NCBI GenBank assembly: GCA_019745775.1
Contig: JAIESR010000096.1
Coordinates: 89,101-153,100, forward strand
Reading direction: 5' to 3'
Origin: Xanthobacteraceae bacterium
GTDB lineage: Bacteria > Pseudomonadota > Alphaproteobacteria > Rhizobiales > Xanthobacteraceae
Length of the DNA stretch: 64,000 bases
The notes under the pieces are model-generated. The model did not search any database, was not told where the DNA came from, and saw only the letters and a program-made list of their open reading frames with translations. The translations under genes and the position numbers were made by a program. Positions 1-64,000 of this stretch are shown here, piece after piece. How positions within the stretch are numbered: position 1 is the first letter of the stretch; each line of letters begins with the position of its first letter.

Positions 1-708
1 GTGCTCATAGAAGCTCGCATCCGGCGCGGGCCATGCCTGGAGCAGAGCCAGGCCCACGGCTGCGACATAGAGCGCGCTGCCGGCGAGGTGCGCACGCGGC
101 CAATTTGCCCATTGCCAATTCCTCCATTGCAAAGTCCCGCTGCGCCAGATCGTGAAGAGAAATTCGGCGAACAGAAAAGCCGAGATGATGAGGCTGTGCG
201 TGTTCGCATTCGCGCAGAAGGCAAGCAACGCGCCATAGAGCACGGGCCGGCGCAGCCGGTCGGCGAACGTCGCGGCGATCAACGGGATCGCCACGAGGTC
301 GAGCGCGTAGCTGCGGGCGACGATGGCGTATTGATACGCCAGGAAATACGAGAAGACGATTCCGACGCGCAGCCAGTAAGGGAACGGCGCGCGCGTCAGG
401 ATGATCCAGGCGCCGATACAGGCGAGAGCGCCACTCACCATCCAGAGGTAGGCGAACGGCAGGCCCGCATGTGAAACAAGCCAGAGCAACGCATGCCAGA
501 TCCCCGGCGTGCCTTCATAGTGGAGCCGGTGCGCCAGCAGATCCCACAGCGTGGTATCGCGACCGAGGAGCCAGGCGTGGGCCTCATCGAACCAGGCCTC
601 GTGCCGCGATCCGACGGTCGCGAGCAGCGCGGCAAATAGCGCCAGAACCAGGGCGGATCGCCATGGCTCCCAATCGATTTTCGAAATCGGCGCGGTGGTC
701 GGCGGCAC
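1..708 (-). CDS. GT-C type membrane glycosyltransferase (PMT/GT39-like), N-terminal part, runs off the window
   Basis: Reverse-strand frame open from a GTG start at 706-708 to the left edge, about 236 residues visible. An AAGGGG-type ribosome site lies just upstream of the GTG; there is no ATG, so the gene is easy to miss. A hydrophobic segment at about residues 21-35 is followed by FDEAHAWLLGRDT, the first-loop acidic DE motif of GT-C glycosyltransferases that use polyprenyl-phosphate sugars. Several further membrane segments follow (LVSHAGLPFAYLWMVSG, VGIVFSYFLAYQYAIV, LYGALLAFCANANTHSLIIS). The family normally has 8-13 membrane spans and about 450-600 residues, so more than half is missing here. 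Substrate unknown. It is divergent from the enoyl-CoA hydratase with about 160 bp between them. Confidence 0.7.
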   Translation of the reverse strand, partial: MPPTTAPISKIDWEPWRSALVLALFAALLATVGSRHEAWFDEAHAWLLGRDTTLWDLLAHRLHYEGTPGIWHALLWLVSHAGLPFAYLWMVSGALACIGAWIILTRAPFPYWLRVGIVFSYFLAYQYAIVARSYALDLVAIPLIAATFADRLRRPVLYGALLAFCANANTHSLIISAFLFAEFLFTIWRSGTLQWRNWQWANWPRAHLAGSALYVAAVGLALLQAWPAPDASFYEH

Positions 709-870
709 GCCATCACCCCTTTCTGCCGGCGCTAGACCGGCGCGATGGGGAGAGTGAATGGCAGGAAAAACTTACCAACCGGTGTGTGCAAGGATTAGGA
801 ATACAGCCATGAGTTTGCCCTGGCGCAGGTGCACGAGGGCCGTAAGCTGCGACGCATCGAGGGGACGGAA

Positions 871-1641
871 ATGACGTTGACGAGGATAACGGTCGAGATT
901 TCGCCTCGGCGCATCGGGACGGTCACGCTCAATAGGCCCGAGCGCGGCAATGCGTTCGACCAGGCCATGCTCGACGAGCTCGGCGACGGCCTCAAGGCGT
1001 TGGTGGCGGACGACGCCGTGCGGGTCGTCGTCCTGCGCGGCGCCGGCAAGCACTTCTGCACCGGTGCCGACCTCTCGTCGCGCGGACCGGGGGCCGAGCT
1101 GCGCCCGGCCGCGAAATATGCGCTGCGCGACGTGCTCGCGATCCTCGACGGGCTCTCGAAGCCGACCGTCGCGGTGGTCGAAGGCGGCGCGATCGGCGGC
1201 GGCGCCGGCTTCGTCACCTGCTGCGACGTCGCCATCGCCACCGGTGACGCCTTCTTCTCGGTCCCCGAAGTGCGCGTCGGCATGGCGCCGATGGGGATCA
1301 TGCCGTTCATGATCCGCGCCATCGGCCATCGCGCCTTCCGCCGCTACGGGCTGTCGGGCGAACGCATCCCGGCGGCAGATGCATTGCGGCTCGGTCTCGT
1401 GCACGAAATTTGCGAGCCGCCTGCGCTCGAAGCCACGCTGGCGAAGATCGCCGATGCGCTCCTCCTCGGCGCGCCGCACGCCATGACCGAGCTCAAAGCC
1501 GCCGCGGCGCGCTATGCGTCTCCCAATCTGGCGGAGATCCTCGCCGGCGTGCCGCCGCCGCACGATCCGAAATCGACGGAGGCGCAGGAAGGCATCGCCG
1601 CCTTCCGCGAGAAGCGCAAGCCAAGCTGGTATCCGGAGTGA
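871..1641 (+). CDS. Enoyl-CoA hydratase/isomerase (crotonase) family protein
   Basis: 256 residues, the usual crotonase length. The ATG at 871 is preferred over an upstream GTG at 829 because GGGGACGGAA lies directly before it and the family-typical N-terminus starts there. Visible signatures: LNRPERGNAF at about residue 22, the oxyanion-hole segment KHFCTGADLSS, and the second oxyanion loop GGAIGGGAGF. It has VPEVRVGMAP where hydratases usually carry the second catalytic glutamate (typically E-x-x-x-G), so an isomerase or hydrolase activity cannot be excluded. Expected role is CoA-ester beta-oxidation in the cytoplasm. The next gene, an ADP-forming acyl-CoA synthetase, starts 57 bp downstream and probably shares the transcript, suggesting a small acid-activation and oxidation unit. 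Confidence 0.88.
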   Translation: MTLTRITVEISPRRIGTVTLNRPERGNAFDQAMLDELGDGLKALVADDAVRVVVLRGAGKHFCTGADLSSRGPGAELRPAAKYALRDVLAILDGLSKPTVAVVEGGAIGGGAGFVTCCDVAIATGDAFFSVPEVRVGMAPMGIMPFMIRAIGHRAFRRYGLSGERIPAADALRLGLVHEICEPPALEATLAKIADALLLGAPHAMTELKAAAARYASPNLAEILAGVPPPHDPKSTEAQEGIAAFREKRKPSWYPE

Positions 1642-1698
1642 ACAACAAAGAGCCGTGAAGCAAACGACCAAAGGAAGCGATCCAAAGGAAACGACCAC

Positions 1699-3849
1699 GT
1701 GAACCTCGAAGCCTCCAAGAAGAAAGTCGAAGCACTCACGGCGCCGCGCAATGCCGTGCTGGTCGGCGCCAGCGACCGCCCCGGCAGCTGGGCGGCGCGC
1801 GTCTGGCGCAACCTGCACAAGTATCGGTTCCCCGGCCCAGTCTATTCGATCAATCCGCGGCGCGACACGATCTGGGACAAGCCCTGCTATCCCGATTTCA
1901 AATCGCTGCCGGAGCCGCCCGACCACATGGTGGTGCTGGTGCCGGCCGCCGGCGTCGCGGAATCGCTGCGCGCCGGCGCGGCCGCCGGCGCGCGCAGCGC
2001 CACGGTGTTCTCGTCGGGCTTCGGCGAAGCCTATGACGCCGAGGCCGCGCATCTCGGTCGCGAACTCGCCGCGGTGATCGCCGAGACCGGCCTCGCGGTG
2101 TCGGGCCCGAACTGCATGGGCAATGTCTGCGCGAAGAGCCGCTTCGTCACCTTCCCCGAAGATCGCATGCTGACGGTGAAGGAAGGCCCGGTCGCGATGG
2201 TGGGCCAGAGCGGCGGCATGATGCTGTTCGCCAACGGGGCGCTGAACGAGCGCGGCATCGTCGCGGAATACCTCATCACCAGCGGGAACGAGGCCGGCCT
2301 CTCGGTCGGCGACTACATCGCCTTCTTCGCCGACCAGCCGGAGCTGAAGGTGATCGTGATCTATGTCGAGGCCGTGTCCAACCTCGAGACGTTCAAGGCG
2401 GCCTGCCGCATGGCGCGCGCCTCCGGCAAGCACATCGTCGCCCTCAAGCTCGGCCAGTCGGAAGGCGGTCGCGAGGCCGCGCTCGCGCACACCGGCTCGC
2501 TCGCGGGATCGATCGAAGCGTTCGATGCGGTGGCGGGCGAGGCCGGCGTTGTGCGCGCCGACACGCTCGACGATATCGTGGAGATGACGGAGCTGCTCGC
2601 CTTTACCGGCGCGCCGAGCGGCCGCAATCTCGGCGCCATCACACTGTCCGGCGCGTTCCGCGGCCTGCTGCTCGACGGCGCCGAGAGGAACGGCCTGCAC
2701 TTCCGCCCGCTGGAGGCGGCGACGACGGAGAAGCTGGACGCGATCCTGGGTGTCGGCTCGCTGGTGGGAAATCCGACCGACGGCGGCTATGGCGTGCTGA
2801 CCAGCGCCGACAACTACATCAATTCGATCGACGCCATGCAGGCCGACCCGAACGTCGACATCGTCCTGGTGCAGGAGCAGATCCCGCGCGAGGCCGGCGC
2901 CGGCCGCGCCGAGGCTTATGTCGGCCTGCTGGAGAACTATGTCGCCACCCGCGCGAAAAAACCGATCGCGTTCTGCGCGCCCGCCTCGCACGGCCATACC
3001 GACTTCAGCCGTGCGTTGCGCGCCAAAGCGCCGCATGTCTCGTTCCTGCAGGAAGCGAACAAGGCGCTGCGCGCGATCGCTGCCGTGGCGCGGCGCGACG
3101 AGATGGAGCGGCTGGCGCGCGGCGCCGGCGGCGCGAAGCCAATGCGCACGGCGGAGCAGACCGCGCTGATCGAGCAATTGCGGGCGCGTGCCGGGCAGGA
3201 AGCCAGCGCGCTGAACGAATTCGAATCCAAAGAAGTGCTGCGCGCCTACGGCATTGCAACGCCCAGGGAAGAGGTGGTTTCATCGCTTGACGCCGCGCTC
3301 GCGGCCGCCCAGCGCATCGGCTATCCGGTCGTACTCAAGGCGCTATCGCAAACCTTGACGCACAAGTCCGATGCCGGCGCCGTCGCGCTCGACCTTGCGA
3401 CACCGGAGCAACTGCGCGCGGCCTACGACGCGATGTCGAAGAAGCTTGCCGGCGAAAAGCTCGACGGCATGCTGGTCGGCCAGTTCGTGAAGGGCGGGCT
3501 CGAGATCGTGCTCGGCCTGCATCGCGACCGCGAGATGGGACTGATCGTCATGGCCGGCGCCGGCGGCGTGCTGCTGGAGCTGATGAAGGACGTCGCGTTC
3601 TGCGCCCCGCCGGTGAGCCGCGACAAGGCGCTCGACCTGCTTGATCACACCCAGGCCGGCCGACTGATCCGCGGCTATCGCGGCAGTGCGCCACGCGACG
3701 GCGATGCGGTCGTGAATGCGCTCATCGGCCTGGGACAGTTTGCAGTCGATCTCGAAGACGTCATCGAGTCCGTCGACATCAATCCCTTCGTCGCGCTGCC
3801 GCAGGGCGGGCTCGCGCTCGACGCGCTGATCGTGTTGCGGCGGCGATAG
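1699..3849 (+). CDS. Acyl-CoA synthetase, NDP(ADP)-forming, single-chain
   Basis: 716 residues from a GTG start, with an AAAGGA ribosome site shortly upstream. Three parts are visible: a CoA-binding Rossmann domain (about 15-130, VLVGASDRPGSW), ligase-CoA/flavodoxin-like domains (about 150-450), and a C-terminal ATP-grasp domain (about 485-716, EVLRAYGIATPREEVVSS, YPVVLKALSQTLTHKSDAGA). The phosphorylated histidine of this family fits LAHTGSLAGS near residue 264. Such enzymes make an acyl-CoA from a carboxylic acid with ATP to ADP and phosphate. Several aromatic or branched-acid pathways use paralogs, so the acid cannot be named. Together with the crotonase before it, it suggests a CoA-ester catabolic pair. 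Confidence 0.9.
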   Translation: MNLEASKKKVEALTAPRNAVLVGASDRPGSWAARVWRNLHKYRFPGPVYSINPRRDTIWDKPCYPDFKSLPEPPDHMVVLVPAAGVAESLRAGAAAGARSATVFSSGFGEAYDAEAAHLGRELAAVIAETGLAVSGPNCMGNVCAKSRFVTFPEDRMLTVKEGPVAMVGQSGGMMLFANGALNERGIVAEYLITSGNEAGLSVGDYIAFFADQPELKVIVIYVEAVSNLETFKAACRMARASGKHIVALKLGQSEGGREAALAHTGSLAGSIEAFDAVAGEAGVVRADTLDDIVEMTELLAFTGAPSGRNLGAITLSGAFRGLLLDGAERNGLHFRPLEAATTEKLDAILGVGSLVGNPTDGGYGVLTSADNYINSIDAMQADPNVDIVLVQEQIPREAGAGRAEAYVGLLENYVATRAKKPIAFCAPASHGHTDFSRALRAKAPHVSFLQEANKALRAIAAVARRDEMERLARGAGGAKPMRTAEQTALIEQLRARAGQEASALNEFESKEVLRAYGIATPREEVVSSLDAALAAAQRIGYPVVLKALSQTLTHKSDAGAVALDLATPEQLRAAYDAMSKKLAGEKLDGMLVGQFVKGGLEIVLGLHRDREMGLIVMAGAGGVLLELMKDVAFCAPPVSRDKALDLLDHTQAGRLIRGYRGSAPRDGDAVVNALIGLGQFAVDLEDVIESVDINPFVALPQGGLALDALIVLRRR

Positions 3850-3875
3850 AACAATCGAAGCGGGATTGCTCTCTC

Positions 3876-3957
3876 CACCGCTCATTCCCGCGCAAGCGGG
3901 AATCCAGTCTTCCTTTGCGGCGCCTGGGTCCCCGCTTTCGCGGGGACGAACGGGGAG
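3876..3957. repeat. Palindromic repeat, family A, copy 1
   Basis: Two linked palindromes: ATTCCCGCGCAAGCGGGAAT, then after about 20 bases GGTCCCCGCTTTCGCGGGGA. Near-identical double palindromes occur at 39293-39376, 40494-40575 and 60511-60597. It lies between two convergent genes and may act as a bidirectional transcript end. Confidence 0.85.
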
Positions 3958-3967
3958 GGTTCAGCGC

Positions 3968-4945
3968 TCAGTCCGGCTTCACGCCCGCGAATTTCACCAC
4001 CTTGCCCCACTTCTCGGTCTCGGCGGCGACGTATTTGCCGAAGTCCGCCGGCGAGCTCATGATCAGGGTGGCGCCCATCTCGGCGAACTTCGCCTTGACC
4101 GCGGGATCGGCCAGAATGTCGTTCACGGTCTTGTTGAGCTTCGCGATGATGTCGGGCGGCGTGCCGCGCGGCGCACCGAAGCCGTACCACGCGCTCGCCT
4201 CGTAGCCGGGGAGATAGTCGGCGACGGTCGGAACATCCGGCAGCAGCTCCGAGCGGGCCGTGCTGGTGACGGCGAGCGGCCGCAGCTTGCCGGCGCGGAT
4301 GTGCTGGATCGACGTCGGGATGTTGTCGAACATCACCTGCACCTGTCCGGAGATCATGTCGGTCAGCGCCGGCGCGCTGCCGCGATAGGGCACGTGGGTC
4401 ATTTGCACGCCCGTCATCATCTTGAACAGCTCGCCCGACATATGGATCGTCGAGCCGGCGCCCGACGATGCCATGCTGAGCTTGCCGGGATTGGCCTTGG
4501 CGTAGGCAATGAACTCCGGCACCGTCTCCGCCGGCACCGACGGGTGCACCTCCATGACATTGGCGAAGCGGTTGATGCCTGCGACGGGCTCGATGTCGCG
4601 CAGGTAGTTGTGATTGAGCTTGTCGAACAGCGTGGCGTTGATCGCGTTGGCGGGCGCAACGAGCAGCAGCGTGTAGCCGTCGGCCGGCGCGCGGATGACC
4701 GTCTCGGTGGCGTGATTGGTGGCCGCGCCGGGACGGTTCTCGATCACGACGGTCTGGCCGAGCCGCTCCGACATCCATTGGCCCATCAGCCGCGCGGTGA
4801 TGTCGGCCGAGCCGGCCGGCGTATAGCCGATGACGACCCTGATCGGTCGCGACGGGTAGGCTTGTGCGCTGGCGATGCGGGAGACGGCGGGCCATGCAAC
4901 GGCGGCGCCGGCCAGACGCAAGACTCTGCGGCGGGAAAGCTTCAT
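3968..4945 (-). CDS. Tripartite tricarboxylate transporter (Bug/TctC) substrate-binding protein, orphan
   Basis: 325 residues. The ATG at 4943-4945 has CCTGGGAGGA just upstream; the frame stays open further 5' but without support. A signal peptide with a twin-arginine-like start (MKLSRRRVLRLAG) ends at ASAQA. Family hallmarks: YPSRPIRVVIGYTPAGSADI, VIENRPGAAT and ADGYTLLLV. It should bind a carboxylate ligand in the periplasm. No TctA or TctB is adjacent, so it either serves membrane subunits encoded elsewhere or has a sensing role. It closely resembles the binding protein at 36093-37091: both have ANAINAT after the first lobe and both end in KPD. It is divergent from the cytochrome c gene. 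Confidence 0.92.
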   Translation of the reverse strand: MKLSRRRVLRLAGAAVAWPAVSRIASAQAYPSRPIRVVIGYTPAGSADITARLMGQWMSERLGQTVVIENRPGAATNHATETVIRAPADGYTLLLVAPANAINATLFDKLNHNYLRDIEPVAGINRFANVMEVHPSVPAETVPEFIAYAKANPGKLSMASSGAGSTIHMSGELFKMMTGVQMTHVPYRGSAPALTDMISGQVQVMFDNIPTSIQHIRAGKLRPLAVTSTARSELLPDVPTVADYLPGYEASAWYGFGAPRGTPPDIIAKLNKTVNDILADPAVKAKFAEMGATLIMSSPADFGKYVAAETEKWGKVVKFAGVKPD

Positions 4946-5111
4946 GGCATTCCTCCCAGGAATTGCACAGGGCAATGATACGCGCCTTGCGATAGGGGCG
5001 TCTATGCGGTCAGCCGCCCCTGGCGCCCCGGTGATCGCTCGACTAACATCGGCGGTACCGGTTCGTTCGGTCGAAGCGGTCCAATGACAAGAACATCGGG
5101 GAGGCTCGGTA

Positions 5112-5432
5112 ATGTCCAAGGTCCGTAACGGCGTCCTTGCGTTGTCGCTGGCGTGCGCGTCGGCAATGATCCTGATCGCAGCCGCGAATGCCGAGCAGGC
5201 CAAGGAACAAGCGAAGCATCCGGGCCTCCAGCTGCTGCGTGACAAGTGCTTCCAGTGCCATACCGACTCGATGTGGCGTGATGCGCGTCAGGACGCCCGT
5301 TGGTGGGAAGGCGCGCTCTACCGCATGGTCGGACGCGGCGGCATCTGGACCACGGAAGAGATCAAGCTGATGGCCGACTACCTCGGCACCGATTTCGGGC
5401 CCAACGCCAAGCCGCCCGAGCCCGCGAAGTAA
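5112..5432 (+). CDS. Small exported c-type cytochrome
   Basis: 106 residues with a signal peptide (hydrophobic core LALSLACASAMILIAAANA) and one heme-attachment site CFQCH at about residue 46. The rest is short and lacks an obvious distal Met ligand in the classic position, although MVGRGG and KLMADYL offer candidate methionines. The mature protein would be periplasmic, about 80 residues. It is the first gene of a same-strand block with a Tat-type ThDP enzyme (52 bp downstream) and the molybdenum hydroxylase genes. An electron-acceptor role for an oxidation in the periplasm is the simplest reading. AACATCGGGGAGG lies upstream of the ATG. Confidence 0.85.
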   Translation: MSKVRNGVLALSLACASAMILIAAANAEQAKEQAKHPGLQLLRDKCFQCHTDSMWRDARQDARWWEGALYRMVGRGGIWTTEEIKLMADYLGTDFGPNAKPPEPAK

Positions 5433-5484
5433 GCGCTCCAGTCCAAGAACGCGTTTCAACGAACGAATATCCAGGGAGACCGCC

Positions 5485-7464
5485 ATGCGAGAGCTGGTCG
5501 TAAAATACCTCAACAAGCAGATGTCGCGCCGCAGTTTCGTCGGCAATCTCACCAAGGCCGGCATCACGATGACTGCCGCGCAGGGCGTGCTGGCCTCGGT
5601 CAGCTCCGTGAGCGTCGCGCAGACCGGCCCGACGCCGGCACCGGCCGCCGGCGCTGCAGCGGCTCCGGCCGCAGCACCTGCGACCGCCGGACAGGGCGCC
5701 ACCGGCGTCGTCCGCGCGGTGCAAGGCACCGGCGGTTCCGCCTTTGCCGACCAGCTCATCGCCTCGGGCGTGAAATACGTGTTCGGCAACTCGGCGAGCG
5801 AGGACGCGCCGTTCTATGACGCACTGGTCGATCGCCCGGAGCTCAAATACATCCTCACCCCGCACGAAGGGCCCGGCGCCGCCATGGCCGCCGGCTACGT
5901 CAAGGCCTCGGGCGAACCCACGATCGTCATGCAGGCCGCGGTGGTCGGCATGGCCAATGCCATCGGCCAGATGATCAACGCGTTCAAGGAGCAGACACCT
6001 CTCGTCGTCTACTCCTATCGCTCGGACCAGACCGGCAGCGCCGGACGCGACGGCTTCGAGGAAGTCGCCAACCAGGAGCAGATCGTCCAGCCGTTCACCA
6101 AATATACCTGGCTGGCGCGCCGCGCCGACATGATCCCGGAGACCGTGCGCCGCGCGTTCAAGGCGTCGTGGACGCCGCCTTACGGCCCCTCCTACATCTC
6201 GTGGCACAAGGACTACAACGGCGCGCGCGTGCGCACCGATATCGTGCCGCAAAACCAGGTCGATCCACGCATGCGCGTGCGGCCGAACCCGCAGGAGATC
6301 GAGCGCGCCGCCAAGCTCCTGATTGAAGCCAAGATGCCGCTGCTGATCGTCGGCGACGAAATCTACAAGGCCAAGGCGGTGCCGAAGGCCGTGAAGCTCG
6401 CCGAGCTGCTCGGCATGCCGGTGACGCAGGCGCGCCAGATGTACGCGAACTTCCCGGAGCCGCATCCGCTCTGGGTCGGCGGCCTGCCGGCCGGCACGCT
6501 GAACTCGATCACCTGGCCGAAGGATGCCGACGTCGTCATCAACGTCGGCAACAAGATGCAGCACAACAGCCCGGCGCCGATCGTTCCGCGCAACAAGAAG
6601 TTCATCGACATGCGGATCGACCACTGGAGCATGGGCAATGTCATGCTCACGGAGGTGCCCCTTGTCGCCGACGTCGGGCTTGGCCTCGACGACCTGATCG
6701 CCGCGGTCGAGCAGCTCATCACGCCGGCGCTCAAGCAGAGATACGCCGAGCGCGCCGAGGAGGTGAAGAAATTCACCACGCAGGCCCGCGCGCTGCGCGC
6801 CGGCGTCGTCAACAATCCGGATTGGGATCAGGCGCCGATCATCGCCGACCGGCTCACCCACGAGATCTCACGCTTCGCCGATCCGGACGCCATCATCGTG
6901 CACGAAGCCGGCTCGGTGTCGCTGCACGGCTTCGGCTTCAATCCGATCGGCGGGCGCGAGCTGTTCTTCTACTACGGCGCCCACCTCGGCTCCGGCGTCG
7001 GCACCGCCGCGGGCGTCAAGCTCGCACGGCCTAATCAACAAGTGATCTGCCTGGTCGGCGACGGCTCGTTCATCTTCGGACCGACCGCGCTCTGGAACAT
7101 GGCGCGGCTGGAACTGCCGGTGATCACCGTCGTCTACAACAACCACGCCTATAGCGGACCGCACAGCCGCGCGATCGCCCTCGTCCCGAGCGGACGGATG
7201 GTGCAGACCAACCAGTTCTATCACGACTATCTCGGCAGACCGGATATGGACATGGCGGCGATCGCCAAGGGCTTCGGCGTCGACGGCGAGGTCGTGCAGA
7301 ACCCGGCGCAGCTTCGCGAAGCGCTCGCGCGCGCCCGCAAGCACACGGTCGAAGGCAAGCCCTACCTGCTCGACGTGCAGGTCGCCCGCAAGGGCATCGG
7401 CTGGGCCGAGAAGCCGTGGATCCCGCCGATCCAGATCGCGGGCCTGCGCACCAGAAGGGTCTAG
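5485..7464 (+). CDS. Thiamine-diphosphate enzyme (acetolactate synthase-like fold) with Tat-type signal
   Basis: 659 residues. N-terminal twin-arginine motif SRRSFVG (residues 14-20) is followed by a hydrophobic stretch, then an Ala/Pro-rich linker (about 50-72). The catalytic domain shows HEGPGAAMAAGY with the ThDP-activating glutamate E128, a central domain (about 270-440) and the ThDP/Mg motif GDG (525-527) 25 residues before NN (552-553). That is complete cofactor equipment. A ThDP enzyme sent to the periplasm is uncommon. It sits directly after a cytochrome c gene and upstream of a transhydroxylase-type molybdoenzyme, so it may act on a hydroxylated aromatic intermediate and pass electrons to the cytochrome. 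The exact reaction is unknown; plain acetolactate synthase is unlikely given the signal. Confidence 0.85.
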   Translation: MRELVVKYLNKQMSRRSFVGNLTKAGITMTAAQGVLASVSSVSVAQTGPTPAPAAGAAAAPAAAPATAGQGATGVVRAVQGTGGSAFADQLIASGVKYVFGNSASEDAPFYDALVDRPELKYILTPHEGPGAAMAAGYVKASGEPTIVMQAAVVGMANAIGQMINAFKEQTPLVVYSYRSDQTGSAGRDGFEEVANQEQIVQPFTKYTWLARRADMIPETVRRAFKASWTPPYGPSYISWHKDYNGARVRTDIVPQNQVDPRMRVRPNPQEIERAAKLLIEAKMPLLIVGDEIYKAKAVPKAVKLAELLGMPVTQARQMYANFPEPHPLWVGGLPAGTLNSITWPKDADVVINVGNKMQHNSPAPIVPRNKKFIDMRIDHWSMGNVMLTEVPLVADVGLGLDDLIAAVEQLITPALKQRYAERAEEVKKFTTQARALRAGVVNNPDWDQAPIIADRLTHEISRFADPDAIIVHEAGSVSLHGFGFNPIGGRELFFYYGAHLGSGVGTAAGVKLARPNQQVICLVGDGSFIFGPTALWNMARLELPVITVVYNNHAYSGPHSRAIALVPSGRMVQTNQFYHDYLGRPDMDMAAIAKGFGVDGEVVQNPAQLREALARARKHTVEGKPYLLDVQVARKGIGWAEKPWIPPIQIAGLRTRRV

Positions 7465-7570
7465 CGCCGAACTCTCGGGCGTGATGCCCGCGCCGGGCGC
7501 GCAAATACGCGTGGCGCGCTCAATGTCGTGGGCATCAACGTCTTGTTCGCGAGCGGACCGCAGTCCTATG

Positions 7571-7592
7571 CTCACTTTTTTCATATCGTGAG
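7571..7592. promoter_or_regulatory. Candidate operator: inverted repeat CTCAC-N12-GTGAG upstream of the IclR gene
   Basis: CTCAC at 7571-7575 and GTGAG at 7588-7592 flank a T-rich spacer in the 205-bp gap before the IclR gene. The arms are about one and a half helical turns apart. It would suit autoregulation, but the arms are only 5 bp, so chance is possible. Confidence 0.3.
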
Positions 7593-7669
7593 AATTTGTG
7601 GAATCAAGCTGGACGCCGCCGGGGTCTTCTGGCTTGTTACCTTCGATCAATTACAGGGCCAGGAGACGC

Positions 7670-8494
7670 ATGAGCGCGCCGTTCGAGCGCAAGCCCAAGG
7701 GCAGCGGCGACCGCTTGCTGGCGGCGCTGGCGCTGTTCACCATCGAGCGCCCGCAATGGACCGTTGAAGGAGCCGCCGAGGTGCTCGGCGTCTCCGCCAC
7801 CACCGCCTATCGCTATTTCAAGCAGCTCACCGGTTCCGGCCTGATCAGCCCGGTCGCGGGCGCCGGCTATACGCTCGGCCCGGCCATCATCCAGATGGAC
7901 CGGCAGCTCCAGGCCACCGACCCGATGCTGATCGCCGCCCGCGCGGTGATGGTCGACCTGATCCAGCACGCCGCGGAGGGCTCGACCGTCCTGCTCTGCC
8001 GGCTGTTCCACGACCGCGTGATGTGCATGCACCAGGTGATGGGGCGCGGGCCGCAGGCGCCGGTGAGCTACGAGCGCGGCCGGCTGATGCCGCTCTACCG
8101 CGGCGCCACCGCCAAGATCATCCTCGCGCACCTGCCGACCCGCACGCTCAAGTCGCTCTACGCGCACGACGCCGCCGAGATCACCGCCGCCGGGTTCGGC
8201 AAGAACTTCGACGACTTCCGCAACGCGCTCGCGACGCTGCGGCGCGCCGGCGTCTGCGTCACGCATGGCGAAATCGACACCGGCCGCACCGGCATCGGCG
8301 CGCCGATCTTCGATCGCGACCATGCGGTGCTCGGGAGCTTGAGCTTCGCACTGCCCAGCGCGCGCGCCGACGAGGCGCTGATCGAGCGGCTCAAGCCGCT
8401 GACCGCCGAGGGCGCTCGCAAGATAGAACGCATCATGTCGCACGGATCGGGCACCACCCAGCCGAGCCCGGCCCGGGTCAAGATCGCACGTTAA
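7670..8494 (+). CDS. IclR-family transcriptional regulator
   Basis: 274 residues from the ATG at 7670, preceded by CCAGGAGACGC; an upstream ATG at 7598 in frame lacks a ribosome site. An N-terminal winged helix (about 15-75: WTVEGAAEVLGVSATTAYRY, then LTGSGLISP) is followed by the IclR effector domain (about 90-255) with YERGRLMPLYRGATAKIILA and ending in SLSFALPSARA. IclR proteins commonly regulate aromatic-acid operons by binding a pathway intermediate. It sits between the ThDP gene and the molybdenum hydroxylase genes on the same strand, 24 bp before the latter, so it likely controls this block. Confidence 0.9.
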   Translation: MSAPFERKPKGSGDRLLAALALFTIERPQWTVEGAAEVLGVSATTAYRYFKQLTGSGLISPVAGAGYTLGPAIIQMDRQLQATDPMLIAARAVMVDLIQHAAEGSTVLLCRLFHDRVMCMHQVMGRGPQAPVSYERGRLMPLYRGATAKIILAHLPTRTLKSLYAHDAAEITAAGFGKNFDDFRNALATLRRAGVCVTHGEIDTGRTGIGAPIFDRDHAVLGSLSFALPSARADEALIERLKPLTAEGARKIERIMSHGSGTTQPSPARVKIAR

Positions 8495-8518
8495 CGCTAC
8501 GTCCGACAGGAGGACGCC

Positions 8519-11500
8519 ATGATCTCCGCAAGCTTCAAACTGTCGCTGATCCTGTACGGGCTCTCGGTGATGTTGCGCTACCAGCGCTGGCGGCACGAGT
8601 CGTTCCGCAAGCGGCTGAAGGAGCGCAATTTCACCGCGCAGATCATGGCGCGCGACGAGGAATGCGGCCGCTGGTTCGAGTTCAAGGACGGTCGCATCCG
8701 CACCGGCGCTGGCCTGCACCCCGCGCCCGACTGCAAGCTGATGTTCAAGAACGCGGCCACCGGCGTCACGCTTTTGACACCGCCGATCAACTGGCTGCGC
8801 CAGATCAACGCGCAGAAGGATTTCGTGCTGTCGGTCGACGGGCCGGAAGACCTCACCAACTGGTTCGCCCAGACGGTGATGATGAGCCAGTCCGCGGGCC
8901 TGAAGATGGGCGTGCGCATGGAGGACGGCTCCATGCGCTATTGCAACATGACCAATGGCGGGCCCGTCTTCATCTACGTGAAGGACGGCAAGATCGTCCG
9001 CATGACGCCGATCGACCTCGCCGACGACGACGGTGCGTCGTTCACCATCGAGGCGCGCGGCGTGAAGCTCACGCCGCCGCGCAAGACGACGCTGGCCCCG
9101 CACGGGCAGAACGCGAAGTCGATCGTCTACTCGCCCGACCGCCTGCTCTATCCGATGAAGCGCGTCGACTTCGACCCGAACGGCGCGCGCAATCCGCAGA
9201 ACCGCGGCAAATCAGGCTACGTGCGCATCTCCTGGGAAGAGGCGATCAAGATCGTCACCGACGAGATCAAGCGCCAGAAGCGCGAGCATGGGCCGGGCGC
9301 GATCGCCGTGTCGCATGGGTCGCACCACACCTGGGGCAATGTCGGCTACTACCTCTCGGCGCTGTTCCGCTTCGCCAACGCGATCGGCATGACGCGCGTG
9401 CACCACAATCCCGACTCCTGGGAAGGCTGGTACTGGGGCGCGGTGCATCACTGGGGCTACACGCTGCGCGTCGGCCAGTCGGAAACCTACGGCACGGTCG
9501 AGGACTGCCTGCAGAACTGCGACATGATCGTGTCGTGGGCGGCCGATCCGGAGTCGACCTCAGGCTCCTACGGCGCGCAGGAAGGCACCGTGCGCCGGCA
9601 GTGGCTGAAGGACCCGAAGCTCGGCATCAAGGTCGTGCACGTCGATCCCTACTACAACGCCACCGCGCAGTTCCTGCCCGGCAAGTGGTTCGCGCCGAAG
9701 CCGACCACCTCGGTCGCGATGGCGATGGCGATTGCCTACGTGTGGGTGAAGGAAGGCCTCTATCACAAGGAATACGTCGAGACCCACACCATCGGCTTCG
9801 ACAAGTGGAAGGACTATCTGCTCGGCGTCGAGGACGGCATCCCGAAAACGCCCGAGTGGCAGGAGAAGGAAACCGGGGTCCCGGCGAAGGACGTGCGTGC
9901 GCTCGCGCGCGAGTGGGGACGCAAGCGCGTCTATCTCGCGCCCGGCGGCTGGGGCAACGGCCACGGCGGCGCCTGCCGCAACCAGACCGGCATCCAGTGG
10001 GCGCGCGTGATGGTGTGCCTCTCGGCGATGCAGGGCCTGGGCAAGCCCGGCTGCAACATGGGCAATCTGCAATGGGGCTGCCCGCTCGATTTCAATTTCT
10101 ATTTCCCGGGCTACTCCGAAGGCGGCATGTCCGGCGATCTCGAGAACACGGCGATGCCGGTCGAGCTCTACCAGCGCATGCCGCAACTGCCGACCATGAA
10201 CTCGAACGGCCAGACCATTCCGCGCATCTGGATGCCGGAAGCGATCACCGAAGGCAAAGCCGAAGGCTATCGCTGGGTCGGCAAGTCGATCGAGCACCAG
10301 TTCGGCAAGTTCATGTATCCCGCTGCCGGCCATTCGCCGGTGCACATGCTCTACAAGTACGGCGGCTCGATCCTCTCGACGATGAACAACACCAATCGTT
10401 GGGTGAAGATGTACCAGTCGGAAAACCTCGAATTCGTCGTCAACCAGTCGATCTGGTTCGAGGGCGAGGCGAAGTTCGCCGACATCATCCTGCCGGCCTG
10501 CACCAATTTCGAGCGCGTCGACATCTGCGAGTGGGCGGGCCTCGGCGGCTACGGCCATCACGGGCAGCAGCAGCTCAATCACCGGGTGATCGTGTTCCAG
10601 GCACCGGCGATCGAGCCCATGGGCGAGTCGAAGTCCGACTTCTGGATCTTCAACGAGATCGCCAAGCCGCTCGGTCTCGCCAACTATTTCTCGGAAGGCT
10701 GCAACGAGCTCGACTGGGTCTACCGCATCTATCTCGCGTCCGACCTGCCGAAGGTGATTTCGTTCAAAGAGCTGCTCAAGCGCGGCTACTACGTCGTGCC
10801 CGCCGAAAAAGAGAAGCTCCGCGCGCCGGTGTCGTTCCGCTGGTTCTGGGAGAACCGCAAGAAGGACGTGCCGGAGGCGCAGCCGCTGCCGTCCGACTAC
10901 ACCGAGGAGTATCTGCGCGGCCTGCAGACGCAGTCGGGCAAGCTCGAGTTCGAGTGCAACAGCCTCAAGCGCGTCAACGATCCGGAGCGTCCGCCGATCG
11001 TCAAGTACGAGCCGGCGGCCGACGGCACGCATTCACCGGATTTCGCGCGCTATCCGCTGCAGATGCTGACGCCGCATTCCAAATACTCGTTCCACACCCA
11101 GGGCGACGGCAAGGATTCGTTCCTGCTCAACATCGAGGACCATCGGGTGAAGGTCGAGGGCTACTACTACTGGATCATGCGGCTCAACGCCGATGACGCG
11201 GCGGCGCGCGGCATCAAGAAGCATGACCTCGTGAAGGTGTTCAACGATCGCGGCGCCGTCATCTGCGCGGCATTGCCGACGCAGCGGCTGCCGCGCGGCG
11301 TCTGCCACGGCTACGAGTCGTCGGCCGTCTACGATCCGATGGGCGAGCCCGGCAAGTCGGTCGACCGCGGCGGCTGTCTCAACCTTCTGACGCCGCACAA
11401 GTCGCAGACGAAGTCGACCCACGCGCTCGCCGGCGCCAATGCGCTGGTGCAGGTCGAGCTGTGGGACCGCCGCACCGAGCACATGTCGGAGACCTTCGCC

Positions 11501-11581
11501 GCGATGCAGAAGGCCGCCGAGGAGAAAGCGCCGCCGGCCCGCGCCAAGGCCAAGGATCCGGTGCTGGTTCCCGCCAAGTAA
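8519..11581 (+). CDS. Molybdopterin hydroxylase large subunit (pyrogallol transhydroxylase/resorcinol hydroxylase type) with SCP2-like N-terminal domain
   Basis: 1020 residues; ACAGGAGG precedes the ATG. Residues about 15-125 ([11 protein letters not shown], the pD-like turn [20 protein letters not shown]) resemble an SCP2 sterol-carrier domain, not a usual part of molybdoenzymes. The DMSO-reductase-type catalytic region follows from about 140. It lacks the N-terminal CxxCxxxC iron-sulfur motif: only MRYCNM is present. H269, D299 and S300 (HHTWGN and NPDSWEGW) have exactly the spacing of His144, Asp174 and the Mo-ligand Ser175 of Pelobacter transhydroxylase as I recall it. That supports water-dependent hydroxylation or hydroxyl transfer on a polyphenol. 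No Tat signal is visible. It is followed 9 bp later by the iron-sulfur subunit. Confidence 0.88.
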
Positions 11582-11590
11582 GGTGACGCC

Positions 11591-12439
11591 ATGAAAAAAT
11601 GGAACATGATCATCGACGTCGCCGAGTGCACCAACTGCAACCTGTGCACGCTCGCGACCATGGACGAATATGTCGGCAACGACTGGCCCGGTTATTCGAA
11701 GCCGATGCCGAAGCACGGCCACAAGTGGATCAACATCCTCCAGAAGGAACGCGGGCAGATCACCGGCAACGCGCCGATGATTGACATCGCCTACGTGCCG
11801 ACCCTGTGCAACCACTGCGATGACGCGCCCTGCGTCACCAAAGGCGCCGGCGCCGTGACGAAACGCGCCGACGGCATCGTGCTGATCGATCCGGACAAGG
11901 CGAAGGGCCGCAAGGACCTGGTCGACGCCTGTCCCTACGGCCATATCTGGTGGAACGAAGAGCACCAGGTGCCGCAGGCGTTCAACTTCGACGCCCACCT
12001 GATCGACCAGGGCTGGCAGCAGACCCGCGGCCACCAGTCGTGCCCGACGGGGGCGATGCGCGCAGTCTACATCGAAGACGACGCCATGACGCGCAAGGCC
12101 AAGGACGAAGGGCTCGAGGTGATGCGTCCCGAGCTCAACACCAAGCCGCGCGTCTACTACCGCAACCTCTGGCGCTACTCGAAGTGCTTTATCGGCGGGT
12201 CCGTGTCGGCGGAGGCGAACGGCGTCGTCGACTGCGTCGAGGGCGCGACCGTGCGGCTTCTGCGGAACGGCCGGCCGGTCGCGGAGCTGCAAAGCGACAA
12301 TTACGGCGACTTCAAATTCGACCGGCTCGACGAGAATTCCGGCGCCTACACCGTCGAGATCGAGGCCCAGGGCCACAAGAAGAAGACGGTCGCGGCGGAG
12401 CTCGGCGTCAGCATCAATCTCGGCGAGATCAGGCTGTAG
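11591..12439 (+). CDS. Iron-sulfur subunit of the molybdenum hydroxylase, with C-terminal CnaB/carboxypeptidase-regulatory-like domain
   Basis: 282 residues, starting 9 bp after the large subunit. Cysteine motifs: CTNCNLC (13-19), CNHCDDAPC (about 76-84), ACPYG and SCPTGA. These provide at least two [4Fe-4S] clusters; ten cysteines in all, and some classical fourth cysteines are missing (CVTKGAGAV instead of a CP motif). After about residue 205 an Ig-like beta domain begins (VDCVEGATVRLLRNGRPVAE, NYGDFKFDRLD, YTVEIEAQGH), matching the extra C-terminal domain of the pyrogallol-phloroglucinol transhydroxylase beta subunit and its resorcinol hydroxylase relatives. It passes electrons between the molybdenum subunit and a redox partner. 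Confidence 0.9.
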   Translation: MKKWNMIIDVAECTNCNLCTLATMDEYVGNDWPGYSKPMPKHGHKWINILQKERGQITGNAPMIDIAYVPTLCNHCDDAPCVTKGAGAVTKRADGIVLIDPDKAKGRKDLVDACPYGHIWWNEEHQVPQAFNFDAHLIDQGWQQTRGHQSCPTGAMRAVYIEDDAMTRKAKDEGLEVMRPELNTKPRVYYRNLWRYSKCFIGGSVSAEANGVVDCVEGATVRLLRNGRPVAELQSDNYGDFKFDRLDENSGAYTVEIEAQGHKKKTVAAELGVSINLGEIRL

Positions 12440-12446
12440 TCCCAAG

Positions 12447-12590
12447 CCGTCATTCCAGGGCGCGGACGAAGTTCGCGAGCCCGGAATCCATATCCCCTGC
12501 ATTTCAGGTGCAGCAGGGGTGTTCATCACCCAAAGTTTTGCGAATATGGATTCCGGGCTCGCCGCTTCGCGGCGCCCCGGAATGACGCCG
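12447..12590. repeat. Long palindromic repeat, family C (single copy here)
   Basis: Outer arms CGTCATTCCAGGGCGC and GCGCCCCGGAATGACG frame inner arms CCCGGAATCCATAT and ATATGGATTCCGGG; a smaller CCCCTGCA/TGCAGCAGGGG pair fills the middle. It forms a large cruciform-like intergenic element separating the iron-sulfur subunit from DoxX. Confidence 0.8.
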
Positions 12591-12601
12591 TTGGGGGCAG
12601 C

Positions 12602-13081
12602 ATGATCGATCCATCGCAATCTCTCATCGTCCCCGCGCTCGGTCCGATCTACCAAAGCCTCGCGCCGTGGGTCGAGGCCCTGCTGCGTGCCGTCGTCGGG
12701 CTCTGGCTGGTACCGCACGGGCTGCGCAACACCTTCGGCTTCTTCCCGACCACCGGCGTACGCTCGAACAGCATCCCGGCGCTTGCGGCACAGCTCGACC
12801 ACGACGGCTATCGACCCGGCAGGCTCTGGGCGCCGGCGATCTCCGCGGTGCAGCTCATCGGCGGCCCGCTGCTCGCGCTCGGCCTGTTCACGCGGCCGAC
12901 CGCGTTCGCGATCCTGATGTTTCTTCTGGTCGCCAATATCGAGCGCTGGCGGGTCGGAAAATACTTCTGGAATCAGCTCGGCCTCGAGTACACCGTGATG
13001 TGGACGGTCGCGACCTGCTATTTCCTGGTCAACGGCGGCGGCCGCATCTCGCTCGATCATCTGATCGGCCGCGCATTTTGA
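12602..13081 (+). CDS. DoxX family integral membrane protein
   Basis: 159 residues with four predicted membrane helices (about 24-42, 78-96, 100-115, 127-145). Family features: ALLRAVVGLWLVPHGLRNTF in helix 1 and FTRPTAFAILMFLLVANIER in helix 3. DoxX proteins are often found with quinone- or oxygen-linked oxidations, and the name comes from a thiosulfate:quinone oxidoreductase subunit. It follows the molybdenum hydroxylase subunits on the same strand and could help pass electrons to the quinone pool, which is inference. The repeat at 12447-12590 lies between, so a separate transcript is possible. Confidence 0.8.
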   Translation: MIDPSQSLIVPALGPIYQSLAPWVEALLRAVVGLWLVPHGLRNTFGFFPTTGVRSNSIPALAAQLDHDGYRPGRLWAPAISAVQLIGGPLLALGLFTRPTAFAILMFLLVANIERWRVGKYFWNQLGLEYTVMWTVATCYFLVNGGGRISLDHLIGRAF

Positions 13082-13094
13082 GGACGAGATCGAC

Positions 13095-13880
13095 ATGACA
13101 AACGGCAGCGAACCGCTTGCGGCGCCACCGCCGTTGCCCACAGCGCCCAAGACCACCGCACCGAAGACGTGGGGCTACTTCGCGACCTTCGGCTGGTCGC
13201 TGCTGGCCTATCTCATCGCGTCGGTGGTCGCATTTGCCCTGCTGTATCTGTGGGACCCGGTGACGTTCCGGTTCGACATCGAGCACAGCGACGCCATGAA
13301 GAGTGCGCGGTATGTCGGCCTCACCACCGTCGTCACGAACGTCTTTCTGGTCGGCCTGCTCATCGGCGTGGTGTGGATCGCGCGCGCCACGGCGAAAGAC
13401 TACCTGGCGCTGTCGTGGCCGTCGCGGCAGGAAGTGACCGCCGGGCTCATCTCGCTGGTGATCCTGCTGCCGGCGCTGGACGCGCTGGCCTATCTCGTCG
13501 GCCAGCCGATCATCCCGCCATTCGTAATCGACGTCTACAAGAGCGCGCAGTCGACGGGCTCGCTGCCGCTGCTGTGGCTCGCCATCGTCGTCGCCGCGCC
13601 GGTCGCGGAGGAAATCATTTTCCGCGGATTCATCTTTCACGGCTGGGTCCCGCCGACGGCGCAGCGGCCGATGATCGGCATCCTCTTCGTGACGGCGCTC
13701 TTCACGGTCATCCACATTCAATACAACTGGTTCGGCTTGTTGCAGGTGTTCATGATCGGACTGCTGCTGACCTGGACCCGTTGGCGCAGCGGCTCGACGC
13801 TGCTGCCGATGCTGATGCACGTGATCGCCAATTTCTACGCGATGATGCAGGCGGTCGTGTACTTCCGCTGGTTCGTCTGA
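13095..13880 (+). CDS. CPBP family intramembrane metalloprotease (Abi/CAAX-like)
   Basis: 261 residues, starting 13 bp after doxX. A proline-rich cytoplasmic start (LAAPPPLPTAPKTTAPKTW) is followed by about seven membrane helices. The diagnostic motifs are EEIIFRG (about 174), FTVIHIQY (about 215) and MLMHVIANF (about 240), matching EExxxR, FxxxH and HxxxN/B zinc-ligand motifs. Such proteins process prenylated or membrane peptides or protect against bacteriocins. Its role beside the polyphenol oxidation genes is unclear. It ends 3 bp before the end of the convergent acyl-CoA dehydrogenase-like gene. Confidence 0.88.
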   Translation: MTNGSEPLAAPPPLPTAPKTTAPKTWGYFATFGWSLLAYLIASVVAFALLYLWDPVTFRFDIEHSDAMKSARYVGLTTVVTNVFLVGLLIGVVWIARATAKDYLALSWPSRQEVTAGLISLVILLPALDALAYLVGQPIIPPFVIDVYKSAQSTGSLPLLWLAIVVAAPVAEEIIFRGFIFHGWVPPTAQRPMIGILFVTALFTVIHIQYNWFGLLQVFMIGLLLTWTRWRSGSTLLPMLMHVIANFYAMMQAVVYFRWFV

Positions 13881-13883
13881 AGT

Positions 13884-15095
13884 TCAGGCTCCCGGAGACT
13901 GCCGCGGCGCGCCGTGCTGCTCGAGCAGCGCGGCGCCGTATTCCGTCGCGGAGGGCTCCCAGGCCACGCCGCGATGCGCCACCGCGCCGAGCAGGTTGCG
14001 GTATTGCCGCTGCATCGCGCCCTTCAGATAGAGCGCGCGGCCGCCGCCGGCATTGAACAGCCGCGTGCCGGCCTTCAGCGCGAGCTGGCAGGCGAAGGCG
14101 ATGTTGCGCCGGCCGGTCAGCCGCTCGGCGCTGCTCTCGGTGCCGCCGGCCTCCAACTTGCGCATCCCGCCCTGCACCGTCGACTGGTAGAGCGCATGCG
14201 CGGCATCGATCTCCGCCGCCGCGCGCGCCGCAATGATCTGCGTCGCCTGTTGCGCACCGACGGCAACACCGCGCGAGGTGCGCGGGCCGGTCATCGCCAG
14301 CCATTCCGCGAGCACGCCACGCGCCATGCCGACGGCAAGCGCGGAGAATCCAGCCGCCGCGGTGCCGCCGAAGCGCGGCGCGCGATAGGCCGCAGCCTTG
14401 TTGATCGCCGTACCAGGTCCTGTTCCCGAGCGTGACAACCGCCCATCGAGGAAGCGATGCGCCGGGATGAACTTGTCGGTCACGGCGAAGCTCTTCGAGC
14501 CCGTGCATTCCAGCGCCATCGTCTCCCAGTCGTCGAGCACCTCCACGTCGCTTTTGGGCACCAGGAAGAAGTGCGGGCCGTCGAGCCCTTCCTTCTCGAC
14601 GATGAAGCCGGCGCAGATCAGCCAGCTCGCATAATCGATGCCACTCGAGAATCCGTGTCGCCCGGAATAGAGGAAGCCGCCGTCGACCCGCGTGGCGCGG
14701 CCGACCGGGTCGATCGACGCCGACGTGATGGTGTCGTGGTGCTTGCCCCAGACTTCCTCTTGCGCCTGCGCCGGAAAGGTCGCGACGAAGACGGTGTGAT
14801 CCGCATAGATGTGCTGCAGCCAGGCCTGCGAGCCGTCGGCGGCGCCGAGCACGTCGGCGAGATCGCACAGCGTGTCCCAGCCCATCTCGTAGCCGCCGTA
14901 GCGCGCCGGCTGGGAGAGCCGCAGCAGGCCCGCGCGCTCGAAATCCTGCACCGTCTCTTCGGGAACGCCGCGCTGGTCCTCGCAGCGCGCTGCGCGCTCC
15001 TGCAGCACCGGCACCAGCGCCCGCGCGCGCGCCATCAGCTCTTCGACGGTCGGATGGCGTCCGAGCGGTACGACGTTCGCGTCGGTGGTGTCCAT
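13884..15095 (-). CDS. Acyl-CoA dehydrogenase-fold flavin monooxygenase (HsaA/PheA-like)
   Basis: 403 residues from the ATG at 15093-15095 with GGCAGGAAG upstream. The same frame is open through the next gene but that is antisense readthrough. N-terminal helical domain (about 12-110: VPEETVQDFERAGLLRLSQP), middle beta domain (about 120-230: SASIDPVGRATRVDGGFLYSG cut short here), C-terminal helical domain (about 235-390). It has DYASWLICAG and VPKSDVEVLDDW but no clear acyl-CoA dehydrogenase glutamate base. This pattern is typical of class D two-component flavin monooxygenases that hydroxylate aromatics with FMNH2/FADH2 from a separate reductase, which is not seen nearby. It shares a unit with the TTT binding protein 35 bp upstream. 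Confidence 0.8.
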   Translation of the reverse strand: MDTTDANVVPLGRHPTVEELMARARALVPVLQERAARCEDQRGVPEETVQDFERAGLLRLSQPARYGGYEMGWDTLCDLADVLGAADGSQAWLQHIYADHTVFVATFPAQAQEEVWGKHHDTITSASIDPVGRATRVDGGFLYSGRHGFSSGIDYASWLICAGFIVEKEGLDGPHFFLVPKSDVEVLDDWETMALECTGSKSFAVTDKFIPAHRFLDGRLSRSGTGPGTAINKAAAYRAPRFGGTAAAGFSALAVGMARGVLAEWLAMTGPRTSRGVAVGAQQATQIIAARAAAEIDAAHALYQSTVQGGMRKLEAGGTESSAERLTGRRNIAFACQLALKAGTRLFNAGGGRALYLKGAMQRQYRNLLGAVAHRGVAWEPSATEYGAALLEQHGAPRQSPGA

Positions 15096-15130
15096 GCTTT
15101 GCTTCCTGCCCTCGTTGCCCGAGAGCACCG

Positions 15131-16150
15131 TTAATCCCGCATCACGGCCTTCGCCGCCTCCACGATATCCGGCGGAATGGCGTAGATGTCGTCGACGATC
15201 TTGCGGGCGGCCTCGCCGACGATCGGCGACAGCGGCAGGCGGAGCTTCTTTGTCTCGGCGATGAAGGCCTCGTCCTTCATGGTCGCCGCGAAGGCGTCGC
15301 GCAGGATCTTCACGCGCTCGGCCGGCACCGCCGCCGACGCCATGAAAGGCCGGCCGAGCTGGTTCGACGCGAGCAACAGCTGCATGATCTGGCGCGCGCG
15401 CTCGTTCGGCGCGATCTCGATGCTGAACGGCACGTTCGGCGGCATGTCGGGCGCGGTCGCCGGCGACGAGCGGATGACCGGCACGATCTTCCTGCCTTCG
15501 ATCCACTCGACCGGGATGCTCGACCAGGCGCCGCAGTCGCCGTCGAGCTCGCCGCGCTCGATCGCGATGCGCTGCTCGGCGCTGCCGGGATAGCCGCCGA
15601 CCTGATGCAGCTTGACGCCGAAGATGTTCTTCATGATGCGCTGGTTGAGGTCGCTCGACGAGCCCGCGCCGGTCGAGCCGTAGTGCACCTTCGGCCGCGC
15701 CTTGAGTTCGTCGAGCGTCTTGATGCCGAGCGTATGCCAGACGTAGCAGACCGTCAGGTCCTGGCTGATGCTGCCGATCCAGTTGTACTTGCGGAAGTCG
15801 ATCCTGATCCTGTCGGGCGAGAGCCGCGCCTCGCCGATGGCGCCGAAGTTGAAGGTGTTGAGCACCGTGCCGTCCTTGGCCGCGGTGTTGTCGAGATAGT
15901 GCACGGCGTTGAGGCTGCCGGCGCCCGGCATGTTCTGCACCACCATCGACGGGTTGCCGGGGATGTGGCGGCCCATGTGCCGCGCCAGCACGCGCGCATT
16001 GATGTCGTAGCCGCCGCCCGGCGAGAAGCCGGCCAGGATATTGATGGTCTTGCCCTTGTAGAAATCCTGCGCGGCGACCGGCGCTGCCGCCAGCATGGCA
16101 ACAGTGCCGAACAGCAAAGCGTGACGCCTGCGCTTCTGACACTTGCTCAT
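15131..16150 (-). CDS. Tripartite tricarboxylate transporter (Bug/TctC) substrate-binding protein, orphan
   Basis: 339 residues with signal peptide (ALLFGTVAMLAAAPVAAQ). Hallmarks: ILAGFSPGGGYDINARVLAR and VVQNMPGAGSLNAVHYL. The PGNP and QNMPGAGSL motifs make it a sub-family sister of the binding protein at 59447-60484 and distinct from those at 3968 and 36093. No membrane subunits are adjacent. It is the first gene of a two-gene unit with the flavin monooxygenase; AGGAGGAAAT precedes the start on the reverse strand. A ligand that is an aromatic or aliphatic acid consumed by the monooxygenase is plausible but unproven. Confidence 0.92.
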   Translation of the reverse strand: MSKCQKRRRHALLFGTVAMLAAAPVAAQDFYKGKTINILAGFSPGGGYDINARVLARHMGRHIPGNPSMVVQNMPGAGSLNAVHYLDNTAAKDGTVLNTFNFGAIGEARLSPDRIRIDFRKYNWIGSISQDLTVCYVWHTLGIKTLDELKARPKVHYGSTGAGSSSDLNQRIMKNIFGVKLHQVGGYPGSAEQRIAIERGELDGDCGAWSSIPVEWIEGRKIVPVIRSSPATAPDMPPNVPFSIEIAPNERARQIMQLLLASNQLGRPFMASAAVPAERVKILRDAFAATMKDEAFIAETKKLRLPLSPIVGEAARKIVDDIYAIPPDIVEAAKAVMRD

Positions 16151-16397
16151 GGCCCGATTTCCTCCTTAACTTGGCGGGATTTTTTCACGTCTGATCTTAC
16201 CGGCCGTTCTGACGCGGGCAACTCCGAAGGCATTGCATGAAGGTCGTCTGCGTCGGAACGGACCCGGCCCGCGCTCTATCTCGGCATTCCGCCCCGGCGG
16301 CAGGATCGCGGGGCGGAACGGCCGAGGCAGCATCGCGGCGCCGCCGAATTGCGGCTGCGCGGCACGTGACGAGGGTTGGATTAGAGGATGAACGTTC

Positions 16398-17606
16398 ATG
16401 TCGTATCTGCGCGACTTCAACATGGCGGCGTTCTGGGCAGGCATCACCGGCTTCGTCTGGTATGCGTTCGGAACGGTCCCGCTGCATATCGCCGTATCCG
16501 GCCAACTCGGACTGACCATCGCGCAATCGTCGAGCTGGATGTTCATTGTCTGGTTCAGCGGGGCGATTTCTTCGATCGCGCTGAGCTTGCGTTTCCGTCA
16601 ACCGATCCCGATCACCTGGACCATTCCGGGCCTGGTCTATCTCGGCACGCTCGCTGGCAAATACACCCTCGCCGAGATGATCGGCGCCAACCTCATGGCC
16701 GGCGTCCTCATCATTGCTCTCGGCCTGATGGGCGTGGGCGCGCGCATCATGGCCTGGCTTCCGTTGCCGATCGTGATGGGGATGTTTGCCGGCAGCATCA
16801 TGGACTACATCACGCGCATGGTGAGCGCGACAGTCAAAGACGCCGTGGTGGCCGGCATCACGGTCGCGGCGTTCCTCCTTGGCCGCGCGCTCAAGAATCC
16901 GAAGTTGCCGCCGCTCGGTCTCGCGATGGTCGCGGGCGGCATCGCCGTCTATCTCACCGGAACCTTCTCGGCGGTGCCGATCGAATGGGCGCTGCCGACG
17001 GTCGCGGTGCCGGAGATCGCCTTCTCGTTTCCGGCGTTCATCGCGATCTCGTTGCCGATGCTCATCCTGGCGATGGGGCTCGGCAATGTGCAGGGCCTCG
17101 GTTTCCTGATGGCGCAAGGCTACAACGTGCCGATCAATCTCACGACCGTGGTCGTCGGCATCAACTCGGTCGTCAACGCCCTGTTCGGCGGACACGCCGC
17201 CATCGTCGCGCGCACGGGCGTGGCGATCTTCGCCGCACCCGACGCCGGCCCGCACGAGAGCCGCTACTGGGCGAACCTGATCGGTGCGAGCCTCACCATC
17301 CTTCTTGCGGTCGCTGCAACTCCGGTCATGTCGCTGATCGGCGTCCTGCCAGCGACCTATGTCGTCGCGCTCGCCGGCCTCGCTGTTCTCTCGGCGTTGC
17401 AAGATGCGTTGGAGAAAGCGTTCGGCAGCACCCTGCGCTTCTCGGCCTTGATTGCGTTCGGAGTCGCAGCAACGCCGTTCTCGATCCTGGGCATCACGTC
17501 GGCGTTCTGGGCGATCGTTGCGGGACTGATCGTGGCGCTGCTGGTAGAGCGCTCCGACCTGCTCGTCCACTGGCGCAGCAGCACGTCCGAGAAGCCAGTA
17601 ACTTAG
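16398..17606 (+). CDS. BenE-type benzoate/proton symporter
   Basis: 402 residues, about 11-12 membrane helices. The N-terminus FWAGITGFVWYAFGTVPLHI and ITWTIPGLVYLGTL, and the middle AMGLGNVQGLGFLMAQGYNV and FGGHAAIVARTGVAI, match the BenE family of aromatic-acid importers (benzoate and relatives). The start is preceded by AGAGGATGAACGTTC, spacing a little long. It is divergent from the TTT binding protein/monooxygenase unit with about 250 bp between. With the monooxygenase it hints at aromatic-acid uptake and breakdown here. No catechol or benzoate dioxygenase is in the window. Confidence 0.85.
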   Translation: MSYLRDFNMAAFWAGITGFVWYAFGTVPLHIAVSGQLGLTIAQSSSWMFIVWFSGAISSIALSLRFRQPIPITWTIPGLVYLGTLAGKYTLAEMIGANLMAGVLIIALGLMGVGARIMAWLPLPIVMGMFAGSIMDYITRMVSATVKDAVVAGITVAAFLLGRALKNPKLPPLGLAMVAGGIAVYLTGTFSAVPIEWALPTVAVPEIAFSFPAFIAISLPMLILAMGLGNVQGLGFLMAQGYNVPINLTTVVVGINSVVNALFGGHAAIVARTGVAIFAAPDAGPHESRYWANLIGASLTILLAVAATPVMSLIGVLPATYVVALAGLAVLSALQDALEKAFGSTLRFSALIAFGVAATPFSILGITSAFWAIVAGLIVALLVERSDLLVHWRSSTSEKPVT

Positions 17607-17771
17607 TAACCATTCCTGCCGTCGCACCGGACCGCCGAATACTCTGCATGCAGGCCAGTTCCTTTGATTCGTCCCGGGTTCTGCACCCAGCAAGATTGCA
17701 CTTGTCGATAATTCTTTAGCGCAACTTAAGGGCTTTCGGGGACACTCGGGCGCCCGGAGGTCCTCCCAAAT

Positions 17772-19493
17772 ATGTCCCACGACAATCTTGCCCGGCTCGA
17801 TCAGTTCACCCCTCCTCGCCAGCCCTCGAATGCAGCCGAACCGCTCGGCCGCGTGGTGTCGGTCGGCGGCTCGCAGGTGGTGGTCGAGTTCTCGTCCGCG
17901 GTGCTCGCGGACAGCGACACCGAGCTCACGGTCGGTGCCTTCCTGGGCATCTGGAACGGCCGCACCCTGGTGGTTGGATCGCTGTGCGACATTTCGCTTC
18001 ATAAATTGGCGGACGGGCAGCAGAGCGGGCCCGCCACCGGACGTGTCGAGCTCCTGGGCGAGCTCGTTCTCGAGCAGCCCGGCGCCGGCTATTTCCAGCG
18101 CGGCGTCATGACCTATCCCAAGATCGGCAGCCCGATCGTGCGCGTGGGCCACGACGCGCTCTGCATCATGTTCGACACCGCCGGCGAGAACACCATCAAT
18201 GTCGGCCATCTGCAGCAGGACGCCTCGATCGGCGCCTATATCGACGTCGACGACATGGTGCGCAAGCACTTCGCCATCTTCGGATCGACCGGCGCCGGCA
18301 AGTCGAGCGCGGTATCGGTGCTGCTGCGCGAGATCATGGCCGCGCGCGAGAACCTGCGCATCCTTCTGATCGATCCGCACAACGAATACGCCGCCTGCTT
18401 CGAAGACCGCGCGCACGTTGTGCGGCCTGGAAACCTTCGCCTGCCGTACTGGCTGTTCAATTTCGACGAGATGCAGGAGATCATCTTCGGCCGGCACCGC
18501 GACGTCGAGGACGAGGTCGGCCTCCTGGCGGAGCTGATCCCGCTCGCCAAGAACGAATACGCCAAGAAGAGCGCCGTCAATCCCGCCGGCTATCGCAGCG
18601 TGAGCGCGGAAGGCGGCCGCTACACCGTCGATACGCCGGTGCCCTACCGCATGAACGAGCTGATCGCGATCGCGGAAGCGCGCATGGGCAAGCTCGAGAA
18701 CAGCGCGGTCGCCGGGCAGTATCGCCGGCTGATCTCGCGCATCCAGTCGGTGCGCAAGAACCCGCGCTACTCCTTCATCTTCGACGACGACGCCGTCGGC
18801 GCCGACACGATGGTCGATATCCTGTGCGAGCTGCTTCGCCTGCAAGGCGGCGGTGCGCCGATGACCATCGTGCAGCTTGCCGGCTTCCCGGCCGAGGTGT
18901 TCGACGCGATCGTGTCGGTGCTGTTCCGGCTGGCCTTCGAGTTCGGCCTGTGGAGCGACGGCGCGCTGCCGCTGCTGATCGTTTGCGAGGAGGCGCACAA
19001 CTACGCCAACGCCGACCGCTCGGTCGGCTTCCGGCCGGCGCGCGAGGCGGTGTCGCGCATCGCCAAGGAGGGCCGCAAATACGGCGTGTTCCTCGGCCTG
19101 GTGACGCAGCGCCCGGCGCAGCTCGATCCCACGCTGATCTCGCAATGCTCGACCGTGTTCGCGATGCGCATGGCGAACGAGGACGACCAGAAGATCGTGC
19201 ACGCCGCGGTGTCGGATCCCGGCAACCGCCTGCTCGGCTTCCTCGCCTCGCTCGGCACCCGTGAGGCGCTCGCGTTCGGCGCCGGCGTGCCGGTCGCCAC
19301 GCGGCTGCGGTTCAAGGAGCTCGCGGACGAATTCATCCCGACCTCGGAAGCGGTGTGGGGCGGACGCATCGACAGGGGCACGCCAGTGGACCGCAACCTC
19401 GTCGCCTCGGTGGTCGCGCGCTGGCGCGGCATCGCCATGAGCAACAAGCCGGTGATGGCCCCGAAGGCGGCCGCACCGGCAGGCGCGGATTAG
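17772..19493 (+). CDS. HerA-like ATPase (DUF87/FtsK-HerA superfamily)
   Basis: 573 residues. N-terminal beta-barrel HAS-like domain (about 25-130: PLGRVVSVGGSQVVVEFSSA). Walker A is GSTGAGKSS (171-179) and Walker B LLIVCEEAHNYA with E406/E407; RILLIDPHNEYAA also fits. A C-terminal part follows RPAQLDPTLISQCSTVFAMR. HerA forms hexameric DNA translocases, in archaea with nuclease NurA; bacterial homologs also appear in Sir2-HerA and related defence pairs. No NurA, Sir2 or nuclease gene is adjacent, so either it is a stand-alone housekeeping translocase common in this bacterial group or its partner is elsewhere. GGAGG lies 11 bases before the ATG. Confidence 0.88.
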   Translation: MSHDNLARLDQFTPPRQPSNAAEPLGRVVSVGGSQVVVEFSSAVLADSDTELTVGAFLGIWNGRTLVVGSLCDISLHKLADGQQSGPATGRVELLGELVLEQPGAGYFQRGVMTYPKIGSPIVRVGHDALCIMFDTAGENTINVGHLQQDASIGAYIDVDDMVRKHFAIFGSTGAGKSSAVSVLLREIMAARENLRILLIDPHNEYAACFEDRAHVVRPGNLRLPYWLFNFDEMQEIIFGRHRDVEDEVGLLAELIPLAKNEYAKKSAVNPAGYRSVSAEGGRYTVDTPVPYRMNELIAIAEARMGKLENSAVAGQYRRLISRIQSVRKNPRYSFIFDDDAVGADTMVDILCELLRLQGGGAPMTIVQLAGFPAEVFDAIVSVLFRLAFEFGLWSDGALPLLIVCEEAHNYANADRSVGFRPAREAVSRIAKEGRKYGVFLGLVTQRPAQLDPTLISQCSTVFAMRMANEDDQKIVHAAVSDPGNRLLGFLASLGTREALAFGAGVPVATRLRFKELADEFIPTSEAVWGGRIDRGTPVDRNLVASVVARWRGIAMSNKPVMAPKAAAPAGAD

Positions 19494-20150
19494 GCAACGC
19501 CGGAGTCGCAAACATCTCCGCGAGCCAGAACCTGTCCCCGTCATCCTGAGGCGCGCGCCGTAAGGCGCGCCTCGAAGGACGACGGCCACCGACTTCTTCT
19601 TTCACCGCCGGTGTGGGGGTGTAAGATCGGGGTGTAAGATTTATTCTCAAGAGCGATCATTGGCTTAGGTTCGAATCTTTCATTCTTTCGGCTCTTACCA
19701 CTGTGTGCCCATCGACGTGACATCGGTGCGTTCGCAGGTCCCGCTCCGGCTGCGGCGCGTCTCCGGAAGACGCCCTCGATGAGGGTGACGCCACGACGAT
19801 AGGCGTGCGCAAGCGTGCGTCAAATTATTTCGCTGTCATGCGCATAAGTCTGATGATAGCGGCGGCGAAAAAGTGAAATTCGCGAGGCGCCACCGCACGA
19901 CGCTATGCAAGGGTTATCACAACACTCTCGGCGCCATTTCGAGCCGCAAGCGCGGCACTCGTTACTGTGCCCTCTCCCCTTGCGGGAGAGGGCTACGCAG
20001 AAAGTCCGGCACATTCCGATTGGGTGAGGGGTGTTGTTCAATACGACGACACCCCTCACCCATTTCGTTGTGCTGAACGTTCAGAGCTGCCCTCTCCCGC
20101 AAGGGGAGAGGGCACAGCAATGCACACCGCGTCTGTTGCGCGACAGCGCG
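19494..20150. other. Gene-free stretch of about 650 bp with two palindromic repeats
   Basis: No convincing coding frame on either strand. It holds a palindrome at about 19539-19586 (TCCTGAGGCGCGC / GCGCGCCTCGAAGGA), a short tandem GGGTGTAAGAT at about 19616-19641, and a family B repeat at 19967-20115. The middle (19650-19960) shows nothing I recognise. Confidence 0.6.
19967..20115. repeat. Palindromic repeat, family B, copy 1
   Basis: Outer arms TGCCCTCTCCCCTTGCGGGA and CCGCAAGGGGAGAGGGCA; inner arms GGGTGAGGGGTGT and ACACCCCTCACCC. Copies recur at 24610-24772, 28836-28980, 61908-62050 and, in a variant form, inside a gene at 52543-52651. Confidence 0.88.
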
Positions 20151-20846
20151 CTACGCCGGCTCGAAGCCGGCATGTTTCCAGGTCGCGCGATGCGCGGGAT
20201 CGGTGAGGAAGGCGATGAAGGCGCCGGCCGCGGCCGGCGCGGCGCTCGCGGTCGGCACGCCGGCGCCGTAGACGATCAGGCTCTGCAGCGCCGTCGGCAG
20301 CAGGCCGACCAGCGATATACCCTTCACCGCGATCACCTCGCTCAGCGGATAGATGCCGATCTCGGCCTCGCCGGCGGTGATCTTCTGCACGCCGCCGTCG
20401 AGGGCGTTGCTGTAGGTGAGCTTGCCCTTGAGCGCTGCGTCGATGCCAAGCTCCCTGGTGACCTTGGCGAGATGCGCGCCGCTCGGCGTCGCCCCCGGAT
20501 TGGCGTGCACGACCGAGCGTGCCTTCAGCAGCGCGTTCCTGAACGCCTCCGGGGTCGCTATGTCGGGATGCGGCGCGCCCTCCCGCACGATCACGCCGAT
20601 GCCGACGCTGCCGAGGGTGCCGCGCGGCGTGGCCTTGAACGTGCCGGCCTTCACCAGCGCATCGATCGCGCCCACCGGCATGAAGGCGAGATCGGGCGTC
20701 TCGCCGGCGGCGAGCTTCTTCTGGATTTCCGAGATCACCGCATAGGTGTATTTGACGCGGTGGCCGCTCTGCGCCTCGAACTGCGGCGTCAGCACGAGGA
20801 GCGCCTCTTTCGGTGCGCCGCCACTCAGCACATTGATGTCCGCCAT
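20151..20846 (-). CDS. ModA/PBP type II-like substrate-binding domain protein without signal peptide
   Basis: 231 residues from the ATG at 20844-20846 (MADINVLSGG); the frame also offers an ATG 16 codons upstream, neither with a strong ribosome site. The pattern NVLSGGAPKEALLVLTPQFE, PDLAFMPVGAIDAL and IGIYPLSEVIAVKGI is that of molybdate-binding-protein-like extracellular solute domains. Strikingly, no signal peptide or membrane anchor is visible, and no ABC transporter genes are adjacent. It could therefore be a cytoplasmic small-molecule-binding protein, or the true start may lie elsewhere. Divergent from the small membrane protein with about 60 bp between. Confidence 0.78.
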   Translation of the reverse strand: MADINVLSGGAPKEALLVLTPQFEAQSGHRVKYTYAVISEIQKKLAAGETPDLAFMPVGAIDALVKAGTFKATPRGTLGSVGIGVIVREGAPHPDIATPEAFRNALLKARSVVHANPGATPSGAHLAKVTRELGIDAALKGKLTYSNALDGGVQKITAGEAEIGIYPLSEVIAVKGISLVGLLPTALQSLIVYGAGVPTASAAPAAAGAFIAFLTDPAHRATWKHAGFEPA

Positions 20847-20909
20847 GCCGGCCCCGGTTTCGTTATGCTTGATCCCGGCTACAATGGCGTCCACGCGGAG
20901 GGGACGTCA

Positions 20910-21260
20910 ATGAATTACGCCAAGCTCTACACCTGGGTGGTCGGCGCGCTGTTCCTGACCGCGGTCGGCTACACGCTCGCGGTCGAGCTCACCACCAGGG
21001 GGGTGACGCTCGAATCCGGCCACAAGGCCCTGCACGTGCTGCTCGGGCTGTGGGCCGCGCTGATCGTGTTCAAGGGGCTCGAACCGCAATACCGGCTGTT
21101 TGCGCTCACGAACGGCGTCCTCTGGGGCGGCGTCGCCGTCGTCGGCTGGGCCTATCCCGACCTGCACGGCCTCGACGCTTTCAACCGGCTCGACACCATC
21201 CTGCATACGATCGTCTCGGTCACAGGATTAGCGGCCTTTGCGTTGACGAAGAAAGCGTAA
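20910..21260 (+). CDS. Small four-helix membrane protein, unknown function
   Basis: 116 residues from ATG 20910, with GGAGGGG just upstream. Four hydrophobic segments are visible (about 7-25, 43-58, 68-84, 97-112): VVGALFLTAVGYTLAV, ALHVLLGLWAALIVF, FALTNGVLWGGVAVVGW and IVSVTGLAAFAL. It resembles small DUF-type membrane proteins seen widely in Rhizobiales, but I cannot name a function. It is likely co-oriented with the aldo/keto reductase 46 bp downstream. Confidence 0.75.
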   Translation: MNYAKLYTWVVGALFLTAVGYTLAVELTTRGVTLESGHKALHVLLGLWAALIVFKGLEPQYRLFALTNGVLWGGVAVVGWAYPDLHGLDAFNRLDTILHTIVSVTGLAAFALTKKA

Positions 21261-21305
21261 CCGGTTTCGCTCCGATCCATTTGGCACACACAGGTACCCG
21301 TACCC

Positions 21306-22157
21306 ATGTCCGTAGCAACGGCCGTATCGATCCCCACCCTGCCCGCCGGCGACGCGAAAATCCCCGCGATCGGCCTCGGCACCTCGAACCTCGGCGGCAG
21401 CAAGGTCCGCGGCGAAGGCGTCGCGACCGCGCTCAAGCTCGGCTATCGCCATATCGACACCGCGTGGAAATACGGCAGCGAGCGCGACGTCGGCGAAGGC
21501 ATCCGCGCGTCCGGGGTGCCGCGCGGCGAGATCTTCCTGTGCACCAAGGTGTCGCACGAATATCTGCGCGCCGCCGATTTCGCGCGCTCGGTCGACGAGA
21601 GCCTCGAAAACCTCGGCGTCGATTATGTCGACCTGTTGCTGGTGCACTGGCCGAACAAGGAAATACCGCTCGAGGAGACCATGGCCGCGCTCGCCAAGGC
21701 CAAGCGCGACGGGCTGACGCGTCACATCGGCGTGGCGAATTTCAACATCGCGCTGCTCGACGAGGCGATCGCGCATTGCCCGGAGCCGCTGGTCAACCTC
21801 CAGGGCGAAGGCCATCCCTATATCGACACCACCAGGATCGTCGAGGCGTGCCGGCAGCGCGGCCTCGTGTTCACCGCCTATTGCCCGCTCGGACGCGGGC
21901 GGCTGTTCGACGATCCGGTGCTCGGCGCGATCGCCAAGGCCAAGGGCCGCACGCTGGCGCAAATCGCGCTGCGCTGGCTGATCCAGCGCGGCAACATCGC
22001 GCCGATCCCGCGCTCGTCCCATCCGGGGCGGCTCGCCGAGAACCTCGACGTGTTCTCGTTCACGCTGTCGGACGACGAGATGGCGAGGATCGGCACGCTC
22101 AAGCGCGCGGACGGGCGGATTGCCAATCCGCCAGGGCGGGCGCCGACGTGGGATTGA
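21306..22157 (+). CDS. Aldo/keto reductase family oxidoreductase
   Basis: 283 residues, slightly shorter than the usual 300-330. The catalytic tetrad can be placed: Asp and Tyr in HIDTAWKYGSERDVGEGI, Lys in FLCTKVSHE, and His in DLLLVHWPNKEIPL. The NADPH-site region PIPRSSHPGRLAENLDVF is near the C-terminus. Expected reaction is NADPH-dependent reduction of an aldehyde or ketone in the cytoplasm; 2,5-diketo-gluconate reductase-like enzymes are the nearest named group. Substrate unknown. Confidence 0.9.
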   Translation: MSVATAVSIPTLPAGDAKIPAIGLGTSNLGGSKVRGEGVATALKLGYRHIDTAWKYGSERDVGEGIRASGVPRGEIFLCTKVSHEYLRAADFARSVDESLENLGVDYVDLLLVHWPNKEIPLEETMAALAKAKRDGLTRHIGVANFNIALLDEAIAHCPEPLVNLQGEGHPYIDTTRIVEACRQRGLVFTAYCPLGRGRLFDDPVLGAIAKAKGRTLAQIALRWLIQRGNIAPIPRSSHPGRLAENLDVFSFTLSDDEMARIGTLKRADGRIANPPGRAPTWD

Positions 22158-22174
22158 TGGGAGAGCGGAGTAGC

Positions 22175-22405
22175 CTACGGGACGATAATGTTTCGGGCAC
22201 CGGTCTGATTTCCGGCATTACCAGCGTGAACCTGTTGCTGTCGTCGCGCCCGGCGTGCTCGAACCAATGGTTCTACACGTGCCTTCAGAGCGTCCAAGAC
22301 TGCCAGTTTCTCGGCAAATGTAAGGGCAGCGCGCTGCTGTCTTCCAGACGCTTTCCGCGCAAGGATTTCCGAAATGTCAGGATACCGAGAATTCCGATCG
22401 TTCAT
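22175..22405 (-). CDS. Small basic protein, possible partner of the nucleotidyltransferase
   Basis: 76 residues, starting 9 bp after the nucleotidyltransferase stop on the same strand. SEILARKASGRQQRAALTFAEKLAVLDALK looks helical, followed by a very basic ARRARRQQQ tail. Position and size suit the second member of a two-gene module; genes that follow such nucleotidyltransferases often have an SEILARKA-like start in Bradyrhizobium-type genomes, from memory. Function unknown. Confidence 0.6.
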   Translation of the reverse strand: MNDRNSRYPDISEILARKASGRQQRAALTFAEKLAVLDALKARVEPLVRARRARRQQQVHAGNAGNQTGARNIIVP

Positions 22406-22414
22406 GTCGTAAAA

Positions 22415-22978
22415 CTAGGTCGCTGGCAAGGGGTTTTCAATCCCAGCCTTCATGCAGAAATTCATCCAATTGCCCCTCAATTGATGTCTTTCGAGGACGT
22501 CCTTGAGCGCTGCCAAGTCTACGGCTTGCTGCTCCAAGAAAGCCTGAACACGCGCCAGATCCTTGAGACGGCCAACCTTGATGGCAATTGCCACGACGTG
22601 CTCGGCCCTAAGACACCGAGCCTTGATTGGAGGATTGCCAGCTACGTCAATGTCGAGTTCGATCGCGTTCGCCAATGCTTCTTCGTCGAGATCCGACGCT
22701 ACTGGCAGGAACTGAACCGGCCAATCCTCAATCAAGTATCCCACGTCGGTGCGCTCGGTGTATCCCATCTCGGCCAACGCCTTTTCGATCGGCCCAAGCA
22801 ATATCAGTCCGGATTGACGCTGCTCGAAACCCACAACTGATATAAGGATGTCGAGGTCTTCTGTAAGTGTTGGCTCGATGTAGTTGAGGGCAGCCACCGC
22901 ACCAGCAATCGCATACTGCCGGATGGCACCTTTTTCTGCGAGCTTGGTTACAACCTCAATGGTCTCACGCATCGACAT
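22415..22978 (-). CDS. Nucleotidyltransferase-fold protein (AbiEii/MNT-like)
   Basis: 187 residues. IAGAVAALNYIEPTLTEDLD then ILIS gives a nucleotidyltransferase signature in which the metal-binding acids are the D-x-D pair of TEDLDILI; a third acid is expected near EELDIDV-like NAIELDIDV. The rest (EHVVAIAIKVGRLKDLARV) matches AbiEii-type proteins, which tend to carry a KDLAR helix. Such proteins are toxins of type IV systems or antitoxins of MNT/HEPN pairs. Here the partner would be the 76-residue gene 9 bp downstream, which has no HEPN motif. The lower G+C and codon use suggest transfer. Confidence 0.72.
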   Translation of the reverse strand: MSMRETIEVVTKLAEKGAIRQYAIAGAVAALNYIEPTLTEDLDILISVVGFEQRQSGLILLGPIEKALAEMGYTERTDVGYLIEDWPVQFLPVASDLDEEALANAIELDIDVAGNPPIKARCLRAEHVVAIAIKVGRLKDLARVQAFLEQQAVDLAALKDVLERHQLRGNWMNFCMKAGIENPLPAT

Positions 22979-23109
22979 GCGTCAAACTTTCCAAGGGAGC
23001 AGCAATCATGAATACGCCAGGCGAGCTTCTCATGGGAAGTGCGAACAGTATCATTCCCATTGAACATCGTTAAGCTATGCATGATGACACGGCTCGCTTG
23101 CGGGAAGAG

Positions 23110-23151
23110 ACGATGGGTTTCGCTGCGCTCAACCCATCCTACGAAGCTCGC
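23110..23151. repeat. Short palindromic repeat GATGGGTTTCG...CAACCCATC
   Basis: Arms GATGGGTTTCGC and GCTCAACCCATCC enclose a few bases. It lies in the 226-bp gap between the nucleotidyltransferase start and the VOC gene. Only one copy in this window. Confidence 0.6.
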
Positions 23152-23204
23152 CAAGACGCCCCGTTTCACGCTATCCTCCCGCGCAAAGTCTGAGGAGACC
23201 CCCC

Positions 23205-23603
23205 ATGACCATGAGCGTCGGCCAGCTCGACCACTACAACGTCTCGACCCGCAAGTTGCCTGAGACCATCAAGTTCTATGAGGACGTGCTGGGCTTCAAG
23301 AACGGCCCGCGGCCGCCGTTCAACTTCCCGGGCGCGTGGCTTTACTCCGGCGCCCACCCGGTGCTGCACCTCAACGACATCTCCAACACCGACCGGCAGC
23401 AGCGGCCGGATTCGGGCGTCATCGATCACGTCGCGTTCGGCAGCCGCGGCTTCGAGGCGACGAAGCAGCACCTCACCAGCAAGGGCATCGAGCACCGCGT
23501 CAACCAGGTGCCGAACTCGACGCGCTGGCAGATCTTCCTGAAGGATCCCAACAACGTCGAGATCGAGCTCAACTTCGAAACCAAGAACGAGATGGCGGGC
23601 TAG
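23205..23603 (+). CDS. VOC (glyoxalase/extradiol dioxygenase fold) family protein
   Basis: 132 residues. Two beta-alpha-beta-beta-beta modules: QLDHYNVSTRKLPETIKFYE with a metal-ligand His near residue 7, VLHLNDIS, then VIDHVAFGSRGFEATKQHL and the C-terminal metal-ligand Glu in NNVEIELNF. That is the H/H/E set used by glyoxalase-like and extradiol-type proteins. CTGAGGAGACC precedes the start. It is followed 3 bp later by a coiled-coil gene and then a glutathione S-transferase, suggesting a glutathione-linked conversion such as aromatic ring opening or isomerisation, which is inference. Confidence 0.85.
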   Translation: MTMSVGQLDHYNVSTRKLPETIKFYEDVLGFKNGPRPPFNFPGAWLYSGAHPVLHLNDISNTDRQQRPDSGVIDHVAFGSRGFEATKQHLTSKGIEHRVNQVPNSTRWQIFLKDPNNVEIELNFETKNEMAG

Positions 23604-23606
23604 CGG

Positions 23607-23849
23607 ATGTCCGACGAGGCGATGAAGGCGGAGCTCGAGCGGCTGCGCAAGGAGAACGAGGCGCTCAAGAAGGGCGCGTCGGCGGGCCTGCGCATGAAGG
23701 TGAGCGAGAAAGGCGCGCTCTCGATCTACGGCATGGGGCGGTTTCCGGTGACGCTCTACAAGGAGCAGTGGCTGCGGCTGCTGGACAAGTCCGACGACAT
23801 CCGCGCATTCTTCGCGGCGAACGACAGCCAGTTGAAAGCAAAAGAGTAA
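23607..23849 (+). CDS. Small coiled-coil protein with conserved FPVTLYKEQW segment, unknown function
   Basis: 80 residues, starting 3 bp after the VOC gene. The first 25 residues (EAMKAELERLRKENEALKKG) form a heptad-like coiled coil; the rest, MKVSEKGALSIYGMGRFPVT then LYKEQWLRLL, is compact and conserved-looking. Proteins of this shape occur next to glutathione S-transferase genes in several proteobacteria by memory, but no biochemical role is known to me. It may be a partner or regulator of the neighbours. Confidence 0.72.
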   Translation: MSDEAMKAELERLRKENEALKKGASAGLRMKVSEKGALSIYGMGRFPVTLYKEQWLRLLDKSDDIRAFFAANDSQLKAKE

Positions 23850-23878
23850 GGCGAGGACAAAGAGTAGCGAGGGAAGAT

Positions 23879-24571
23879 ATGGCGAAGTATCTGTTGGTGA
23901 GCTTCAAGACCTGCCCGTGGGTGCAGCGTTCGGCGATCGTGCTGCGCGAGAAGAAGGTCGACTTCGAGTTCCGGCACATCGAGCGCGACAACCGGCCGGA
24001 CTGGTTCCTCGCGATCTCGCCGCACAGGAAGGTGCCGGTGCTGCGCGTCGACGACACCATCTCGCTATTCGAGTCGAACGCGATCAACGAATACCTCGAC
24101 GAGACGATTGCCCCGAGATTGCATCCCGAGGACCCGGTGCAGCGCGCGATCAACCGCGCCTGGACCGACTACCTGCCGACCTTCGCCGACCAGGTGACCG
24201 GCGTCGCCTATGCCGGCGACGAGGCCGACGGCCGCAAATGCCTCGACGAGGTGCCGAAGGCGTTCGAGCGGCTCGAGCGCGCGCTGGAGAAGCAGGGCGC
24301 GGGGCCGTTCTTCAACGGCGCGAAATATTCGCTGGTGGACGCCGCCTACGCACCGTTCCTCCAGCGCTATTACTTCCTCGACCGCATCCGGCCGATCGGC
24401 CAGATCGAGAAATTCCCGCGGCTCAAGGCCTGGGCCGACGCACTGATCAAGCGGCCGTCGACGCACTCGTTCCCGGAGGCCGAGTTCGAGGCGATGTACC
24501 GGCTGAACGTGAAGCTGCGCAAGAAGTGGCTGTCGCAGTTCATCGCGGACGCGGCGGTGGCGGCGGAGTAG
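23879..24571 (+). CDS. Glutathione S-transferase family protein
   Basis: 230 residues from ATG 23879 (GAGGGAAGAT upstream); the frame continues 5' across the small gene but without support. Thioredoxin-fold N-domain (about 1-80) with SFKTCPWVQRSAIVLREK, the cis-proline segment HRKVPVLRVDD and LFESNAINEYLDE, followed by an all-alpha C-domain (about 90-215, YSLVDAAYAPFLQRYYF). The catalytic position near residue 10 carries CPW as in omega/beta-type GSTs. Joined to the VOC and coiled-coil genes in one unit. Confidence 0.9.
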   Translation: MAKYLLVSFKTCPWVQRSAIVLREKKVDFEFRHIERDNRPDWFLAISPHRKVPVLRVDDTISLFESNAINEYLDETIAPRLHPEDPVQRAINRAWTDYLPTFADQVTGVAYAGDEADGRKCLDEVPKAFERLERALEKQGAGPFFNGAKYSLVDAAYAPFLQRYYFLDRIRPIGQIEKFPRLKAWADALIKRPSTHSFPEAEFEAMYRLNVKLRKKWLSQFIADAAVAAE

Positions 24572-24609
24572 GCCAAGAGCAATCGACCGCGAAGCAGGGC
24601 CGACGTATT

Positions 24610-24772
24610 TGCGCCCTCTCCCCTTGCGGGAGAGGGCTACTCAAGCAGTTCAGCGAGCTCGAATGGGTGAGGGGTGTTCCTCGAGAGAACGCTTCAAGCC
24701 GTGCGACACCCCTCACCCACTCCGTCGCGCTGCAGCACCCCGCTGCCCTCTCCCTCAGGGGGAGAGGGCACA
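24610..24772. repeat. Palindromic repeat, family B, copy 2
   Basis: GCCCTCTCCCCTTGCGGGAG at the left, GGGTGAGGGGTGT and ACACCCCTCACCC in the middle, TGCCCTCTCCCTCAGGGGGAG at the right (shown shortened). It fills the gap between the convergent GST and TauD genes. Confidence 0.87.
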
Positions 24773-24792
24773 TCAACAAGCGCCTGCTCGCG

Positions 24793-25620
24793 TCAATACG
24801 GCTTGTCGCCCTTGATGGTCACGCGCCGGCCCGAGCGGGTCTGCGGGTAGTAGTCCCACAGCGCCTGGTGCTGGACGCAGCGGTTGTCCCAGAACGCGAC
24901 CGAATGCGGCCGCCAGCGGAACCGCACCTGGAATTCCTCGCGGGTCGCGAATTCGCACAGGAAGTCGAGGACGGCGCGGCCCTCCTCGCGCGGCAGGCCG
25001 TCGATATGCGTGGTGAAGTCGCCGTTGACGTAGAGCGCCTTGCGCCCGGTCACCGGATGGGTTCGCACCACGGGATGCGACGCCTGCGGATAGACCTTGC
25101 CGGTCTCCTTCAGCCCCATCAGCGCGTTGTTGCGGCGATAGACGTGGTCGCCGGAATGGGTCGCGGTCAGCCCTTCGAGGTAGCGCTGCATGCGCGGCGA
25201 AAGCGCTTCGTAAGCGGCGTACTGGCTGGCAAACAATGTGTCGCCGCCGACCGGCGGCACCGTGTGCAGATAGAGGATCGAGGCCGCCGGCGGCTCCTCG
25301 TCGCACGACACGTCGGAGTGCCAGTACTCGCCGTTGATGCGCCGCGAATTGGCGTCGGCATGGATCGGCAGGATCTCGGGATGGCCTTCGGGGCCGGGCG
25401 TGCTCGGATGGATGTGCAGCTCGCCGAAATAGCGGCCGAAGCGCTTGTGGGCGTCGACGTCCATCGGCTGGTCGCGGAAGAACAGCACCTGATGCTCCGC
25501 CAGCGCCTGGTGCAGCTCCTCGACCTGGCGGTTGCTGAGCGGATTGGCGAGCGTGATGCCGGCGACTTCGGCGCCGATGCGCGGCGTCATCGGCGTGACA
25601 TCGATGGATTCATAGCCCAT
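24793..25620 (-). CDS. TauD/TfdA family Fe(II)/2-oxoglutarate dioxygenase
   Basis: 275 residues from the ATG at 25618-25620. Iron ligands can be placed: His and Asp in EYWHSDVSCDEEP and the distal His in VAFWDNRCVQHQALWDYYP, with the 2-oxoglutarate-binding Arg in SGRRVTIKGD. This is the HxD...H fold shared by taurine and 2,4-D dioxygenases. NP-type and PRIGAEVAGITLAN start follow the family. It would hydroxylate and split an organic sulfonate or aryl-oxy acid, with succinate and CO2 as co-products. No sulfonate transporter is adjacent, so the substrate is open. The gene is divergent from the LeuC-like gene. Confidence 0.9.
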   Translation of the reverse strand: MGYESIDVTPMTPRIGAEVAGITLANPLSNRQVEELHQALAEHQVLFFRDQPMDVDAHKRFGRYFGELHIHPSTPGPEGHPEILPIHADANSRRINGEYWHSDVSCDEEPPAASILYLHTVPPVGGDTLFASQYAAYEALSPRMQRYLEGLTATHSGDHVYRRNNALMGLKETGKVYPQASHPVVRTHPVTGRKALYVNGDFTTHIDGLPREEGRAVLDFLCEFATREEFQVRFRWRPHSVAFWDNRCVQHQALWDYYPQTRSGRRVTIKGDKPY

Positions 25621-25785
25621 GGCATGACCTCTTCGATGGGGCGGCGCGAGGCCAAAGCGTAACGCCGATGGGCGGGGCGATTCAACACGCGCCGCACGCT
25701 TGCCAGCGGCCCCTCGCCCGCCGCACAATAGGGGCACATCCAAGCAACACCGGCTCGTCCGCGAGCCCTAACCCCAAGTTCCACC

Positions 25786-27183
25786 ATGCCCAAAACGCTG
25801 TTCGAGAAAATCTGGGACGCCCATTTCGTGGCGCGGCGCATGGACGGCCGCGACCTGATCTACATCGACCGCCATGTGCTGCATGAGCTGCACGCGCCGC
25901 ACGCGTTCGGCGAGCTCGCCAAGCAGGGCCGCAAGGTGCCGCGCCCCGACCTCACCTTCTCGATGCAGGACCACACGGTGTCGACCAAGCCCGGCCGCAC
26001 CGACGAGAGCAATCCCTCCGGCGCGGCGTTCCTGCGCGCCATGCGCGAGGGCTCGGCCAGGAACGGCATCCGCGTCTTCGACCTGGGCGATCCCGAGCAG
26101 GGCATCTCGCACGTGGTGGCGCCGGAGCTCGGCATGGTGCTGCCGGGCGCGACGCACGCCGTGCCCGACAGCCACGCCTCGACCGTCGGCGGGCTCGGCG
26201 CCATGGCGTTCGGCTGCGGCACCACCGAGCTGGCGCATATCCTCGCCACGCAGGTGATCGCGATGAAGCGGCCGAAGTCGATGCGCATCCGGCTCGACGG
26301 CACGCTGGCGCCGCACGTCACCGCGAAGGACGTCGCATTGCGCATCATCGGCAAGCTCGGCATGGCCGGCGGCCGCGGGCATGTGGTCGAATATGCCGGC
26401 ACGGTCGTGCGGACGATGGCGATGGAAGGCCGCATGACGCTCTGCAATCTCAACATCGAGATGGGCGGCCGGTCGGGCTTCGTCGCGCCGGATGAATCCA
26501 CGTTCCAGTGGATCGCAGGCCGGCCATTTGCGCCGCAGGGTCCCGCCTGGGACCAGGCGCTGGCGCATTGGCGCACGCTCCGCAGCGACGACGACGCGAC
26601 ATTCGACACCGATCACGTCATCGACTGCGCGGACCTCGAGCCGCAGATCACCTGGGGCACCGATCCGAGCCAGGTGGTCGGCATCTCCGGCCGCGTGCCC
26701 GATCCCGCGTCCGATCCGGGACGGCGCGTCATCGCCGAGGGCGCGCTCGCCTATATGGGCCTCACGCCCGGCACGCCGCTCGCGGGCCTGCCGATCAACC
26801 GCGTGTTCATCGGCTCCTGCACCAATGCGCGGCTCCCCGACCTCGAAGCCGCCGCGGACGTGGTGCGCGGCCGGCACGTCGCCGAAGGCGTGGTGGCGAT
26901 GGTGGTGCCGGGCTCGACATCGGTGAAGCGCGCGGCCGAGGCGAAAGGCCTCGACAAGGTGTTCCGCGACGCCGGCTTCGCCTGGGGCGAATCCGGCTGC
27001 TCGATGTGCGCCGGCGGCAATGGCGACCGCGGCGAGCCGGGCGAGCGCATCGTCTCGACCACCAACCGCAATTTCGAGAACCGCCAGGGGCCGAAGACGC
27101 GCACGCACTTGGCAAGCCCCGCGACCGCCGCCGCCAGCGCGATCGCCGGCCGCATCGCCGACGTGCGCAGCTTGGGAAATTGA
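25786..27183 (+). CDS. Aconitase-superfamily large subunit (LeuC-like; isopropylmalate or dimethylmaleate-type hydratase)
   Basis: 465 residues, LeuC length. Cluster ligands: GSCTNARLPDLEAAA carries one cysteine (about 345), ESGCSMCAGGNGDRG the other two (about 405-408). VPDSHASTVGGLGAMAFGCG and the N-terminal TLFEKIWDAHFV match LeuC. The small subunit follows 71 bp downstream, then an isocitrate lyase/PEP mutase gene. Leucine biosynthesis is possible, but the presence of the lyase favours a catabolic hydratase acting on a substituted maleate, as with dimethylmaleate hydratase in nicotinate breakdown. No leuB or leuA is adjacent. Confidence 0.88.
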   Translation: MPKTLFEKIWDAHFVARRMDGRDLIYIDRHVLHELHAPHAFGELAKQGRKVPRPDLTFSMQDHTVSTKPGRTDESNPSGAAFLRAMREGSARNGIRVFDLGDPEQGISHVVAPELGMVLPGATHAVPDSHASTVGGLGAMAFGCGTTELAHILATQVIAMKRPKSMRIRLDGTLAPHVTAKDVALRIIGKLGMAGGRGHVVEYAGTVVRTMAMEGRMTLCNLNIEMGGRSGFVAPDESTFQWIAGRPFAPQGPAWDQALAHWRTLRSDDDATFDTDHVIDCADLEPQITWGTDPSQVVGISGRVPDPASDPGRRVIAEGALAYMGLTPGTPLAGLPINRVFIGSCTNARLPDLEAAADVVRGRHVAEGVVAMVVPGSTSVKRAAEAKGLDKVFRDAGFAWGESGCSMCAGGNGDRGEPGERIVSTTNRNFENRQGPKTRTHLASPATAAASAIAGRIADVRSLGN

Positions 27184-27254
27184 TGATGCCTCACTGTTGC
27201 AGAGCCCACCGCCGTTGCCGCCCGATCACACCCAACGCGGGAAGGGGCTGATTG

Positions 27255-27890
27255 ATGCAGCCGTTCATCAAGCACACCGGCGTCGCCGTTCCGCTCATCA
27301 AGGACGACATCAACACCGACCAGGTCGCGCCGGTGCAGGCGATGCGCGCGCTCAAGCCGGATTACAAGGCCCTGCTGTTCATGCGCGCGAAGCAGCGCGA
27401 CGACGGCAGCGAGGATCCCGACTTCGTGCTGAACAAGCCGCAGTTCCGCAATCCCGGCATCCTGGTCACCGGCCATAACTTCGGCGCGGGCTCGTCGCGC
27501 GAGGCGGCGGTGTGGGGCATGCTCGCCAACAACATCCGCGTGATCGTGGCGCGGAGCTTCGCCGACATCTATCGCGAGAACTGCCTGCAGAACGGCCTGT
27601 TGCCGGTGACGCTGGCGCCGGGCGATGCGGAAGCCTTCGAGAAGCGCGTGATCGAGGCGAACGGCGCGGCGCCGTTCACGGTCGACCTCGAGACCCAGAC
27701 CATCAGCGGCCCGGGCGGGCCCGACATCAAATTCGACATCCCGGCGTCCGACCGCACGCGGCTGCTCGAAGGGCTCGACGATATCGGCATGACGCTCAAG
27801 CACGCCGACGAGATCAAGGCGTTCGAGAAGCGCATTGCGGCCGCGCAGCCGTGGCTACAGACCGCCACCGACAGCCGTATACACAAATAG
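27255..27890 (+). CDS. Aconitase-superfamily small subunit (LeuD-like)
   Basis: 211 residues from ATG 27255 with AAGGGGCTGATTG upstream; a TTG in frame one codon earlier is less likely. It shows the swivelling-domain motif GHNFGAGSSREAAVWGM (about 75-91) that binds substrate phosphate-like carboxylates, and SFADIYRENCLQNGLLPV. It should form the active site with the LeuC-like protein encoded just upstream. The next gene, a lyase, starts 16 bp after its stop, so the three genes form one operon. Confidence 0.9.
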   Translation: MQPFIKHTGVAVPLIKDDINTDQVAPVQAMRALKPDYKALLFMRAKQRDDGSEDPDFVLNKPQFRNPGILVTGHNFGAGSSREAAVWGMLANNIRVIVARSFADIYRENCLQNGLLPVTLAPGDAEAFEKRVIEANGAAPFTVDLETQTISGPGGPDIKFDIPASDRTRLLEGLDDIGMTLKHADEIKAFEKRIAAAQPWLQTATDSRIHK

Positions 27891-27906
27891 AGCGAGGGAG
27901 CGTCCC

Positions 27907-28806
27907 ATGAGCGTGCGCAAGAAATTCCGGGCCATCATGTCCGGCAAGAAGCTCGTGCTGATGCCGGGCTGCTACGACGCGCTGTCGGCGCGGGTGATCG
28001 AGGCGGAAGGCTTCGAGGCGGTCGTCGCCGGCGGCTATGCGGCGGTCGGCAGCCTCCTGGCCCAACCGGACATGGGCCAGTCCAACATGCGCGACTATGC
28101 CGATCACTACGGCCGCGTCTGCGCGGCGGTGAACGTGCCGGTCTATGTCGACGCCGACACCGGCTTCGGCGGCGTCAACAACGTGCGCCAGATGGTGCGC
28201 GCGTTCGAGGATGCCGGCGTCGCCGGGCTGTTCCTGTCGGACCAGGTGTTCCCGAACCGCTGCGGCTACCTGCCGGGCAAGCAGGTGATCACCACCGAGC
28301 AGATGCTCGCCAAGGTCAAGGCCGCGCTCGACGCGCGCCGCGACGGCGACCTGTTCATCGCCGCGCGCACCGACGCCGCCGGCGTCACCTCGATGGAAGA
28401 CGCCTTCGAGCGCTGCCAGCTGTTCATGGAAGCCGGCGCCGACATGGCGAAGCCGATGGGGGTCGATACCATCGCCGAGATCAAGCGTGCGATGCGCGAG
28501 ATCCCGGGCCCGCACATGGCGACGCTCTCGCAGGCCGCCGGACCGAAGGCGCGCAGCCTCGAAGAGCTCGACGCGGCCGGCGTCGTGGCGGCGACGTTCC
28601 CGTCGCTGCCGCTGTTCGCCGCCGCGCTCGGCGTGCGCAACGCGGTGCGGACGCTGAAGGAGAAGAACTCGCTCTCGGCCTGCACCGACCAGGTGCTGAC
28701 GCTCGAGGAGTACTACGACCTCGTGGGCTTGAAGCCGATGCTGGCGCGCGAGGAGGCCTACGACAAGGCGGCCGCCGCGCTGACGCGGAAGAGGGCGGCG
28801 GAGTAG
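27907..28806 (+). CDS. Isocitrate lyase/PEP mutase superfamily protein (2,3-dimethylmalate lyase or oxaloacetase-like)
   Basis: 299 residues. GCGAGGGAG precedes the ATG at 27907. Metal/substrate motifs: PGCYDALSARVIEAEGFEAV, VYVDADTGFGG (Mg-binding Asp), and the mobile catalytic loop DQVFPNRCGYLPGKQVI, in which ICL family members have KKCGH or KRCGH. The IAARTDAAGV and PSLPLFAAALGVR segments follow. The partnership with LeuC/LeuD-like subunits resembles dimethylmaleate hydratase (DmdAB) plus 2,3-dimethylmalate lyase (Dml) of nicotinate breakdown, which yields pyruvate and propionate, or a methylcitrate-like pathway. Carboxy-lyase specificity cannot be read from sequence alone. Confidence 0.85.
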   Translation: MSVRKKFRAIMSGKKLVLMPGCYDALSARVIEAEGFEAVVAGGYAAVGSLLAQPDMGQSNMRDYADHYGRVCAAVNVPVYVDADTGFGGVNNVRQMVRAFEDAGVAGLFLSDQVFPNRCGYLPGKQVITTEQMLAKVKAALDARRDGDLFIAARTDAAGVTSMEDAFERCQLFMEAGADMAKPMGVDTIAEIKRAMREIPGPHMATLSQAAGPKARSLEELDAAGVVAATFPSLPLFAAALGVRNAVRTLKEKNSLSACTDQVLTLEEYYDLVGLKPMLAREEAYDKAAAALTRKRAAE

Positions 28807-28835
28807 GCAGAGCCGCGGGTCGCGGCGGTCGTTAT

Positions 28836-28980
28836 TGTGCCCTCTCCCCTTGCGGGAGAGGGCTACTCAGCAATGTCAGCGCATTCAATTGGGTGAGGGG
28901 TCTGTTCGCAAGAATACCCCTCACCCTTTTGCGTTCGCGGATTCTTTCTTGAGCCCTCTCCCGCAAGGGGAGAGGGCACG
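28836..28980. repeat. Palindromic repeat, family B, copy 3
   Basis: TGCCCTCTCCCCTTGCGGGA and CCCGCAAGGGGAGAGGGCA as outer arms; GGGTGAGGGGT and ACCCCTCACCC as inner arms. It sits at the convergent ends of the lyase and the tctC gene. Confidence 0.88.
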
Positions 28981-29009
28981 AGCGGCGAGCGCGGCGCTCG
29001 CGGCAGCAG

Positions 29010-29987
29010 CTACCGCACCACCTTAACGCCGGCGTCCTTCAGGATGTCCCGCAGCGTGGCCTCGAAGCTGTTCAGGAACGGCTTCAGGTCCTTCGCGCGC
29101 ACGAACTCGCCGTCGAGCTGGCTCTCCTCGACGAACTTCTTCCACAAGGGTGTCTGGCTCGCCTTCAGGAACATGTCCTCGTAGAACGCGACGGTGGCGT
29201 CCGACATGCCGGCGGCGCCGACGACGCCGCGCATCTGCGGCACGTCCGGAATGTCGAAGCCGGCCTCCTGGATGGTCGGGATGTCGGGAAAGCCCGGCAG
29301 GCGGCGCGCGCTGACCTGCGCGATCGCGCGGAACTTGCCGGCGCGGATCTGCTCGCCGGCTTCGCTCGGATCGACGATCATCATCTCGACGTGGCCGCCG
29401 AGCAGCGCCGCAAGCCGCTCGCCGCCGGACGGGAACGAGATGAACTGCCAGCGCGCGCCGGTCTTCTGCATCAGGAGCTGCCGCACGGTGTTCTCACGCG
29501 ACATGATCGAACCGCCGGACCAGCGCAGCTTGCCCGGGCTGGCCTTCGCCGCGTCGATGAACTGGCCGAGCGTCTTGTAGGGCGAGTCCGCCAGCACCAC
29601 GACCAGCGCCGGCTCAACGACGAGCCGCGCGATCGGGCTCATGTCCTGAAGGCGGTTGACCGCCGCCTGCTGCACCAGCGGGTCGATCAGCCAGATGTTG
29701 GTGAAGCAGGCGATGACGTGCGGATCGTTCTTCTTGCTCGCCATATAGTTCGACGCCGAGGTCGAGCCGCCGCCCGGCTTGTTGACGACCTGCACGCGCA
29801 CCGGCGAGAGCTTCTCCTGGTCGATGATCGTCGAGAGCTGGCGCGCGAACACGTCGTTGCCGGAGCCGGGCCCGCCATGCACGACGAACTCGATCGTGCG
29901 CGTCGGCTTGAACTGTTGCGCCTGTGCCGGCACGGCTGCGATGACGAGTGCCAGCGCCGCGAGGCCCGGCGTCCAACTTCCGATCAT
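29010..29987 (-). CDS. tctC: Tripartite tricarboxylate transporter binding subunit TctC
   Basis: 325 residues from the ATG at 29985-29987, with GGAGGA directly upstream; the ATG four codons earlier overlaps that ribosome site. A signal peptide (AALALVIAAVPAQAQ) is followed by IEFVVHGGPGSGNDVFARQL. It captures the substrate in the periplasm and passes it to TctA/TctB. It is the third gene of the tctB-tctA-tctC unit, 16 bp after tctA, on the strand opposite the hydratase/lyase operon, so the transporter probably imports the acid those enzymes consume. This is the only complete TTT system in the window. Confidence 0.92.
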   Translation of the reverse strand: MIGSWTPGLAALALVIAAVPAQAQQFKPTRTIEFVVHGGPGSGNDVFARQLSTIIDQEKLSPVRVQVVNKPGGGSTSASNYMASKKNDPHVIACFTNIWLIDPLVQQAAVNRLQDMSPIARLVVEPALVVVLADSPYKTLGQFIDAAKASPGKLRWSGGSIMSRENTVRQLLMQKTGARWQFISFPSGGERLAALLGGHVEMMIVDPSEAGEQIRAGKFRAIAQVSARRLPGFPDIPTIQEAGFDIPDVPQMRGVVGAAGMSDATVAFYEDMFLKASQTPLWKKFVEESQLDGEFVRAKDLKPFLNSFEATLRDILKDAGVKVVR

Positions 29988-30003
29988 GATGTCCTCCAAA
30001 AAA

Positions 30004-31515
30004 CTACCCGCCCTCGGCGATCGCTTGCACGCGGGCCTTGTTGAAGCGGCCCATCAGCGGCAACAGCAGGATGAGGACCGCGCAGATGAGCATGGTGGCC
30101 GATATCCAGCCCCGCACCAAGATGGTGAGGTCGCCCTGCGACATCGTGAGCGACTGCCGCAGCGCCCGCTCCATGGCGTCGCCAAGCACGAAACCGAGGA
30201 TCAGCGGCGCGGTCGGATAGCGCAGCTTCACCATGATGTAGCCGAGCAGCCCGAAGCCGACCAGCAAGGCGACGTCGAACAGCCGGCCGGAGACGCCGTA
30301 GGCGCCGACCAGCGAGATGCCGAGGATGATCGGAAACAGGATATGCACCGGCGTGCGCAGGATCTGCGCGAACAGCGGCACCAGCGGCAGATTGAGGATC
30401 AACAGCACGACGTTGCCGATATACATGCTGGCGACCAGGCCCCAGAACACGTCCGGCGATTCCGTCATCAGCAGCGGCCCGGGTCGCACGCCCCACAGCA
30501 CCAGCGCCGAGAGCATGATCGCGGTGGTCCCGCCGCCGGGGATGCCGAGCGTCAAGAGCGGCACCAGCGCGCCGCCGGAGTCGGCGTTGTTGGCGCCTTC
30601 CGGCGCGGCCACCCCCTCCGGCACACCCTGCCCGAATTTCTCCGGATGCTTCGAGAACGCCTTTTCGATGCCGTAGGCGATGAACGAGGAGATCGCGGCG
30701 CCGGCGCCGGGCAGGATGCCGATGACGAAGCCGGTGAGCGATCCGTTGATGAAGGCGAAGCGGCAGGCCTTCAATTCCTCCCAGCTCGGCAGGAGATTGC
30801 GCAGCCCCTTCGGCACCGGCAGCATGCGCGCCTTGTCGCCGGCGTCGATCGACGCGAGCACTTCGGCAATCGCAAACACGCCGATCGCGACCACGACGAA
30901 GTCCATGCCGCCAAGCAGCTCGGACTGGCCGAAGATGAAGCGCGCCTGCGCGCTGAACAGATCGGTGCCGATCGATGTCAGCCAAAGACCGAGCAACAGC
31001 GACAGCAGTCCCTTGATCAGCGACGGCCCCGACAGCAGCACCACCAGCGCGAGGCCGAGGCACATCAGCGCGAAATATTCCGGCGACGAGAACTGGAGTG
31101 CAAACGCCGCGACCGGCGGCGCCATCAGCGTGAGCAGGAGAATGCCGACGCTGCCGGCGATGAACGACGCGATGGCGGCGATGCCGAGCGCCGGCCCGGC
31201 GCGGCCGTTCTTCGCCATGGCGTGGCCGTCGATGCAGGTCACCACCGACGACGACTCGCCGGGGATGTTGAGCAGGATCGACGTGGTCGAGCCGCCGTAC
31301 TTGGCGCCGTAATAGATGCCCGCGAGCATGATGATGCCGCCCGCCGGATCCATCTTGAAGGTGAGCGGCAACAGCAGCGCAATGGTCGCCGCCGGGCCGA
31401 GGCCCGGCAGAATGCCGACCACGGTGCCCAGGAAGCAGCCGACGAAGCACCAGAACAGGTTCGCCGGCTGCAGCGCGACGGAGAAACCGTGCAGCAGCCC
31501 GTTCAGCACGTCCAT
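30004..31515 (-). CDS. tctA: Tripartite tricarboxylate transporter large membrane subunit TctA
   Basis: 503 residues, about 12 membrane helices, the standard TctA length. Signatures: LPGLGPAATIALLLPLTFKM, GIYYGAKYGGSTTSILLNIPG with the conserved GGS(T)TSILLN loop, and ILPGAGAAISSFIAYGIEK. It couples substrate to ion flow across the inner membrane. Its start is 1 bp after the tctB stop and it ends 16 bp before tctC, so the three are one transcript. Confidence 0.95.
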   Translation of the reverse strand: MDVLNGLLHGFSVALQPANLFWCFVGCFLGTVVGILPGLGPAATIALLLPLTFKMDPAGGIIMLAGIYYGAKYGGSTTSILLNIPGESSSVVTCIDGHAMAKNGRAGPALGIAAIASFIAGSVGILLLTLMAPPVAAFALQFSSPEYFALMCLGLALVVLLSGPSLIKGLLSLLLGLWLTSIGTDLFSAQARFIFGQSELLGGMDFVVVAIGVFAIAEVLASIDAGDKARMLPVPKGLRNLLPSWEELKACRFAFINGSLTGFVIGILPGAGAAISSFIAYGIEKAFSKHPEKFGQGVPEGVAAPEGANNADSGGALVPLLTLGIPGGGTTAIMLSALVLWGVRPGPLLMTESPDVFWGLVASMYIGNVVLLILNLPLVPLFAQILRTPVHILFPIILGISLVGAYGVSGRLFDVALLVGFGLLGYIMVKLRYPTAPLILGFVLGDAMERALRQSLTMSQGDLTILVRGWISATMLICAVLILLLPLMGRFNKARVQAIAEGG

Positions 31516-31516
31516 G

Positions 31517-31996
31517 TCAGAACCCGAACACGCCGGTGGGCAGCGCGACGCTCAGCGCCAGCGGGAACACCAGGTAGAAGCCGAGCGCCGTTGCCACCGC
31601 GGCCACGCCTGCCATGACGGGCGGCTGCCGGAATACGTAGGTGATGATGAAGAAGGCGAGCATCGCGAACGCGATCATGAACCCGAGCCATTTCATCAGC
31701 AGCGCGCAAACCGCGAAGGCGGCCCAGGTGATCAGCGCGCGGCGGATGCCCTCCCAATCGGGCGCTTCGGCTGCCGCTTGCTCGCCCCCTTGGCGCAGCC
31801 TGACGACCGTGGTCACGAGCAGCACGAGCGACAGCACCACCATCGCAATGCCGTACCAGACCGGGAAGAACGCAGGACCGGGGCCGTCGTCGCTGTAGTA
31901 GACCCAGTTGCCGGCCTCCGTGGCGATATAGACGCCGAGCGCCACCAGCACCGCAGCCGACAGCACGTCTCCGTTGCGCCAGATATCCCTGCTCAC
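31517..31996 (-). CDS. tctB: Tripartite tricarboxylate transporter small membrane subunit TctB
   Basis: 159 residues from a GTG at 31994-31996 (VSRDIWRNGDVLSA); the open frame runs further 5' but with no family match. Four hydrophobic segments are visible, including LSAAVLVALGVYIATEA, VLSLVLLVTTVVRL and WLGFMIAFAMLAFFIITYVF. The N-terminal segment after DIWRNGD is typical. The fusion-like upstream part of the frame is translated non-coding sequence. First gene of tctBAC. Confidence 0.85.
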   Translation of the reverse strand: MSRDIWRNGDVLSAAVLVALGVYIATEAGNWVYYSDDGPGPAFFPVWYGIAMVVLSLVLLVTTVVRLRQGGEQAAAEAPDWEGIRRALITWAAFAVCALLMKWLGFMIAFAMLAFFIITYVFRQPPVMAGVAAVATALGFYLVFPLALSVALPTGVFGF

Positions 31997-32487
31997 GCGT
32001 CTTGTTCCCCGGCCCGGGAGCCACCGCAGCAATACCGCCGGGCTCCCCCGTGGCGTTGCGGGGCAACTTACGCGCTCAGGACGGGGATGTCCCACCAATT
32101 CATCGGCCAGGCTAGGCTGACGCACGGCCGGGCGCAGCGAGACATCGACGGGCGACGACCCCGTTGCAGGACCACGGTCGCGCATCCTTCGAGGCTCGCC
32201 CTCGATGAGCGAGACTGGTGGTGGGATTGCTACAGACCGGGATGCGCCGGCAGCCGGAGTGCTCGTCCAATTCAAGAAAAGAATTCCATCCGGCTTTGAA
32301 CCAAACGCTCGCGGCGACGACTAAGGACGGGCCTTGTTGTGCCAAAGTGGCATTGGGGCTGGGCATGTCTCTGTTTTCAAATGATAATTTCCAGACCGCG
32401 CCGTTGCGGCAAGGCCGGCACCCCGCGGCGAGCGATGCGCCGGAGCTGATGGCTGGATTTCGTAAACCTCTCGACGGATGAGAAGTC
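31997..32487. other. Gene-free stretch of 491 bp between tctB and the LuxR gene
   Basis: No supported coding frame; it should hold the divergent promoters of tctBAC and the LuxR regulator. A weak imperfect palindrome TTCGAGGCTCGCCCTCGATGA lies near 32183-32205 (given shortened). I recognise no conserved operator. Confidence 0.5.
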
Positions 32488-33618
32488 ATGTTTGAATCGA
32501 CCCAGTTCGAGCGCCTGGTCGGCGACATCTACGATGCGGCGATCGATCCCGTGCGGTGGTCGGACACGCTCATACGGCTCGGCCATTTCGTCGGAGGCGA
32601 TGCGGGCGGCATGGTTTCCAGGGACTTCATCAGCAAGACCGGCTCGCCGCACTGTGTTTTCGGCTTCGATCCCGAGTTCGTGCGCCTCTACATGGAAACG
32701 CATTCCAAACTCGATCCCCATGCGGGCTTGCCGTTGTTTGGCACCGGACGGATATTGAGCGTTCCTGATCTCATTCCGCCTGACGAGTTCTACCAGGGGC
32801 GCTTCTTTCAAGAGTGGATGCGGCCCCAGACCTGGATCGATACGGCAACTGTGGTGATCGAGAAGTCGGCGTCGCGTTGTTTGTTCCTTACGGTTCTCCG
32901 CAGCAAGGCGAGCGGCTTGGTCGATGATGATATGCGCCGCCGCATGCAGCTCGTCGGCCCGCACGTGCGCCGCGCCATGCTGGTCGACAGAGCGATCGAC
33001 TCCAAGACGACGGAGGTAGCAGCATTGTCTCGGATGCTCGACGGTCTCAGTGCCGGCGTCTTTTTTGTCGATGACAGCTGCCGTGTCGTTCGTGCCAATG
33101 CGGCCGGAGAGGACATGCTATCCGCATGCAATATCCTGCGCATGTCCGGCGGACGGCTTTGCATCGCGCATTCGCAGTCGGATCGCGCATTGAGCGCGGC
33201 GGTCGCCGCAGCGGGCCGTGGCGATGAGGAGGCGGGCGTCAAGGGCGTTGCAATTCCGCTGATCGCGCGCGACGAGACGCGCTATGTCGCCCATGTGCTG
33301 CCGCTGGCCTCAGGCGAGCGACGCGACGCAGGCATGCCCCCGGCCGCGGTCGCCGCTGTCTTCGTCCGCAAGGCGGAGCTCGGCGCACCGAGCGCGCCGG
33401 AGCTCATTGCCAGGTCCTACCAATTGACGCCGACCGAGCTGCGTGTGCTGCTCGCGATCGTCGAGATCGGCGGCGTGCGGGAGACCGCCGAATTGCTCGG
33501 CATCGGCGAGGGCACGGTGAAGACGCACCTGCATCGCCTGTTCGGCAAGACCGGCGCGGCGCGACAGGCCGAACTGGTCAAGCTCGTCGCCGGATACTCA
33601 AGCCCGCTAGTGCATTGA
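32488..33618 (+). CDS. LuxR-family regulator with PAS-like and C-terminal HTH domains
   Basis: 376 residues. A PAS-like ligand domain (about 190-230: LSAGVFFVDDSCRVVRANAA) lies in the middle of a long N-terminal sensory region. The C-terminal helix-turn-helix (about 312-370) shows YQLTPTELRVLLAIVEIGGV, TAELLGIGEGTVKTHLHRLF, a LuxR/GerE pattern. It lacks an N-terminal REC Asp and acyl-homoserine-lactone features. It lies immediately upstream of the small-secreted-protein cluster on the same strand, 315 bp from the first member, so it is a candidate regulator of that cluster. Confidence 0.88.
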   Translation: MFESTQFERLVGDIYDAAIDPVRWSDTLIRLGHFVGGDAGGMVSRDFISKTGSPHCVFGFDPEFVRLYMETHSKLDPHAGLPLFGTGRILSVPDLIPPDEFYQGRFFQEWMRPQTWIDTATVVIEKSASRCLFLTVLRSKASGLVDDDMRRRMQLVGPHVRRAMLVDRAIDSKTTEVAALSRMLDGLSAGVFFVDDSCRVVRANAAGEDMLSACNILRMSGGRLCIAHSQSDRALSAAVAAAGRGDEEAGVKGVAIPLIARDETRYVAHVLPLASGERRDAGMPPAAVAAVFVRKAELGAPSAPELIARSYQLTPTELRVLLAIVEIGGVRETAELLGIGEGTVKTHLHRLFGKTGAARQAELVKLVAGYSSPLVH

Positions 33619-33933
33619 TGCCTGGACCGGCGTAGCCGGGACGGATCACCGTCCATTCGCCCGCGCGCAAATCCCAAATAGGCGCCCGCTTCTAGGCGCA
33701 CGGCGCGCGTTCCTGGGTTGCGCCTCGCTTTAAATCCTTTGAAATCTAAGCGATTTTTCCAAAAGATTGCGGACACAAGACGTGCCTGCCCCCGCGATCA
33801 CATTTTTTCTTCAAAGTGCCCTGGCATCTACCGATCGATAGACGCGGCGGCGTTCGATCTCGGGCATCTCATGGTCACGGTGAAGCGCCGTCACGAAAGG
33901 CGGGCGACCGTAGCAACCAAGGAGATACGACCG
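33619..33933. other. Gene-free stretch of 315 bp upstream of the small secreted protein cluster
   Basis: No coding frame I can support. It is locally A+T-richer around 33725-33815 (AAATCCTTTGAAATC, ACATTTTTTCTTC), the likely promoter region for the cluster. No clear -35/-10 pair can be fixed by eye. Confidence 0.45.
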
Positions 33934-34152
33934 ATGAAATCTGCCCTCATAGTCGCCTGCATGCTGGCACTCGTCCTCGCGGGAAGCTCATCCACACAGG
34001 CGCAAAAAGCCGGCGGCGGCCCTGCCCCGACCACCGGCACCTACAAGCCGGCCCCGCCGCGCACGGTTTCCGTCCAGGGCGGCCAATACCAGGCGCCAAC
34101 CGGCACGCAGAAGTCGTTCAACTGCTACCGGAAGCGCTGCCACTGGCACTGA
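33934..34152 (+). CDS. Small secreted protein with TTGTYKP motif, unknown function
   Basis: 72 residues, AAGGAGA 9 bases upstream of ATG. Signal peptide (ALIVACMLALVLAGSSSTQA) then a short mature part with APTTGTYKPAPPRT and a C-terminal FNCYRKRCHWH carrying two cysteines. The same TTGTYKPxPP string occurs in the protein at 35064-35441, so the two share a module. A periplasmic or secreted location is expected. No known domain. Confidence 0.65.
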   Translation: MKSALIVACMLALVLAGSSSTQAQKAGGGPAPTTGTYKPAPPRTVSVQGGQYQAPTGTQKSFNCYRKRCHWH

Positions 34153-34368
34153 GCGAAAACCTTCGCGGCCTGGTTCGCGCAGGCCCAGTCGCGGCTCACC
34201 GCCAATTCGTTTGGCGCGGGCTGGGCAATCTAACCGCTCGACTGCCACTTCGGTGGCGCCGGGCGATCCCCCCGCAACCCGTCATCCCGAGACGCTGACC
34301 AACCGTCCCAAGAACTCCCATCCCCCGAACCGCGCAGCCACCATCTGCGTCCTGAAAGGAACGATCCC

Positions 34369-34992
34369 ATGGCAATGAACTGGAAGTCCGTCATCCCGAC
34401 CGCCGCGTTGGCAGGCCTGGCCTGCATCACGCTTCTATCGACGTCCGAACCGTCTGCCGCGAAGACGATGACCTGCGGACAGAAAGCAACTGATTGCGCC
34501 GAACGCTGCGGCGCGCGCTTCAAGGACGATCCCGCTCAGCTACGAAGCTGCGGCGAGCGCACCTGCAACCACCAATACAAAATGTGCGTCAACAACTCTG
34601 TCGGCGGCGGGTCTTCGGGCTCTGGAGCGGGCAGTGGAGGCGGCAAGGCGGGTCCGATCGTTCGCGACAAGCGCCCGAAGCGGCCGCCACCGCGCGGCGG
34701 CTCGGTCGAAATGGCAACGGCCAGTAGCCCGCAGTCGTCGATGCACCATCCGCCCAGCGGGCCTACCCCGAGGCCGCTGCCGGCGCCGGTGCCCACGCCC
34801 ACGAGCGGTCAGCCCACGCCGAAGCCTTGGCAGGGTCCCATCATCCCGGCGCACACATCAACCGGCGCGAAGCCCGGCGGCAAGATGGTCGTCAATGTCC
34901 GCGACCACCGCGCTCCGCGCAAGCCGCCGGTCGTCCGCGGCAATGGCGGCGGTGGTGTCACCGTGACTGCAAACGGCGGCAGGCGGCGCTGA
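34369..34992 (+). CDS. Secreted Pro/Gly-rich protein with RDHRxP and GGGGVTVT modules
   Basis: 207 residues, GAAAGGAACGATCCC upstream. Signal peptide, then a cysteine-rich part (TCGQKATDCAERCGARF, CGERTCNHQYKMC; about six cysteines), a Gly/Ser run, a proline-rich linker (PRPLPAPVPTPTSG), and a C-terminus with NVRDHRAPRKPPVVRGNGGG and GGVTVTANGG. The last two modules recur in the protein at 35064. The mature protein is probably disordered apart from the Cys-rich part. Function unknown. Confidence 0.6.
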   Translation: MAMNWKSVIPTAALAGLACITLLSTSEPSAAKTMTCGQKATDCAERCGARFKDDPAQLRSCGERTCNHQYKMCVNNSVGGGSSGSGAGSGGGKAGPIVRDKRPKRPPPRGGSVEMATASSPQSSMHHPPSGPTPRPLPAPVPTPTSGQPTPKPWQGPIIPAHTSTGAKPGGKMVVNVRDHRAPRKPPVVRGNGGGGVTVTANGGRRR

Positions 34993-35063
34993 CGCCCACC
35001 GCGCGGGCGACGTGCCACAGCGGCGCCCGCGCCCGCTATCCCCACACTCTTCAGGAGACCATC

Positions 35064-35441
35064 ATGCGAAATCGTACGACGTTTCTAACGATCTCCGTCG
35101 CCGGCGCTGTCATCGTCGGACTGGTGTCGATCGCCGCCGTGACCCAGGCGGAAGCCCGCGGCCAGCGCGCCGCCGCGATGCCAAACATGGCGGCCAAATC
35201 CGGCGGTGTGGTGCGCGACCCCCGCACCGGGGCTACCCCGGTCAATAAGCTGCACTGCCAGGGATCGGCCTGCCCGAAGCGGTACGGCGACAAGGCGCCG
35301 ACCACCGGCACCTACAAGCCGCTGCCGCCAACGATTTCGAACGGCCGCGACCACCGCGGTCCTAAAGGAGGAGGAGGCGGCGTGACGGTCACGTCGGGCC
35401 CGCCACGGCGGCCGGACATCTGTGCCGGCTGGGGCTGCTGA
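35064..35441 (+). CDS. Small secreted protein sharing TTGTYKP and RDHRGP/GGGGVTVT modules
   Basis: 125 residues; CAGGAGACC upstream. Signal peptide (ISVAGAVIVGLVSIAAVTQA), then VRDPRTGATPVNKLHCQGSA, KAPTTGTYKPLPP, NGRDHRGPKGGGGGVTVTSG and a C-terminal DICAGWGC. It combines the module of the 33934 protein with those of the 34369 protein. The pattern suggests duplication and shuffling of short secreted cassettes. Four cysteines; no known domain. Confidence 0.65.
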   Translation: MRNRTTFLTISVAGAVIVGLVSIAAVTQAEARGQRAAAMPNMAAKSGGVVRDPRTGATPVNKLHCQGSACPKRYGDKAPTTGTYKPLPPTISNGRDHRGPKGGGGGVTVTSGPPRRPDICAGWGC

Positions 35442-35514
35442 CCCGCGCGCCGGCCATAAGACAATGCACCGCGACCATGACGAACGATGCAAACACGGTC
35501 ATAGGACGATAACG

Positions 35515-35751
35515 ATGCGCATCCTCATCCTACCGGCGATCGTCATCCTCATGCCGTTCGCCATCTCCGTCGGCATCGTCACCGTCAAGCAGCGCCTCGA
35601 CCCGTCGTGCCGAATCTTCAACTGCCGAGCGCAATTGGTGGACACGCGCCCGTCGCGATCCGTGGTTGATGCCAGCGCCCCCACAAAGCGCCACCGTGTG
35701 CCCTGCGAGAGCGTCGCATCGATCGGCTCGTTGCAGGGCAACGCACCGTGA
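35515..35751 (+). CDS. Small exported Cys-containing protein
   Basis: 78 residues. N-terminal hydrophobic core LILPAIVILMPFAISVGIV (single anchor or signal), then RLDPSCRIFNCRAQLVDT with two closely spaced cysteines. It lies in the small-protein cluster between 35064-35441 and 35787-35972. No homology seen; coding status moderate. AGGACGATAACG lies before the ATG. Confidence 0.5.
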   Translation: MRILILPAIVILMPFAISVGIVTVKQRLDPSCRIFNCRAQLVDTRPSRSVVDASAPTKRHRVPCESVASIGSLQGNAP

Positions 35752-35786
35752 AGGGGTCACCACGTCAGAATCGAAGGAGCGATCAC

Positions 35787-35972
35787 ATGAGCAAGACGAC
35801 CCTGTTCGCCTGCGGCGTTCTGATCGGAATCATCGCCGGCACCGCCGGGGCCCGCATGCCCGCGGCTCTGACGCACATTCAGCCGGCGGCGGCCGGGACC
35901 GCCGTCAGCCCATTCGAGATGATGACCATGCAGCCGCAATCGTTGCCTGTGGAGCGCTACGACGCGTTCTAG
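35787..35972 (+). CDS. Small secreted protein ending PVERYDAF
   Basis: 61 residues from the ATG at 35787 (GAAGGAGCGATCAC upstream). Signal peptide (TLFACGVLIGIIAGTAGA) then about 38 residues ending FEMMTMQPQSLPVERYDAF. The tail matches the protein at 39031-39207, which ends DPMAMMAGARSFPVEVYDAF: both have a MM pair about 15 residues before a PVExYDAF end. The shared C-terminus marks a family. Confidence 0.65.
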   Translation: MSKTTLFACGVLIGIIAGTAGARMPAALTHIQPAAAGTAVSPFEMMTMQPQSLPVERYDAF

Positions 35973-36092
35973 TCTAGGCTGACCAAGACCGCATGAACCG
36001 CACCTTCGTGCGGCAACGCTGCCGTGTCCATCTGCTATAGTTGGCCACGGGTGAGTTGCCTTGGTTACTGTCAGGTGGATCGGCGCGGCAGA

Positions 36093-37091
36093 ATGAAGCT
36101 TCCCCTACCAGCCCCGCGGCTGTCGCGCCGCCGATGGATCCGGCTCGCGGCGGCAGTTATTGCACTGCCGGCTCTCGGTCGCGCCGCGCGGGCACAGTCC
36201 TATCCATCACGCTCCGTCCGCCTGATCGTCGGCTATGCGCCCGGCGGCGCGACCGACATCACCGCGCGGCTGATCGCAGCTCGCCTGTCCGAACGGCTGG
36301 GCCAGCAGTTCATCGTCGAGAACCGGCCCGGCGCGACCACCAACATCGCGACCGAGCAGGTCGTGCGCGCGCCCGCGGACGGCTACACGCTGCTGATGTC
36401 GACCGCCGCCAATGCGATCAACGCGACGTTCTTCGAGCGATTGAATTTCGATTTCGTCCGCGACACCGCGCCCGTCGCCGGCGTCATCCGGATGCAGAAC
36501 GTGCTCGAGGTGCATCCCGACGTGCCGGCGCGCAGCGTCGCCGCGTTGATCGCCTACGCCAAGGCCAATCCCGATCGCCTGATCGCGGGCTCGGCGGGGA
36601 ACGGCAGTCCGGGACACGTTTCGGCCGAACTGTTCAAGATGATGACCGGCACCAGGATGCTGCATGTGCCCTATCGCGGCATTGCGCCGGCGCTGGCCGA
36701 TCTGCTCGGCGGCCGCATCCACGTGTTGTTCGACAACATGGCGACGGCCATCGAGCCGATCCGCAGCGGCAAGCTGCGCGCGCTCGGCGTCACCACGACG
36801 TTCCGCTCGCCGCTCCTGCCCGACGTCCCGACCATCGCGGAGTCGGTGCCGGGCTACGAAGCCAGCTCGTGGTACGGCGTATCGGCGCCCAAGGATACGC
36901 CGTCCGAGGTCATCGACCGCCTGAACGGCGCGATCAACGCGGTGCTGACGGAGGGTCCCATCGTTGCGCGGTTCTCCACCCTCGGCGGTGTGCCGCTCGC
37001 CGGCTCGGCGGCTGCGTTCGGCGGGTTGATCGCCGACGAAACCGAGAAATGGGGCCGCGTCGTACGATTCTCCGGCGCCAAGCCCGATTGA
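36093..37091 (+). CDS. Tripartite tricarboxylate transporter (Bug/TctC) substrate-binding protein, orphan
   Basis: 332 residues from ATG 36093. Twin-arginine-like signal (SRRRWIRLAAAVIALPALG), then SYPSRSVRLIVGYAPGGATD and VENRPGATTNIATEQVV. ADGYTLLMSTAANAINATFF parallels the protein at 3968-4945, including a C-terminal ETEKWGRVVRFSGAKPD against ETEKWGKVVKFAGVKPD. They are recent paralogs or derive from a conserved orphan group. No TctA/B nearby. Convergent with the LysR gene 17 bp away. Confidence 0.92.
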   Translation: MKLPLPAPRLSRRRWIRLAAAVIALPALGRAARAQSYPSRSVRLIVGYAPGGATDITARLIAARLSERLGQQFIVENRPGATTNIATEQVVRAPADGYTLLMSTAANAINATFFERLNFDFVRDTAPVAGVIRMQNVLEVHPDVPARSVAALIAYAKANPDRLIAGSAGNGSPGHVSAELFKMMTGTRMLHVPYRGIAPALADLLGGRIHVLFDNMATAIEPIRSGKLRALGVTTTFRSPLLPDVPTIAESVPGYEASSWYGVSAPKDTPSEVIDRLNGAINAVLTEGPIVARFSTLGGVPLAGSAAAFGGLIADETEKWGRVVRFSGAKPD

Positions 37092-37108
37092 CGGCAAATC
37101 CGGCGCCG

Positions 37109-38011
37109 TCACGCGGCCGGCCGCTTTTTCGCCGGGATATTCGCCAGCGCCATGAGCGCATCGCGCACGATGCGCAGCGCAAGCTCGTCGGGTTTGTTGC
37201 GGTGCTGGATCAGCGCAAGCGTGCGCTTCAGCGGCGGATTGAGCGGCCGCACCACGATATCGTCGCTGCGCTGCGCAACCGACATTGCCGGCACGATCGA
37301 CATTCCCGTGCCGGCGGAGATGACGATCTTTATTGCCTCGATAGCGCTGACGATCATCGGCGACTGCGGCGCGAGCCCGCGCGCCGACATCCACGACCTG
37401 ATGAGCGCGCTGACGGCGCCGAACTCCAGCACGAGGAATTGCGCCGCGGCGTATTCCGGCGTGACCTCTTTGGGAATATCACGCGCCAGCGCGGGGAAGA
37501 TCGCGACCATCTGCTCGACATACAGCGGCGTGATCACAAGGCGGCTGTCCTCGACCGGTAGCGTGACGAGGCCGATGTCCACTTCGTTGCGCAGCACGCC
37601 GTCGACCATCGCCGTGGTCGGCGCGTTGCTGATGAAGAGGTCGATGCCGGGATGCTCGGCACGCAGCTTCTTCAGGACGGGCGGGAGCAGATACATCAGC
37701 GCGGTGAGCGCCGCGCCGATCTGCACGCGACCGATCCAGCCGTCGCGGAAGCGGCGCATCGCCGCCGCGATCGCGTCCGCCTCCACCGAAATGCGGCGCG
37801 CGTGCTCGATCACCTCGCGGCCGGCGGCGGTCGGGTAGGCCTTCTTGCCGAGCCGCTCGATCAGCCGCAGGCCACAGCGCTGCTCGAGCTCGCGGATCTG
37901 CACACTGACCGCCGACTGCGACAGGTTCAGCCGGCGCGCCGCGCCGGTGAAGCTCGCAAGCTCCACGACGGTTTCGAGCGTCCGCAACTGGTCGAGGTTC
38001 AGGCTGCGCAT
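37109..38011 (-). CDS. LysR-family transcriptional regulator
   Basis: 300 residues, typical LTTR. N-terminal winged helix (about 5-63): LDQLRTLETVVELASFTGAA, LNLSQSAVSVQIRELEQRCG. The effector domain is VQIGAALTALMYLLPPVLKK onward. Divergent from the methyltransferase gene with 127 bp between, a typical LTTR arrangement. The shared gap carries an inverted repeat (38024-38049). Confidence 0.93.
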   Translation of the reverse strand: MRSLNLDQLRTLETVVELASFTGAARRLNLSQSAVSVQIRELEQRCGLRLIERLGKKAYPTAAGREVIEHARRISVEADAIAAAMRRFRDGWIGRVQIGAALTALMYLLPPVLKKLRAEHPGIDLFISNAPTTAMVDGVLRNEVDIGLVTLPVEDSRLVITPLYVEQMVAIFPALARDIPKEVTPEYAAAQFLVLEFGAVSALIRSWMSARGLAPQSPMIVSAIEAIKIVISAGTGMSIVPAMSVAQRSDDIVVRPLNPPLKRTLALIQHRNKPDELALRIVRDALMALANIPAKKRPAA

Positions 38012-38023
38012 CGATCAGTATTT

Positions 38024-38049
38024 TTCATTATTTCAATAGATACAATGAA
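38024..38049. promoter_or_regulatory. Candidate LysR operator: TTCATT-N14-AATGAA
   Basis: TTCATT at 38024-38029 and AATGAA at 38044-38049 lie in the A+T-rich divergent gap between the LysR gene and the methyltransferase. The dyad suits the T-N11-A class of LTTR sites. No binding data. Confidence 0.45.
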
Positions 38050-38138
38050 TTTGATTTATCGAATGTCAAGTGCGAAATCGCGCCCGCCGGCGTCCACCCC
38101 CGCCGGGCCTGCCCCTGACCCCCGAAGGAGAAACGATC

Positions 38139-38991
38139 ATGTCTACGGCTTCCGCCCTCGCCGCCCGGCGAGCCCGCCACCTCGACGCGCCGAAGCCCGA
38201 CCTGGCTGCGGTCAAGACCCGCCAGCAGGCCGCCTGGTCCTCCGGCGACTACGCCATCGTCGGCTCGACCCTCCAGATCGTCGGCGAGCAGCTCTGCGAG
38301 GCGCTCGACCTGCGCTCCGGCCAGAAGGTGCTCGATGTCGCGGCCGGCAACGGCAACGTCACGCTCGCGGCCGCGCGCCGCTGGTGCGAGGTGACCTCGA
38401 CCGACTATGTGCCGGCGCTGCTCGACCGCGGCCGCGCCCGCGCGGCGGCCGACGGCTTCGATATCGTGTTCAAGGAAGCCGACGCCGAGGCCCTGCCGTT
38501 TGCCGACAACACGTTCGATGCCGTCGTCTCGACGTTCGGCGTGATGTTCACGCCTGACCAGGAGCGCGCGGCGGCCGAGATGATCCGGGTTTGCAAGCCC
38601 GGCGGCAAGATCGGCCTCGCGAACTGGACGCCGGAAGGCTTCATCGGCCAGCTGTTCAAGACGATCGGCCGCCACGTGCCGCCGCCCGGCGTCAAGTCGC
38701 CGGCGCTCTGGGGCGCGCGCCCATATCACGGATCTGTTCAATGGCCATGCTTCGGCGATCCGTTCTGAATCGCGCTACTACAACTTCCGCTATCGCTCGG
38801 CGCAACACATGCTCGATGTCTTCAAATCCTATTACGGTCCGGTGCTGAAGACGTTTGCCGCACTGCCCGGGCAAGGCCAGGACGCGCTCGCCAAGGATTT
38901 CCTGGAGCTGTTCGAGCGCTTCAACCGTTCGAACGACGGCACCCTCGTCGCGCCGAGCGAGTACCTCGAAGTCGTGGTCGTGAAGGGCTGA
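38139..38991 (+). pseudogene. Class I SAM-dependent methyltransferase, broken by a +1 frameshift
   Basis: From ATG 38139 (CGAAGGAGAAACGATC upstream) the frame reads KVLDVAAGNGNVTLAAARR, the SAM-binding motif, and DAVVSTFGVMFTPDQERAA, and runs to a TGA at 38766. From about 38714 the +1 frame continues ARAHITDLFNGHASAIRSES, RYYNFRYRSAQHMLDVFKSY and ends at 38991. The two pieces join as one approximately 280-residue methyltransferase of the UbiE-like type if one base is skipped within GGGGCGCGCGCCC (38710-38722). The break is either a genuine inactivating mutation or a sequencing error in a G+C run. Divergent from a LysR gene. Confidence 0.82.
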
Positions 38992-39030
38992 CCCAAATCG
39001 CTATCCATCCAACAACGTCGGAGCACTCCA

Positions 39031-39207
39031 ATGCACAAGCTGCTGTTTGTGTTCGGCCTCCTGGTTGGCGCCCTCGCCGCGACCACCTGGGCGCAGGTCC
39101 CCGTCTTGCCGGGTCCGGAGTCGTCCGGACAGGCGGCCGTCATCGATCCGATGGCCATGATGGCGGGCGCGCGCTCGTTTCCGGTTGAGGTTTACGACGC
39201 GTTCTGA
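39031..39207 (+). CDS. Small secreted protein ending PVEVYDAF
   Basis: 58 residues, CGGAGCACTCCA upstream of ATG. Signal peptide (LLFVFGLLVGALAATTWAQ) then a short mature region ending in MAMMAGARSFPVEVYDAF. It pairs with the 35787-35972 protein by its C-terminus. It follows the frameshifted methyltransferase by 39 bp. The conserved C-terminal end, not the N-terminal part, is what unites these two. Confidence 0.65.
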   Translation: MHKLLFVFGLLVGALAATTWAQVPVLPGPESSGQAAVIDPMAMMAGARSFPVEVYDAF

Positions 39208-39292
39208 ACGTTGAAACGCGATGGGTGTCGCAACGTGGCGCCGGCAGCGGCGCCACGTTCTTGTTTCTGGCGCGGTTCCCACCTGAAACGGG

Positions 39293-39376
39293 TCTCTCCC
39301 CGCTCATTCCCGCGCAAGCGGGAATCCAGTCTTGAGCCAACCTGGGTCCCCGCTTTCGCGGGGACGAGCGGGAGAG
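39293..39376. repeat. Palindromic repeat, family A, copy 2
   Basis: ATTCCCGCGCAAGCGGGAAT and GGTCCCCGCTTTCGCGGGGA, as at 3876-3957. In the gap between the small secreted protein and the convergent hydrolase. Confidence 0.85.
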
Positions 39377-39418
39377 AGCGAGTAAACTTCATTTGGAATG
39401 CTCTAATCACAGCTGACG

Positions 39419-40213
39419 CTAAGGCCAAAGCCGCCTGGCGAAACCGACCAGCGCGGCGCTGATCGCCTCCGGCTGCTCCTCGATGGCGGCGTGGCTGGCA
39501 TTGTCGATCACGACAACGGTGACGCGGTCGCCGAGTGCGCGCTTGAATTCGTGCGCGTCCTCGACATGCGCCAGCGGATCGTGCCCGGGCTGGAGATAGA
39601 GGATCGGCGCGTTGCCGGCGGCATAGTCTGCCTGCCGCGAGGTCCTGTCGCCGGCGATGCGCTGCGCCGCCAGCACCTCCGGATGCCAGCCTTCGAGCCA
39701 GGGCGTGGGATCATTTCCGGGCGCGAAGAACGCAAAGCGCAACGCCTTGAGCCGCTCGTCGTCGGGCAGCGCATTGTCGGCGCTGTTGCGGATGGCCTCG
39801 CGGATCGGCGGCGTCGATGGCGCGTGTCCGACATTGGCGGCGATCAAGGAGACGCCGCGCACCAGCTCGGGTCGGTCGGTGGCGAGCATGCGGGCGACGC
39901 GGTTGCCGAAGGCGTGTCCGGCGACCAGCGCGGCGCCGCCACCGTCATGCTCGATCACCGCGGCGATGTCGGCGGCGCAATCGTGCAGGTCGGCGTAAGG
40001 CGCGGGACTGGTGCTGGCGCCGATGCCGCGCGGCTGCGGCCGCAGCACGCGATAGCCGGCGGCCGCGATCCGCTCCGCCATTACGTCGAAATCGGTGGCG
40101 CCGCGGCCGAGCGACGGCAGCAGCACGACGCGATGGCCGGCGCCTTGCGCCAGCACTTCGATGCGCACGGGCCCACGTTGAACGATGGTCGACGTAACGG
40201 AAGGCGAACTCAT
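39419..40213 (-). CDS. Alpha/beta-hydrolase fold protein with alanine at the nucleophile position
   Basis: 264 residues from the ATG at 40211-40213. HRVVLLPSLGRGATDFDVMA, GYRVLRPQPRGIGAS and the nucleophile elbow ALVAGHAFGNRVARMLA, in which the usual G-x-S-x-G serine is alanine (GHAFG). Other triad parts remain: a PGHDPLAHV acid loop and DNASHAAIEEQPEA histidine. Hydrolysis by the standard mechanism is therefore doubtful; a binding, decarboxylating or dioxygenase-like use of the fold is possible. Its ATG overlaps the TGA of the upstream mini-protein (ATGA), which implies translational coupling. Confidence 0.85.
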   Translation of the reverse strand: MSSPSVTSTIVQRGPVRIEVLAQGAGHRVVLLPSLGRGATDFDVMAERIAAAGYRVLRPQPRGIGASTSPAPYADLHDCAADIAAVIEHDGGGAALVAGHAFGNRVARMLATDRPELVRGVSLIAANVGHAPSTPPIREAIRNSADNALPDDERLKALRFAFFAPGNDPTPWLEGWHPEVLAAQRIAGDRTSRQADYAAGNAPILYLQPGHDPLAHVEDAHEFKRALGDRVTVVVIDNASHAAIEEQPEAISAALVGFARRLWP

Positions 40214-40419
40214 GGACGAGATTGACGCGGCGCAGAACCCTGTTGGCTTCCGGCGTCCGGCTGCTCGCAGATGCCGTCGCAGCAATGGCCGATGCCCTGC
40301 CCGCCGCAGTCCGGGCACGGGATCATCCCGTCCTGAGCGTCGGCGCGCTTGCGCCCGGGTGCCCTGACGAAGCCCGGTCGTTCGCTGAAGCGGCAAGTGT
40401 CACAGAGCATAGGTGCCAC
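40210..40419 (-). CDS. Cys-rich mini-protein with zinc-ribbon-like CPDCGGQGIGHCC motif, coupled to the hydrolase
   Basis: Up to 69 residues from a GTG at 40417-40419; an ATG four codons in is an alternative. Contents: MLCDTCRF near the start and CPDCGGQGIGHCCDGICEQP in the middle. The CxxCGGxG pattern resembles the DnaJ central zinc finger and mini zinc-ribbon proteins. Its TGA shares the ATGA with the alpha/beta hydrolase start, an operon-like coupling. Function unknown, but a metal-dependent accessory role for the serine-less hydrolase is one idea. Confidence 0.65.
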   Translation of the reverse strand: MAPMLCDTCRFSERPGFVRAPGRKRADAQDGMIPCPDCGGQGIGHCCDGICEQPDAGSQQGSAPRQSRP

Positions 40420-40493
40420 AAAGCATGAGGTGCCCCCTTGGGAGGCACCTCAGCTGATTCTGCCTGTGCAGGGAAGAGTCAGAAGGATCGGTT

Positions 40494-40575
40494 CTCTCCG
40501 CTCATGCCCGCGAAAGCGGGCATCCAGTATCCTTCCTTTTTAGACTGGGTCCCCGCTTGCGCGGGGACGAGCGGA
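40494..40575. repeat. Palindromic repeat, family A, copy 3
   Basis: ATGCCCGCGAAAGCGGGCAT and GGTCCCCGCTTGCGCGGGGA. A base-compensated variant of the 3876 copy: both arms change together (ATGCCCGC/GCGGGCAT), so pairing is preserved. Confidence 0.85.
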
Positions 40576-40584
40576 AGCTGTGCT

Positions 40585-41199
40585 TCAGATCGCGTAGCGC
40601 TCGATGCCGCGGGCGGCCATCATCTCGCCGATCCGCTTGCGGGCATAGAACATGCGGGTCTTCACGGTATTGGTCGGGACGCCGATGATCTCGGAGACCT
40701 CCTCGATCGACCGCTCGTGGTAATAGACGAGGTCGATGATCTCGCGGTGGGCCGGCGACAGTTCGGACAGGCAGGCACGCAGGATCTCGCCGCGCTCCTG
40801 CTTCTGCATCGTGACCTCCGGATTGTCGGCCGGATCTTCGATGAATTCCGCGACTTCGTCGTCGAGCTGCTCGCTCGAGCGGCGGCGCAGGCTGGACAGC
40901 GCCTTGTTGCGTGCGATCGCGAGCAGCCAGGTCGTCACCTGGCAGCGGCGCTCGAACCGCTCGGCCTGACGCCACACGTCGATGAAAACCTCGCTCACCA
41001 TGTCTTCGGCGGACGATTCGTCGCGCAGGAAGCGCAGGGCGAACCGGTAAACCTTCACATGGTGACGGCCATAAAGGACCTGGAGGGCGTGCTTGTCGCC
41101 GCCGGCAATCGCCTCAACCAGGGCTGCGTCGGAATTGTCCTGGGCGGACCACTGCGCGCCCCGTCCCGCGTCAACCGCAACTGCCTGACTGTACTGCAT
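40585..41199 (-). CDS. ECF-type RNA polymerase sigma factor
   Basis: 204 residues from the ATG at 41197-41199 with GGGAGCGAGCT upstream. Region 2: YRFALRFLRDESSAEDMVSE and FIDVWRQAERFE; region 4: LSPAHREIIDLVYYHERSIE, EVSEIIGVPTNTVKTRMFY. No anti-sigma gene is adjacent and NepR/PhyR are absent, so it is probably not EcfG. It is divergent from the TRAP binding protein by 300 bp. Its controlling signal is unclear. Confidence 0.93.
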   Translation of the reverse strand: MQYSQAVAVDAGRGAQWSAQDNSDAALVEAIAGGDKHALQVLYGRHHVKVYRFALRFLRDESSAEDMVSEVFIDVWRQAERFERRCQVTTWLLAIARNKALSSLRRRSSEQLDDEVAEFIEDPADNPEVTMQKQERGEILRACLSELSPAHREIIDLVYYHERSIEEVSEIIGVPTNTVKTRMFYARKRIGEMMAARGIERYAI

Positions 41200-41499
41200 A
41201 GCTCGCTCCCAACCACGCGCGCCTTGGCGCCGCCTGGCTGGAGTAGCAATGGGGGGTTTCGCGCGGATTGCGCTCGCCCGAAATATGGTTTCGTGAGTTC
41301 CGCCGACTGTTTCGTCGGTCAGGGAGCGAAGAAACATTCGGGACAGGGCCGGGCCCGATATGCATTTCATCCTACAAAACCGGGCAAAAACCGGCACCAG
41401 TCGCCCCAATTCGATCCCTTTTTTCTCCGATGGCACCGCCCCGACATCGATCCTATGATTAAGCGGGCTTTGAACCGCGCGCGCGGGAGACGCACCAAT
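41200..41499. other. Gene-free divergent gap (300 bp) between the ECF sigma and the TRAP binding protein
   Basis: No coding frame I believe in either direction. Short hydrophilic frames here are not supported. It should carry divergent promoters. No repeat is seen. Confidence 0.45.
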
Positions 41500-42504
41500 A
41501 TGACCTGGTCCGATGCGAGTGCGGCGGTTCAGAAGTTCGTCATCGTATGGAGCGCAATGCTCGCGTGCGTGCTGGCCGCCGGCGGGAATGCCGGTGCGCG
41601 CGAATTCCGCGCCGCCGACATCCAGGACGACAATTATCCGACCGTTCAGGCGCTGCGGATGATGGACCAGCTGGTCACGCAACGAACCGAGAAGCGCCAC
41701 AGCATCCGGGTGTTTCATTCCCGGCAGCTCGGCGAAGAGAGCCAGACCGTCGAGCAGACCCGCGTCGGCGCGATCGACATCAACCGCATCAATGTCGCCG
41801 CCATCGGCAATGCGGCGCCGGTACTGAACATCCTTGCGCTGCCGTTCGTGTTCCGCTCGGTCGACCATCTGCACAAGGTGATCGACGGCGAGATCGGTCA
41901 GGAGATCCTGGGATCGCTCGAGCCTTACGGCTTTGTCGGATTGACCTTCTACGATTCCGGCGCACGCTCGATCTATACCGCACGCCGGCCGGTGCGCTCG
42001 CTCGACGATCTGCGCGGCCAGCGAATCCGCATCCAGCAATCCGACCTGATGGAGAAGATGATCAAGTCGCTCGGCGGCGTGCCGATCAGCCTGCCCTACG
42101 GCCAGATCGGGACGGCGCTCACGGCCAACCTTGTCGATGGCGCCGAAAACAACTGGCCGTCCTACGTCACCGCCAATCATTACAAGGCGGCGCCGTTCTA
42201 CACGGTCACCGAGCACACCATGGCGCCGGAGATCGTGATCATGTCGCGGCGCGCATGGGAGGAACTGTCGCCCGACGAACGCGCGATCTTTCGCGGCGCC
42301 GCGCGCGAATCCTCGCGCTACATGCGCGAGCAGTGGCTGACCTGGGAACAGCAGTCGCGGCAACGCGCAGTCGACATGGGCGTCACGGTCGTCGATCGGC
42401 TCGACCGCAAAGCGTTCGAATCCGCCACCGCGCCGCTGCGCGACGATATGCGCAAGGATTCGCGGTTTGGCCCGCTGATCAAGCGGGTCGAGGCGGCGCA
42501 ATGA
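41500..42504 (+). CDS. TRAP-type substrate-binding protein (DctP family), probable sensory partner
   Basis: 334 residues from ATG 41500 (GGGAGACGCACCAAT upstream); an ATG at 41455 is an alternative. Signal peptide (FVIVWSAMLACVLAAGGNAGA), then DctP hallmarks: RIQQSDLMEKMIKSLGGVPI, LPYGQIGTALTANLVDGAEN and APFYTVTEHTMAPEI. DctP binds carboxylates in the periplasm via a conserved Arg. No DctQ or DctM membrane subunit is nearby; instead a transmembrane histidine kinase starts 16 bp downstream, so this protein may present ligand to the kinase as TorT does with TorS. The preceding open frame is antisense noise. Confidence 0.92.
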   Translation: MTWSDASAAVQKFVIVWSAMLACVLAAGGNAGAREFRAADIQDDNYPTVQALRMMDQLVTQRTEKRHSIRVFHSRQLGEESQTVEQTRVGAIDINRINVAAIGNAAPVLNILALPFVFRSVDHLHKVIDGEIGQEILGSLEPYGFVGLTFYDSGARSIYTARRPVRSLDDLRGQRIRIQQSDLMEKMIKSLGGVPISLPYGQIGTALTANLVDGAENNWPSYVTANHYKAAPFYTVTEHTMAPEIVIMSRRAWEELSPDERAIFRGAARESSRYMREQWLTWEQQSRQRAVDMGVTVVDRLDRKAFESATAPLRDDMRKDSRFGPLIKRVEAAQ

Positions 42505-42520
42505 ATACAGAGGGATTGAT

Positions 42521-44569
42521 TTGCAACTGAAGGCGGCAATGCAGCGGACCACCGCAGGCAGCGCCGGTGCGGCCAGCGCGCACCAGGTGATGCGTCGGCT
42601 GCCGATCCGCTGGCGCGTGCTGTCGCTCGCCGCGCTCAACGCCATCGTGGTGTTCGTGTTCGCCGCCGTGATCTGGGACGGCGCGCGCGTGCTCACCGAC
42701 GCGCGCAACGAGCTGCAGCAGACCCGCAACTCCGACCGGCTGCTGATCCAGCTCGAGATCGACGCGGTGCGGCTGCAAGGCCTGATTCATCGTTTTTTCA
42801 CGCAACCCAATATCGACCTCCTGATGGAGATCACGGGGCTGCGCGAGACGGTGATGACCACGCTGAAGGTGCACGCCGCCGCCGACCCGATCCTCAAGGG
42901 CGCGGCGGAGCCCCTGGTGCACGCGACCGAGCGCTTCGTCGCCGGCTTCTCGGATCTGCGCAACGTGCAGAGCGCGATCTCGACGGCTTACGAGAACCAG
43001 GTGCTGCGCGCGGTACAGGAGATGGGCGGGCTCTACGCGATCATGGAGAACGGCACCCGCGAGCAGTCTTCGCTGATCTGGCCGTCGCTCTCGAAATCGC
43101 GGGAATCGTTCTCGACCACGCTGGTGCTCACCAATGCGTTCTACCTGACGCAGGCGCGCGAGATCGCCGAGGAGATCTTGAAGAACCTGGAGGCGATCGA
43201 GAACACCATCCCCGTCATGCTCGACCTCGCCGACAACGATCTGCAGCGCGGTGCGCTCGGCGCGCTCGCCTATCGCATCGTGTCGTGGCGGCTCGGCGTT
43301 GCCAACCTGACCGAGCACTTTACGACGCGATCGCACCTCCTGCATGAAGAGATCGACGGCAATCAGCAGATGATGGCGCGCACCATCGATACCCTGTCGG
43401 ACGATATGCGGCGGCGCGAGCGCGTCGCCTACGACCGGTTCGAGAATGCGCTCGCCAACATGTATCTGCGCATTGCGATCGCCGCGGTGGCGGCGCTGTT
43501 CATCGCGGTGCTGATCGGGCTCGCGATCACGCGCTCGATCGTCGGCCCGCTGCGCTCGCTGATGAGCGGCATGCACGCGATCGTGGCCGGTCACTACGGC
43601 CAGACGGTACACGACACCACCGCCCGCGACGAGATCGGCGAGATGGCGCGTGCCGTCGAGGTGTTCCGCGAAAACGCCATCGCCAAGCGCCAGGCCGAGA
43701 TTGAGCTGAAGGCCTCCAAGGAGAACGCCGAGTCGGCGCTGCGCGAGCTGCAGGAGACCCAGCGGAGCCTGATCGAGGCCGAGAAGCTCGCCGCGCTCGG
43801 CGGCCTGGTCGCCGGCGTCGCCCACGAGGTCAACAATCCGATCGGCATCAGCCTGACGGTGGCCTCAAGCTTCGCGCGCCGCTGCGACCAGTTCTCCGCC
43901 GCGATCCGCGACGGCGCGGTGCGCAAGTCGACGCTCGACGAGTTCATCTCCGGCAGCCAGGAGGCGGCGAAACAGCTGGTCGCCAACCTCAACCGCGCCG
44001 CCGACCTGATCCAGGCGTTCAAGCAGGTTGCGGTCGACCGCAGCCATGCCGAGCGCCGGGTGTTCGAGCTCGGCGAGGCTACCGAGCAGATCGTGGCCAG
44101 CCTCCTGCCGGCGCTCAAACGTTCGGCGATCGCCTTCAACGTCGATATCGGCGAGGAAATCAACATGGACAGCTACCCCGGCCCCTACGGCCAGGTGCTG
44201 ACCAACCTCGTCCTCAATTCCCTGGTGCACGCATTCCCGGACCGCCGTGCCGGCTCGATGCGGCTGGCGATCAAGCGCTCCGGCCCCGACCATGTCGAGA
44301 TCGAATTCGCCGACGACGGCATCGGCATGAGCGAGGAGACCCAGCGCCGGGCCTTTGAGCCGTTCTTCACCACGCGCCGAAGCCATGGCGGCACCGGCCT
44401 CGGCCTGCATATTGTGTTCAATATTGTGACACGGCGCCTGGGTGGCCGCTTGCGGCTTGACTCCGCCTTGGGACGTGGCACCACCCTATGGATCAGGCTG
44501 CCGTTGACGGCGCCGCGGGACGAGCCGGCGGAACCTGCGCAGGCGGCAACTCTCACGCACTCGGCATGA
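42521..44569 (+). CDS. Membrane sensor histidine kinase
   Basis: 682 residues from a TTG at 42521 (AGAGGG upstream) or ATG 42539. First membrane helix about 32-52, long periplasmic sensor (about 55-315) and second membrane helix about 320-345 (LRIAIAAVAALFIAVLIGLA). Then HAMP (about 345-400), coiled coil (KASKENAESALRELQETQRS), the HisKA phospho-acceptor in GLVAGVAHEVNNPIG and an HATPase domain with LTNLVLNSLVHAFPDR and GGTGLGLHIVFNIV. It likely senses the TRAP binding protein or its ligand. The next gene overlaps it by ATGA. Confidence 0.93.
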   Translation: MQLKAAMQRTTAGSAGAASAHQVMRRLPIRWRVLSLAALNAIVVFVFAAVIWDGARVLTDARNELQQTRNSDRLLIQLEIDAVRLQGLIHRFFTQPNIDLLMEITGLRETVMTTLKVHAAADPILKGAAEPLVHATERFVAGFSDLRNVQSAISTAYENQVLRAVQEMGGLYAIMENGTREQSSLIWPSLSKSRESFSTTLVLTNAFYLTQAREIAEEILKNLEAIENTIPVMLDLADNDLQRGALGALAYRIVSWRLGVANLTEHFTTRSHLLHEEIDGNQQMMARTIDTLSDDMRRRERVAYDRFENALANMYLRIAIAAVAALFIAVLIGLAITRSIVGPLRSLMSGMHAIVAGHYGQTVHDTTARDEIGEMARAVEVFRENAIAKRQAEIELKASKENAESALRELQETQRSLIEAEKLAALGGLVAGVAHEVNNPIGISLTVASSFARRCDQFSAAIRDGAVRKSTLDEFISGSQEAAKQLVANLNRAADLIQAFKQVAVDRSHAERRVFELGEATEQIVASLLPALKRSAIAFNVDIGEEINMDSYPGPYGQVLTNLVLNSLVHAFPDRRAGSMRLAIKRSGPDHVEIEFADDGIGMSEETQRRAFEPFFTTRRSHGGTGLGLHIVFNIVTRRLGGRLRLDSALGRGTTLWIRLPLTAPRDEPAEPAQAATLTHSA

Positions 44570-46314
44570 GCAACGACGATTTCATTCGCGTGATCGACGA
44601 CGAAGGCCCCGCGCCGGCCCCGCCGGAAGCGGTGTGGAAGGTCGCGGTCATCGACGACGATCCGGCCGTGCACGAGGGCACGCGTTTTGCCCTTTATGAT
44701 TACAATCTGAACGGCCAGGGCATCGAGATCATCTCCGCCCACTCCGCCGAGGAAGGCCGCGAGCTGATGCGCCAGCATCCGAACATCGCGGTGATCCTGC
44801 TCGACGTGGTGATGGAGACCGACGACGCCGGCCTGCAGCTCGTCGACTATATCCGTACCGAGCTCAAGAACGAGACCGTCCGCATCATCCTGCGCACCGG
44901 CCAGCCCGGGCAGGCGCCGGAACGCCGCGTCATCGTCGACTACGATATCAACGACTACAAGGCGAAGACCGAGCTCACCGCCGACAAGCTGTTCACCGCG
45001 CTGACCGCGGCGCTGCGCGGCTATCAGCAGTTGCAGCGGATGCTCGAGACCCGCCGCGGTCTCGAAATGATCATCGAAGGCGCCTCGACCCTGTTCGACT
45101 TCAAGTCGATGCAGCGGCTGGCGGAAGGCGTGCTCACCCAGCTCGCCACGCTGATCAATGCCGAGTGCGGCGGGATCCTGGTGCTACGCGACAGCGCGAC
45201 CGAGCACGAGAAATACTCGATCCTCGCCGGCTCCGGCTGCTACCGCCGCTTTGCCGGCGCCTCGAGCGCCGCCGCGCTCGATCCGACGTTGCGCGAGGCG
45301 GTCGATTCCGCGTTCGAGCGCCACGCGCACGAATTTCAACCCAAACTGTCGGTCATGTACGTCAGGACCGGCAGCGGCCGCGAGGTCGTCGTCCTGCTGG
45401 AAACCCAGCGGCCGCTGACGACGACCGACCGCTCGCTGGTCGAGGTGTTCTGCAGCCGGCTCTCGATCGCGTTCGATAACGTCATCCTCTACGAGCAGCT
45501 GAACGACGCCACCGTTCGGTTGGAAGAGCGCGTGCGCGAGCGCACCCGGGCGCTGACCGCCGCCAACCACCGGCTGACCTCGCAGTGGATCAGGCTGCGC
45601 CGCGCCAACGAGTTCAAGAACGAGGTGCTCGGCACCATCGCGCACGACTTGAAGAACCCGCTGGCGGTGATCCTCGGGCGCGCCGAAATGCTCAACGAGC
45701 TCGCCGAGATGAGTCCGGTACCGTTCGACAAGATCCGCGAGCAGCTCGGCCATATCCGGGGCTCGGCGACGCAGCTGACCGGGATGGTCAACGACCTGGT
45801 CGCCGATGCGATGATGGATGCGCTCGACATCACCATCCGGCAGGAGCGTGTCGATATCTCCGCGGTCCTCGCCGAGGTCGTCACCGCCAACCGGGCGCTG
45901 GCCGAGCGCAAGCGGCAGGCGATCAACCTGGTGACGCCGCCGGTGCGATGGGCGAACTGCGATCCGGAACGCCTGCGCGAGGCGGTGGACAACCTGCTCA
46001 GCAACGCGATCAAATACAGTCCGAACGGCGGCAAGATCGAGCTGTCGATGTCCGGCGACGACGGTTTCACGCAGATCCTGGTCAAGGACGACGGTCCGGG
46101 CCTGTCGCAGGAGGACATCGGGCGTCTGTTCGGCCGGTTCCAGCGGCTGTCGGCGAAGCCGACCGCCGGCGAAAGCTCGACCGGACTCGGGCTCTCGATC
46201 GTCAAGCGCATCGTCGAGCTGCATGGCGGCACCGTCGCGGCACAGAGCGACGGGCCGGGTCGCGGCGCGACTTTCACGATCAGGCTGCCGATGGTGGCGG
46301 AAACGACGTCATGA
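44566..46314 (+). CDS. Hybrid response regulator/histidine kinase (REC-DUF3369-HisKA-HATPase)
   Basis: 582 residues from ATG 44566, overlapping the previous stop by ATGA; the frame is open 26 codons further 5' but that stretch lies inside the previous gene. N-terminal receiver (about 20-150; VAVIDDDPAVHEG, ILLDVVMETDDAG, DYDINDYKAKTELT). A DUF3369/GAF-like region (about 150-320) is followed by a HisKA domain (LGTIAHDLKNPLAVI) and HATPase (DNLLSNAIKYSPNG, GESSTGLGLSIVKRIV). It should take phosphate from the first kinase through its REC domain and then phosphorylate the next response regulator. Confidence 0.93.
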   Translation: MSNDDFIRVIDDEGPAPAPPEAVWKVAVIDDDPAVHEGTRFALYDYNLNGQGIEIISAHSAEEGRELMRQHPNIAVILLDVVMETDDAGLQLVDYIRTELKNETVRIILRTGQPGQAPERRVIVDYDINDYKAKTELTADKLFTALTAALRGYQQLQRMLETRRGLEMIIEGASTLFDFKSMQRLAEGVLTQLATLINAECGGILVLRDSATEHEKYSILAGSGCYRRFAGASSAAALDPTLREAVDSAFERHAHEFQPKLSVMYVRTGSGREVVVLLETQRPLTTTDRSLVEVFCSRLSIAFDNVILYEQLNDATVRLEERVRERTRALTAANHRLTSQWIRLRRANEFKNEVLGTIAHDLKNPLAVILGRAEMLNELAEMSPVPFDKIREQLGHIRGSATQLTGMVNDLVADAMMDALDITIRQERVDISAVLAEVVTANRALAERKRQAINLVTPPVRWANCDPERLREAVDNLLSNAIKYSPNGGKIELSMSGDDGFTQILVKDDGPGLSQEDIGRLFGRFQRLSAKPTAGESSTGLGLSIVKRIVELHGGTVAAQSDGPGRGATFTIRLPMVAETTS

Positions 46315-47054
46315 GCGGCACCCAACACATCTACGTCGTGGACGACGAGGCGCCGGCGCGCGAGATGGTCGGCGACTATCTCAAGCTGCACGGCTTCGAG
46401 GTGACGCTGTGCGACGGCGGCAGGACGCTGCGCGAAGCGATCGCCAAGCAGTCGCCCGACCTCATCATCCTCGATCTCAACATGCCGGAGGAGGACGGTC
46501 TGTCGATCGTGCGCGCGCTCAAGCAGCACGGCACGGTGCCGATCATCATGCTGACCGCGACCGCTTCGCCGATCGATCGCGTGGTCGGGCTCGAGCTTGG
46601 CGCCGACGACTACCTGGCGAAGCCGTGCGAGCTGCGGGAGCTGCTCGCACGGGTACGCTCGGTGCTGCGCCGGAGCGCGACGGCGCCGGCGCCCCAGGTA
46701 ACCGCCGCGGCGGGCGAGGCCGCGAGCGCGCCGATCCGGTTCGGCACCAAATGGCTTGACGTCAATGCGCAGGTGCTGCGCGACGAGGACGGCAACGAGC
46801 ATCCGCTGGTGTCGTCCGAGTTCGCGCTGCTCAAGGCCTTCGCCGAGAACCCCAAGCGCGTGCTTTCGCGCGAGCGCCTGCTCGATCTCGCCGAGGCGCG
46901 CGACCGCGAGGCGTTCGACCGCGCCATCGACGTGCGCATTACCCGCATCCGGCGCAAGATCGAGCCCGATCCGGCGCATCCGACCGTAATCCGCACGGTG
47001 CGCGGCTCCGGCTACCTGTTCTCGCCCGACGGCAGCGGCGGCGATCCGCCGTAG
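46311..47054 (+). CDS. OmpR-family response regulator
   Basis: 247 residues, ATGA overlap with the previous gene. Receiver with IYVVDDEAPAREMVGDYL, phospho-acceptor D55 in IILDLNMPEEDG and K in YLAKPCELRELL. C-terminal winged helix with TRIRRKIEPDPAHPTVIRTV. It is the output of the TRAP-linked kinase cascade; the target genes are not evident from nearby sites. The 37-bp gap to the glycosyltransferase gene suggests that gene has its own weak start. Confidence 0.95.
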   Translation: MSGTQHIYVVDDEAPAREMVGDYLKLHGFEVTLCDGGRTLREAIAKQSPDLIILDLNMPEEDGLSIVRALKQHGTVPIIMLTATASPIDRVVGLELGADDYLAKPCELRELLARVRSVLRRSATAPAPQVTAAAGEAASAPIRFGTKWLDVNAQVLRDEDGNEHPLVSSEFALLKAFAENPKRVLSRERLLDLAEARDREAFDRAIDVRITRIRRKIEPDPAHPTVIRTVRGSGYLFSPDGSGGDPP

Positions 47055-47091
47055 CGCGCGGGCCGGTCGCCTCATTGGGAATTCCGATTCC

Positions 47092-48093
47092 GTGAATCCG
47101 GCAGTATCCGTCATCATCGCCGTGCGAAATCCCGGGCGATTCCTGGAACCGGCGCTGCAAAGTCTCGCCGATCAGACCTTCACGGACTATGAGGCCATCA
47201 TCGTCGACAACGGCAGCGACGACGGCACCGGCCGGATTCTCGCCGATTGGGCGGCAAAAGACGATCGGATCAGCGTGTATCCGCATCGATCGATCGGCCT
47301 TGCGAGGTGCCTGAACTACGGGGCGTCGATTGCCCGCGCGCCGCTCATCGCGCGGCTCGACGGCGACGACATCCTGCTGCCGGATCGCCTGGCGGTGCAA
47401 CACGCGCGCATGTCGAAGGACGCCGATCTCGGCCTCCTGGGTGCGTGCGTCGACCTGATCGACGGCGAGGACCGGCCGCTCGGACGGCGCCGGCTGCCAT
47501 TGGCGGATGCGGAATTGCGGGGCTTTCTTCGGACCGGAAATCCGTTCGTCCACTCCACGATCATGATGCGCAAAGCAGCCTTCGACGCCGTCGGCGGCTA
47601 TCGCGTCGGGCTCAGGCTATGTGAGGACTTCGACCTGTGGTGTCGAATCGCGGCCGTCACCCGGATCGCCAATTGCGAGGAGGTGCTGGCACGCTATCGC
47701 ATCCACGAAAGCTCGATGTCGGCGGGACGGCCGATCCGGCTGGCGATCGCGGACACCTGCATCATCGCCGCCACGCGGGCACGCGAGTCGGGAGGCCCGG
47801 AGCCGTTCGCGTCCGGGCGCCCGCAGCTGCGGCGCGCCCTGGCGATACTCGATATCTCCCGCGATGAAATCAGGTATCGCGTGCTGAAGACCGTTGTCGG
47901 CGTCGCACGCATGGCGATGGTCCGCGGCGACGACCAGCTTGCCAGGCGACTCCGTGCGCGGGCATATTCGGTCGCCTGGGGCTTGTCGTTCCGGAGCTAT
48001 GGCCGGGGACTTGCCCGTATTCTAGCGTCATATTTCTCGGCCAATACCCGCGTACGACGCAAAGCGCTCGTAGGCCGCTTGTTCGGCTCATAG
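47092..48093 (+). CDS. Glycosyltransferase family 2 protein
   Basis: 333 residues from a GTG start, no strong ribosome site. GT-A fold: VSVIIAVRNPGRFLEPALQS, then the acceptor/UDP-binding LIARLDGDDILLPDRLAVQH with a DGDD metal site. The C-terminal YRVGLRLCEDFDLWCRIAAV holds the catalytic ED-type acid. It transfers an activated sugar, probably at the inner membrane. It converges with the glycosyltransferase-P450 fusion, 29 bp apart, so the two may belong to one glycosylation locus. Confidence 0.92.
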   Translation: MNPAVSVIIAVRNPGRFLEPALQSLADQTFTDYEAIIVDNGSDDGTGRILADWAAKDDRISVYPHRSIGLARCLNYGASIARAPLIARLDGDDILLPDRLAVQHARMSKDADLGLLGACVDLIDGEDRPLGRRRLPLADAELRGFLRTGNPFVHSTIMMRKAAFDAVGGYRVGLRLCEDFDLWCRIAAVTRIANCEEVLARYRIHESSMSAGRPIRLAIADTCIIAATRARESGGPEPFASGRPQLRRALAILDISRDEIRYRVLKTVVGVARMAMVRGDDQLARRLRARAYSVAWGLSFRSYGRGLARILASYFSANTRVRRKALVGRLFGS

Positions 48094-48122
48094 GCGTGAC
48101 ACCATCGGCGACCGGCTGCGCG

Positions 48123-50276
48123 TCAGCCACCCGCCGCGCGCGGCGAGAATGAAATCTTCGCTTCGAGATTGGGCTCCCAATGGTACGGCCCGAGTTGCGC
48201 CGCGCCGGGGTTGTCGACGGTGCAGATAAAGTTGGAAACGAGCTCCTCGACAAACAGCGCGGTCAAAGACATCGTCAGGTCGGCGCCGAGGCACCGGTGC
48301 TTGTCCAATCCGAACGGCGCGAATGCATCGGCGTCATAACGGCGTCCAACGAAACGCTCCGGTCGATATGCGAACGGTTCCGGGAAAACGCGATCGTCCT
48401 TGTGACTCTCCCAAAGGCAGAGGCGCACGATCGTGTCCTGGGGAAAGAACATGCCGTCGAATGTCACGTCTGATTTTACTTCGCGATAGAGCACCTCGCT
48501 CTGCTCGAGCCGCAGCGTCTCCAGAATGACGGCTTCGATCAGCGCATTTGCTTCGGTCTTGTCCGCCGTGAGCGCCGTCGCGATACGCTCCGCGGCGTGC
48601 TGGTGCATCGCGAGATGCCACAAGACCCAGTGCCAGAGACTGTAGACGTCGAAGTGCGCGGGCTCGAACAGATAGGCGAGGTTGCCGACCGCGGTCGGAT
48701 CGTCCGATCCGCTCTCGACGAGCTGCCGCAGGGCGCTGGGCCTTTCCGCGCCGGCGTCACTGCTTCTCATCGCACGTGCCATTCGCTCGACGCACTGCAC
48801 GATCCCGGCAAACGCAGCGCCCGCCTGCGCCTCGATGTGGCGAACCGGATGCTCGGAACCAAAGCGCCGATAAAGCTGCATCAGGTTGCCGAACTCTTTC
48901 GAGCCGGCAGGCACGCCGAACAGCACCATCAGCATGATGGTCGATGTCATCGTCCGCAGCGTAGCGCGGATCTCCTGGTGCGAGCGCCGGGGAGCGCGCG
49001 AGAGAGCAGCGAGATTGTCGCGAACGATCTGGCGGACATCGTCGGCATGGGCGGATACCGGCACAGCCTGGAACGCCCTCAACAGGACCCGGCGGTAATG
49101 CTGGTGGGTATCTCCCCGCATCGCGCGGATCCAACCCTTGGGCACCAGCGTCGGCAGTTCGATCGAACGCGGCACGACCACGTCTTCGTTCTCGGCGACA
49201 AGCCGCCGGCCGCGTGCATGGCCGATGACGCATGTGGTGTAACGGCCGTGCCACCACGTCTTGAACACCGGCCCGAACCGGGCGGCGGCCTTCATGACAT
49301 AGCGCTGGTCGAGGTCCATGCTTCGATCCGACGGGTCGAGCCCGCCGGGCGGCAAGGTTGCCCGACAAATGCGGGCATGCAGCGCATAGCGCAATCCGGT
49401 GACCGCAGCGGACAAGCGCGTCCGAATTCGGCGCCGGCGAACGCCCATCACGCGCGGGGGCGTGCTGCCGTCGAACCGACGCCGCCACAGGTCCCGCACC
49501 CAGGACTGGCGCCAGTATTTGTCGATGGCACGCCGCGTCTTGAGTTCACGCCACCACGTCGCCCGGTCGTCTGCGTCAGGTCCCAATAGATCGTGCATCA
49601 GGCTGCCGCGAGGCGCATCGCCATCCCATCGGATGCCGACATGCCGAAGCTCGTGCGCCCATAGGTGGAGAAACAGCGCGCCTTTCGTCCGGCGCTGAAG
49701 CTCGGACTTGTACTCCGGCAGCAACAGCAGCGGCGCTTCAAGCCAGTGCAGCGGATAGAATTGATGGCTCGTGCCCGCTCGCCCCGGCGGCTCGAACCCA
49801 TGCAGGACCTTCGATATCAAGTGCGGGCCCGTAGCCCCCCAATTTGGATCGTCGGCCGCCGCACGCGCCCCTGCGGCCAGTTGCGCGAGCTTCTCATCAC
49901 CGCTTGGGAACTTGAGGACCGCGACATTGACGAGACCCGGCTCCTGCTCCGCCCATGCGTAGTCCGTCTCCGGCAATCGGTCGGTGAGGCAGACGACGTC
50001 GGCGTCGACCCACCACCCGCCTTGTTTGTGCAGCAGCTCGTATCGGAACGCATCCGCGAAGGCGGCGATGCTGCGGTAACGCGGCAGATCGTCCACGCTC
50101 ATGACAAGCGCGGCGTCGGCGGGCTCGACCCCCGGCGGCGGATCGAGCGATCCGTAGGCGTGCAACCGCACGCGGTGGCCCCGTTCCAGGAACGACCGTA
50201 TGCAGGCACGCGCGTAGGACGGCAACGCGCCGCCGTGCCAGAACATGTTAACAGTCGTCGCCACCGGGTCCCCCAA
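48123..50276 (-). CDS. Glycosyltransferase (DXD, GT32-like) fused to a cytochrome P450
   Basis: 717 residues in one uninterrupted frame. The N-terminal part (about 1-250) starts NMFWHGGALPSYARACIRSF and has GGWWVDADVVCL with a DXD at 91-93, typical of GT32/capsular-type sugar transferases. From about 310 to 717 it is a P450: C-helix WIRAMRGDTHQHYRRVLLRA, ExxR as ETLR (E586-R589), PERF in YRPERFVG, and the heme loop FGLDKHRCLG with C662 as axial thiolate. The I-helix has AHFDVYSLWHWVLWHL, so the usual acid-Thr pair is absent (D-V and F at those places). The linker (about 255-310) is very basic. No transmembrane segment is obvious. Confidence 0.85.
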   Translation of the reverse strand: MGDPVATTVNMFWHGGALPSYARACIRSFLERGHRVRLHAYGSLDPPPGVEPADAALVMSVDDLPRYRSIAAFADAFRYELLHKQGGWWVDADVVCLTDRLPETDYAWAEQEPGLVNVAVLKFPSGDEKLAQLAAGARAAADDPNWGATGPHLISKVLHGFEPPGRAGTSHQFYPLHWLEAPLLLLPEYKSELQRRTKGALFLHLWAHELRHVGIRWDGDAPRGSLMHDLLGPDADDRATWWRELKTRRAIDKYWRQSWVRDLWRRRFDGSTPPRVMGVRRRRIRTRLSAAVTGLRYALHARICRATLPPGGLDPSDRSMDLDQRYVMKAAARFGPVFKTWWHGRYTTCVIGHARGRRLVAENEDVVVPRSIELPTLVPKGWIRAMRGDTHQHYRRVLLRAFQAVPVSAHADDVRQIVRDNLAALSRAPRRSHQEIRATLRTMTSTIMLMVLFGVPAGSKEFGNLMQLYRRFGSEHPVRHIEAQAGAAFAGIVQCVERMARAMRSSDAGAERPSALRQLVESGSDDPTAVGNLAYLFEPAHFDVYSLWHWVLWHLAMHQHAAERIATALTADKTEANALIEAVILETLRLEQSEVLYREVKSDVTFDGMFFPQDTIVRLCLWESHKDDRVFPEPFAYRPERFVGRRYDADAFAPFGLDKHRCLGADLTMSLTALFVEELVSNFICTVDNPGAAQLGPYHWEPNLEAKISFSPRAAGG

Positions 50277-50412
50277 CGCCGCGAAGGCCCCCTAACCTCC
50301 AGGATCGGCGGGCGGGCGCTCCATCCACGTTAGACCCTGAAGGTTGTGAAAACACCCCACTTCGTAATAGTTTGAAAGCAGCGCACGCACCGAAAAGCGG
50401 CCACGACACGCC

Positions 50413-53400
50413 ATGGAACGCTCGTTCAAAAAGGAAGTGGAATCGCTGAAGCTCGGCGACGGCGACATCTTCCGCGGCGAAGGCATCCTCGCGGTCACCA
50501 AGGCGCTCTTGCAGTCCGGCGTCAGCTATGTCGGCGGCTACCAGGGCGCGCCGGTGTCGCACCTGCTCGACGTCATGGTCGAGGCCGAGGACCTGCTCGC
50601 GGACCTCGGGGTGCATGTCGAGACCTGCACCAACGAAGCGTCGGCGGCGGCCATGCTCGGCGCTTCGATCAACTATCCGCTGCGCGGCGCCGTCACCTGG
50701 AAGTCGATCGTCGGCACCAATGTGGCGGCCGACGCGCTCTCGAACCTTGCCTCGCCCGGCGTCACCGGCGGCGTGATGATCATCCTCGGCGAAGACTACG
50801 GCGAAGGCGCGAGCGTGATCCAGGAACGCTCGTATGCCTATGCGCTGAAGTCGTCGATGTGGCTGCTCGACCCGCGGCCCGACCTGCCGACCATCGTGCG
50901 GATGGTGGAGAAGGGCTTCGAGCTCTCGGAGGCGAGCCACGCCCCGGTCATGATGGAACTGCGCATCCGCGCCTGTCACGTCACCGGCGAGTTCGCGGCC
51001 AAGACCAACAGGCGCGCCGCGTTCTCCGGCCGCAACCGCATCCCCGGCCCGCCGCGCTTTGAATACGATCGCCTCGCCCATCCGCCGGCGCTGTTCGTCC
51101 ACGAGCGGCTCAAGGTCGAGGACCGCCTGCCGGCCGCGATCGATTTCATCCGCGAGCACAAGCTTAACGAGATCATCGCCGGCGACCTCGACGACATCGG
51201 CATCATCGTCTGCGGCGGGCTCACGTCGAATCTCCTGCGCGCGCTCGAGCGACTCGACCTCGCCAAGGTCGACGGCACCTCGCGCCTACCGATGCTGGTG
51301 CTCAACTGCGTCTATCCGCTCGTGCCCGACGAAGTGCGCACGTTTTGCGCCGACAAGCGCGCGGTGCTGGTGGTCGAGGAAGGCTCGCCCGAATACATCG
51401 AGCAGCAGATCAACGTCGAATTGCGCCGCGCCGATATCCAGGCGCGCATCTTCGGCAAAGGCGCGCTGCCGAAGACCGGCGACTACACGTCGGACGTCCT
51501 GCTCAACGGCCTTGCCGCGTTCGTGCGCGAAGCCCGTCCCGCCGGCATCGAAGCCGACGCGATCGATACGCGCGTGCAGGCGATGCTCGCCCACAAGCCC
51601 GCCGCCGCGGCATCGCTCGGCGACCTGCCGGTGCGGCCGCCGACGTTCTGCACCGGATGCCCGGAACGGCCGGTGTTTTCCGCCATCAAGCTGATGCAGC
51701 GCGAATTGGGCCCGACCCACATCAGCGGCGACATCGGCTGCCATGCGTTCGCGACCTTCGCGCCGTTCAGCATGGGAAATTCCATTCTGGGTTATGGCAT
51801 GTCGCTCGCCAGCGCCGCCGCGGTGACGCCGAATCTCGACCGCCGCCCGATCGCCGTGATGGGCGACGGCGGCTTCTGGCACAACGGCCTGATCACCGGC
51901 GTGACGTCGAACCTGTTCAACAAGGGCGACGGCGTGTTGATCGTGATGCAGAACGGCTACGCCTCCGCCACCGGCCAGCAATACCTGCCGTCGTCGAGCG
52001 CCAGCCGGCTCGGCGCCGCGCCGGGGATGGACATCGAGCACACGCTGCGTTCGCTCGGCGTCACCTGGATGCGCAAGGTGCGCACCTATGGCGTGGCGAA
52101 GATGACGGCGACACTGAAGGAGGCGATGCGCACCGCCGAACGCGGCCTCAAGGTGATTATCGCCGATGGCGAATGCCAGCTTGCGCGCCAACGTCGCGTG
52201 CGCGCCGAAGATGCCGAGAAGCTCAAGCGCGGCGCGCGCGTCACGAAAACACGCTACGGCGTCGACGACGCGATCTGCACCGGCGACCACTCCTGCATCC
52301 GCCTGTCGGGCTGCCCGTCGCTGACGGTGAAGCCCAACCCCGATCCGCTGCGCACCGATCCGGTGGCGGCGGTGATCGAAAGCTGTGTCGGCTGCGGCCT
52401 GTGCGGCGAGGTCGCGCACGCCGCGGTGCTATGCCCGTCGTTCTACCGGGCGGAGGTGGTGCGCAATCCCGGAGTGTGGGATCGCGCACTGCATAGCTTC
52501 CGCCAAAGCGTCATCGGATGGATGGACGGGGCTCGTGCCCCAGCGTCCCCTCCCCCCTTGCGGGGGAGGGACAGGGAGGGGTGTGCGGCAGGCACCACCG
52601 CTTCCGAAACGACCCCCCTCCCCAACCCTCCCCCGCAAGGGGGGAGGGAGCAGACCGGGTCCGGTCGCAAGATCGCGAGCAAGAGCCTCGAGAGCGCGCA
52701 ACGCCCCATCACGCTGCTCATCGCCGCGCTGGGCGGCGAAGGTGGCGGCGTGCTCACCAACTGGATCGTGGCTGCCGCGGAGCAGCAGAATTTTCCGGTG
52801 CAGTCGACCTCGATCCCGGGCGTCGCGCAGCGCACCGGCGCGACCACCTACTACATCGAGATCATGCCGCAGCCGTCGAAGGACGGCGGCAAAGAGGCCG
52901 GCAGGCCGGTGCTGGCGCTCGCGCCCGGCGTCGGCGACGTCGACGTGATGATGGCGAGCGAGCTGATGGAAGCCGGCCGCGCCGTCGCCGCCGGTTTCGT
53001 CACCGCCGACCGCACGCTCGCGATCGCATCGACCTCGCGCTTCTTCGTGATGGGCGAGAAGATCGCGCTGGGCGACGGCCGCTACGACTCGGCGAAGCTC
53101 AAGCAGGCGATCATCGCCAATTCCAAGGCGCACCTCCTGATCGACATGGAAGCGATCGCGCGCAAGCACGGCGTGTTCATCAATTCGGTGATGCTCGGCA
53201 TCATCGCGGGCTCGGGCCGCCTGCCGATCCCGGTCGAGGCGTTCGAGGCCGCGGTCCGCGCCGACGGCAAGGGTGTCGACGGCAACCTGCGCGGCTTCCG
53301 CGCCGGGCTCGAGGCCGTGCAGAAGCCTGATTCGGCCGGTGCCTCAGCGCCGAAGCAGGCGTCGGCCCCCGCGCCCGCCTCGGATTTCGAGTCCGGCATC

Positions 53401-54225
53401 GCGCGTTTGCCGGAAGCGGCGCGCGACATCATCCGCGAGGGCGTGCGCCGGCTCACCGGCTATCAGGACCAAGCCTATGCGCGGCTCTATCTCGACCGCC
53501 TCGCCCCCATCCGCGATGCCGACACGCGCGCCAAGGCCGAAGGCCGCCTGCTCCGCGAGACCGCGCGGCATCTCGCCGTGCGCATGTCCTACGAGGATGT
53601 GATCCGGGTCGCGCAGGCGAAGACCGATCCCGCGCGCTTTGCCCGTATCGCAGCCGAGGTCGCGGCCAGGCCCGGCGAGCCGGTGAAGGTGTTCGAATTC
53701 CTCAAGCCCGGCGTCGAGGAATTGTGTTCGGTGCTGCCGCCGTCGCTGGCGCGGCGCATCCTTGCGTTCGCCGAGCACCGCGAGAAGCTCGCGCGCCTCC
53801 ACTGGGGCATGGAGGTCAACACCACCTCGGTGTCGGGATACCTGCGCTTCCGTACGCTTGCGGCGCTGCGCCGCTGGCGCCCGCGCACCTACCGCTACGC
53901 CGAAGAGCAGCGCGCGATCGAGCGCTGGCTCGCACTGATCGTCGAAGGCTCCACGCACTCCGCCGGACTCGCGCTCGAGATCGCGGAATGCGCGCGCCTG
54001 ATCAAGGGCTATGGCGACACCCACAAGCGCGGCACCGGCAACTACGCCCTCATCGAGGCCCACGTCATCCGTCCGGCGCTCGCCGGGCAGATCCCGCTGC
54101 GGCAGGCCGCCGATGCCGTCGCCTCCGCACGGACGGCGGCGCTGGTCGACCCCGACGGCGAGAGCCTCGGCAAATGCCTGGCGGCCATCGGCACGCCCGA
54201 GCCCGCGCGCATCGCGGCGGAATAA
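50413..54225 (+). CDS. Indolepyruvate ferredoxin oxidoreductase-family fusion (IorA-IorB-like plus C-terminal DUF)
   Basis: 1270 residues. IorA-type pyrimidine domain (about 10-200: GILAVTKALLQSGVSYVGGY), ThDP domain with PPTFCTGCPERPVF and GDGGFWHNGLITGVTSNLFN, a [4Fe-4S] motif CVGCGLCGEVAHAAVLCP, then a linker (about 711-746) made of a palindromic repeat, then the IorB-like gamma domain (LIAALGGEGGGVLTNWIVAA) and a C-terminal DUF6537-like region (YQDQAYARLYLDRLAPI). The reaction would be oxidative decarboxylation of an aryl- or branched 2-oxo acid to an acyl-CoA with ferredoxin. Divergent from the P450 fusion, 136 bp between starts. Confidence 0.9.
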   Translation: MERSFKKEVESLKLGDGDIFRGEGILAVTKALLQSGVSYVGGYQGAPVSHLLDVMVEAEDLLADLGVHVETCTNEASAAAMLGASINYPLRGAVTWKSIVGTNVAADALSNLASPGVTGGVMIILGEDYGEGASVIQERSYAYALKSSMWLLDPRPDLPTIVRMVEKGFELSEASHAPVMMELRIRACHVTGEFAAKTNRRAAFSGRNRIPGPPRFEYDRLAHPPALFVHERLKVEDRLPAAIDFIREHKLNEIIAGDLDDIGIIVCGGLTSNLLRALERLDLAKVDGTSRLPMLVLNCVYPLVPDEVRTFCADKRAVLVVEEGSPEYIEQQINVELRRADIQARIFGKGALPKTGDYTSDVLLNGLAAFVREARPAGIEADAIDTRVQAMLAHKPAAAASLGDLPVRPPTFCTGCPERPVFSAIKLMQRELGPTHISGDIGCHAFATFAPFSMGNSILGYGMSLASAAAVTPNLDRRPIAVMGDGGFWHNGLITGVTSNLFNKGDGVLIVMQNGYASATGQQYLPSSSASRLGAAPGMDIEHTLRSLGVTWMRKVRTYGVAKMTATLKEAMRTAERGLKVIIADGECQLARQRRVRAEDAEKLKRGARVTKTRYGVDDAICTGDHSCIRLSGCPSLTVKPNPDPLRTDPVAAVIESCVGCGLCGEVAHAAVLCPSFYRAEVVRNPGVWDRALHSFRQSVIGWMDGARAPASPPPLRGRDREGCAAGTTASETTPLPNPPPQGGREQTGSGRKIASKSLESAQRPITLLIAALGGEGGGVLTNWIVAAAEQQNFPVQSTSIPGVAQRTGATTYYIEIMPQPSKDGGKEAGRPVLALAPGVGDVDVMMASELMEAGRAVAAGFVTADRTLAIASTSRFFVMGEKIALGDGRYDSAKLKQAIIANSKAHLLIDMEAIARKHGVFINSVMLGIIAGSGRLPIPVEAFEAAVRADGKGVDGNLRGFRAGLEAVQKPDSAGASAPKQASAPAPASDFESGIARLPEAARDIIREGVRRLTGYQDQAYARLYLDRLAPIRDADTRAKAEGRLLRETARHLAVRMSYEDVIRVAQAKTDPARFARIAAEVAARPGEPVKVFEFLKPGVEELCSVLPPSLARRILAFAEHREKLARLHWGMEVNTTSVSGYLRFRTLAALRRWRPRTYRYAEEQRAIERWLALIVEGSTHSAGLALEIAECARLIKGYGDTHKRGTGNYALIEAHVIRPALAGQIPLRQAADAVASARTAALVDPDGESLGKCLAAIGTPEPARIAAE
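52543..52651. repeat. Palindromic repeat, family B variant, inside the IOR-like gene
   Basis: Arms CCCTCCCCCCTTGCGGGGGA (left) and CTCCCCCGCAAGGGGGGAGG (right) with AGGGAGGGGTGTG and CCCCCCTCCCCAACC between. Its length keeps the frame, giving a proline/glycine/arginine-rich linker at residues about 711-746. An example of an intergenic-type repeat tolerated between protein domains. Confidence 0.88.
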
Positions 54226-54269
54226 CGGTTCGGAACTTCGCCTTGTCCCGCCGCGTTTAACCGGTCGGC

Positions 54270-55379
54270 ATGCCGACCGACTCCAAGACCGACACCGACG
54301 AACGAACCGGTCAGCGCCGGCCCGCGCTCCCCGTCGATGCGCGATCCCGCCAGATCGTGCGCGCCGTGCTCGCGCTCGCGCTCGTCGTCCTGGCCGCCTG
54401 GATCGCCGCCGACTTCCTGCCGGCGCTGGCCTGGGCGATCGTGATTGCTATCACCACCTGGCCGCTTTACCGGCGCTGCGCCGCGGCGATCCCGGAGCCC
54501 GCGCGCAATCTCGTTGCGCCCGCGCTGTTCACCTTGTTCGTCGGCGTCGTGCTTCTGATCCCATTGATGCTGGCGCTCCAGCAACTCGCAGAGGCGGGCG
54601 ATACCGCCGTGCGCTGGATCGGCGAACTGCAGAAAGGCGGCGTACCGGTTCCGCATTGGATCGCGCAGCTACCCTTCACCGGCGATCTCCTGGTCGAGTG
54701 GTGGCGCAACAATCTCAGCGAGCCGGAAGCCGCGGCGCAATGGTTGCGCGGCATCAACCTCGAGAACGCCACCGCCTGGACCCGCTCGCTCGGCGGCGAA
54801 GTCCTGCATCGCATCGTGCTGTTCCTGATCATGCTGCTCGCGCTGTTCTTCCTCTATCGCGATGGCGGCTGGCTGGCGGAGCGTGCGCTTGCGACCGCCG
54901 ACCGCCTGCTCGGCGATCCCGGCGAGCGGCTGGCGACGAAGATCGTCGAAGCGGTGCGCGGCACCGTCAACGGCACGGTCGTGGTCGCCGTGATCGAGGG
55001 CATCATCATCGGCGTCGCTTATTGGCTGGTCGGCGCACCGAGCGCTATCCTGCTGGCGCTGTTGACCATCGCATTCGCGATGCTGCCGCTCGGCGCCGAG
55101 ATCGCGGTGACGCTCGTGTCGCTGATGCTGCTGGTGCAGGGATTTGATCTGCTGCCCGTGCTCGCGCTTTGGCTGTTCGGCATGGCCGTCACCATCGTCG
55201 GCGACAATCTGGTCTGGCCGGCGCTGGTCGGCCGTTCGGCGCGGCTGCCATTTCTTCTTGCGCTCATCGGCGTCCTTGGCGGCGTGCAGACCTTCGGCCT
55301 GATCGGCCTGTTCATCGGGCCCGTCATCATGGCGGTGCTGCTGGTGATCTGGCGCGAGTGGATTGCGCCGCACGACTGA
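54270..55379 (+). CDS. AI-2E family transporter (TqsA/PerM-like)
   Basis: 369 residues, about eight membrane helices (AWAIVIAITTWPLYRRCAAA, LFTLFVGVVLLIPLMLALQQ, VLFLIMLLALFFLYRDGGWL). The conserved region PSAILLALLTIAFAMLPLGA and the C-terminal GDNLVWPALVGRSARLPFLL-VLGGVQTFGLIGLFIGP pattern (each shortened) match the family. Roles in the family include autoinducer-2 export or ion antiport; this member is not assigned. Starts 44 bp after the IOR-like gene. Confidence 0.9.
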   Translation: MPTDSKTDTDERTGQRRPALPVDARSRQIVRAVLALALVVLAAWIAADFLPALAWAIVIAITTWPLYRRCAAAIPEPARNLVAPALFTLFVGVVLLIPLMLALQQLAEAGDTAVRWIGELQKGGVPVPHWIAQLPFTGDLLVEWWRNNLSEPEAAAQWLRGINLENATAWTRSLGGEVLHRIVLFLIMLLALFFLYRDGGWLAERALATADRLLGDPGERLATKIVEAVRGTVNGTVVVAVIEGIIIGVAYWLVGAPSAILLALLTIAFAMLPLGAEIAVTLVSLMLLVQGFDLLPVLALWLFGMAVTIVGDNLVWPALVGRSARLPFLLALIGVLGGVQTFGLIGLFIGPVIMAVLLVIWREWIAPHD

Positions 55380-55400
55380 CCCAAGCTGAATTCTCACCGT

Positions 55401-55493
55401 CGTCATGCCCGCGCTCGTCGCGGGCATCCACGTCTTTGACAAGCGCCTCATCGAAGACGTGGATGGCCGGGACAAGCCCGGCCATGACGGGGG
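55401..55493. repeat. Long palindromic repeat, family D
   Basis: CGTCATGCCCG at the left and CCCGGCCATGACG at the right are the outer arms; CATCCACGTCTT and AAGACGTGGATG are the inner arms. In the gap between the AI-2E gene and the next TTT gene. Confidence 0.8.
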
Positions 55494-55572
55494 TGAGTGC
55501 CGAGCGTGACATTCCGATCCATTGCCTTGGCGGCGGCAATTCGGCAGGGATCGGCGCATGGGAGCCGATCCG

Positions 55573-56547
55573 ATGAACAAACTTGCCACCGTGGTCGTGG
55601 CCGCAGGCATGGCCGCGCTCGTCGCCGTCACCGCACAGGCGCAGCCCTACCCCTCGAAGCCGATCAAATTCCTGGTGCCGTTCGCGGCCGGCGGCCCCGC
55701 CGACACCATGGCGCGGTTGACGGCGCGGACGCTGGAGCAGGGCCTCAACCAGGCGATCGTGATCGACAACCGCCCCGGCGCCGGCGGCATCATCGGTGCG
55801 CGCGCCGCGGCGCAGGCCGATCCCGACGGCTACACCCTGATGTATGGCAACACGGCCTCGCTGGTGGTGGGCCCCGCGGTCTACACCAATCCCGGCTACG
55901 ATCCGGTGAAGGCGTTCGCGCCGATCGCGCTGGTCGCGGTGACCTTCAACGTGCTCGCGGTCAATCCGACGTTTCCGGCCAACAACGTGAAAGAGCTGAT
56001 CGCCTACGCCAGGAAGAATCCCGGCAAGGTCAATTTCGCGTCGCCCGGCCACGGTACGCCGCCGCACATGGTCGGCGAGATGTTCAAGCAGCGCACCGGA
56101 ATCGACATCGTGCACATTCCCTACAAGGGCACGGCTGCCGCGCTCACCGACATCATGGGCGGGCAGGTGGAGATGACGTTCGAGAACCCCTCGGTCGTCA
56201 TCCCACTGGTGCAGGCCGGCAAGCTCAAGGCGCTCGGGGTCACCGGCGAGAGCCGCAACCCAACCATTCCCGACGTGCCCACCATGATCGAGGCGGGCGT
56301 GCCCGACTTCGTGTCGATGTCGTTCACCGGGCTGGTCGCGCCGGCCGGCACGCCGCCGGCGATCATCAAGCAGCTCGCCGACGTGCTCGGCCCCGGCCTC
56401 GCCTCCGCCGAAGTCCGCTCGATGATGGACAAGCTCGGCGTGATCCCGATGCCCGGCACGCCGGCGGATTTCGGCGCCTTCCTCGCACGCGAAAGCACCA
56501 AGTGGCAGACGGTGGCGAAGACCGCAGGGATCAAGATTTCGAATTGA
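55573..56547 (+). CDS. Tripartite tricarboxylate transporter (Bug/TctC) substrate-binding protein, orphan
   Basis: 324 residues from ATG 55573 (GGGAGCCGATCCG upstream). Signal peptide TVVVAAGMAALVAVTAQAQ; PYPSKPIKFLVPFAAGGPAD; VIDNRPGAGGIIGARAAAQA; PDGYTLMYGNTASLVVGPAV. Ends FLARESTKWQTVAKTAGIKI. No membrane subunits adjacent. This is a third distinct TTT sub-type in the window. Its ligand is unknown. Confidence 0.92.
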   Translation: MNKLATVVVAAGMAALVAVTAQAQPYPSKPIKFLVPFAAGGPADTMARLTARTLEQGLNQAIVIDNRPGAGGIIGARAAAQADPDGYTLMYGNTASLVVGPAVYTNPGYDPVKAFAPIALVAVTFNVLAVNPTFPANNVKELIAYARKNPGKVNFASPGHGTPPHMVGEMFKQRTGIDIVHIPYKGTAAALTDIMGGQVEMTFENPSVVIPLVQAGKLKALGVTGESRNPTIPDVPTMIEAGVPDFVSMSFTGLVAPAGTPPAIIKQLADVLGPGLASAEVRSMMDKLGVIPMPGTPADFGAFLARESTKWQTVAKTAGIKISN

Positions 56548-56565
56548 GGGTTTTGCCAAAAAAAT

Positions 56566-56596
56566 TGCCCCGGCCACGCGGCGTGTGGCCGGGGCA
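56566..56596 (+). terminator. Perfect stem-loop after the TTT gene (terminator-like, without T tract on this strand)
   Basis: TGCCCCGGCCAC, loop GCGGCGT, GTGGCCGGGGCA: a 12-bp G+C-rich stem. The A-run (AAAAAAATT) lies just upstream, so on the minus strand it would read as a stem followed by Ts. As the TTT gene is on the plus strand, it may still end its transcript or act in both directions. Confidence 0.6.
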
Positions 56597-56879
56597 TGCT
56601 GGTTCTCAGAGCGGAAAGCCGGATCATTGTTACGCGGCACAGATCCGACCGCTCGCGTCCCGACGTCAGCCGGGCGACGCCCAGAGGTCTACACCCCCAC
56701 CCCCGCCAGCACGCCAACGATACTCAGCGTGCGCCCGGCGCGTCTTGTCGCGATTTGCCAAAAACTTGATCGGCCCGGCCGCTCAAGGCTAGGCTGGCAC
56801 CTCGCTACCGTTGGTAGAGCCTGTCCGCGCTAGCGTGTCGCAAGAGCCATGACGGCCCGATCCGATGAGGAGGCCTGCG

Positions 56880-57917
56880 GTGAGCGATCCCGAGGTCAAA
56901 CGCTTCGGCGCACTTCCAAGTGCCGTCGGCATTATTGCCCGGCTTGCCTACGCGCAGACGATTGCCGCCGGCATCGACGTTGCACGCCTGCTCAAGAAGG
57001 CCGGCCTCACGCCGCAGCAGATCGACGACGCGAGCGTGCGGATCAAGGTTCGCGATCAGATCAATTTCCTGAACCTCGCCTCCGACGCCCTGCAGGATGA
57101 ATTTCTCGGCTTCCATCTCGCGCAACCGCCCGACCTGCGCGAACTCGGGCTGCTGTACTACGTGTCGGCGTCGTCCGAGACGCTCACGCAGGCTTTGCGG
57201 CGGGCGGCCCGCTACAGCACCATCGCCAACGAAGGCGTGTCCTTGAACTATGCCAACGAGAGAGACGCGACGGTCACTTTCCGCTATGTCGGCGTCAGCC
57301 GGCACCTCGATCGCCATCAGATGGAATTCTTCGCGACCACGGTCGTCCGGGTCTGCCGCGAGCTGACGGGCCAGCATGTGTTCCCGACGCGCGTGCGATT
57401 GACGCATCGCCGCCGCACCGTCAGTCCGGAGCTCGCCGAATTCTTCGGTGGCAATGTCGAGTTCGGCGCCGCCGACGACGACATCAGCTTCGCCGCAGCG
57501 GCCGGCCTGCTGCCGGTGGTCAGCGCGGACCTCTATCTCAACAGGCTCTTGATCAAGTATTGCGAGGAAGCGTTGTCGCGCCGGCCGGCGAACCTGGGCT
57601 CGTTCCGCTCCGCCGTCGAGAACGCGGTGGTCCCGTTGCTGCCGCACGGCAAGGCGCAGGCCGCCGAGATCGCCACCGGGCTCGGCATGAGCCAGCGCAC
57701 CTTTGCACGGCGGCTGTCGGCGGAAGGCGCAACCTATTCGGACGTTCTGGAAAGCCTCCGGTCGGACCTCGCGCAGCGCTACCTGGCCGACGACACCCTG
57801 ACGATCTCCCAGATCGCATGGCTGCTCGGCTACCAGGAGGTCAGCGCGTTCACGCACGCGTTCAAGCGCTGGACCGGGGTGACGCCGCGCGAGGCGCGTT
57901 CGCGCCTTTCGTGCTGA
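56880..57917 (+). CDS. AraC-family regulator with AraC-arabinose-type N-terminal domain
   Basis: 345 residues from a GTG at 56880, chosen over the ATG at 56865 because AGGAGG lies 6 bases before the GTG and would overlap the ATG coding region. N-terminal domain about 10-200 (HLAQPPDLRELGLLYYVSAS typical of the Arabinose_bd/OruR-type family). The C-terminal AraC helix-turn-helix pair runs about 260-340: LGMSQRTFARRLSAEGATYS, ISQIAWLLGYQEVSAFTHAF, KRWTGVTPREARS. Neighbours give no clear operon; it is followed by a small unknown gene. Confidence 0.88.
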   Translation: MSDPEVKRFGALPSAVGIIARLAYAQTIAAGIDVARLLKKAGLTPQQIDDASVRIKVRDQINFLNLASDALQDEFLGFHLAQPPDLRELGLLYYVSASSETLTQALRRAARYSTIANEGVSLNYANERDATVTFRYVGVSRHLDRHQMEFFATTVVRVCRELTGQHVFPTRVRLTHRRRTVSPELAEFFGGNVEFGAADDDISFAAAAGLLPVVSADLYLNRLLIKYCEEALSRRPANLGSFRSAVENAVVPLLPHGKAQAAEIATGLGMSQRTFARRLSAEGATYSDVLESLRSDLAQRYLADDTLTISQIAWLLGYQEVSAFTHAFKRWTGVTPREARSRLSC

Positions 57918-58045
57918 TCACGCGGGACACGGCGGCGATTTTGTGGCGATCTTGCGGCACGCCAGGACACGCTCCCGACTGGCCGCCCTCATGCAAACGG
58001 TGCTAAATTCGAGCGGGATGAGGGGTTTGTAGCGAGTGTTGCAAG

Positions 58046-58285
58046 ATGGCCATCCAGTTCCTGCCTGAAAGCCCGCCGTTCGCCGACGACGAGATCGTCG
58101 GCATGGCACACGCCGTCGATGATGTCTGCAAGGTTTTGGAGATTCCGCCCGAAGACGCGCCGACCTTGAAGTCGATCGCCGAGCGCGTGGTCGAGCTGGC
58201 CCGCGAGGGTGAGCGCGACCCGACCGTGCTGGCGGAGCGCGTGATCAGCGAAATGCGTCCGGGCGACGCGTTCGACGCGGGCTGA
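58046..58285 (+). CDS. Small conserved-looking protein, unknown function
   Basis: 79 residues. FLPESPPFADDEIVGMAHAV, LEIPPEDAPTLKSIAERVVE and LAERVISEMRPGDAFDAG give a helical, acidic protein with a terminal MRPGDAFDAG. Codon use resembles the neighbours, so coding is likely, but no function can be assigned. No signal peptide. Located 128 bp after the AraC gene and convergent with the hydrolase 39 bp away. Confidence 0.65.
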   Translation: MAIQFLPESPPFADDEIVGMAHAVDDVCKVLEIPPEDAPTLKSIAERVVELAREGERDPTVLAERVISEMRPGDAFDAG

Positions 58286-58324
58286 TCGTCCGGGCGCGGC
58301 TCAACGCCGCGATACCGCGGACGA

Positions 58325-59299
58325 TCAATACGCCGCCATGAATCCCGTCACGGTGCGGACGAACTCCGCCGGGTGCTCGCGGTAGTGGAAGTGGCCGCGG
58401 TCGTTGGCGATCAGCATCTGCGTGCGCTTGTTCTTCTCGGCCAGCATGTCGAAGAGCTTCAGTCCCACCTCGACGATCGCCGAGGGATCGTCCTTGCCCC
58501 AGTAAAGCAGCGTCGGCGTCTGTAGCCGGCCGGCCGCGATCCATTCGCGCATTTCCTTGGCACCCGCCTGAATATTCGCTTCGTAGCGCTTCGCCTCCTC
58601 GCCCTTCATCGCCGCGTCGGTCGCCATGCCGGCGCTCTGCCGCGCCATGAAGCCGGCGGCGGCGACGAACTCGTCGGTGACGTGCGCGCGGTTCTTCGAC
58701 AGCGCCTCCATGTTGTGGCGGAAGCCTTCCTCGATGGTGCCCTTGCGCTGCGCGCCGGCGCCCTGCCCCAGGCCGATCTTGGCGCGCCGCTCCGCCAGGT
58801 TGCCGACCGGCGGCGACAGCGTCGCGCTGTCGACGATGATCAGCGAGCGCACCATGTCCGGCTTCTCGAGCGCCAGCCGCGCCGCATGCCAGGCGCCGGT
58901 CGACTGGCCGATCACGTGCAGCCGCGTGACGCCCTTCGCCTTCAGGAACGCATAGAGGTGCTCCTGCTCGCCGGTCGCCGTGTAGACCCCGGAGGGGTTC
59001 TCGCTCATGCCATGGCCGCGGCGATCCGGCGCCAGCACGCGGTAACGCTCGGCGAGCCCGGCGATGATCGGCGTCCAGGTGTTGGCGCTCGAGGTGCCGC
59101 CCGGACGCGCGCCGTGGATCAGCAGCACGGCGTCGGCGCCCTTGCCGGCTTCGTAATAGCGCGTGCGGCCACCGTCGATGGTGACAAACTGCGCCTTCTG
59201 CCCGCCGACCGAGCCGTCCGGCGCAGGCGGCGCTCCCTGCGCCAGGGCAAGCACGGGCGCGAGGACGATGAGCACAGCGAAACGCATTGTCGTTGTCAT
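58325..59299 (-). CDS. Secreted alpha/beta-hydrolase
   Basis: 324 residues from ATG 59297-59299 (GAGGGAAAGCC upstream). Signal peptide (AVLIVLAPVLALAQG). The hydrolase fold begins TRYYEAGKGADAVLLIHGAR; the oxyanion HG follows; nucleophile serine in HVIGQSTGAWHAARLAL; catalytic His in ANDRGHFHYREHPAEF. It looks like an epoxide hydrolase/meta-cleavage-type hydrolase that works outside the cytoplasm. Substrate unknown. Divergent from the next TTT gene by about 150 bp. Confidence 0.88.
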   Translation of the reverse strand: MTTTMRFAVLIVLAPVLALAQGAPPAPDGSVGGQKAQFVTIDGGRTRYYEAGKGADAVLLIHGARPGGTSSANTWTPIIAGLAERYRVLAPDRRGHGMSENPSGVYTATGEQEHLYAFLKAKGVTRLHVIGQSTGAWHAARLALEKPDMVRSLIIVDSATLSPPVGNLAERRAKIGLGQGAGAQRKGTIEEGFRHNMEALSKNRAHVTDEFVAAAGFMARQSAGMATDAAMKGEEAKRYEANIQAGAKEMREWIAAGRLQTPTLLYWGKDDPSAIVEVGLKLFDMLAEKNKRTQMLIANDRGHFHYREHPAEFVRTVTGFMAAY

Positions 59300-59446
59300 G
59301 GCTTTCCCTCCACGGCGCTGCCGGCTCTGGTGCGGCCGCTGGCGCTCACGCAATTCTAGCGCAGAACGCGCGCCGTTCCATCATATTGACTCGCATTCCG
59401 CAAACGCGCATCACGCGGGCATACGACGTCAAGCAAGAAGATCACG

Positions 59447-60484
59447 ATGAAAGCTCTATTCGGGCTGGGCGTGGCGGGCGTTCTGCTGGCAGCGCAGCCC
59501 ATGGGCGCGCAGGCGCAAACGCAAACGCTCGAGCAGTTTTTCCAGGCGCAGCCGTTCACCATCGTGGTCGGCTATCCGCCCGGCGCCGGCTACGACCTCT
59601 ATGCGCGGCTGATCGCGACCCGCATGGGACAATACCTGCCGGGCAACCCCAAGGTCGTGGTGCAGAACATGCCCGGCGCGGGCAGCCTGTCCTCGGCCAA
59701 TCATCTCTACAATGTCGCCAGGCAGGACGGCTCCGTGATCGGCACGTTCTCGCGCGGCATCACCATGCTGCCGCTGATCGACTCGAACGGCGTGCGCTAC
59801 GACTCGCTGAAGTTCAACTGGGTCGGCACGCCGAGCGACGAGGTGAGCCTCGCGATCGCGTGGCACGAGAGCGGCGTGAGCACGTTCGAGGACCTGCGCA
59901 CCCGCGGCATGACCTCCGCCACGTCCGGCGCGGGCTCCGACGGCAATATCTATGGCCGCGTGCTCAACACCATCCTCGGCACCCGGATCAAGACCGTGAC
60001 CGGCTACCAGGGCTCGGCGCAGTCGATGCTGGCGATCGAGCGCCGCGAGGTCGACGGCGCCACCAGCGTGTCCTATGCGGCGATCAAGACCGCGCAGCGC
60101 GAGTGGCTGGTCAACAAGAAGGTCAACCTGCTGGCGCAGCACGCGCTCAAGGCGCACCCGGACCTCAAGGATGTCCCGGTGATCCTCGACTTCGCGGCGT
60201 CGGACGACGACCGCCGCGTGCTGGAGATGGTGTTCGCGCGGCAGTCGATCGGCTATCCCTACGCCGCGCCGCCGAACGTCCCCGCCGACCGGCTGGCGGC
60301 GATCCGCAAGGCGTTCGACGCGACGCTGAAGGACCCGGAATTCCTGGCGGCCTGCGCGAAGGCCGGCCTGGAGGTCAACGGCATGAGCGGCCAGCAATTG
60401 CAGGCACTGCTGGAGAAGCTCTTCTCCATGCCGCCCGCGATCGCCGAGCGGGCGAAGACGGCGATGCAGCCGCCGGCGAAATAG
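59447..60484 (+). CDS. Tripartite tricarboxylate transporter (Bug/TctC) substrate-binding protein, orphan
   Basis: 345 residues. Signal peptide GLGVAGVLLAAQPMGAQAQ; FTIVVGYPPGAGYDLYARLI; VVQNMPGAGSLSSANHLYNV; it shares PGNP, QNMPGAGSL and F/YNW(V/I)G with the protein at 15131. It contains the family ligand-loop segments but no adjacent TctA/B. Followed after a family A repeat by a D-2-hydroxyacid dehydrogenase, which suggests the ligand might be a hydroxy acid, an inference only. Confidence 0.92.
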   Translation: MKALFGLGVAGVLLAAQPMGAQAQTQTLEQFFQAQPFTIVVGYPPGAGYDLYARLIATRMGQYLPGNPKVVVQNMPGAGSLSSANHLYNVARQDGSVIGTFSRGITMLPLIDSNGVRYDSLKFNWVGTPSDEVSLAIAWHESGVSTFEDLRTRGMTSATSGAGSDGNIYGRVLNTILGTRIKTVTGYQGSAQSMLAIERREVDGATSVSYAAIKTAQREWLVNKKVNLLAQHALKAHPDLKDVPVILDFAASDDDRRVLEMVFARQSIGYPYAAPPNVPADRLAAIRKAFDATLKDPEFLAACAKAGLEVNGMSGQQLQALLEKLFSMPPAIAERAKTAMQPPAK

Positions 60485-60510
60485 CGACAGAATGCGCCGC
60501 TCGGCTCGAC

Positions 60511-60597
60511 CTCTCCGCCGCTCATTCCCGCGCACGCGGGAATCCAGAATCTTCCTTTGTGGCCCCCGGGTCCCCGCTTGCGCGGGGACGAGCGGAT
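60511..60597. repeat. Palindromic repeat, family A, copy 4
   Basis: ATTCCCGCGCACGCGGGAAT and GGTCCCCGCTTGCGCGGGGA. Between the TTT gene and the dehydrogenase. Confidence 0.85.
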
Positions 60598-60610
60598 TAG
60601 AGACTGCGCC

Positions 60611-61588
60611 ATGAAGATCACGATCCTGGACGACTACTTCGACACGGTGCGCACGCTGCCGTGCTTCGCCAAGCTCGCCGGCCACGACGTGACGATCTGG
60701 AACGACCATCTGCAAGACAACGATGGGCTCGCGCAACGCCTGCGCGACACCGAGGTGCTGGTGCTGATCCGCGAACGCACCAGGATTCAAGCGCCGCTGC
60801 TCGACCAGCTCACGACGCTCAAGCTGATCAGCCAGCGCAGCGTCTACCCGCATGTCGACGTCGCGGCGTGCACGCGCAACGGCGTGCTCCTGTGCTCCGA
60901 CCAGCGCGCGGAGACACCGAGCTACGCCGCCGCCGAGCTGACCTGGGCGCTGGTGCTCGCCGCCGCGCGCGACATCCCGCAGCAGATGAATTCGCTCAAG
61001 GCCGGCGCGTGGCAATGCGGCGTCGGCACCACGCTGCGCGGCAAGACCTACGGCGTGCACGGCTACGGCCGCATCGGGCAGGAGGTCGCGCGCTACGCCA
61101 GGGCGTTCGGCATGGACGTCGTGATCTGGGCGCGCGAGGCCACGCGCGAACGCGCCCGCGCCGACGGCTGGCGCACCGCGGCGTCGCAGGAGGCGTTCTA
61201 TGCCGAATGCGACGTCCTCAGCCTGCACATGCGGCTCGTCGACGCGACGCGCCACATCGTCAAGGCGTCGCATCTCGCGCTGATGAAGCCGACGGCGATC
61301 CTGGTGAACACCGCGCGCGCGCCGCTGATCGAGCCGGGCGCGCTCGTCGCCGCGCTGAAAGCCGGCCGGCCGGCCAAGGCCGCCGTCGACGTGTTCGAGG
61401 ACGAGCCGGTGCGCGATCCGGCGCATCCGCTATTGGAATTGCCGAATGTCGTCGCGACGCCGCACATCGGCTATGTCAGCCGCGAGGCGTATGATCGGCA
61501 GTTCAACGAGATCTTCGACCAGATATTGGCTTACGCGGCGGGTAAGCCGATCAACGTGATCAATCCGGAGGTGCTAGCGAAGCGGTGA
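60611..61588 (+). CDS. D-isomer-specific 2-hydroxyacid dehydrogenase family protein
   Basis: 325 residues from ATG 60611. NAD-binding [19 protein letters not shown] (GxGxxGxxxA) and the catalytic Arg/Glu/His set in [22 protein letters not shown] first lobe, [40 protein letters not shown] and [13 protein letters not shown] (catalytic His). It oxidises a D-2-hydroxyacid or reduces the 2-oxo acid with NAD(P)H. The N-terminal segment [20 protein letters not shown] is typical of a sub-family without a named substrate. Confidence 0.92.
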
Positions 61589-61604
61589 CGCCGCCTTTGG
61601 TGCC

Positions 61605-61680
61605 TGGTGCCGCAGGAGGGACTCGAACCCCCGACCCCATCATTACGAATGACGTGCTCTACCAACTGAGCTACTGCGGC
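61605..61680 (-). tRNA. tRNA-Thr, anticodon CGT
   Basis: 76 nt on the minus strand including an encoded CCA. Acceptor arm GCCGCAG / CTGCGGC; D-arm GCTC-AGTTGGTAGA-GC; anticodon arm CGTCA-TTCGTAA-TGATG with CGT; T-arm GGGGG-TTCGAGT-CCCTC. It decodes ACG. It lies 16 bp after the dehydrogenase stop. Confidence 0.96.
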
Positions 61681-62172
61681 TTTCCGAGATATCTCAGGAC
61701 GTTAGCGGCTTCGCGCCACGTCGCAAGGATGCTATAGGCACTCGGCAGGCGCCGGGAACAAGGCCGCCCCGGCGCGGCGGCACTTAGAGCAAACCGCGGC
61801 CGTTTTTGCAACGTTCGAGGGCCTCGCCGTGTCAGGACCCCCTCCGCGACCGTCCACCTTTCAGGCAGGGCTATCGCATTTGGCCACGAGCGCGGCGCGC
61901 ATGACTGGGCCCTCTCCCCTTGCGGGAGACGGCGGCGAGGTATCGCCGCGCAACAGAATGGGTGAGGGGTATGTGTCCGCGGAACGATACCCCTCACCCA
62001 ATCCCCCTTGTTGCAACGCTGCGGCTGCCCTCTCCCGCAAGGGGAGAGGGCGCAGCAACAGCCGCCCCGCTCCGCTGCAAGAACCAAATGCGATGGCCCT
62101 GCCCTTTCAGGGTGAGGGAGCGCACCGCCTCCGCGGCACGCTTGCGCGTCCACCCCGTCGGAGGGTTGCGTG
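61681..62172. other. Gene-free stretch of 492 bp between the tRNA and pxpA
   Basis: It holds the family B repeat at 61908-62050 and the upstream region of the tRNA. Open frames here follow the repeat and have no support. No other element recognised. Confidence 0.5.
61908..62050. repeat. Palindromic repeat, family B, copy 4
   Basis: GGGCCCTCTCCCCTTGCGGG left, CCCGCAAGGGGAGAGGGC right; GGGTGAGGGGTAT and ATACCCCTCACCC inside. Same design as the copies at 19967 and 28836, with a compensated GGGGTAT/ATACCCC change in the inner arms. Confidence 0.87.
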
Positions 62173-62934
62173 ATGCGCATCGACATCAATGCCGACCTGG
62201 GCGAGGGGTTCGGCCGCTACACCTGCGGCGACGACGACGCGCTGCTCGCGATCGTGACCTCGGCCAATGTCGCCTGCGGGTTCCACGCCGGCGATCCCGA
62301 GATCATGGCGCACACCTGCAAGGTGGCGAAGGCGAACGGCGTCAAGGTCGGCGCGCACTGCGGGTTCCCGGACCTCTGGGGTTTCGGGCGGCGGGCGATC
62401 CCGTTCTCGGCGGGCGAGATCGAGCGGCTGGTCGCCTACCAGATCGGCGCGGCGCAGGCGCTCGCAAGCTATGCCGGCCACCGCATCACCCACGTCAACG
62501 CCCACGGCACGCTGGCGAACCTCGCCGAGACCGACGCCGACGTCGCCGGCGCGGTGGCGCGCGCCATCGCCGCGGTCGACCGCAATCTCGCGGCGCTCGC
62601 GATCGCGCGCTCGGAGCAGGTGCGCGCGGCGGAGCGCGCGGGACTGCGCGTGTTCTCGCAAATCTATGCCGACCGCGCCTACACCGAGGCGGGAACGCTG
62701 GTGCCGCGCGCGCAGCCCGGCGCCGTCATCCACGACGCCGGGCAGGCGGCGGCGCGCGTCGTCGCCATGCTGGACGCCGGCGCGCTGATCACGGTGTCGG
62801 GCGCCAAGCTCAAGACGCCGATCGATTCCGTCTGCGTACATGGCGATTCGCCGGACGCGATCGCGATGGCAAAGACGGTGCGCGAGAAACTGAAAAGTGC
62901 GGGCGCGACGGTCGCCCCGTTCGGCGCCGCCTGA
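62173..62934 (+). CDS. pxpA: 5-oxoprolinase subunit A (LamB/YcsF family)
   Basis: 253 residues from ATG 62173 (GGAGGGTTGCGTG upstream; a GTG one codon earlier is possible). MMRIDINADLGEGFGRYTCG, SANVACGFHAGDPEIMAHTC and VGAHCGFPDLWGFGRR are family signatures. PxpA works with PxpB and PxpC in ATP-dependent opening of 5-oxoproline to glutamate. In this window the three genes follow in order. Confidence 0.95.
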   Translation: MRIDINADLGEGFGRYTCGDDDALLAIVTSANVACGFHAGDPEIMAHTCKVAKANGVKVGAHCGFPDLWGFGRRAIPFSAGEIERLVAYQIGAAQALASYAGHRITHVNAHGTLANLAETDADVAGAVARAIAAVDRNLAALAIARSEQVRAAERAGLRVFSQIYADRAYTEAGTLVPRAQPGAVIHDAGQAAARVVAMLDAGALITVSGAKLKTPIDSVCVHGDSPDAIAMAKTVREKLKSAGATVAPFGAA

Positions 62935-62946
62935 GGCGCGCGGCCG

Positions 62947-63675
62947 GTGGCAGCGAACGCCGAGCCGAAATTCCTCGATGCCGGCGAAGCGGCGCTGGTG
63001 GTCGAGTTCGGGCGCACGATCGAGCCTGACATCCACAACCGCGTGCTCGCGCTCGACGCGGCGCTAACCAGGCGCGCGCTGCCAGGCGTGGTCGAGCTCG
63101 TTCCGACCATTCGCTCGCTGATGATCCACTACGATCCGCTGGTCATCGACCGCGCGGCGCTGGTGGACGCCGTGCGCGGCATCGGCACGAGCACGGCCGA
63201 AGCGAAGCCGCAGCGGCGCTGGACCATCCCCTGCTGCTACGACCCGCAATTCGGCGAGGACATCGCGGCGATCGCCGCGCAGCTTCGCATGACGCCGGAG
63301 CGCGTGGTCGCGCTGCATTCCGGTGCGACGTTCCAGGCCTACATGTACGGCTTCCTGCCGGGCTTCTGCTACCTCGGCGGGCTGCCGAAGGAGCTGACGG
63401 TCGCGCGCCGTCCCACGATCCGCGCGCCGCATCCGACCGGCACCATCATGATCGGCGCCGGCATGGGGCTGATCACAACGTTCTCGATGCCGACGGGATG
63501 GTGGCTGGTCGGCCGCACGCCCGAGCGGATGTTCTCGCTGGCGCGCCAGGATACGTTCCTCGCGGCGGTCGGCGACGAGATCAAGTTCGCGCCGATCGAC
63601 CTGGCCACCTTCAACGCGCTCGACGCCCGCGCCGCGGCGGGCGAGGTCGTCGCCCAGGTCGCGAAGCTCGCATGA
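62947..63675 (+). CDS. pxpB: 5-oxoprolinase subunit B (KipI-like)
   Basis: 242 residues from a GTG 12 bp after pxpA. N-terminal FLDAGEAALVVEFGRTIEPD (typical 'aDsAllVEFG'), then TFQAYMYGFLPGFCYLGGLP, the GFxPGFxYLxGLP motif, and ending with DEIKFAPIDLATFNALDARA. Together with PxpC it forms the carboxylase/kinase part. The stop overlaps the pxpC start by ATGA. Confidence 0.93.
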   Translation: MAANAEPKFLDAGEAALVVEFGRTIEPDIHNRVLALDAALTRRALPGVVELVPTIRSLMIHYDPLVIDRAALVDAVRGIGTSTAEAKPQRRWTIPCCYDPQFGEDIAAIAAQLRMTPERVVALHSGATFQAYMYGFLPGFCYLGGLPKELTVARRPTIRAPHPTGTIMIGAGMGLITTFSMPTGWWLVGRTPERMFSLARQDTFLAAVGDEIKFAPIDLATFNALDARAAAGEVVAQVAKLA

Positions 63676-64000
63676 ACGCGGCGTTGAACATCATCACCGC
63701 AGGACCGGGCGTGACGCTGCAAGACGCCGGCCGGCACGGCTATCTGCGCTACGGCGTCACCGCCGCCGGTCCGATGGATGCGCAAGCGATGGCGATCGCT
63801 AATCTCGCCGTGGGACGGCCAATCGGCGCGACCGCGGTCGAGGTGTCGCTCGGCGGCATCGAGGTGAGCGCGGACGGCGCGGCGCTGCCGGTCGCGATCG
63901 CCGGCGGCAATTTCGACGTGACGCTCGACGGGCGGCGGCTGCCGCAACAGAAGGGCTATCCCATCCGAGGTTTGCAGGCCGCCAATCGAATTGTCGGCGC
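63672..64000 (+). CDS. pxpC: 5-oxoprolinase subunit C (KipA-like, biotin-dependent carboxyltransferase domain), truncated by window end
   Basis: About 109 residues visible from ATG 63672, overlapping the pxpB stop by ATGA. Reads ITAGPGVTLQDAGRHGYLRY, GVTAAGPMDAQAMAIANLAV, then AIAGGNFDVTLDG: the GPMD motif and the family N-terminal half. The full-length family is about 320 residues, so most is beyond the edge. Confidence 0.92.
   Translation, partial: MNAALNIITAGPGVTLQDAGRHGYLRYGVTAAGPMDAQAMAIANLAVGRPIGATAVEVSLGGIEVSADGAALPVAIAGGNFDVTLDGRRLPQQKGYPIRGLQAANRIVG

Follow-up and report, generated by a model that had tools for sequence, protein, structure and literature searches.

Several systems are known in which a cytochrome P450 or a glycosyltransferase (GT) shares a chain, or works together, with a second protein. 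CYP102 is a natural P450–reductase fusion (PMC10927867), and PpoA/CYP6001 and CYP5619 are P450–heme peroxidase/dioxygenase fusions (PMC4486971). EfuA and FsoA are terpene cyclase–GT fusions that act at non-consecutive steps in the synthesis of fungal triterpenoids (PMC12667498). A GT that works with a P450-fold partner is represented by EryCIII–EryCII (PMC3391682), ApyO is a biaryl-crosslinking P450 of RiPP synthesis (PMC11117315, PMC13192836), and a marine-bacterial P450 is reported to demethylate 6-O-methyl-D-galactose (PMC10033563). Here, a 64,000-nucleotide stretch of DNA from a Xanthobacteraceae bacterium (contig JAIESR010000096.1; hereafter the window) was analyzed, in which one open reading frame joins a GT to a P450. 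The folds themselves are known, and what is new is their presence in one chain; no natural GT–P450 fusion was recognised in a limited search of open-licence PMC literature, which is a weak negative.

Architecture of the fusion and class of its two halves

A single-chain fusion of a GT and a P450 had been proposed in the initial annotation, and this was borne out: both domains were found in the 717-residue frame (Table 1) and the junction between them recurs in other protein clusters, as described below. Use of an alternative GTG start at 50264 would yield a protein of 713 residues. A structure model of the full-length protein reached a pTM of only 0.69, and mutual packing of the two domains is not evident from it. 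The linker was also considered as a membrane anchor, a proposal that was rejected on account of its ordinary hydrophobic moment (0.06–0.45 in 18-residue segments, the maximum elsewhere in the protein being 0.70).

Table 1. Position of the fusion gene, its parts and the surrounding block in the window
Feature	Position	Strand	Remarks
GT–P450 fusion ORF	48123..50276	minus	717 aa; TTG start
GT-A glycosyltransferase-like domain	49569..50261	minus	residues 6–236
DXD motif D91-A92-D93	49998..50006	minus	context FRYxLLxxxGGWWxDxDVxCL
Linker	49356..49475	minus	basic segment and predicted helix 277–303, then LPPG
Cytochrome P450 domain	48138..49355	minus	residues 308–713
I-helix segment P539-A-H-F-D543	48648..48662	minus	aligned to AGHET of CYP120A1
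ExxR (586–589), then Q592-S593-E594 of the family	48495..48521	minus	
Heme-binding loop FAPFGLDKHRCLG	48285..48323	minus	contains Cys662
GT2 glycosyltransferase gene	47092..48093	plus	convergent with the fusion; PF00535, E 3.5e-24
Block absent in sister genome G002	47038..50342		GT2, fusion and last codons of the response regulator

The N-terminal half has a GT-A fold with a DXD motif, both aspartates of which are kept in the 19 rows of the family alignment that cover them. Its score lies under every Pfam cutoff, including that of PF04488 (GT32 / Gly_transf_sug), with 20.2 bits against a gathering cutoff of 23. Caps_synth passes in the fused relatives P0024 and P0027, and PF04488 in P0123, a close GT-only relative. 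The label "GT32-like" previously given to this half is thus apt as regards the context of the DXD motif and the likeness to a GT-A fold, and does not extend to Pfam membership. The top fold matches include glycogenin and GT domains of bacterial toxins or effectors, at 10–15% identity. Glycogenin and the toxin/effector GTs glycosylate proteins, and with such enzymes among the top matches a protein acceptor is possible for the GT half. A separate observation concerns one genus of the family (g25; e.g. loci L083, L077 and L079), in which frames of about 600–716 residues have two DXD-type GT domain matches each and are probable tandem GT–GT proteins.

The C-terminal half scored 98.9 bits with the Pfam p450 model (cutoff 22.8; E 3.8e-28), and was matched to CYP120A1 by Foldseek (E 2.4e-19). 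In agreement with the initial annotation, the heme-thiolate Cys662 is kept in 47/47 covering rows and both E586 and R589 of the K-helix ExxR in 49/49, as is E594. It is the single P450 match in its own genome at E values up to 1e-10. In canonical monooxygenase P450s the I helix reads AGx[DE]T. At this site the fusion has Phe542 at the place of the acid and Asp543, kept in all 49 covering rows, at the place of the threonine; the acid–alcohol pair is absent and, because Phe-Asp stands for Glu-Thr, standard monooxygenation is uncertain. Peroxygenase P450s and some coupling P450s are also devoid of this pair. These residues suggest a polar pocket and a non-standard activation of oxygen, and the invariant aspartate at the threonine place constitutes a natural test of P450 oxygen activation.

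Comparisons with named P450 types gave no assignment. ApyO (NF050147) is the best-scoring NCBIfam model for the fusion protein, with 91.5 bits against an equivalog cutoff of 525, and is also matched by 29/29 P450s of the family; the CYP152 peroxygenase model (NF053744) reached 31.4 bits against an equivalog cutoff of 600. No reductase or ferredoxin Pfam match, as expected for the self-sufficient CYP102/CYP116 type, was found within the 717 residues. EryCII-type activators have a P450 fold without the heme cysteine, which is kept here, and the fusion protein has no match to the NCBIfam GT-activator model TIGR04515; the NCBIfam model for GT activators derived from P450s is matched by 8 of the 29 family P450s.

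Relatives, split forms and gene neighbourhood

A search of ca. 5.8 billion proteins, in which 7,996 candidates were scored, returned 50 matches. Besides the copy of the window protein itself, 18 other clusters span the GT–P450 junction, with 43–79% identity and with jgi, ena, lgn or src as sources. Seventeen have both halves (P0003–P0009, P0011, P0012, P0020–P0025, P0027 and P0029), of which P0027 and P0029 stop short of the heme loop, and P0009, P0011 and P0012 start within the GT domain; the eighteenth is the shorter P0039. Fused clades have an identical domain order and retain the segment preceding the P450. Among genomes, the fusion was found in 1 of 8 of the genus, 1 of 391 of the family, 1 of 385 of the class and 1 of 398 of the phylum, the one being its own genome in each set, with the best two candidates per genome scored in the last three sets; the remaining matches comprised one half only. 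Genome contigs yielded 0 loci in a first scan and 47 in a second, in each of which the match was confined to the GT side, and the 41 loci in viral contigs were all on the GT side. Among plasmids, five Mesorhizobium records carried the P450 half only, and no fusion; in the two that were read, the P450 is followed by a GT2 gene that overlaps it by 4 bases.

The halves are also found as separate proteins in close relatives, with P450s that are 70–76% identical; in these split forms the linker, or the sequence immediately behind it, is where GT-only proteins end and P450-only proteins begin. Of 87 stand-alone P450s, eight come from the same source as a GT-only protein (257–299 residues) and from a longest contig of exactly equal size, and offsetting the sizes by 1–10 bases either way left 0–2 matches each, indicating that the eight are probably pairs of genes of one contig. 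This count made use of 118 of the 120 listed GT-only proteins, out of 781 that passed (P0114 had no contig and P0039 is fused), and of one source per protein where several were given; P0049/P0111, of equal size and from another source, was not counted. Fused and stand-alone forms are interspersed in a tree of 110 P450 domains, built by a "quick" method without four short rows, P0039 and P0002, which duplicates the window protein. A minimum of 10 state changes is required to account for the 18 fused rows, and supported branches make six of these changes unavoidable; shuffling gave 17. The tree contains long branches, and some rows scored as stand-alone may be truncated by contig ends. The pair was thus probably joined or split repeatedly, with its order kept. 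On the 3,390-bp contig L149, a GT2, a family P450 and a DXD-type GT are three adjacent genes, the GT2 gene being cut by the contig end. This P450 is 38% identical to the P450 half of the fusion over 393 residues, and the DXD-type GT, convergent with the P450 and 11 bases apart from it, is 36% identical to the GT half over 233 residues.

The GT2 gene adjoins the fusion and points at it, as the initial annotation had stated, and both lie inside a single block that is absent in G002. In this sister genome the kinase, kinase-regulator and response-regulator genes have counterparts (88–92% identical) that stand directly before the indolepyruvate oxidoreductase gene, whose product is 97% identical to that of the window over the first 138 residues and 85% over its length. 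DNA homology ends at window position 47037 and restarts at 50343; between these points the window holds the GT2 and fusion genes tail to tail, with 29 bases between them and short ends, and G002 holds 325 bases without similarity. As a comparison with one sister, this fits both an insertion here and a deletion in G002. In the 2.6–8.5 kb before the oxidoreductase gene of G003, G004, G005, G007 and G009, the upstream regulator genes, GT2 and the fusion are all absent. The indolepyruvate oxidoreductase-like gene of the window (50413–54225) seems itself to contain part of a repeated element, in frame, at residues ~703–773, a stretch that matches several other contigs of its own genome.

A GT gene lies within 1.5 kb of the P450 in 7/10 readable loci of the family or, counting by genus with L093 and L095 taken as one, in 4/7. 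It is a GT2 in the window, and a GT2 plus a DXD-type GT in L149. On L093, an annotated Mesorhizobium plasmid, the P450 is followed by a GT2 with an overlap of 4 bases, and in L095 (G725) a P450 84% identical to that of L093 is likewise overlapped at its end by 4 bases of a GT2. All three loci of one genus of the order (g563; L150, L154 and L155) have a GT25 next to the P450, then a GT17 and, further on, a GT2, the GT2 of L155 being assigned by its near-identical first 60 residues; this conserved group is accompanied in L155 by a GT8 gene. The GT2 of the window gave no significant BLASTP match with that of G725, and its 31% identity to the L149 GT2 over 162 residues may reflect generic GT2 likeness. 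Next to the fusion there is no redox partner, nor was a flippase, polymerase or export gene seen there. In L098, L099 and L151 the scanned neighbours, which did not include a small ORF next to the P450 of L099, comprised no GT but a Hint_2 gene. The Hint_2 (PF13403) context spans three genera: L098 (7110–7934, also L069:2960–3712), L099 (L002:654–1253) and L151 (8272–8952). In L151 a phytanoyl-CoA dioxygenase-family gene (10331–11212), a second oxygenase-like gene of that locus, directly follows the P450.

As a control, 41 genomes were surveyed for other P450 loci; 30 were returned and that of the window was dropped, leaving 29, with flanks of ~1.5 kb, some of them one-sided or cut by contig ends, and with two loci lacking a P450 ORF by motif. 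From 125 ORFs called by codon score on both strands, a GT beside the P450 was found in probably 2/29 loci among the Pfam matches listed; UDPGT, EryCIII-like_C and Glyco_tran_28_C (GT1/GT28 type) occurred in two ORFs each, presumably the same two. Compared with this background, Fisher's test gave p 2e-4 for loci and 0.008 for genera with 66 of 72 Pfam rows considered; were the remaining six all GTs in other loci, p would rise to 0.02 for loci and to 0.15 for genera, where significance would be lost. The enrichment of GTs beside family P450s is thus a trend, not proof.

Proposed function and rival explanations

Since the same pair recurs as one gene or as neighbours, both halves probably work on a single sugar product of the cell surface, one building it and the other oxidising it. 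The recurrence of GTs beside family P450s (GT2, GT25, GT17, GT8 and DXD-type) favours a glycan or glycolipid as the product over a polyketide or terpenoid. The initial annotation had suggested a small product (a lipid, terpenoid or polyketide), which gained no support: the neighbours scanned or annotated at family loci included neither a terpene cyclase nor a PKS or NRPS. Judged by their residues, both catalytic centres look intact. The fusion may then be a bifunctional glycan-tailoring enzyme, a reading to which we assign an even chance of being right. Its GT domain would transfer a sugar onto a cell-surface glycan or glycolipid and its P450 domain would oxidise the product so glycosylated; the GT2 enzyme would contribute an adjacent sugar, and the electrons for the P450 would come from unlinked redox partners, or be replaced by peroxide. 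A nucleotide-sugar donor, the acceptor, the order of steps and the activity of both domains are presumed in this scheme.

Retention of the heme cysteine also bears on the alternative that the P450 half is no oxidase and stabilises the GT in a structural or allosteric role, like EryCII for EryCIII. P450-fold partners of GTs do exist (PMC3391682), matches to the GT-activator model occur in the family and the acid–alcohol pair is lost, all of which would suit such a role, as would the helix predicted in the linker before the P450, given that an extra N-terminal helix of EryCII contacts the GT according to the same source. However, the auxiliary proteins are described there as devoid of the heme cysteine, which is invariant here together with ExxR; EryCIII is made of two globular domains, unlike the GT-A-like domain of the fusion; and the window protein itself does not match the activator model. 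An EryCII-like scaffold is disfavoured because the cysteine is kept, and we consider this role improbable. The prominence of ApyO, a P450 that crosslinks RiPP tyrosines, among the models matched by the family, and the presence of protein-glycosylating enzymes among the closest folds of the GT part, would be consistent with a pair that modifies a peptide or protein, e.g. a RiPP-like product that receives its cross-links from the P450 and its sugar from the GT. This appears quite improbable in view of the ApyO score, far beneath its cutoff, and of the recurring neighbours, which are GTs typical of glycans; moreover, the 29 bases between the genes of the block and its short ends leave room for a tiny precursor gene at most, and visual reading of the sequence upstream of the fusion revealed a 10-codon ORF that has no aromatic residue.

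Two enzymes of one pathway could also share a chain for the sake of stoichiometry alone while acting at non-consecutive steps, for which EfuA/FsoA set a precedent (PMC12667498) and to which the recurrent change between fused and split states, suggesting that fusion is not essential, would lend weight; the kept domain order and the retained segment before the P450 suggest some gain from joining, and we regard this option as unlikely. The initial annotation had named as its refutation that the halves are always separate genes and the join an assembly error. Close relatives do have separate halves, bounded at the linker or immediately behind it, but the identical join in 18 other clusters of several sources refutes, for the family, an artefact in which an assembly or frameshift error merged neighbouring genes; with the forward coding frame also unbroken over the junction, such an error is hardly credible in this genome either.

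Returning to a bifunctional glycan-tailoring enzyme, a GT as fusion partner would, if true, put P450 chemistry inside glycan assembly; to our knowledge, P450s have rarely been credited with the oxidised sugars of such assembly. Partners for an otherwise orphan P450 family are indicated by its recurring fused and split forms, and the substrate is testable from one 2.2-kb gene. In a bolder and more tentative version, the family would represent an undescribed class of glycan-oxidising P450s, with Phe-Asp for the acid–alcohol pair, which evolved with DXD-type GTs, oxidise the sugar just attached and were repeatedly fused to and separated from them, the fusion and GT2 forming a moving two-gene cassette that rewrites the cell-surface glycan.

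Comparison with known systems

EryCIII–EryCII shares with the fusion a GT that works with a P450-fold partner, and differs in consisting of two chains, with a two-domain GT and a partner without the heme cysteine, where the fusion has one chain, a GT-A-like domain and the cysteine kept (PMC3391682). ApyO is the top-scoring named NCBIfam P450 model and, unlike the fusion, a stand-alone P450 in a peptide cluster (PMC11117315, PMC13192836), the score of 91.5 against 525 setting it further apart. The marine-bacterial enzyme resembles the proposed P450 activity in acting on a sugar, but it is catabolic and has a monosaccharide as substrate, and its abstract, as far as consulted, mentions no GT fusion (PMC10033563). 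Among GT families, GT32 / Gly_transf_sug, Caps_synth and Gb3_synth have in common with the fusion the context of the DXD motif and the GT-A fold, and are separated from it by scores below all cutoffs. EfuA/FsoA likewise hold a GT in one chain with an enzyme of the same pathway, which is a cyclase and not a P450 (PMC12667498). Like the GT–P450 frame, CYP102 (PMC10927867), PpoA/CYP6001 and CYP5619 (PMC4486971) combine a P450 and a second domain in a single chain; as described in these sources their partner is a redox or dioxygenase domain, whereas here it is a GT.
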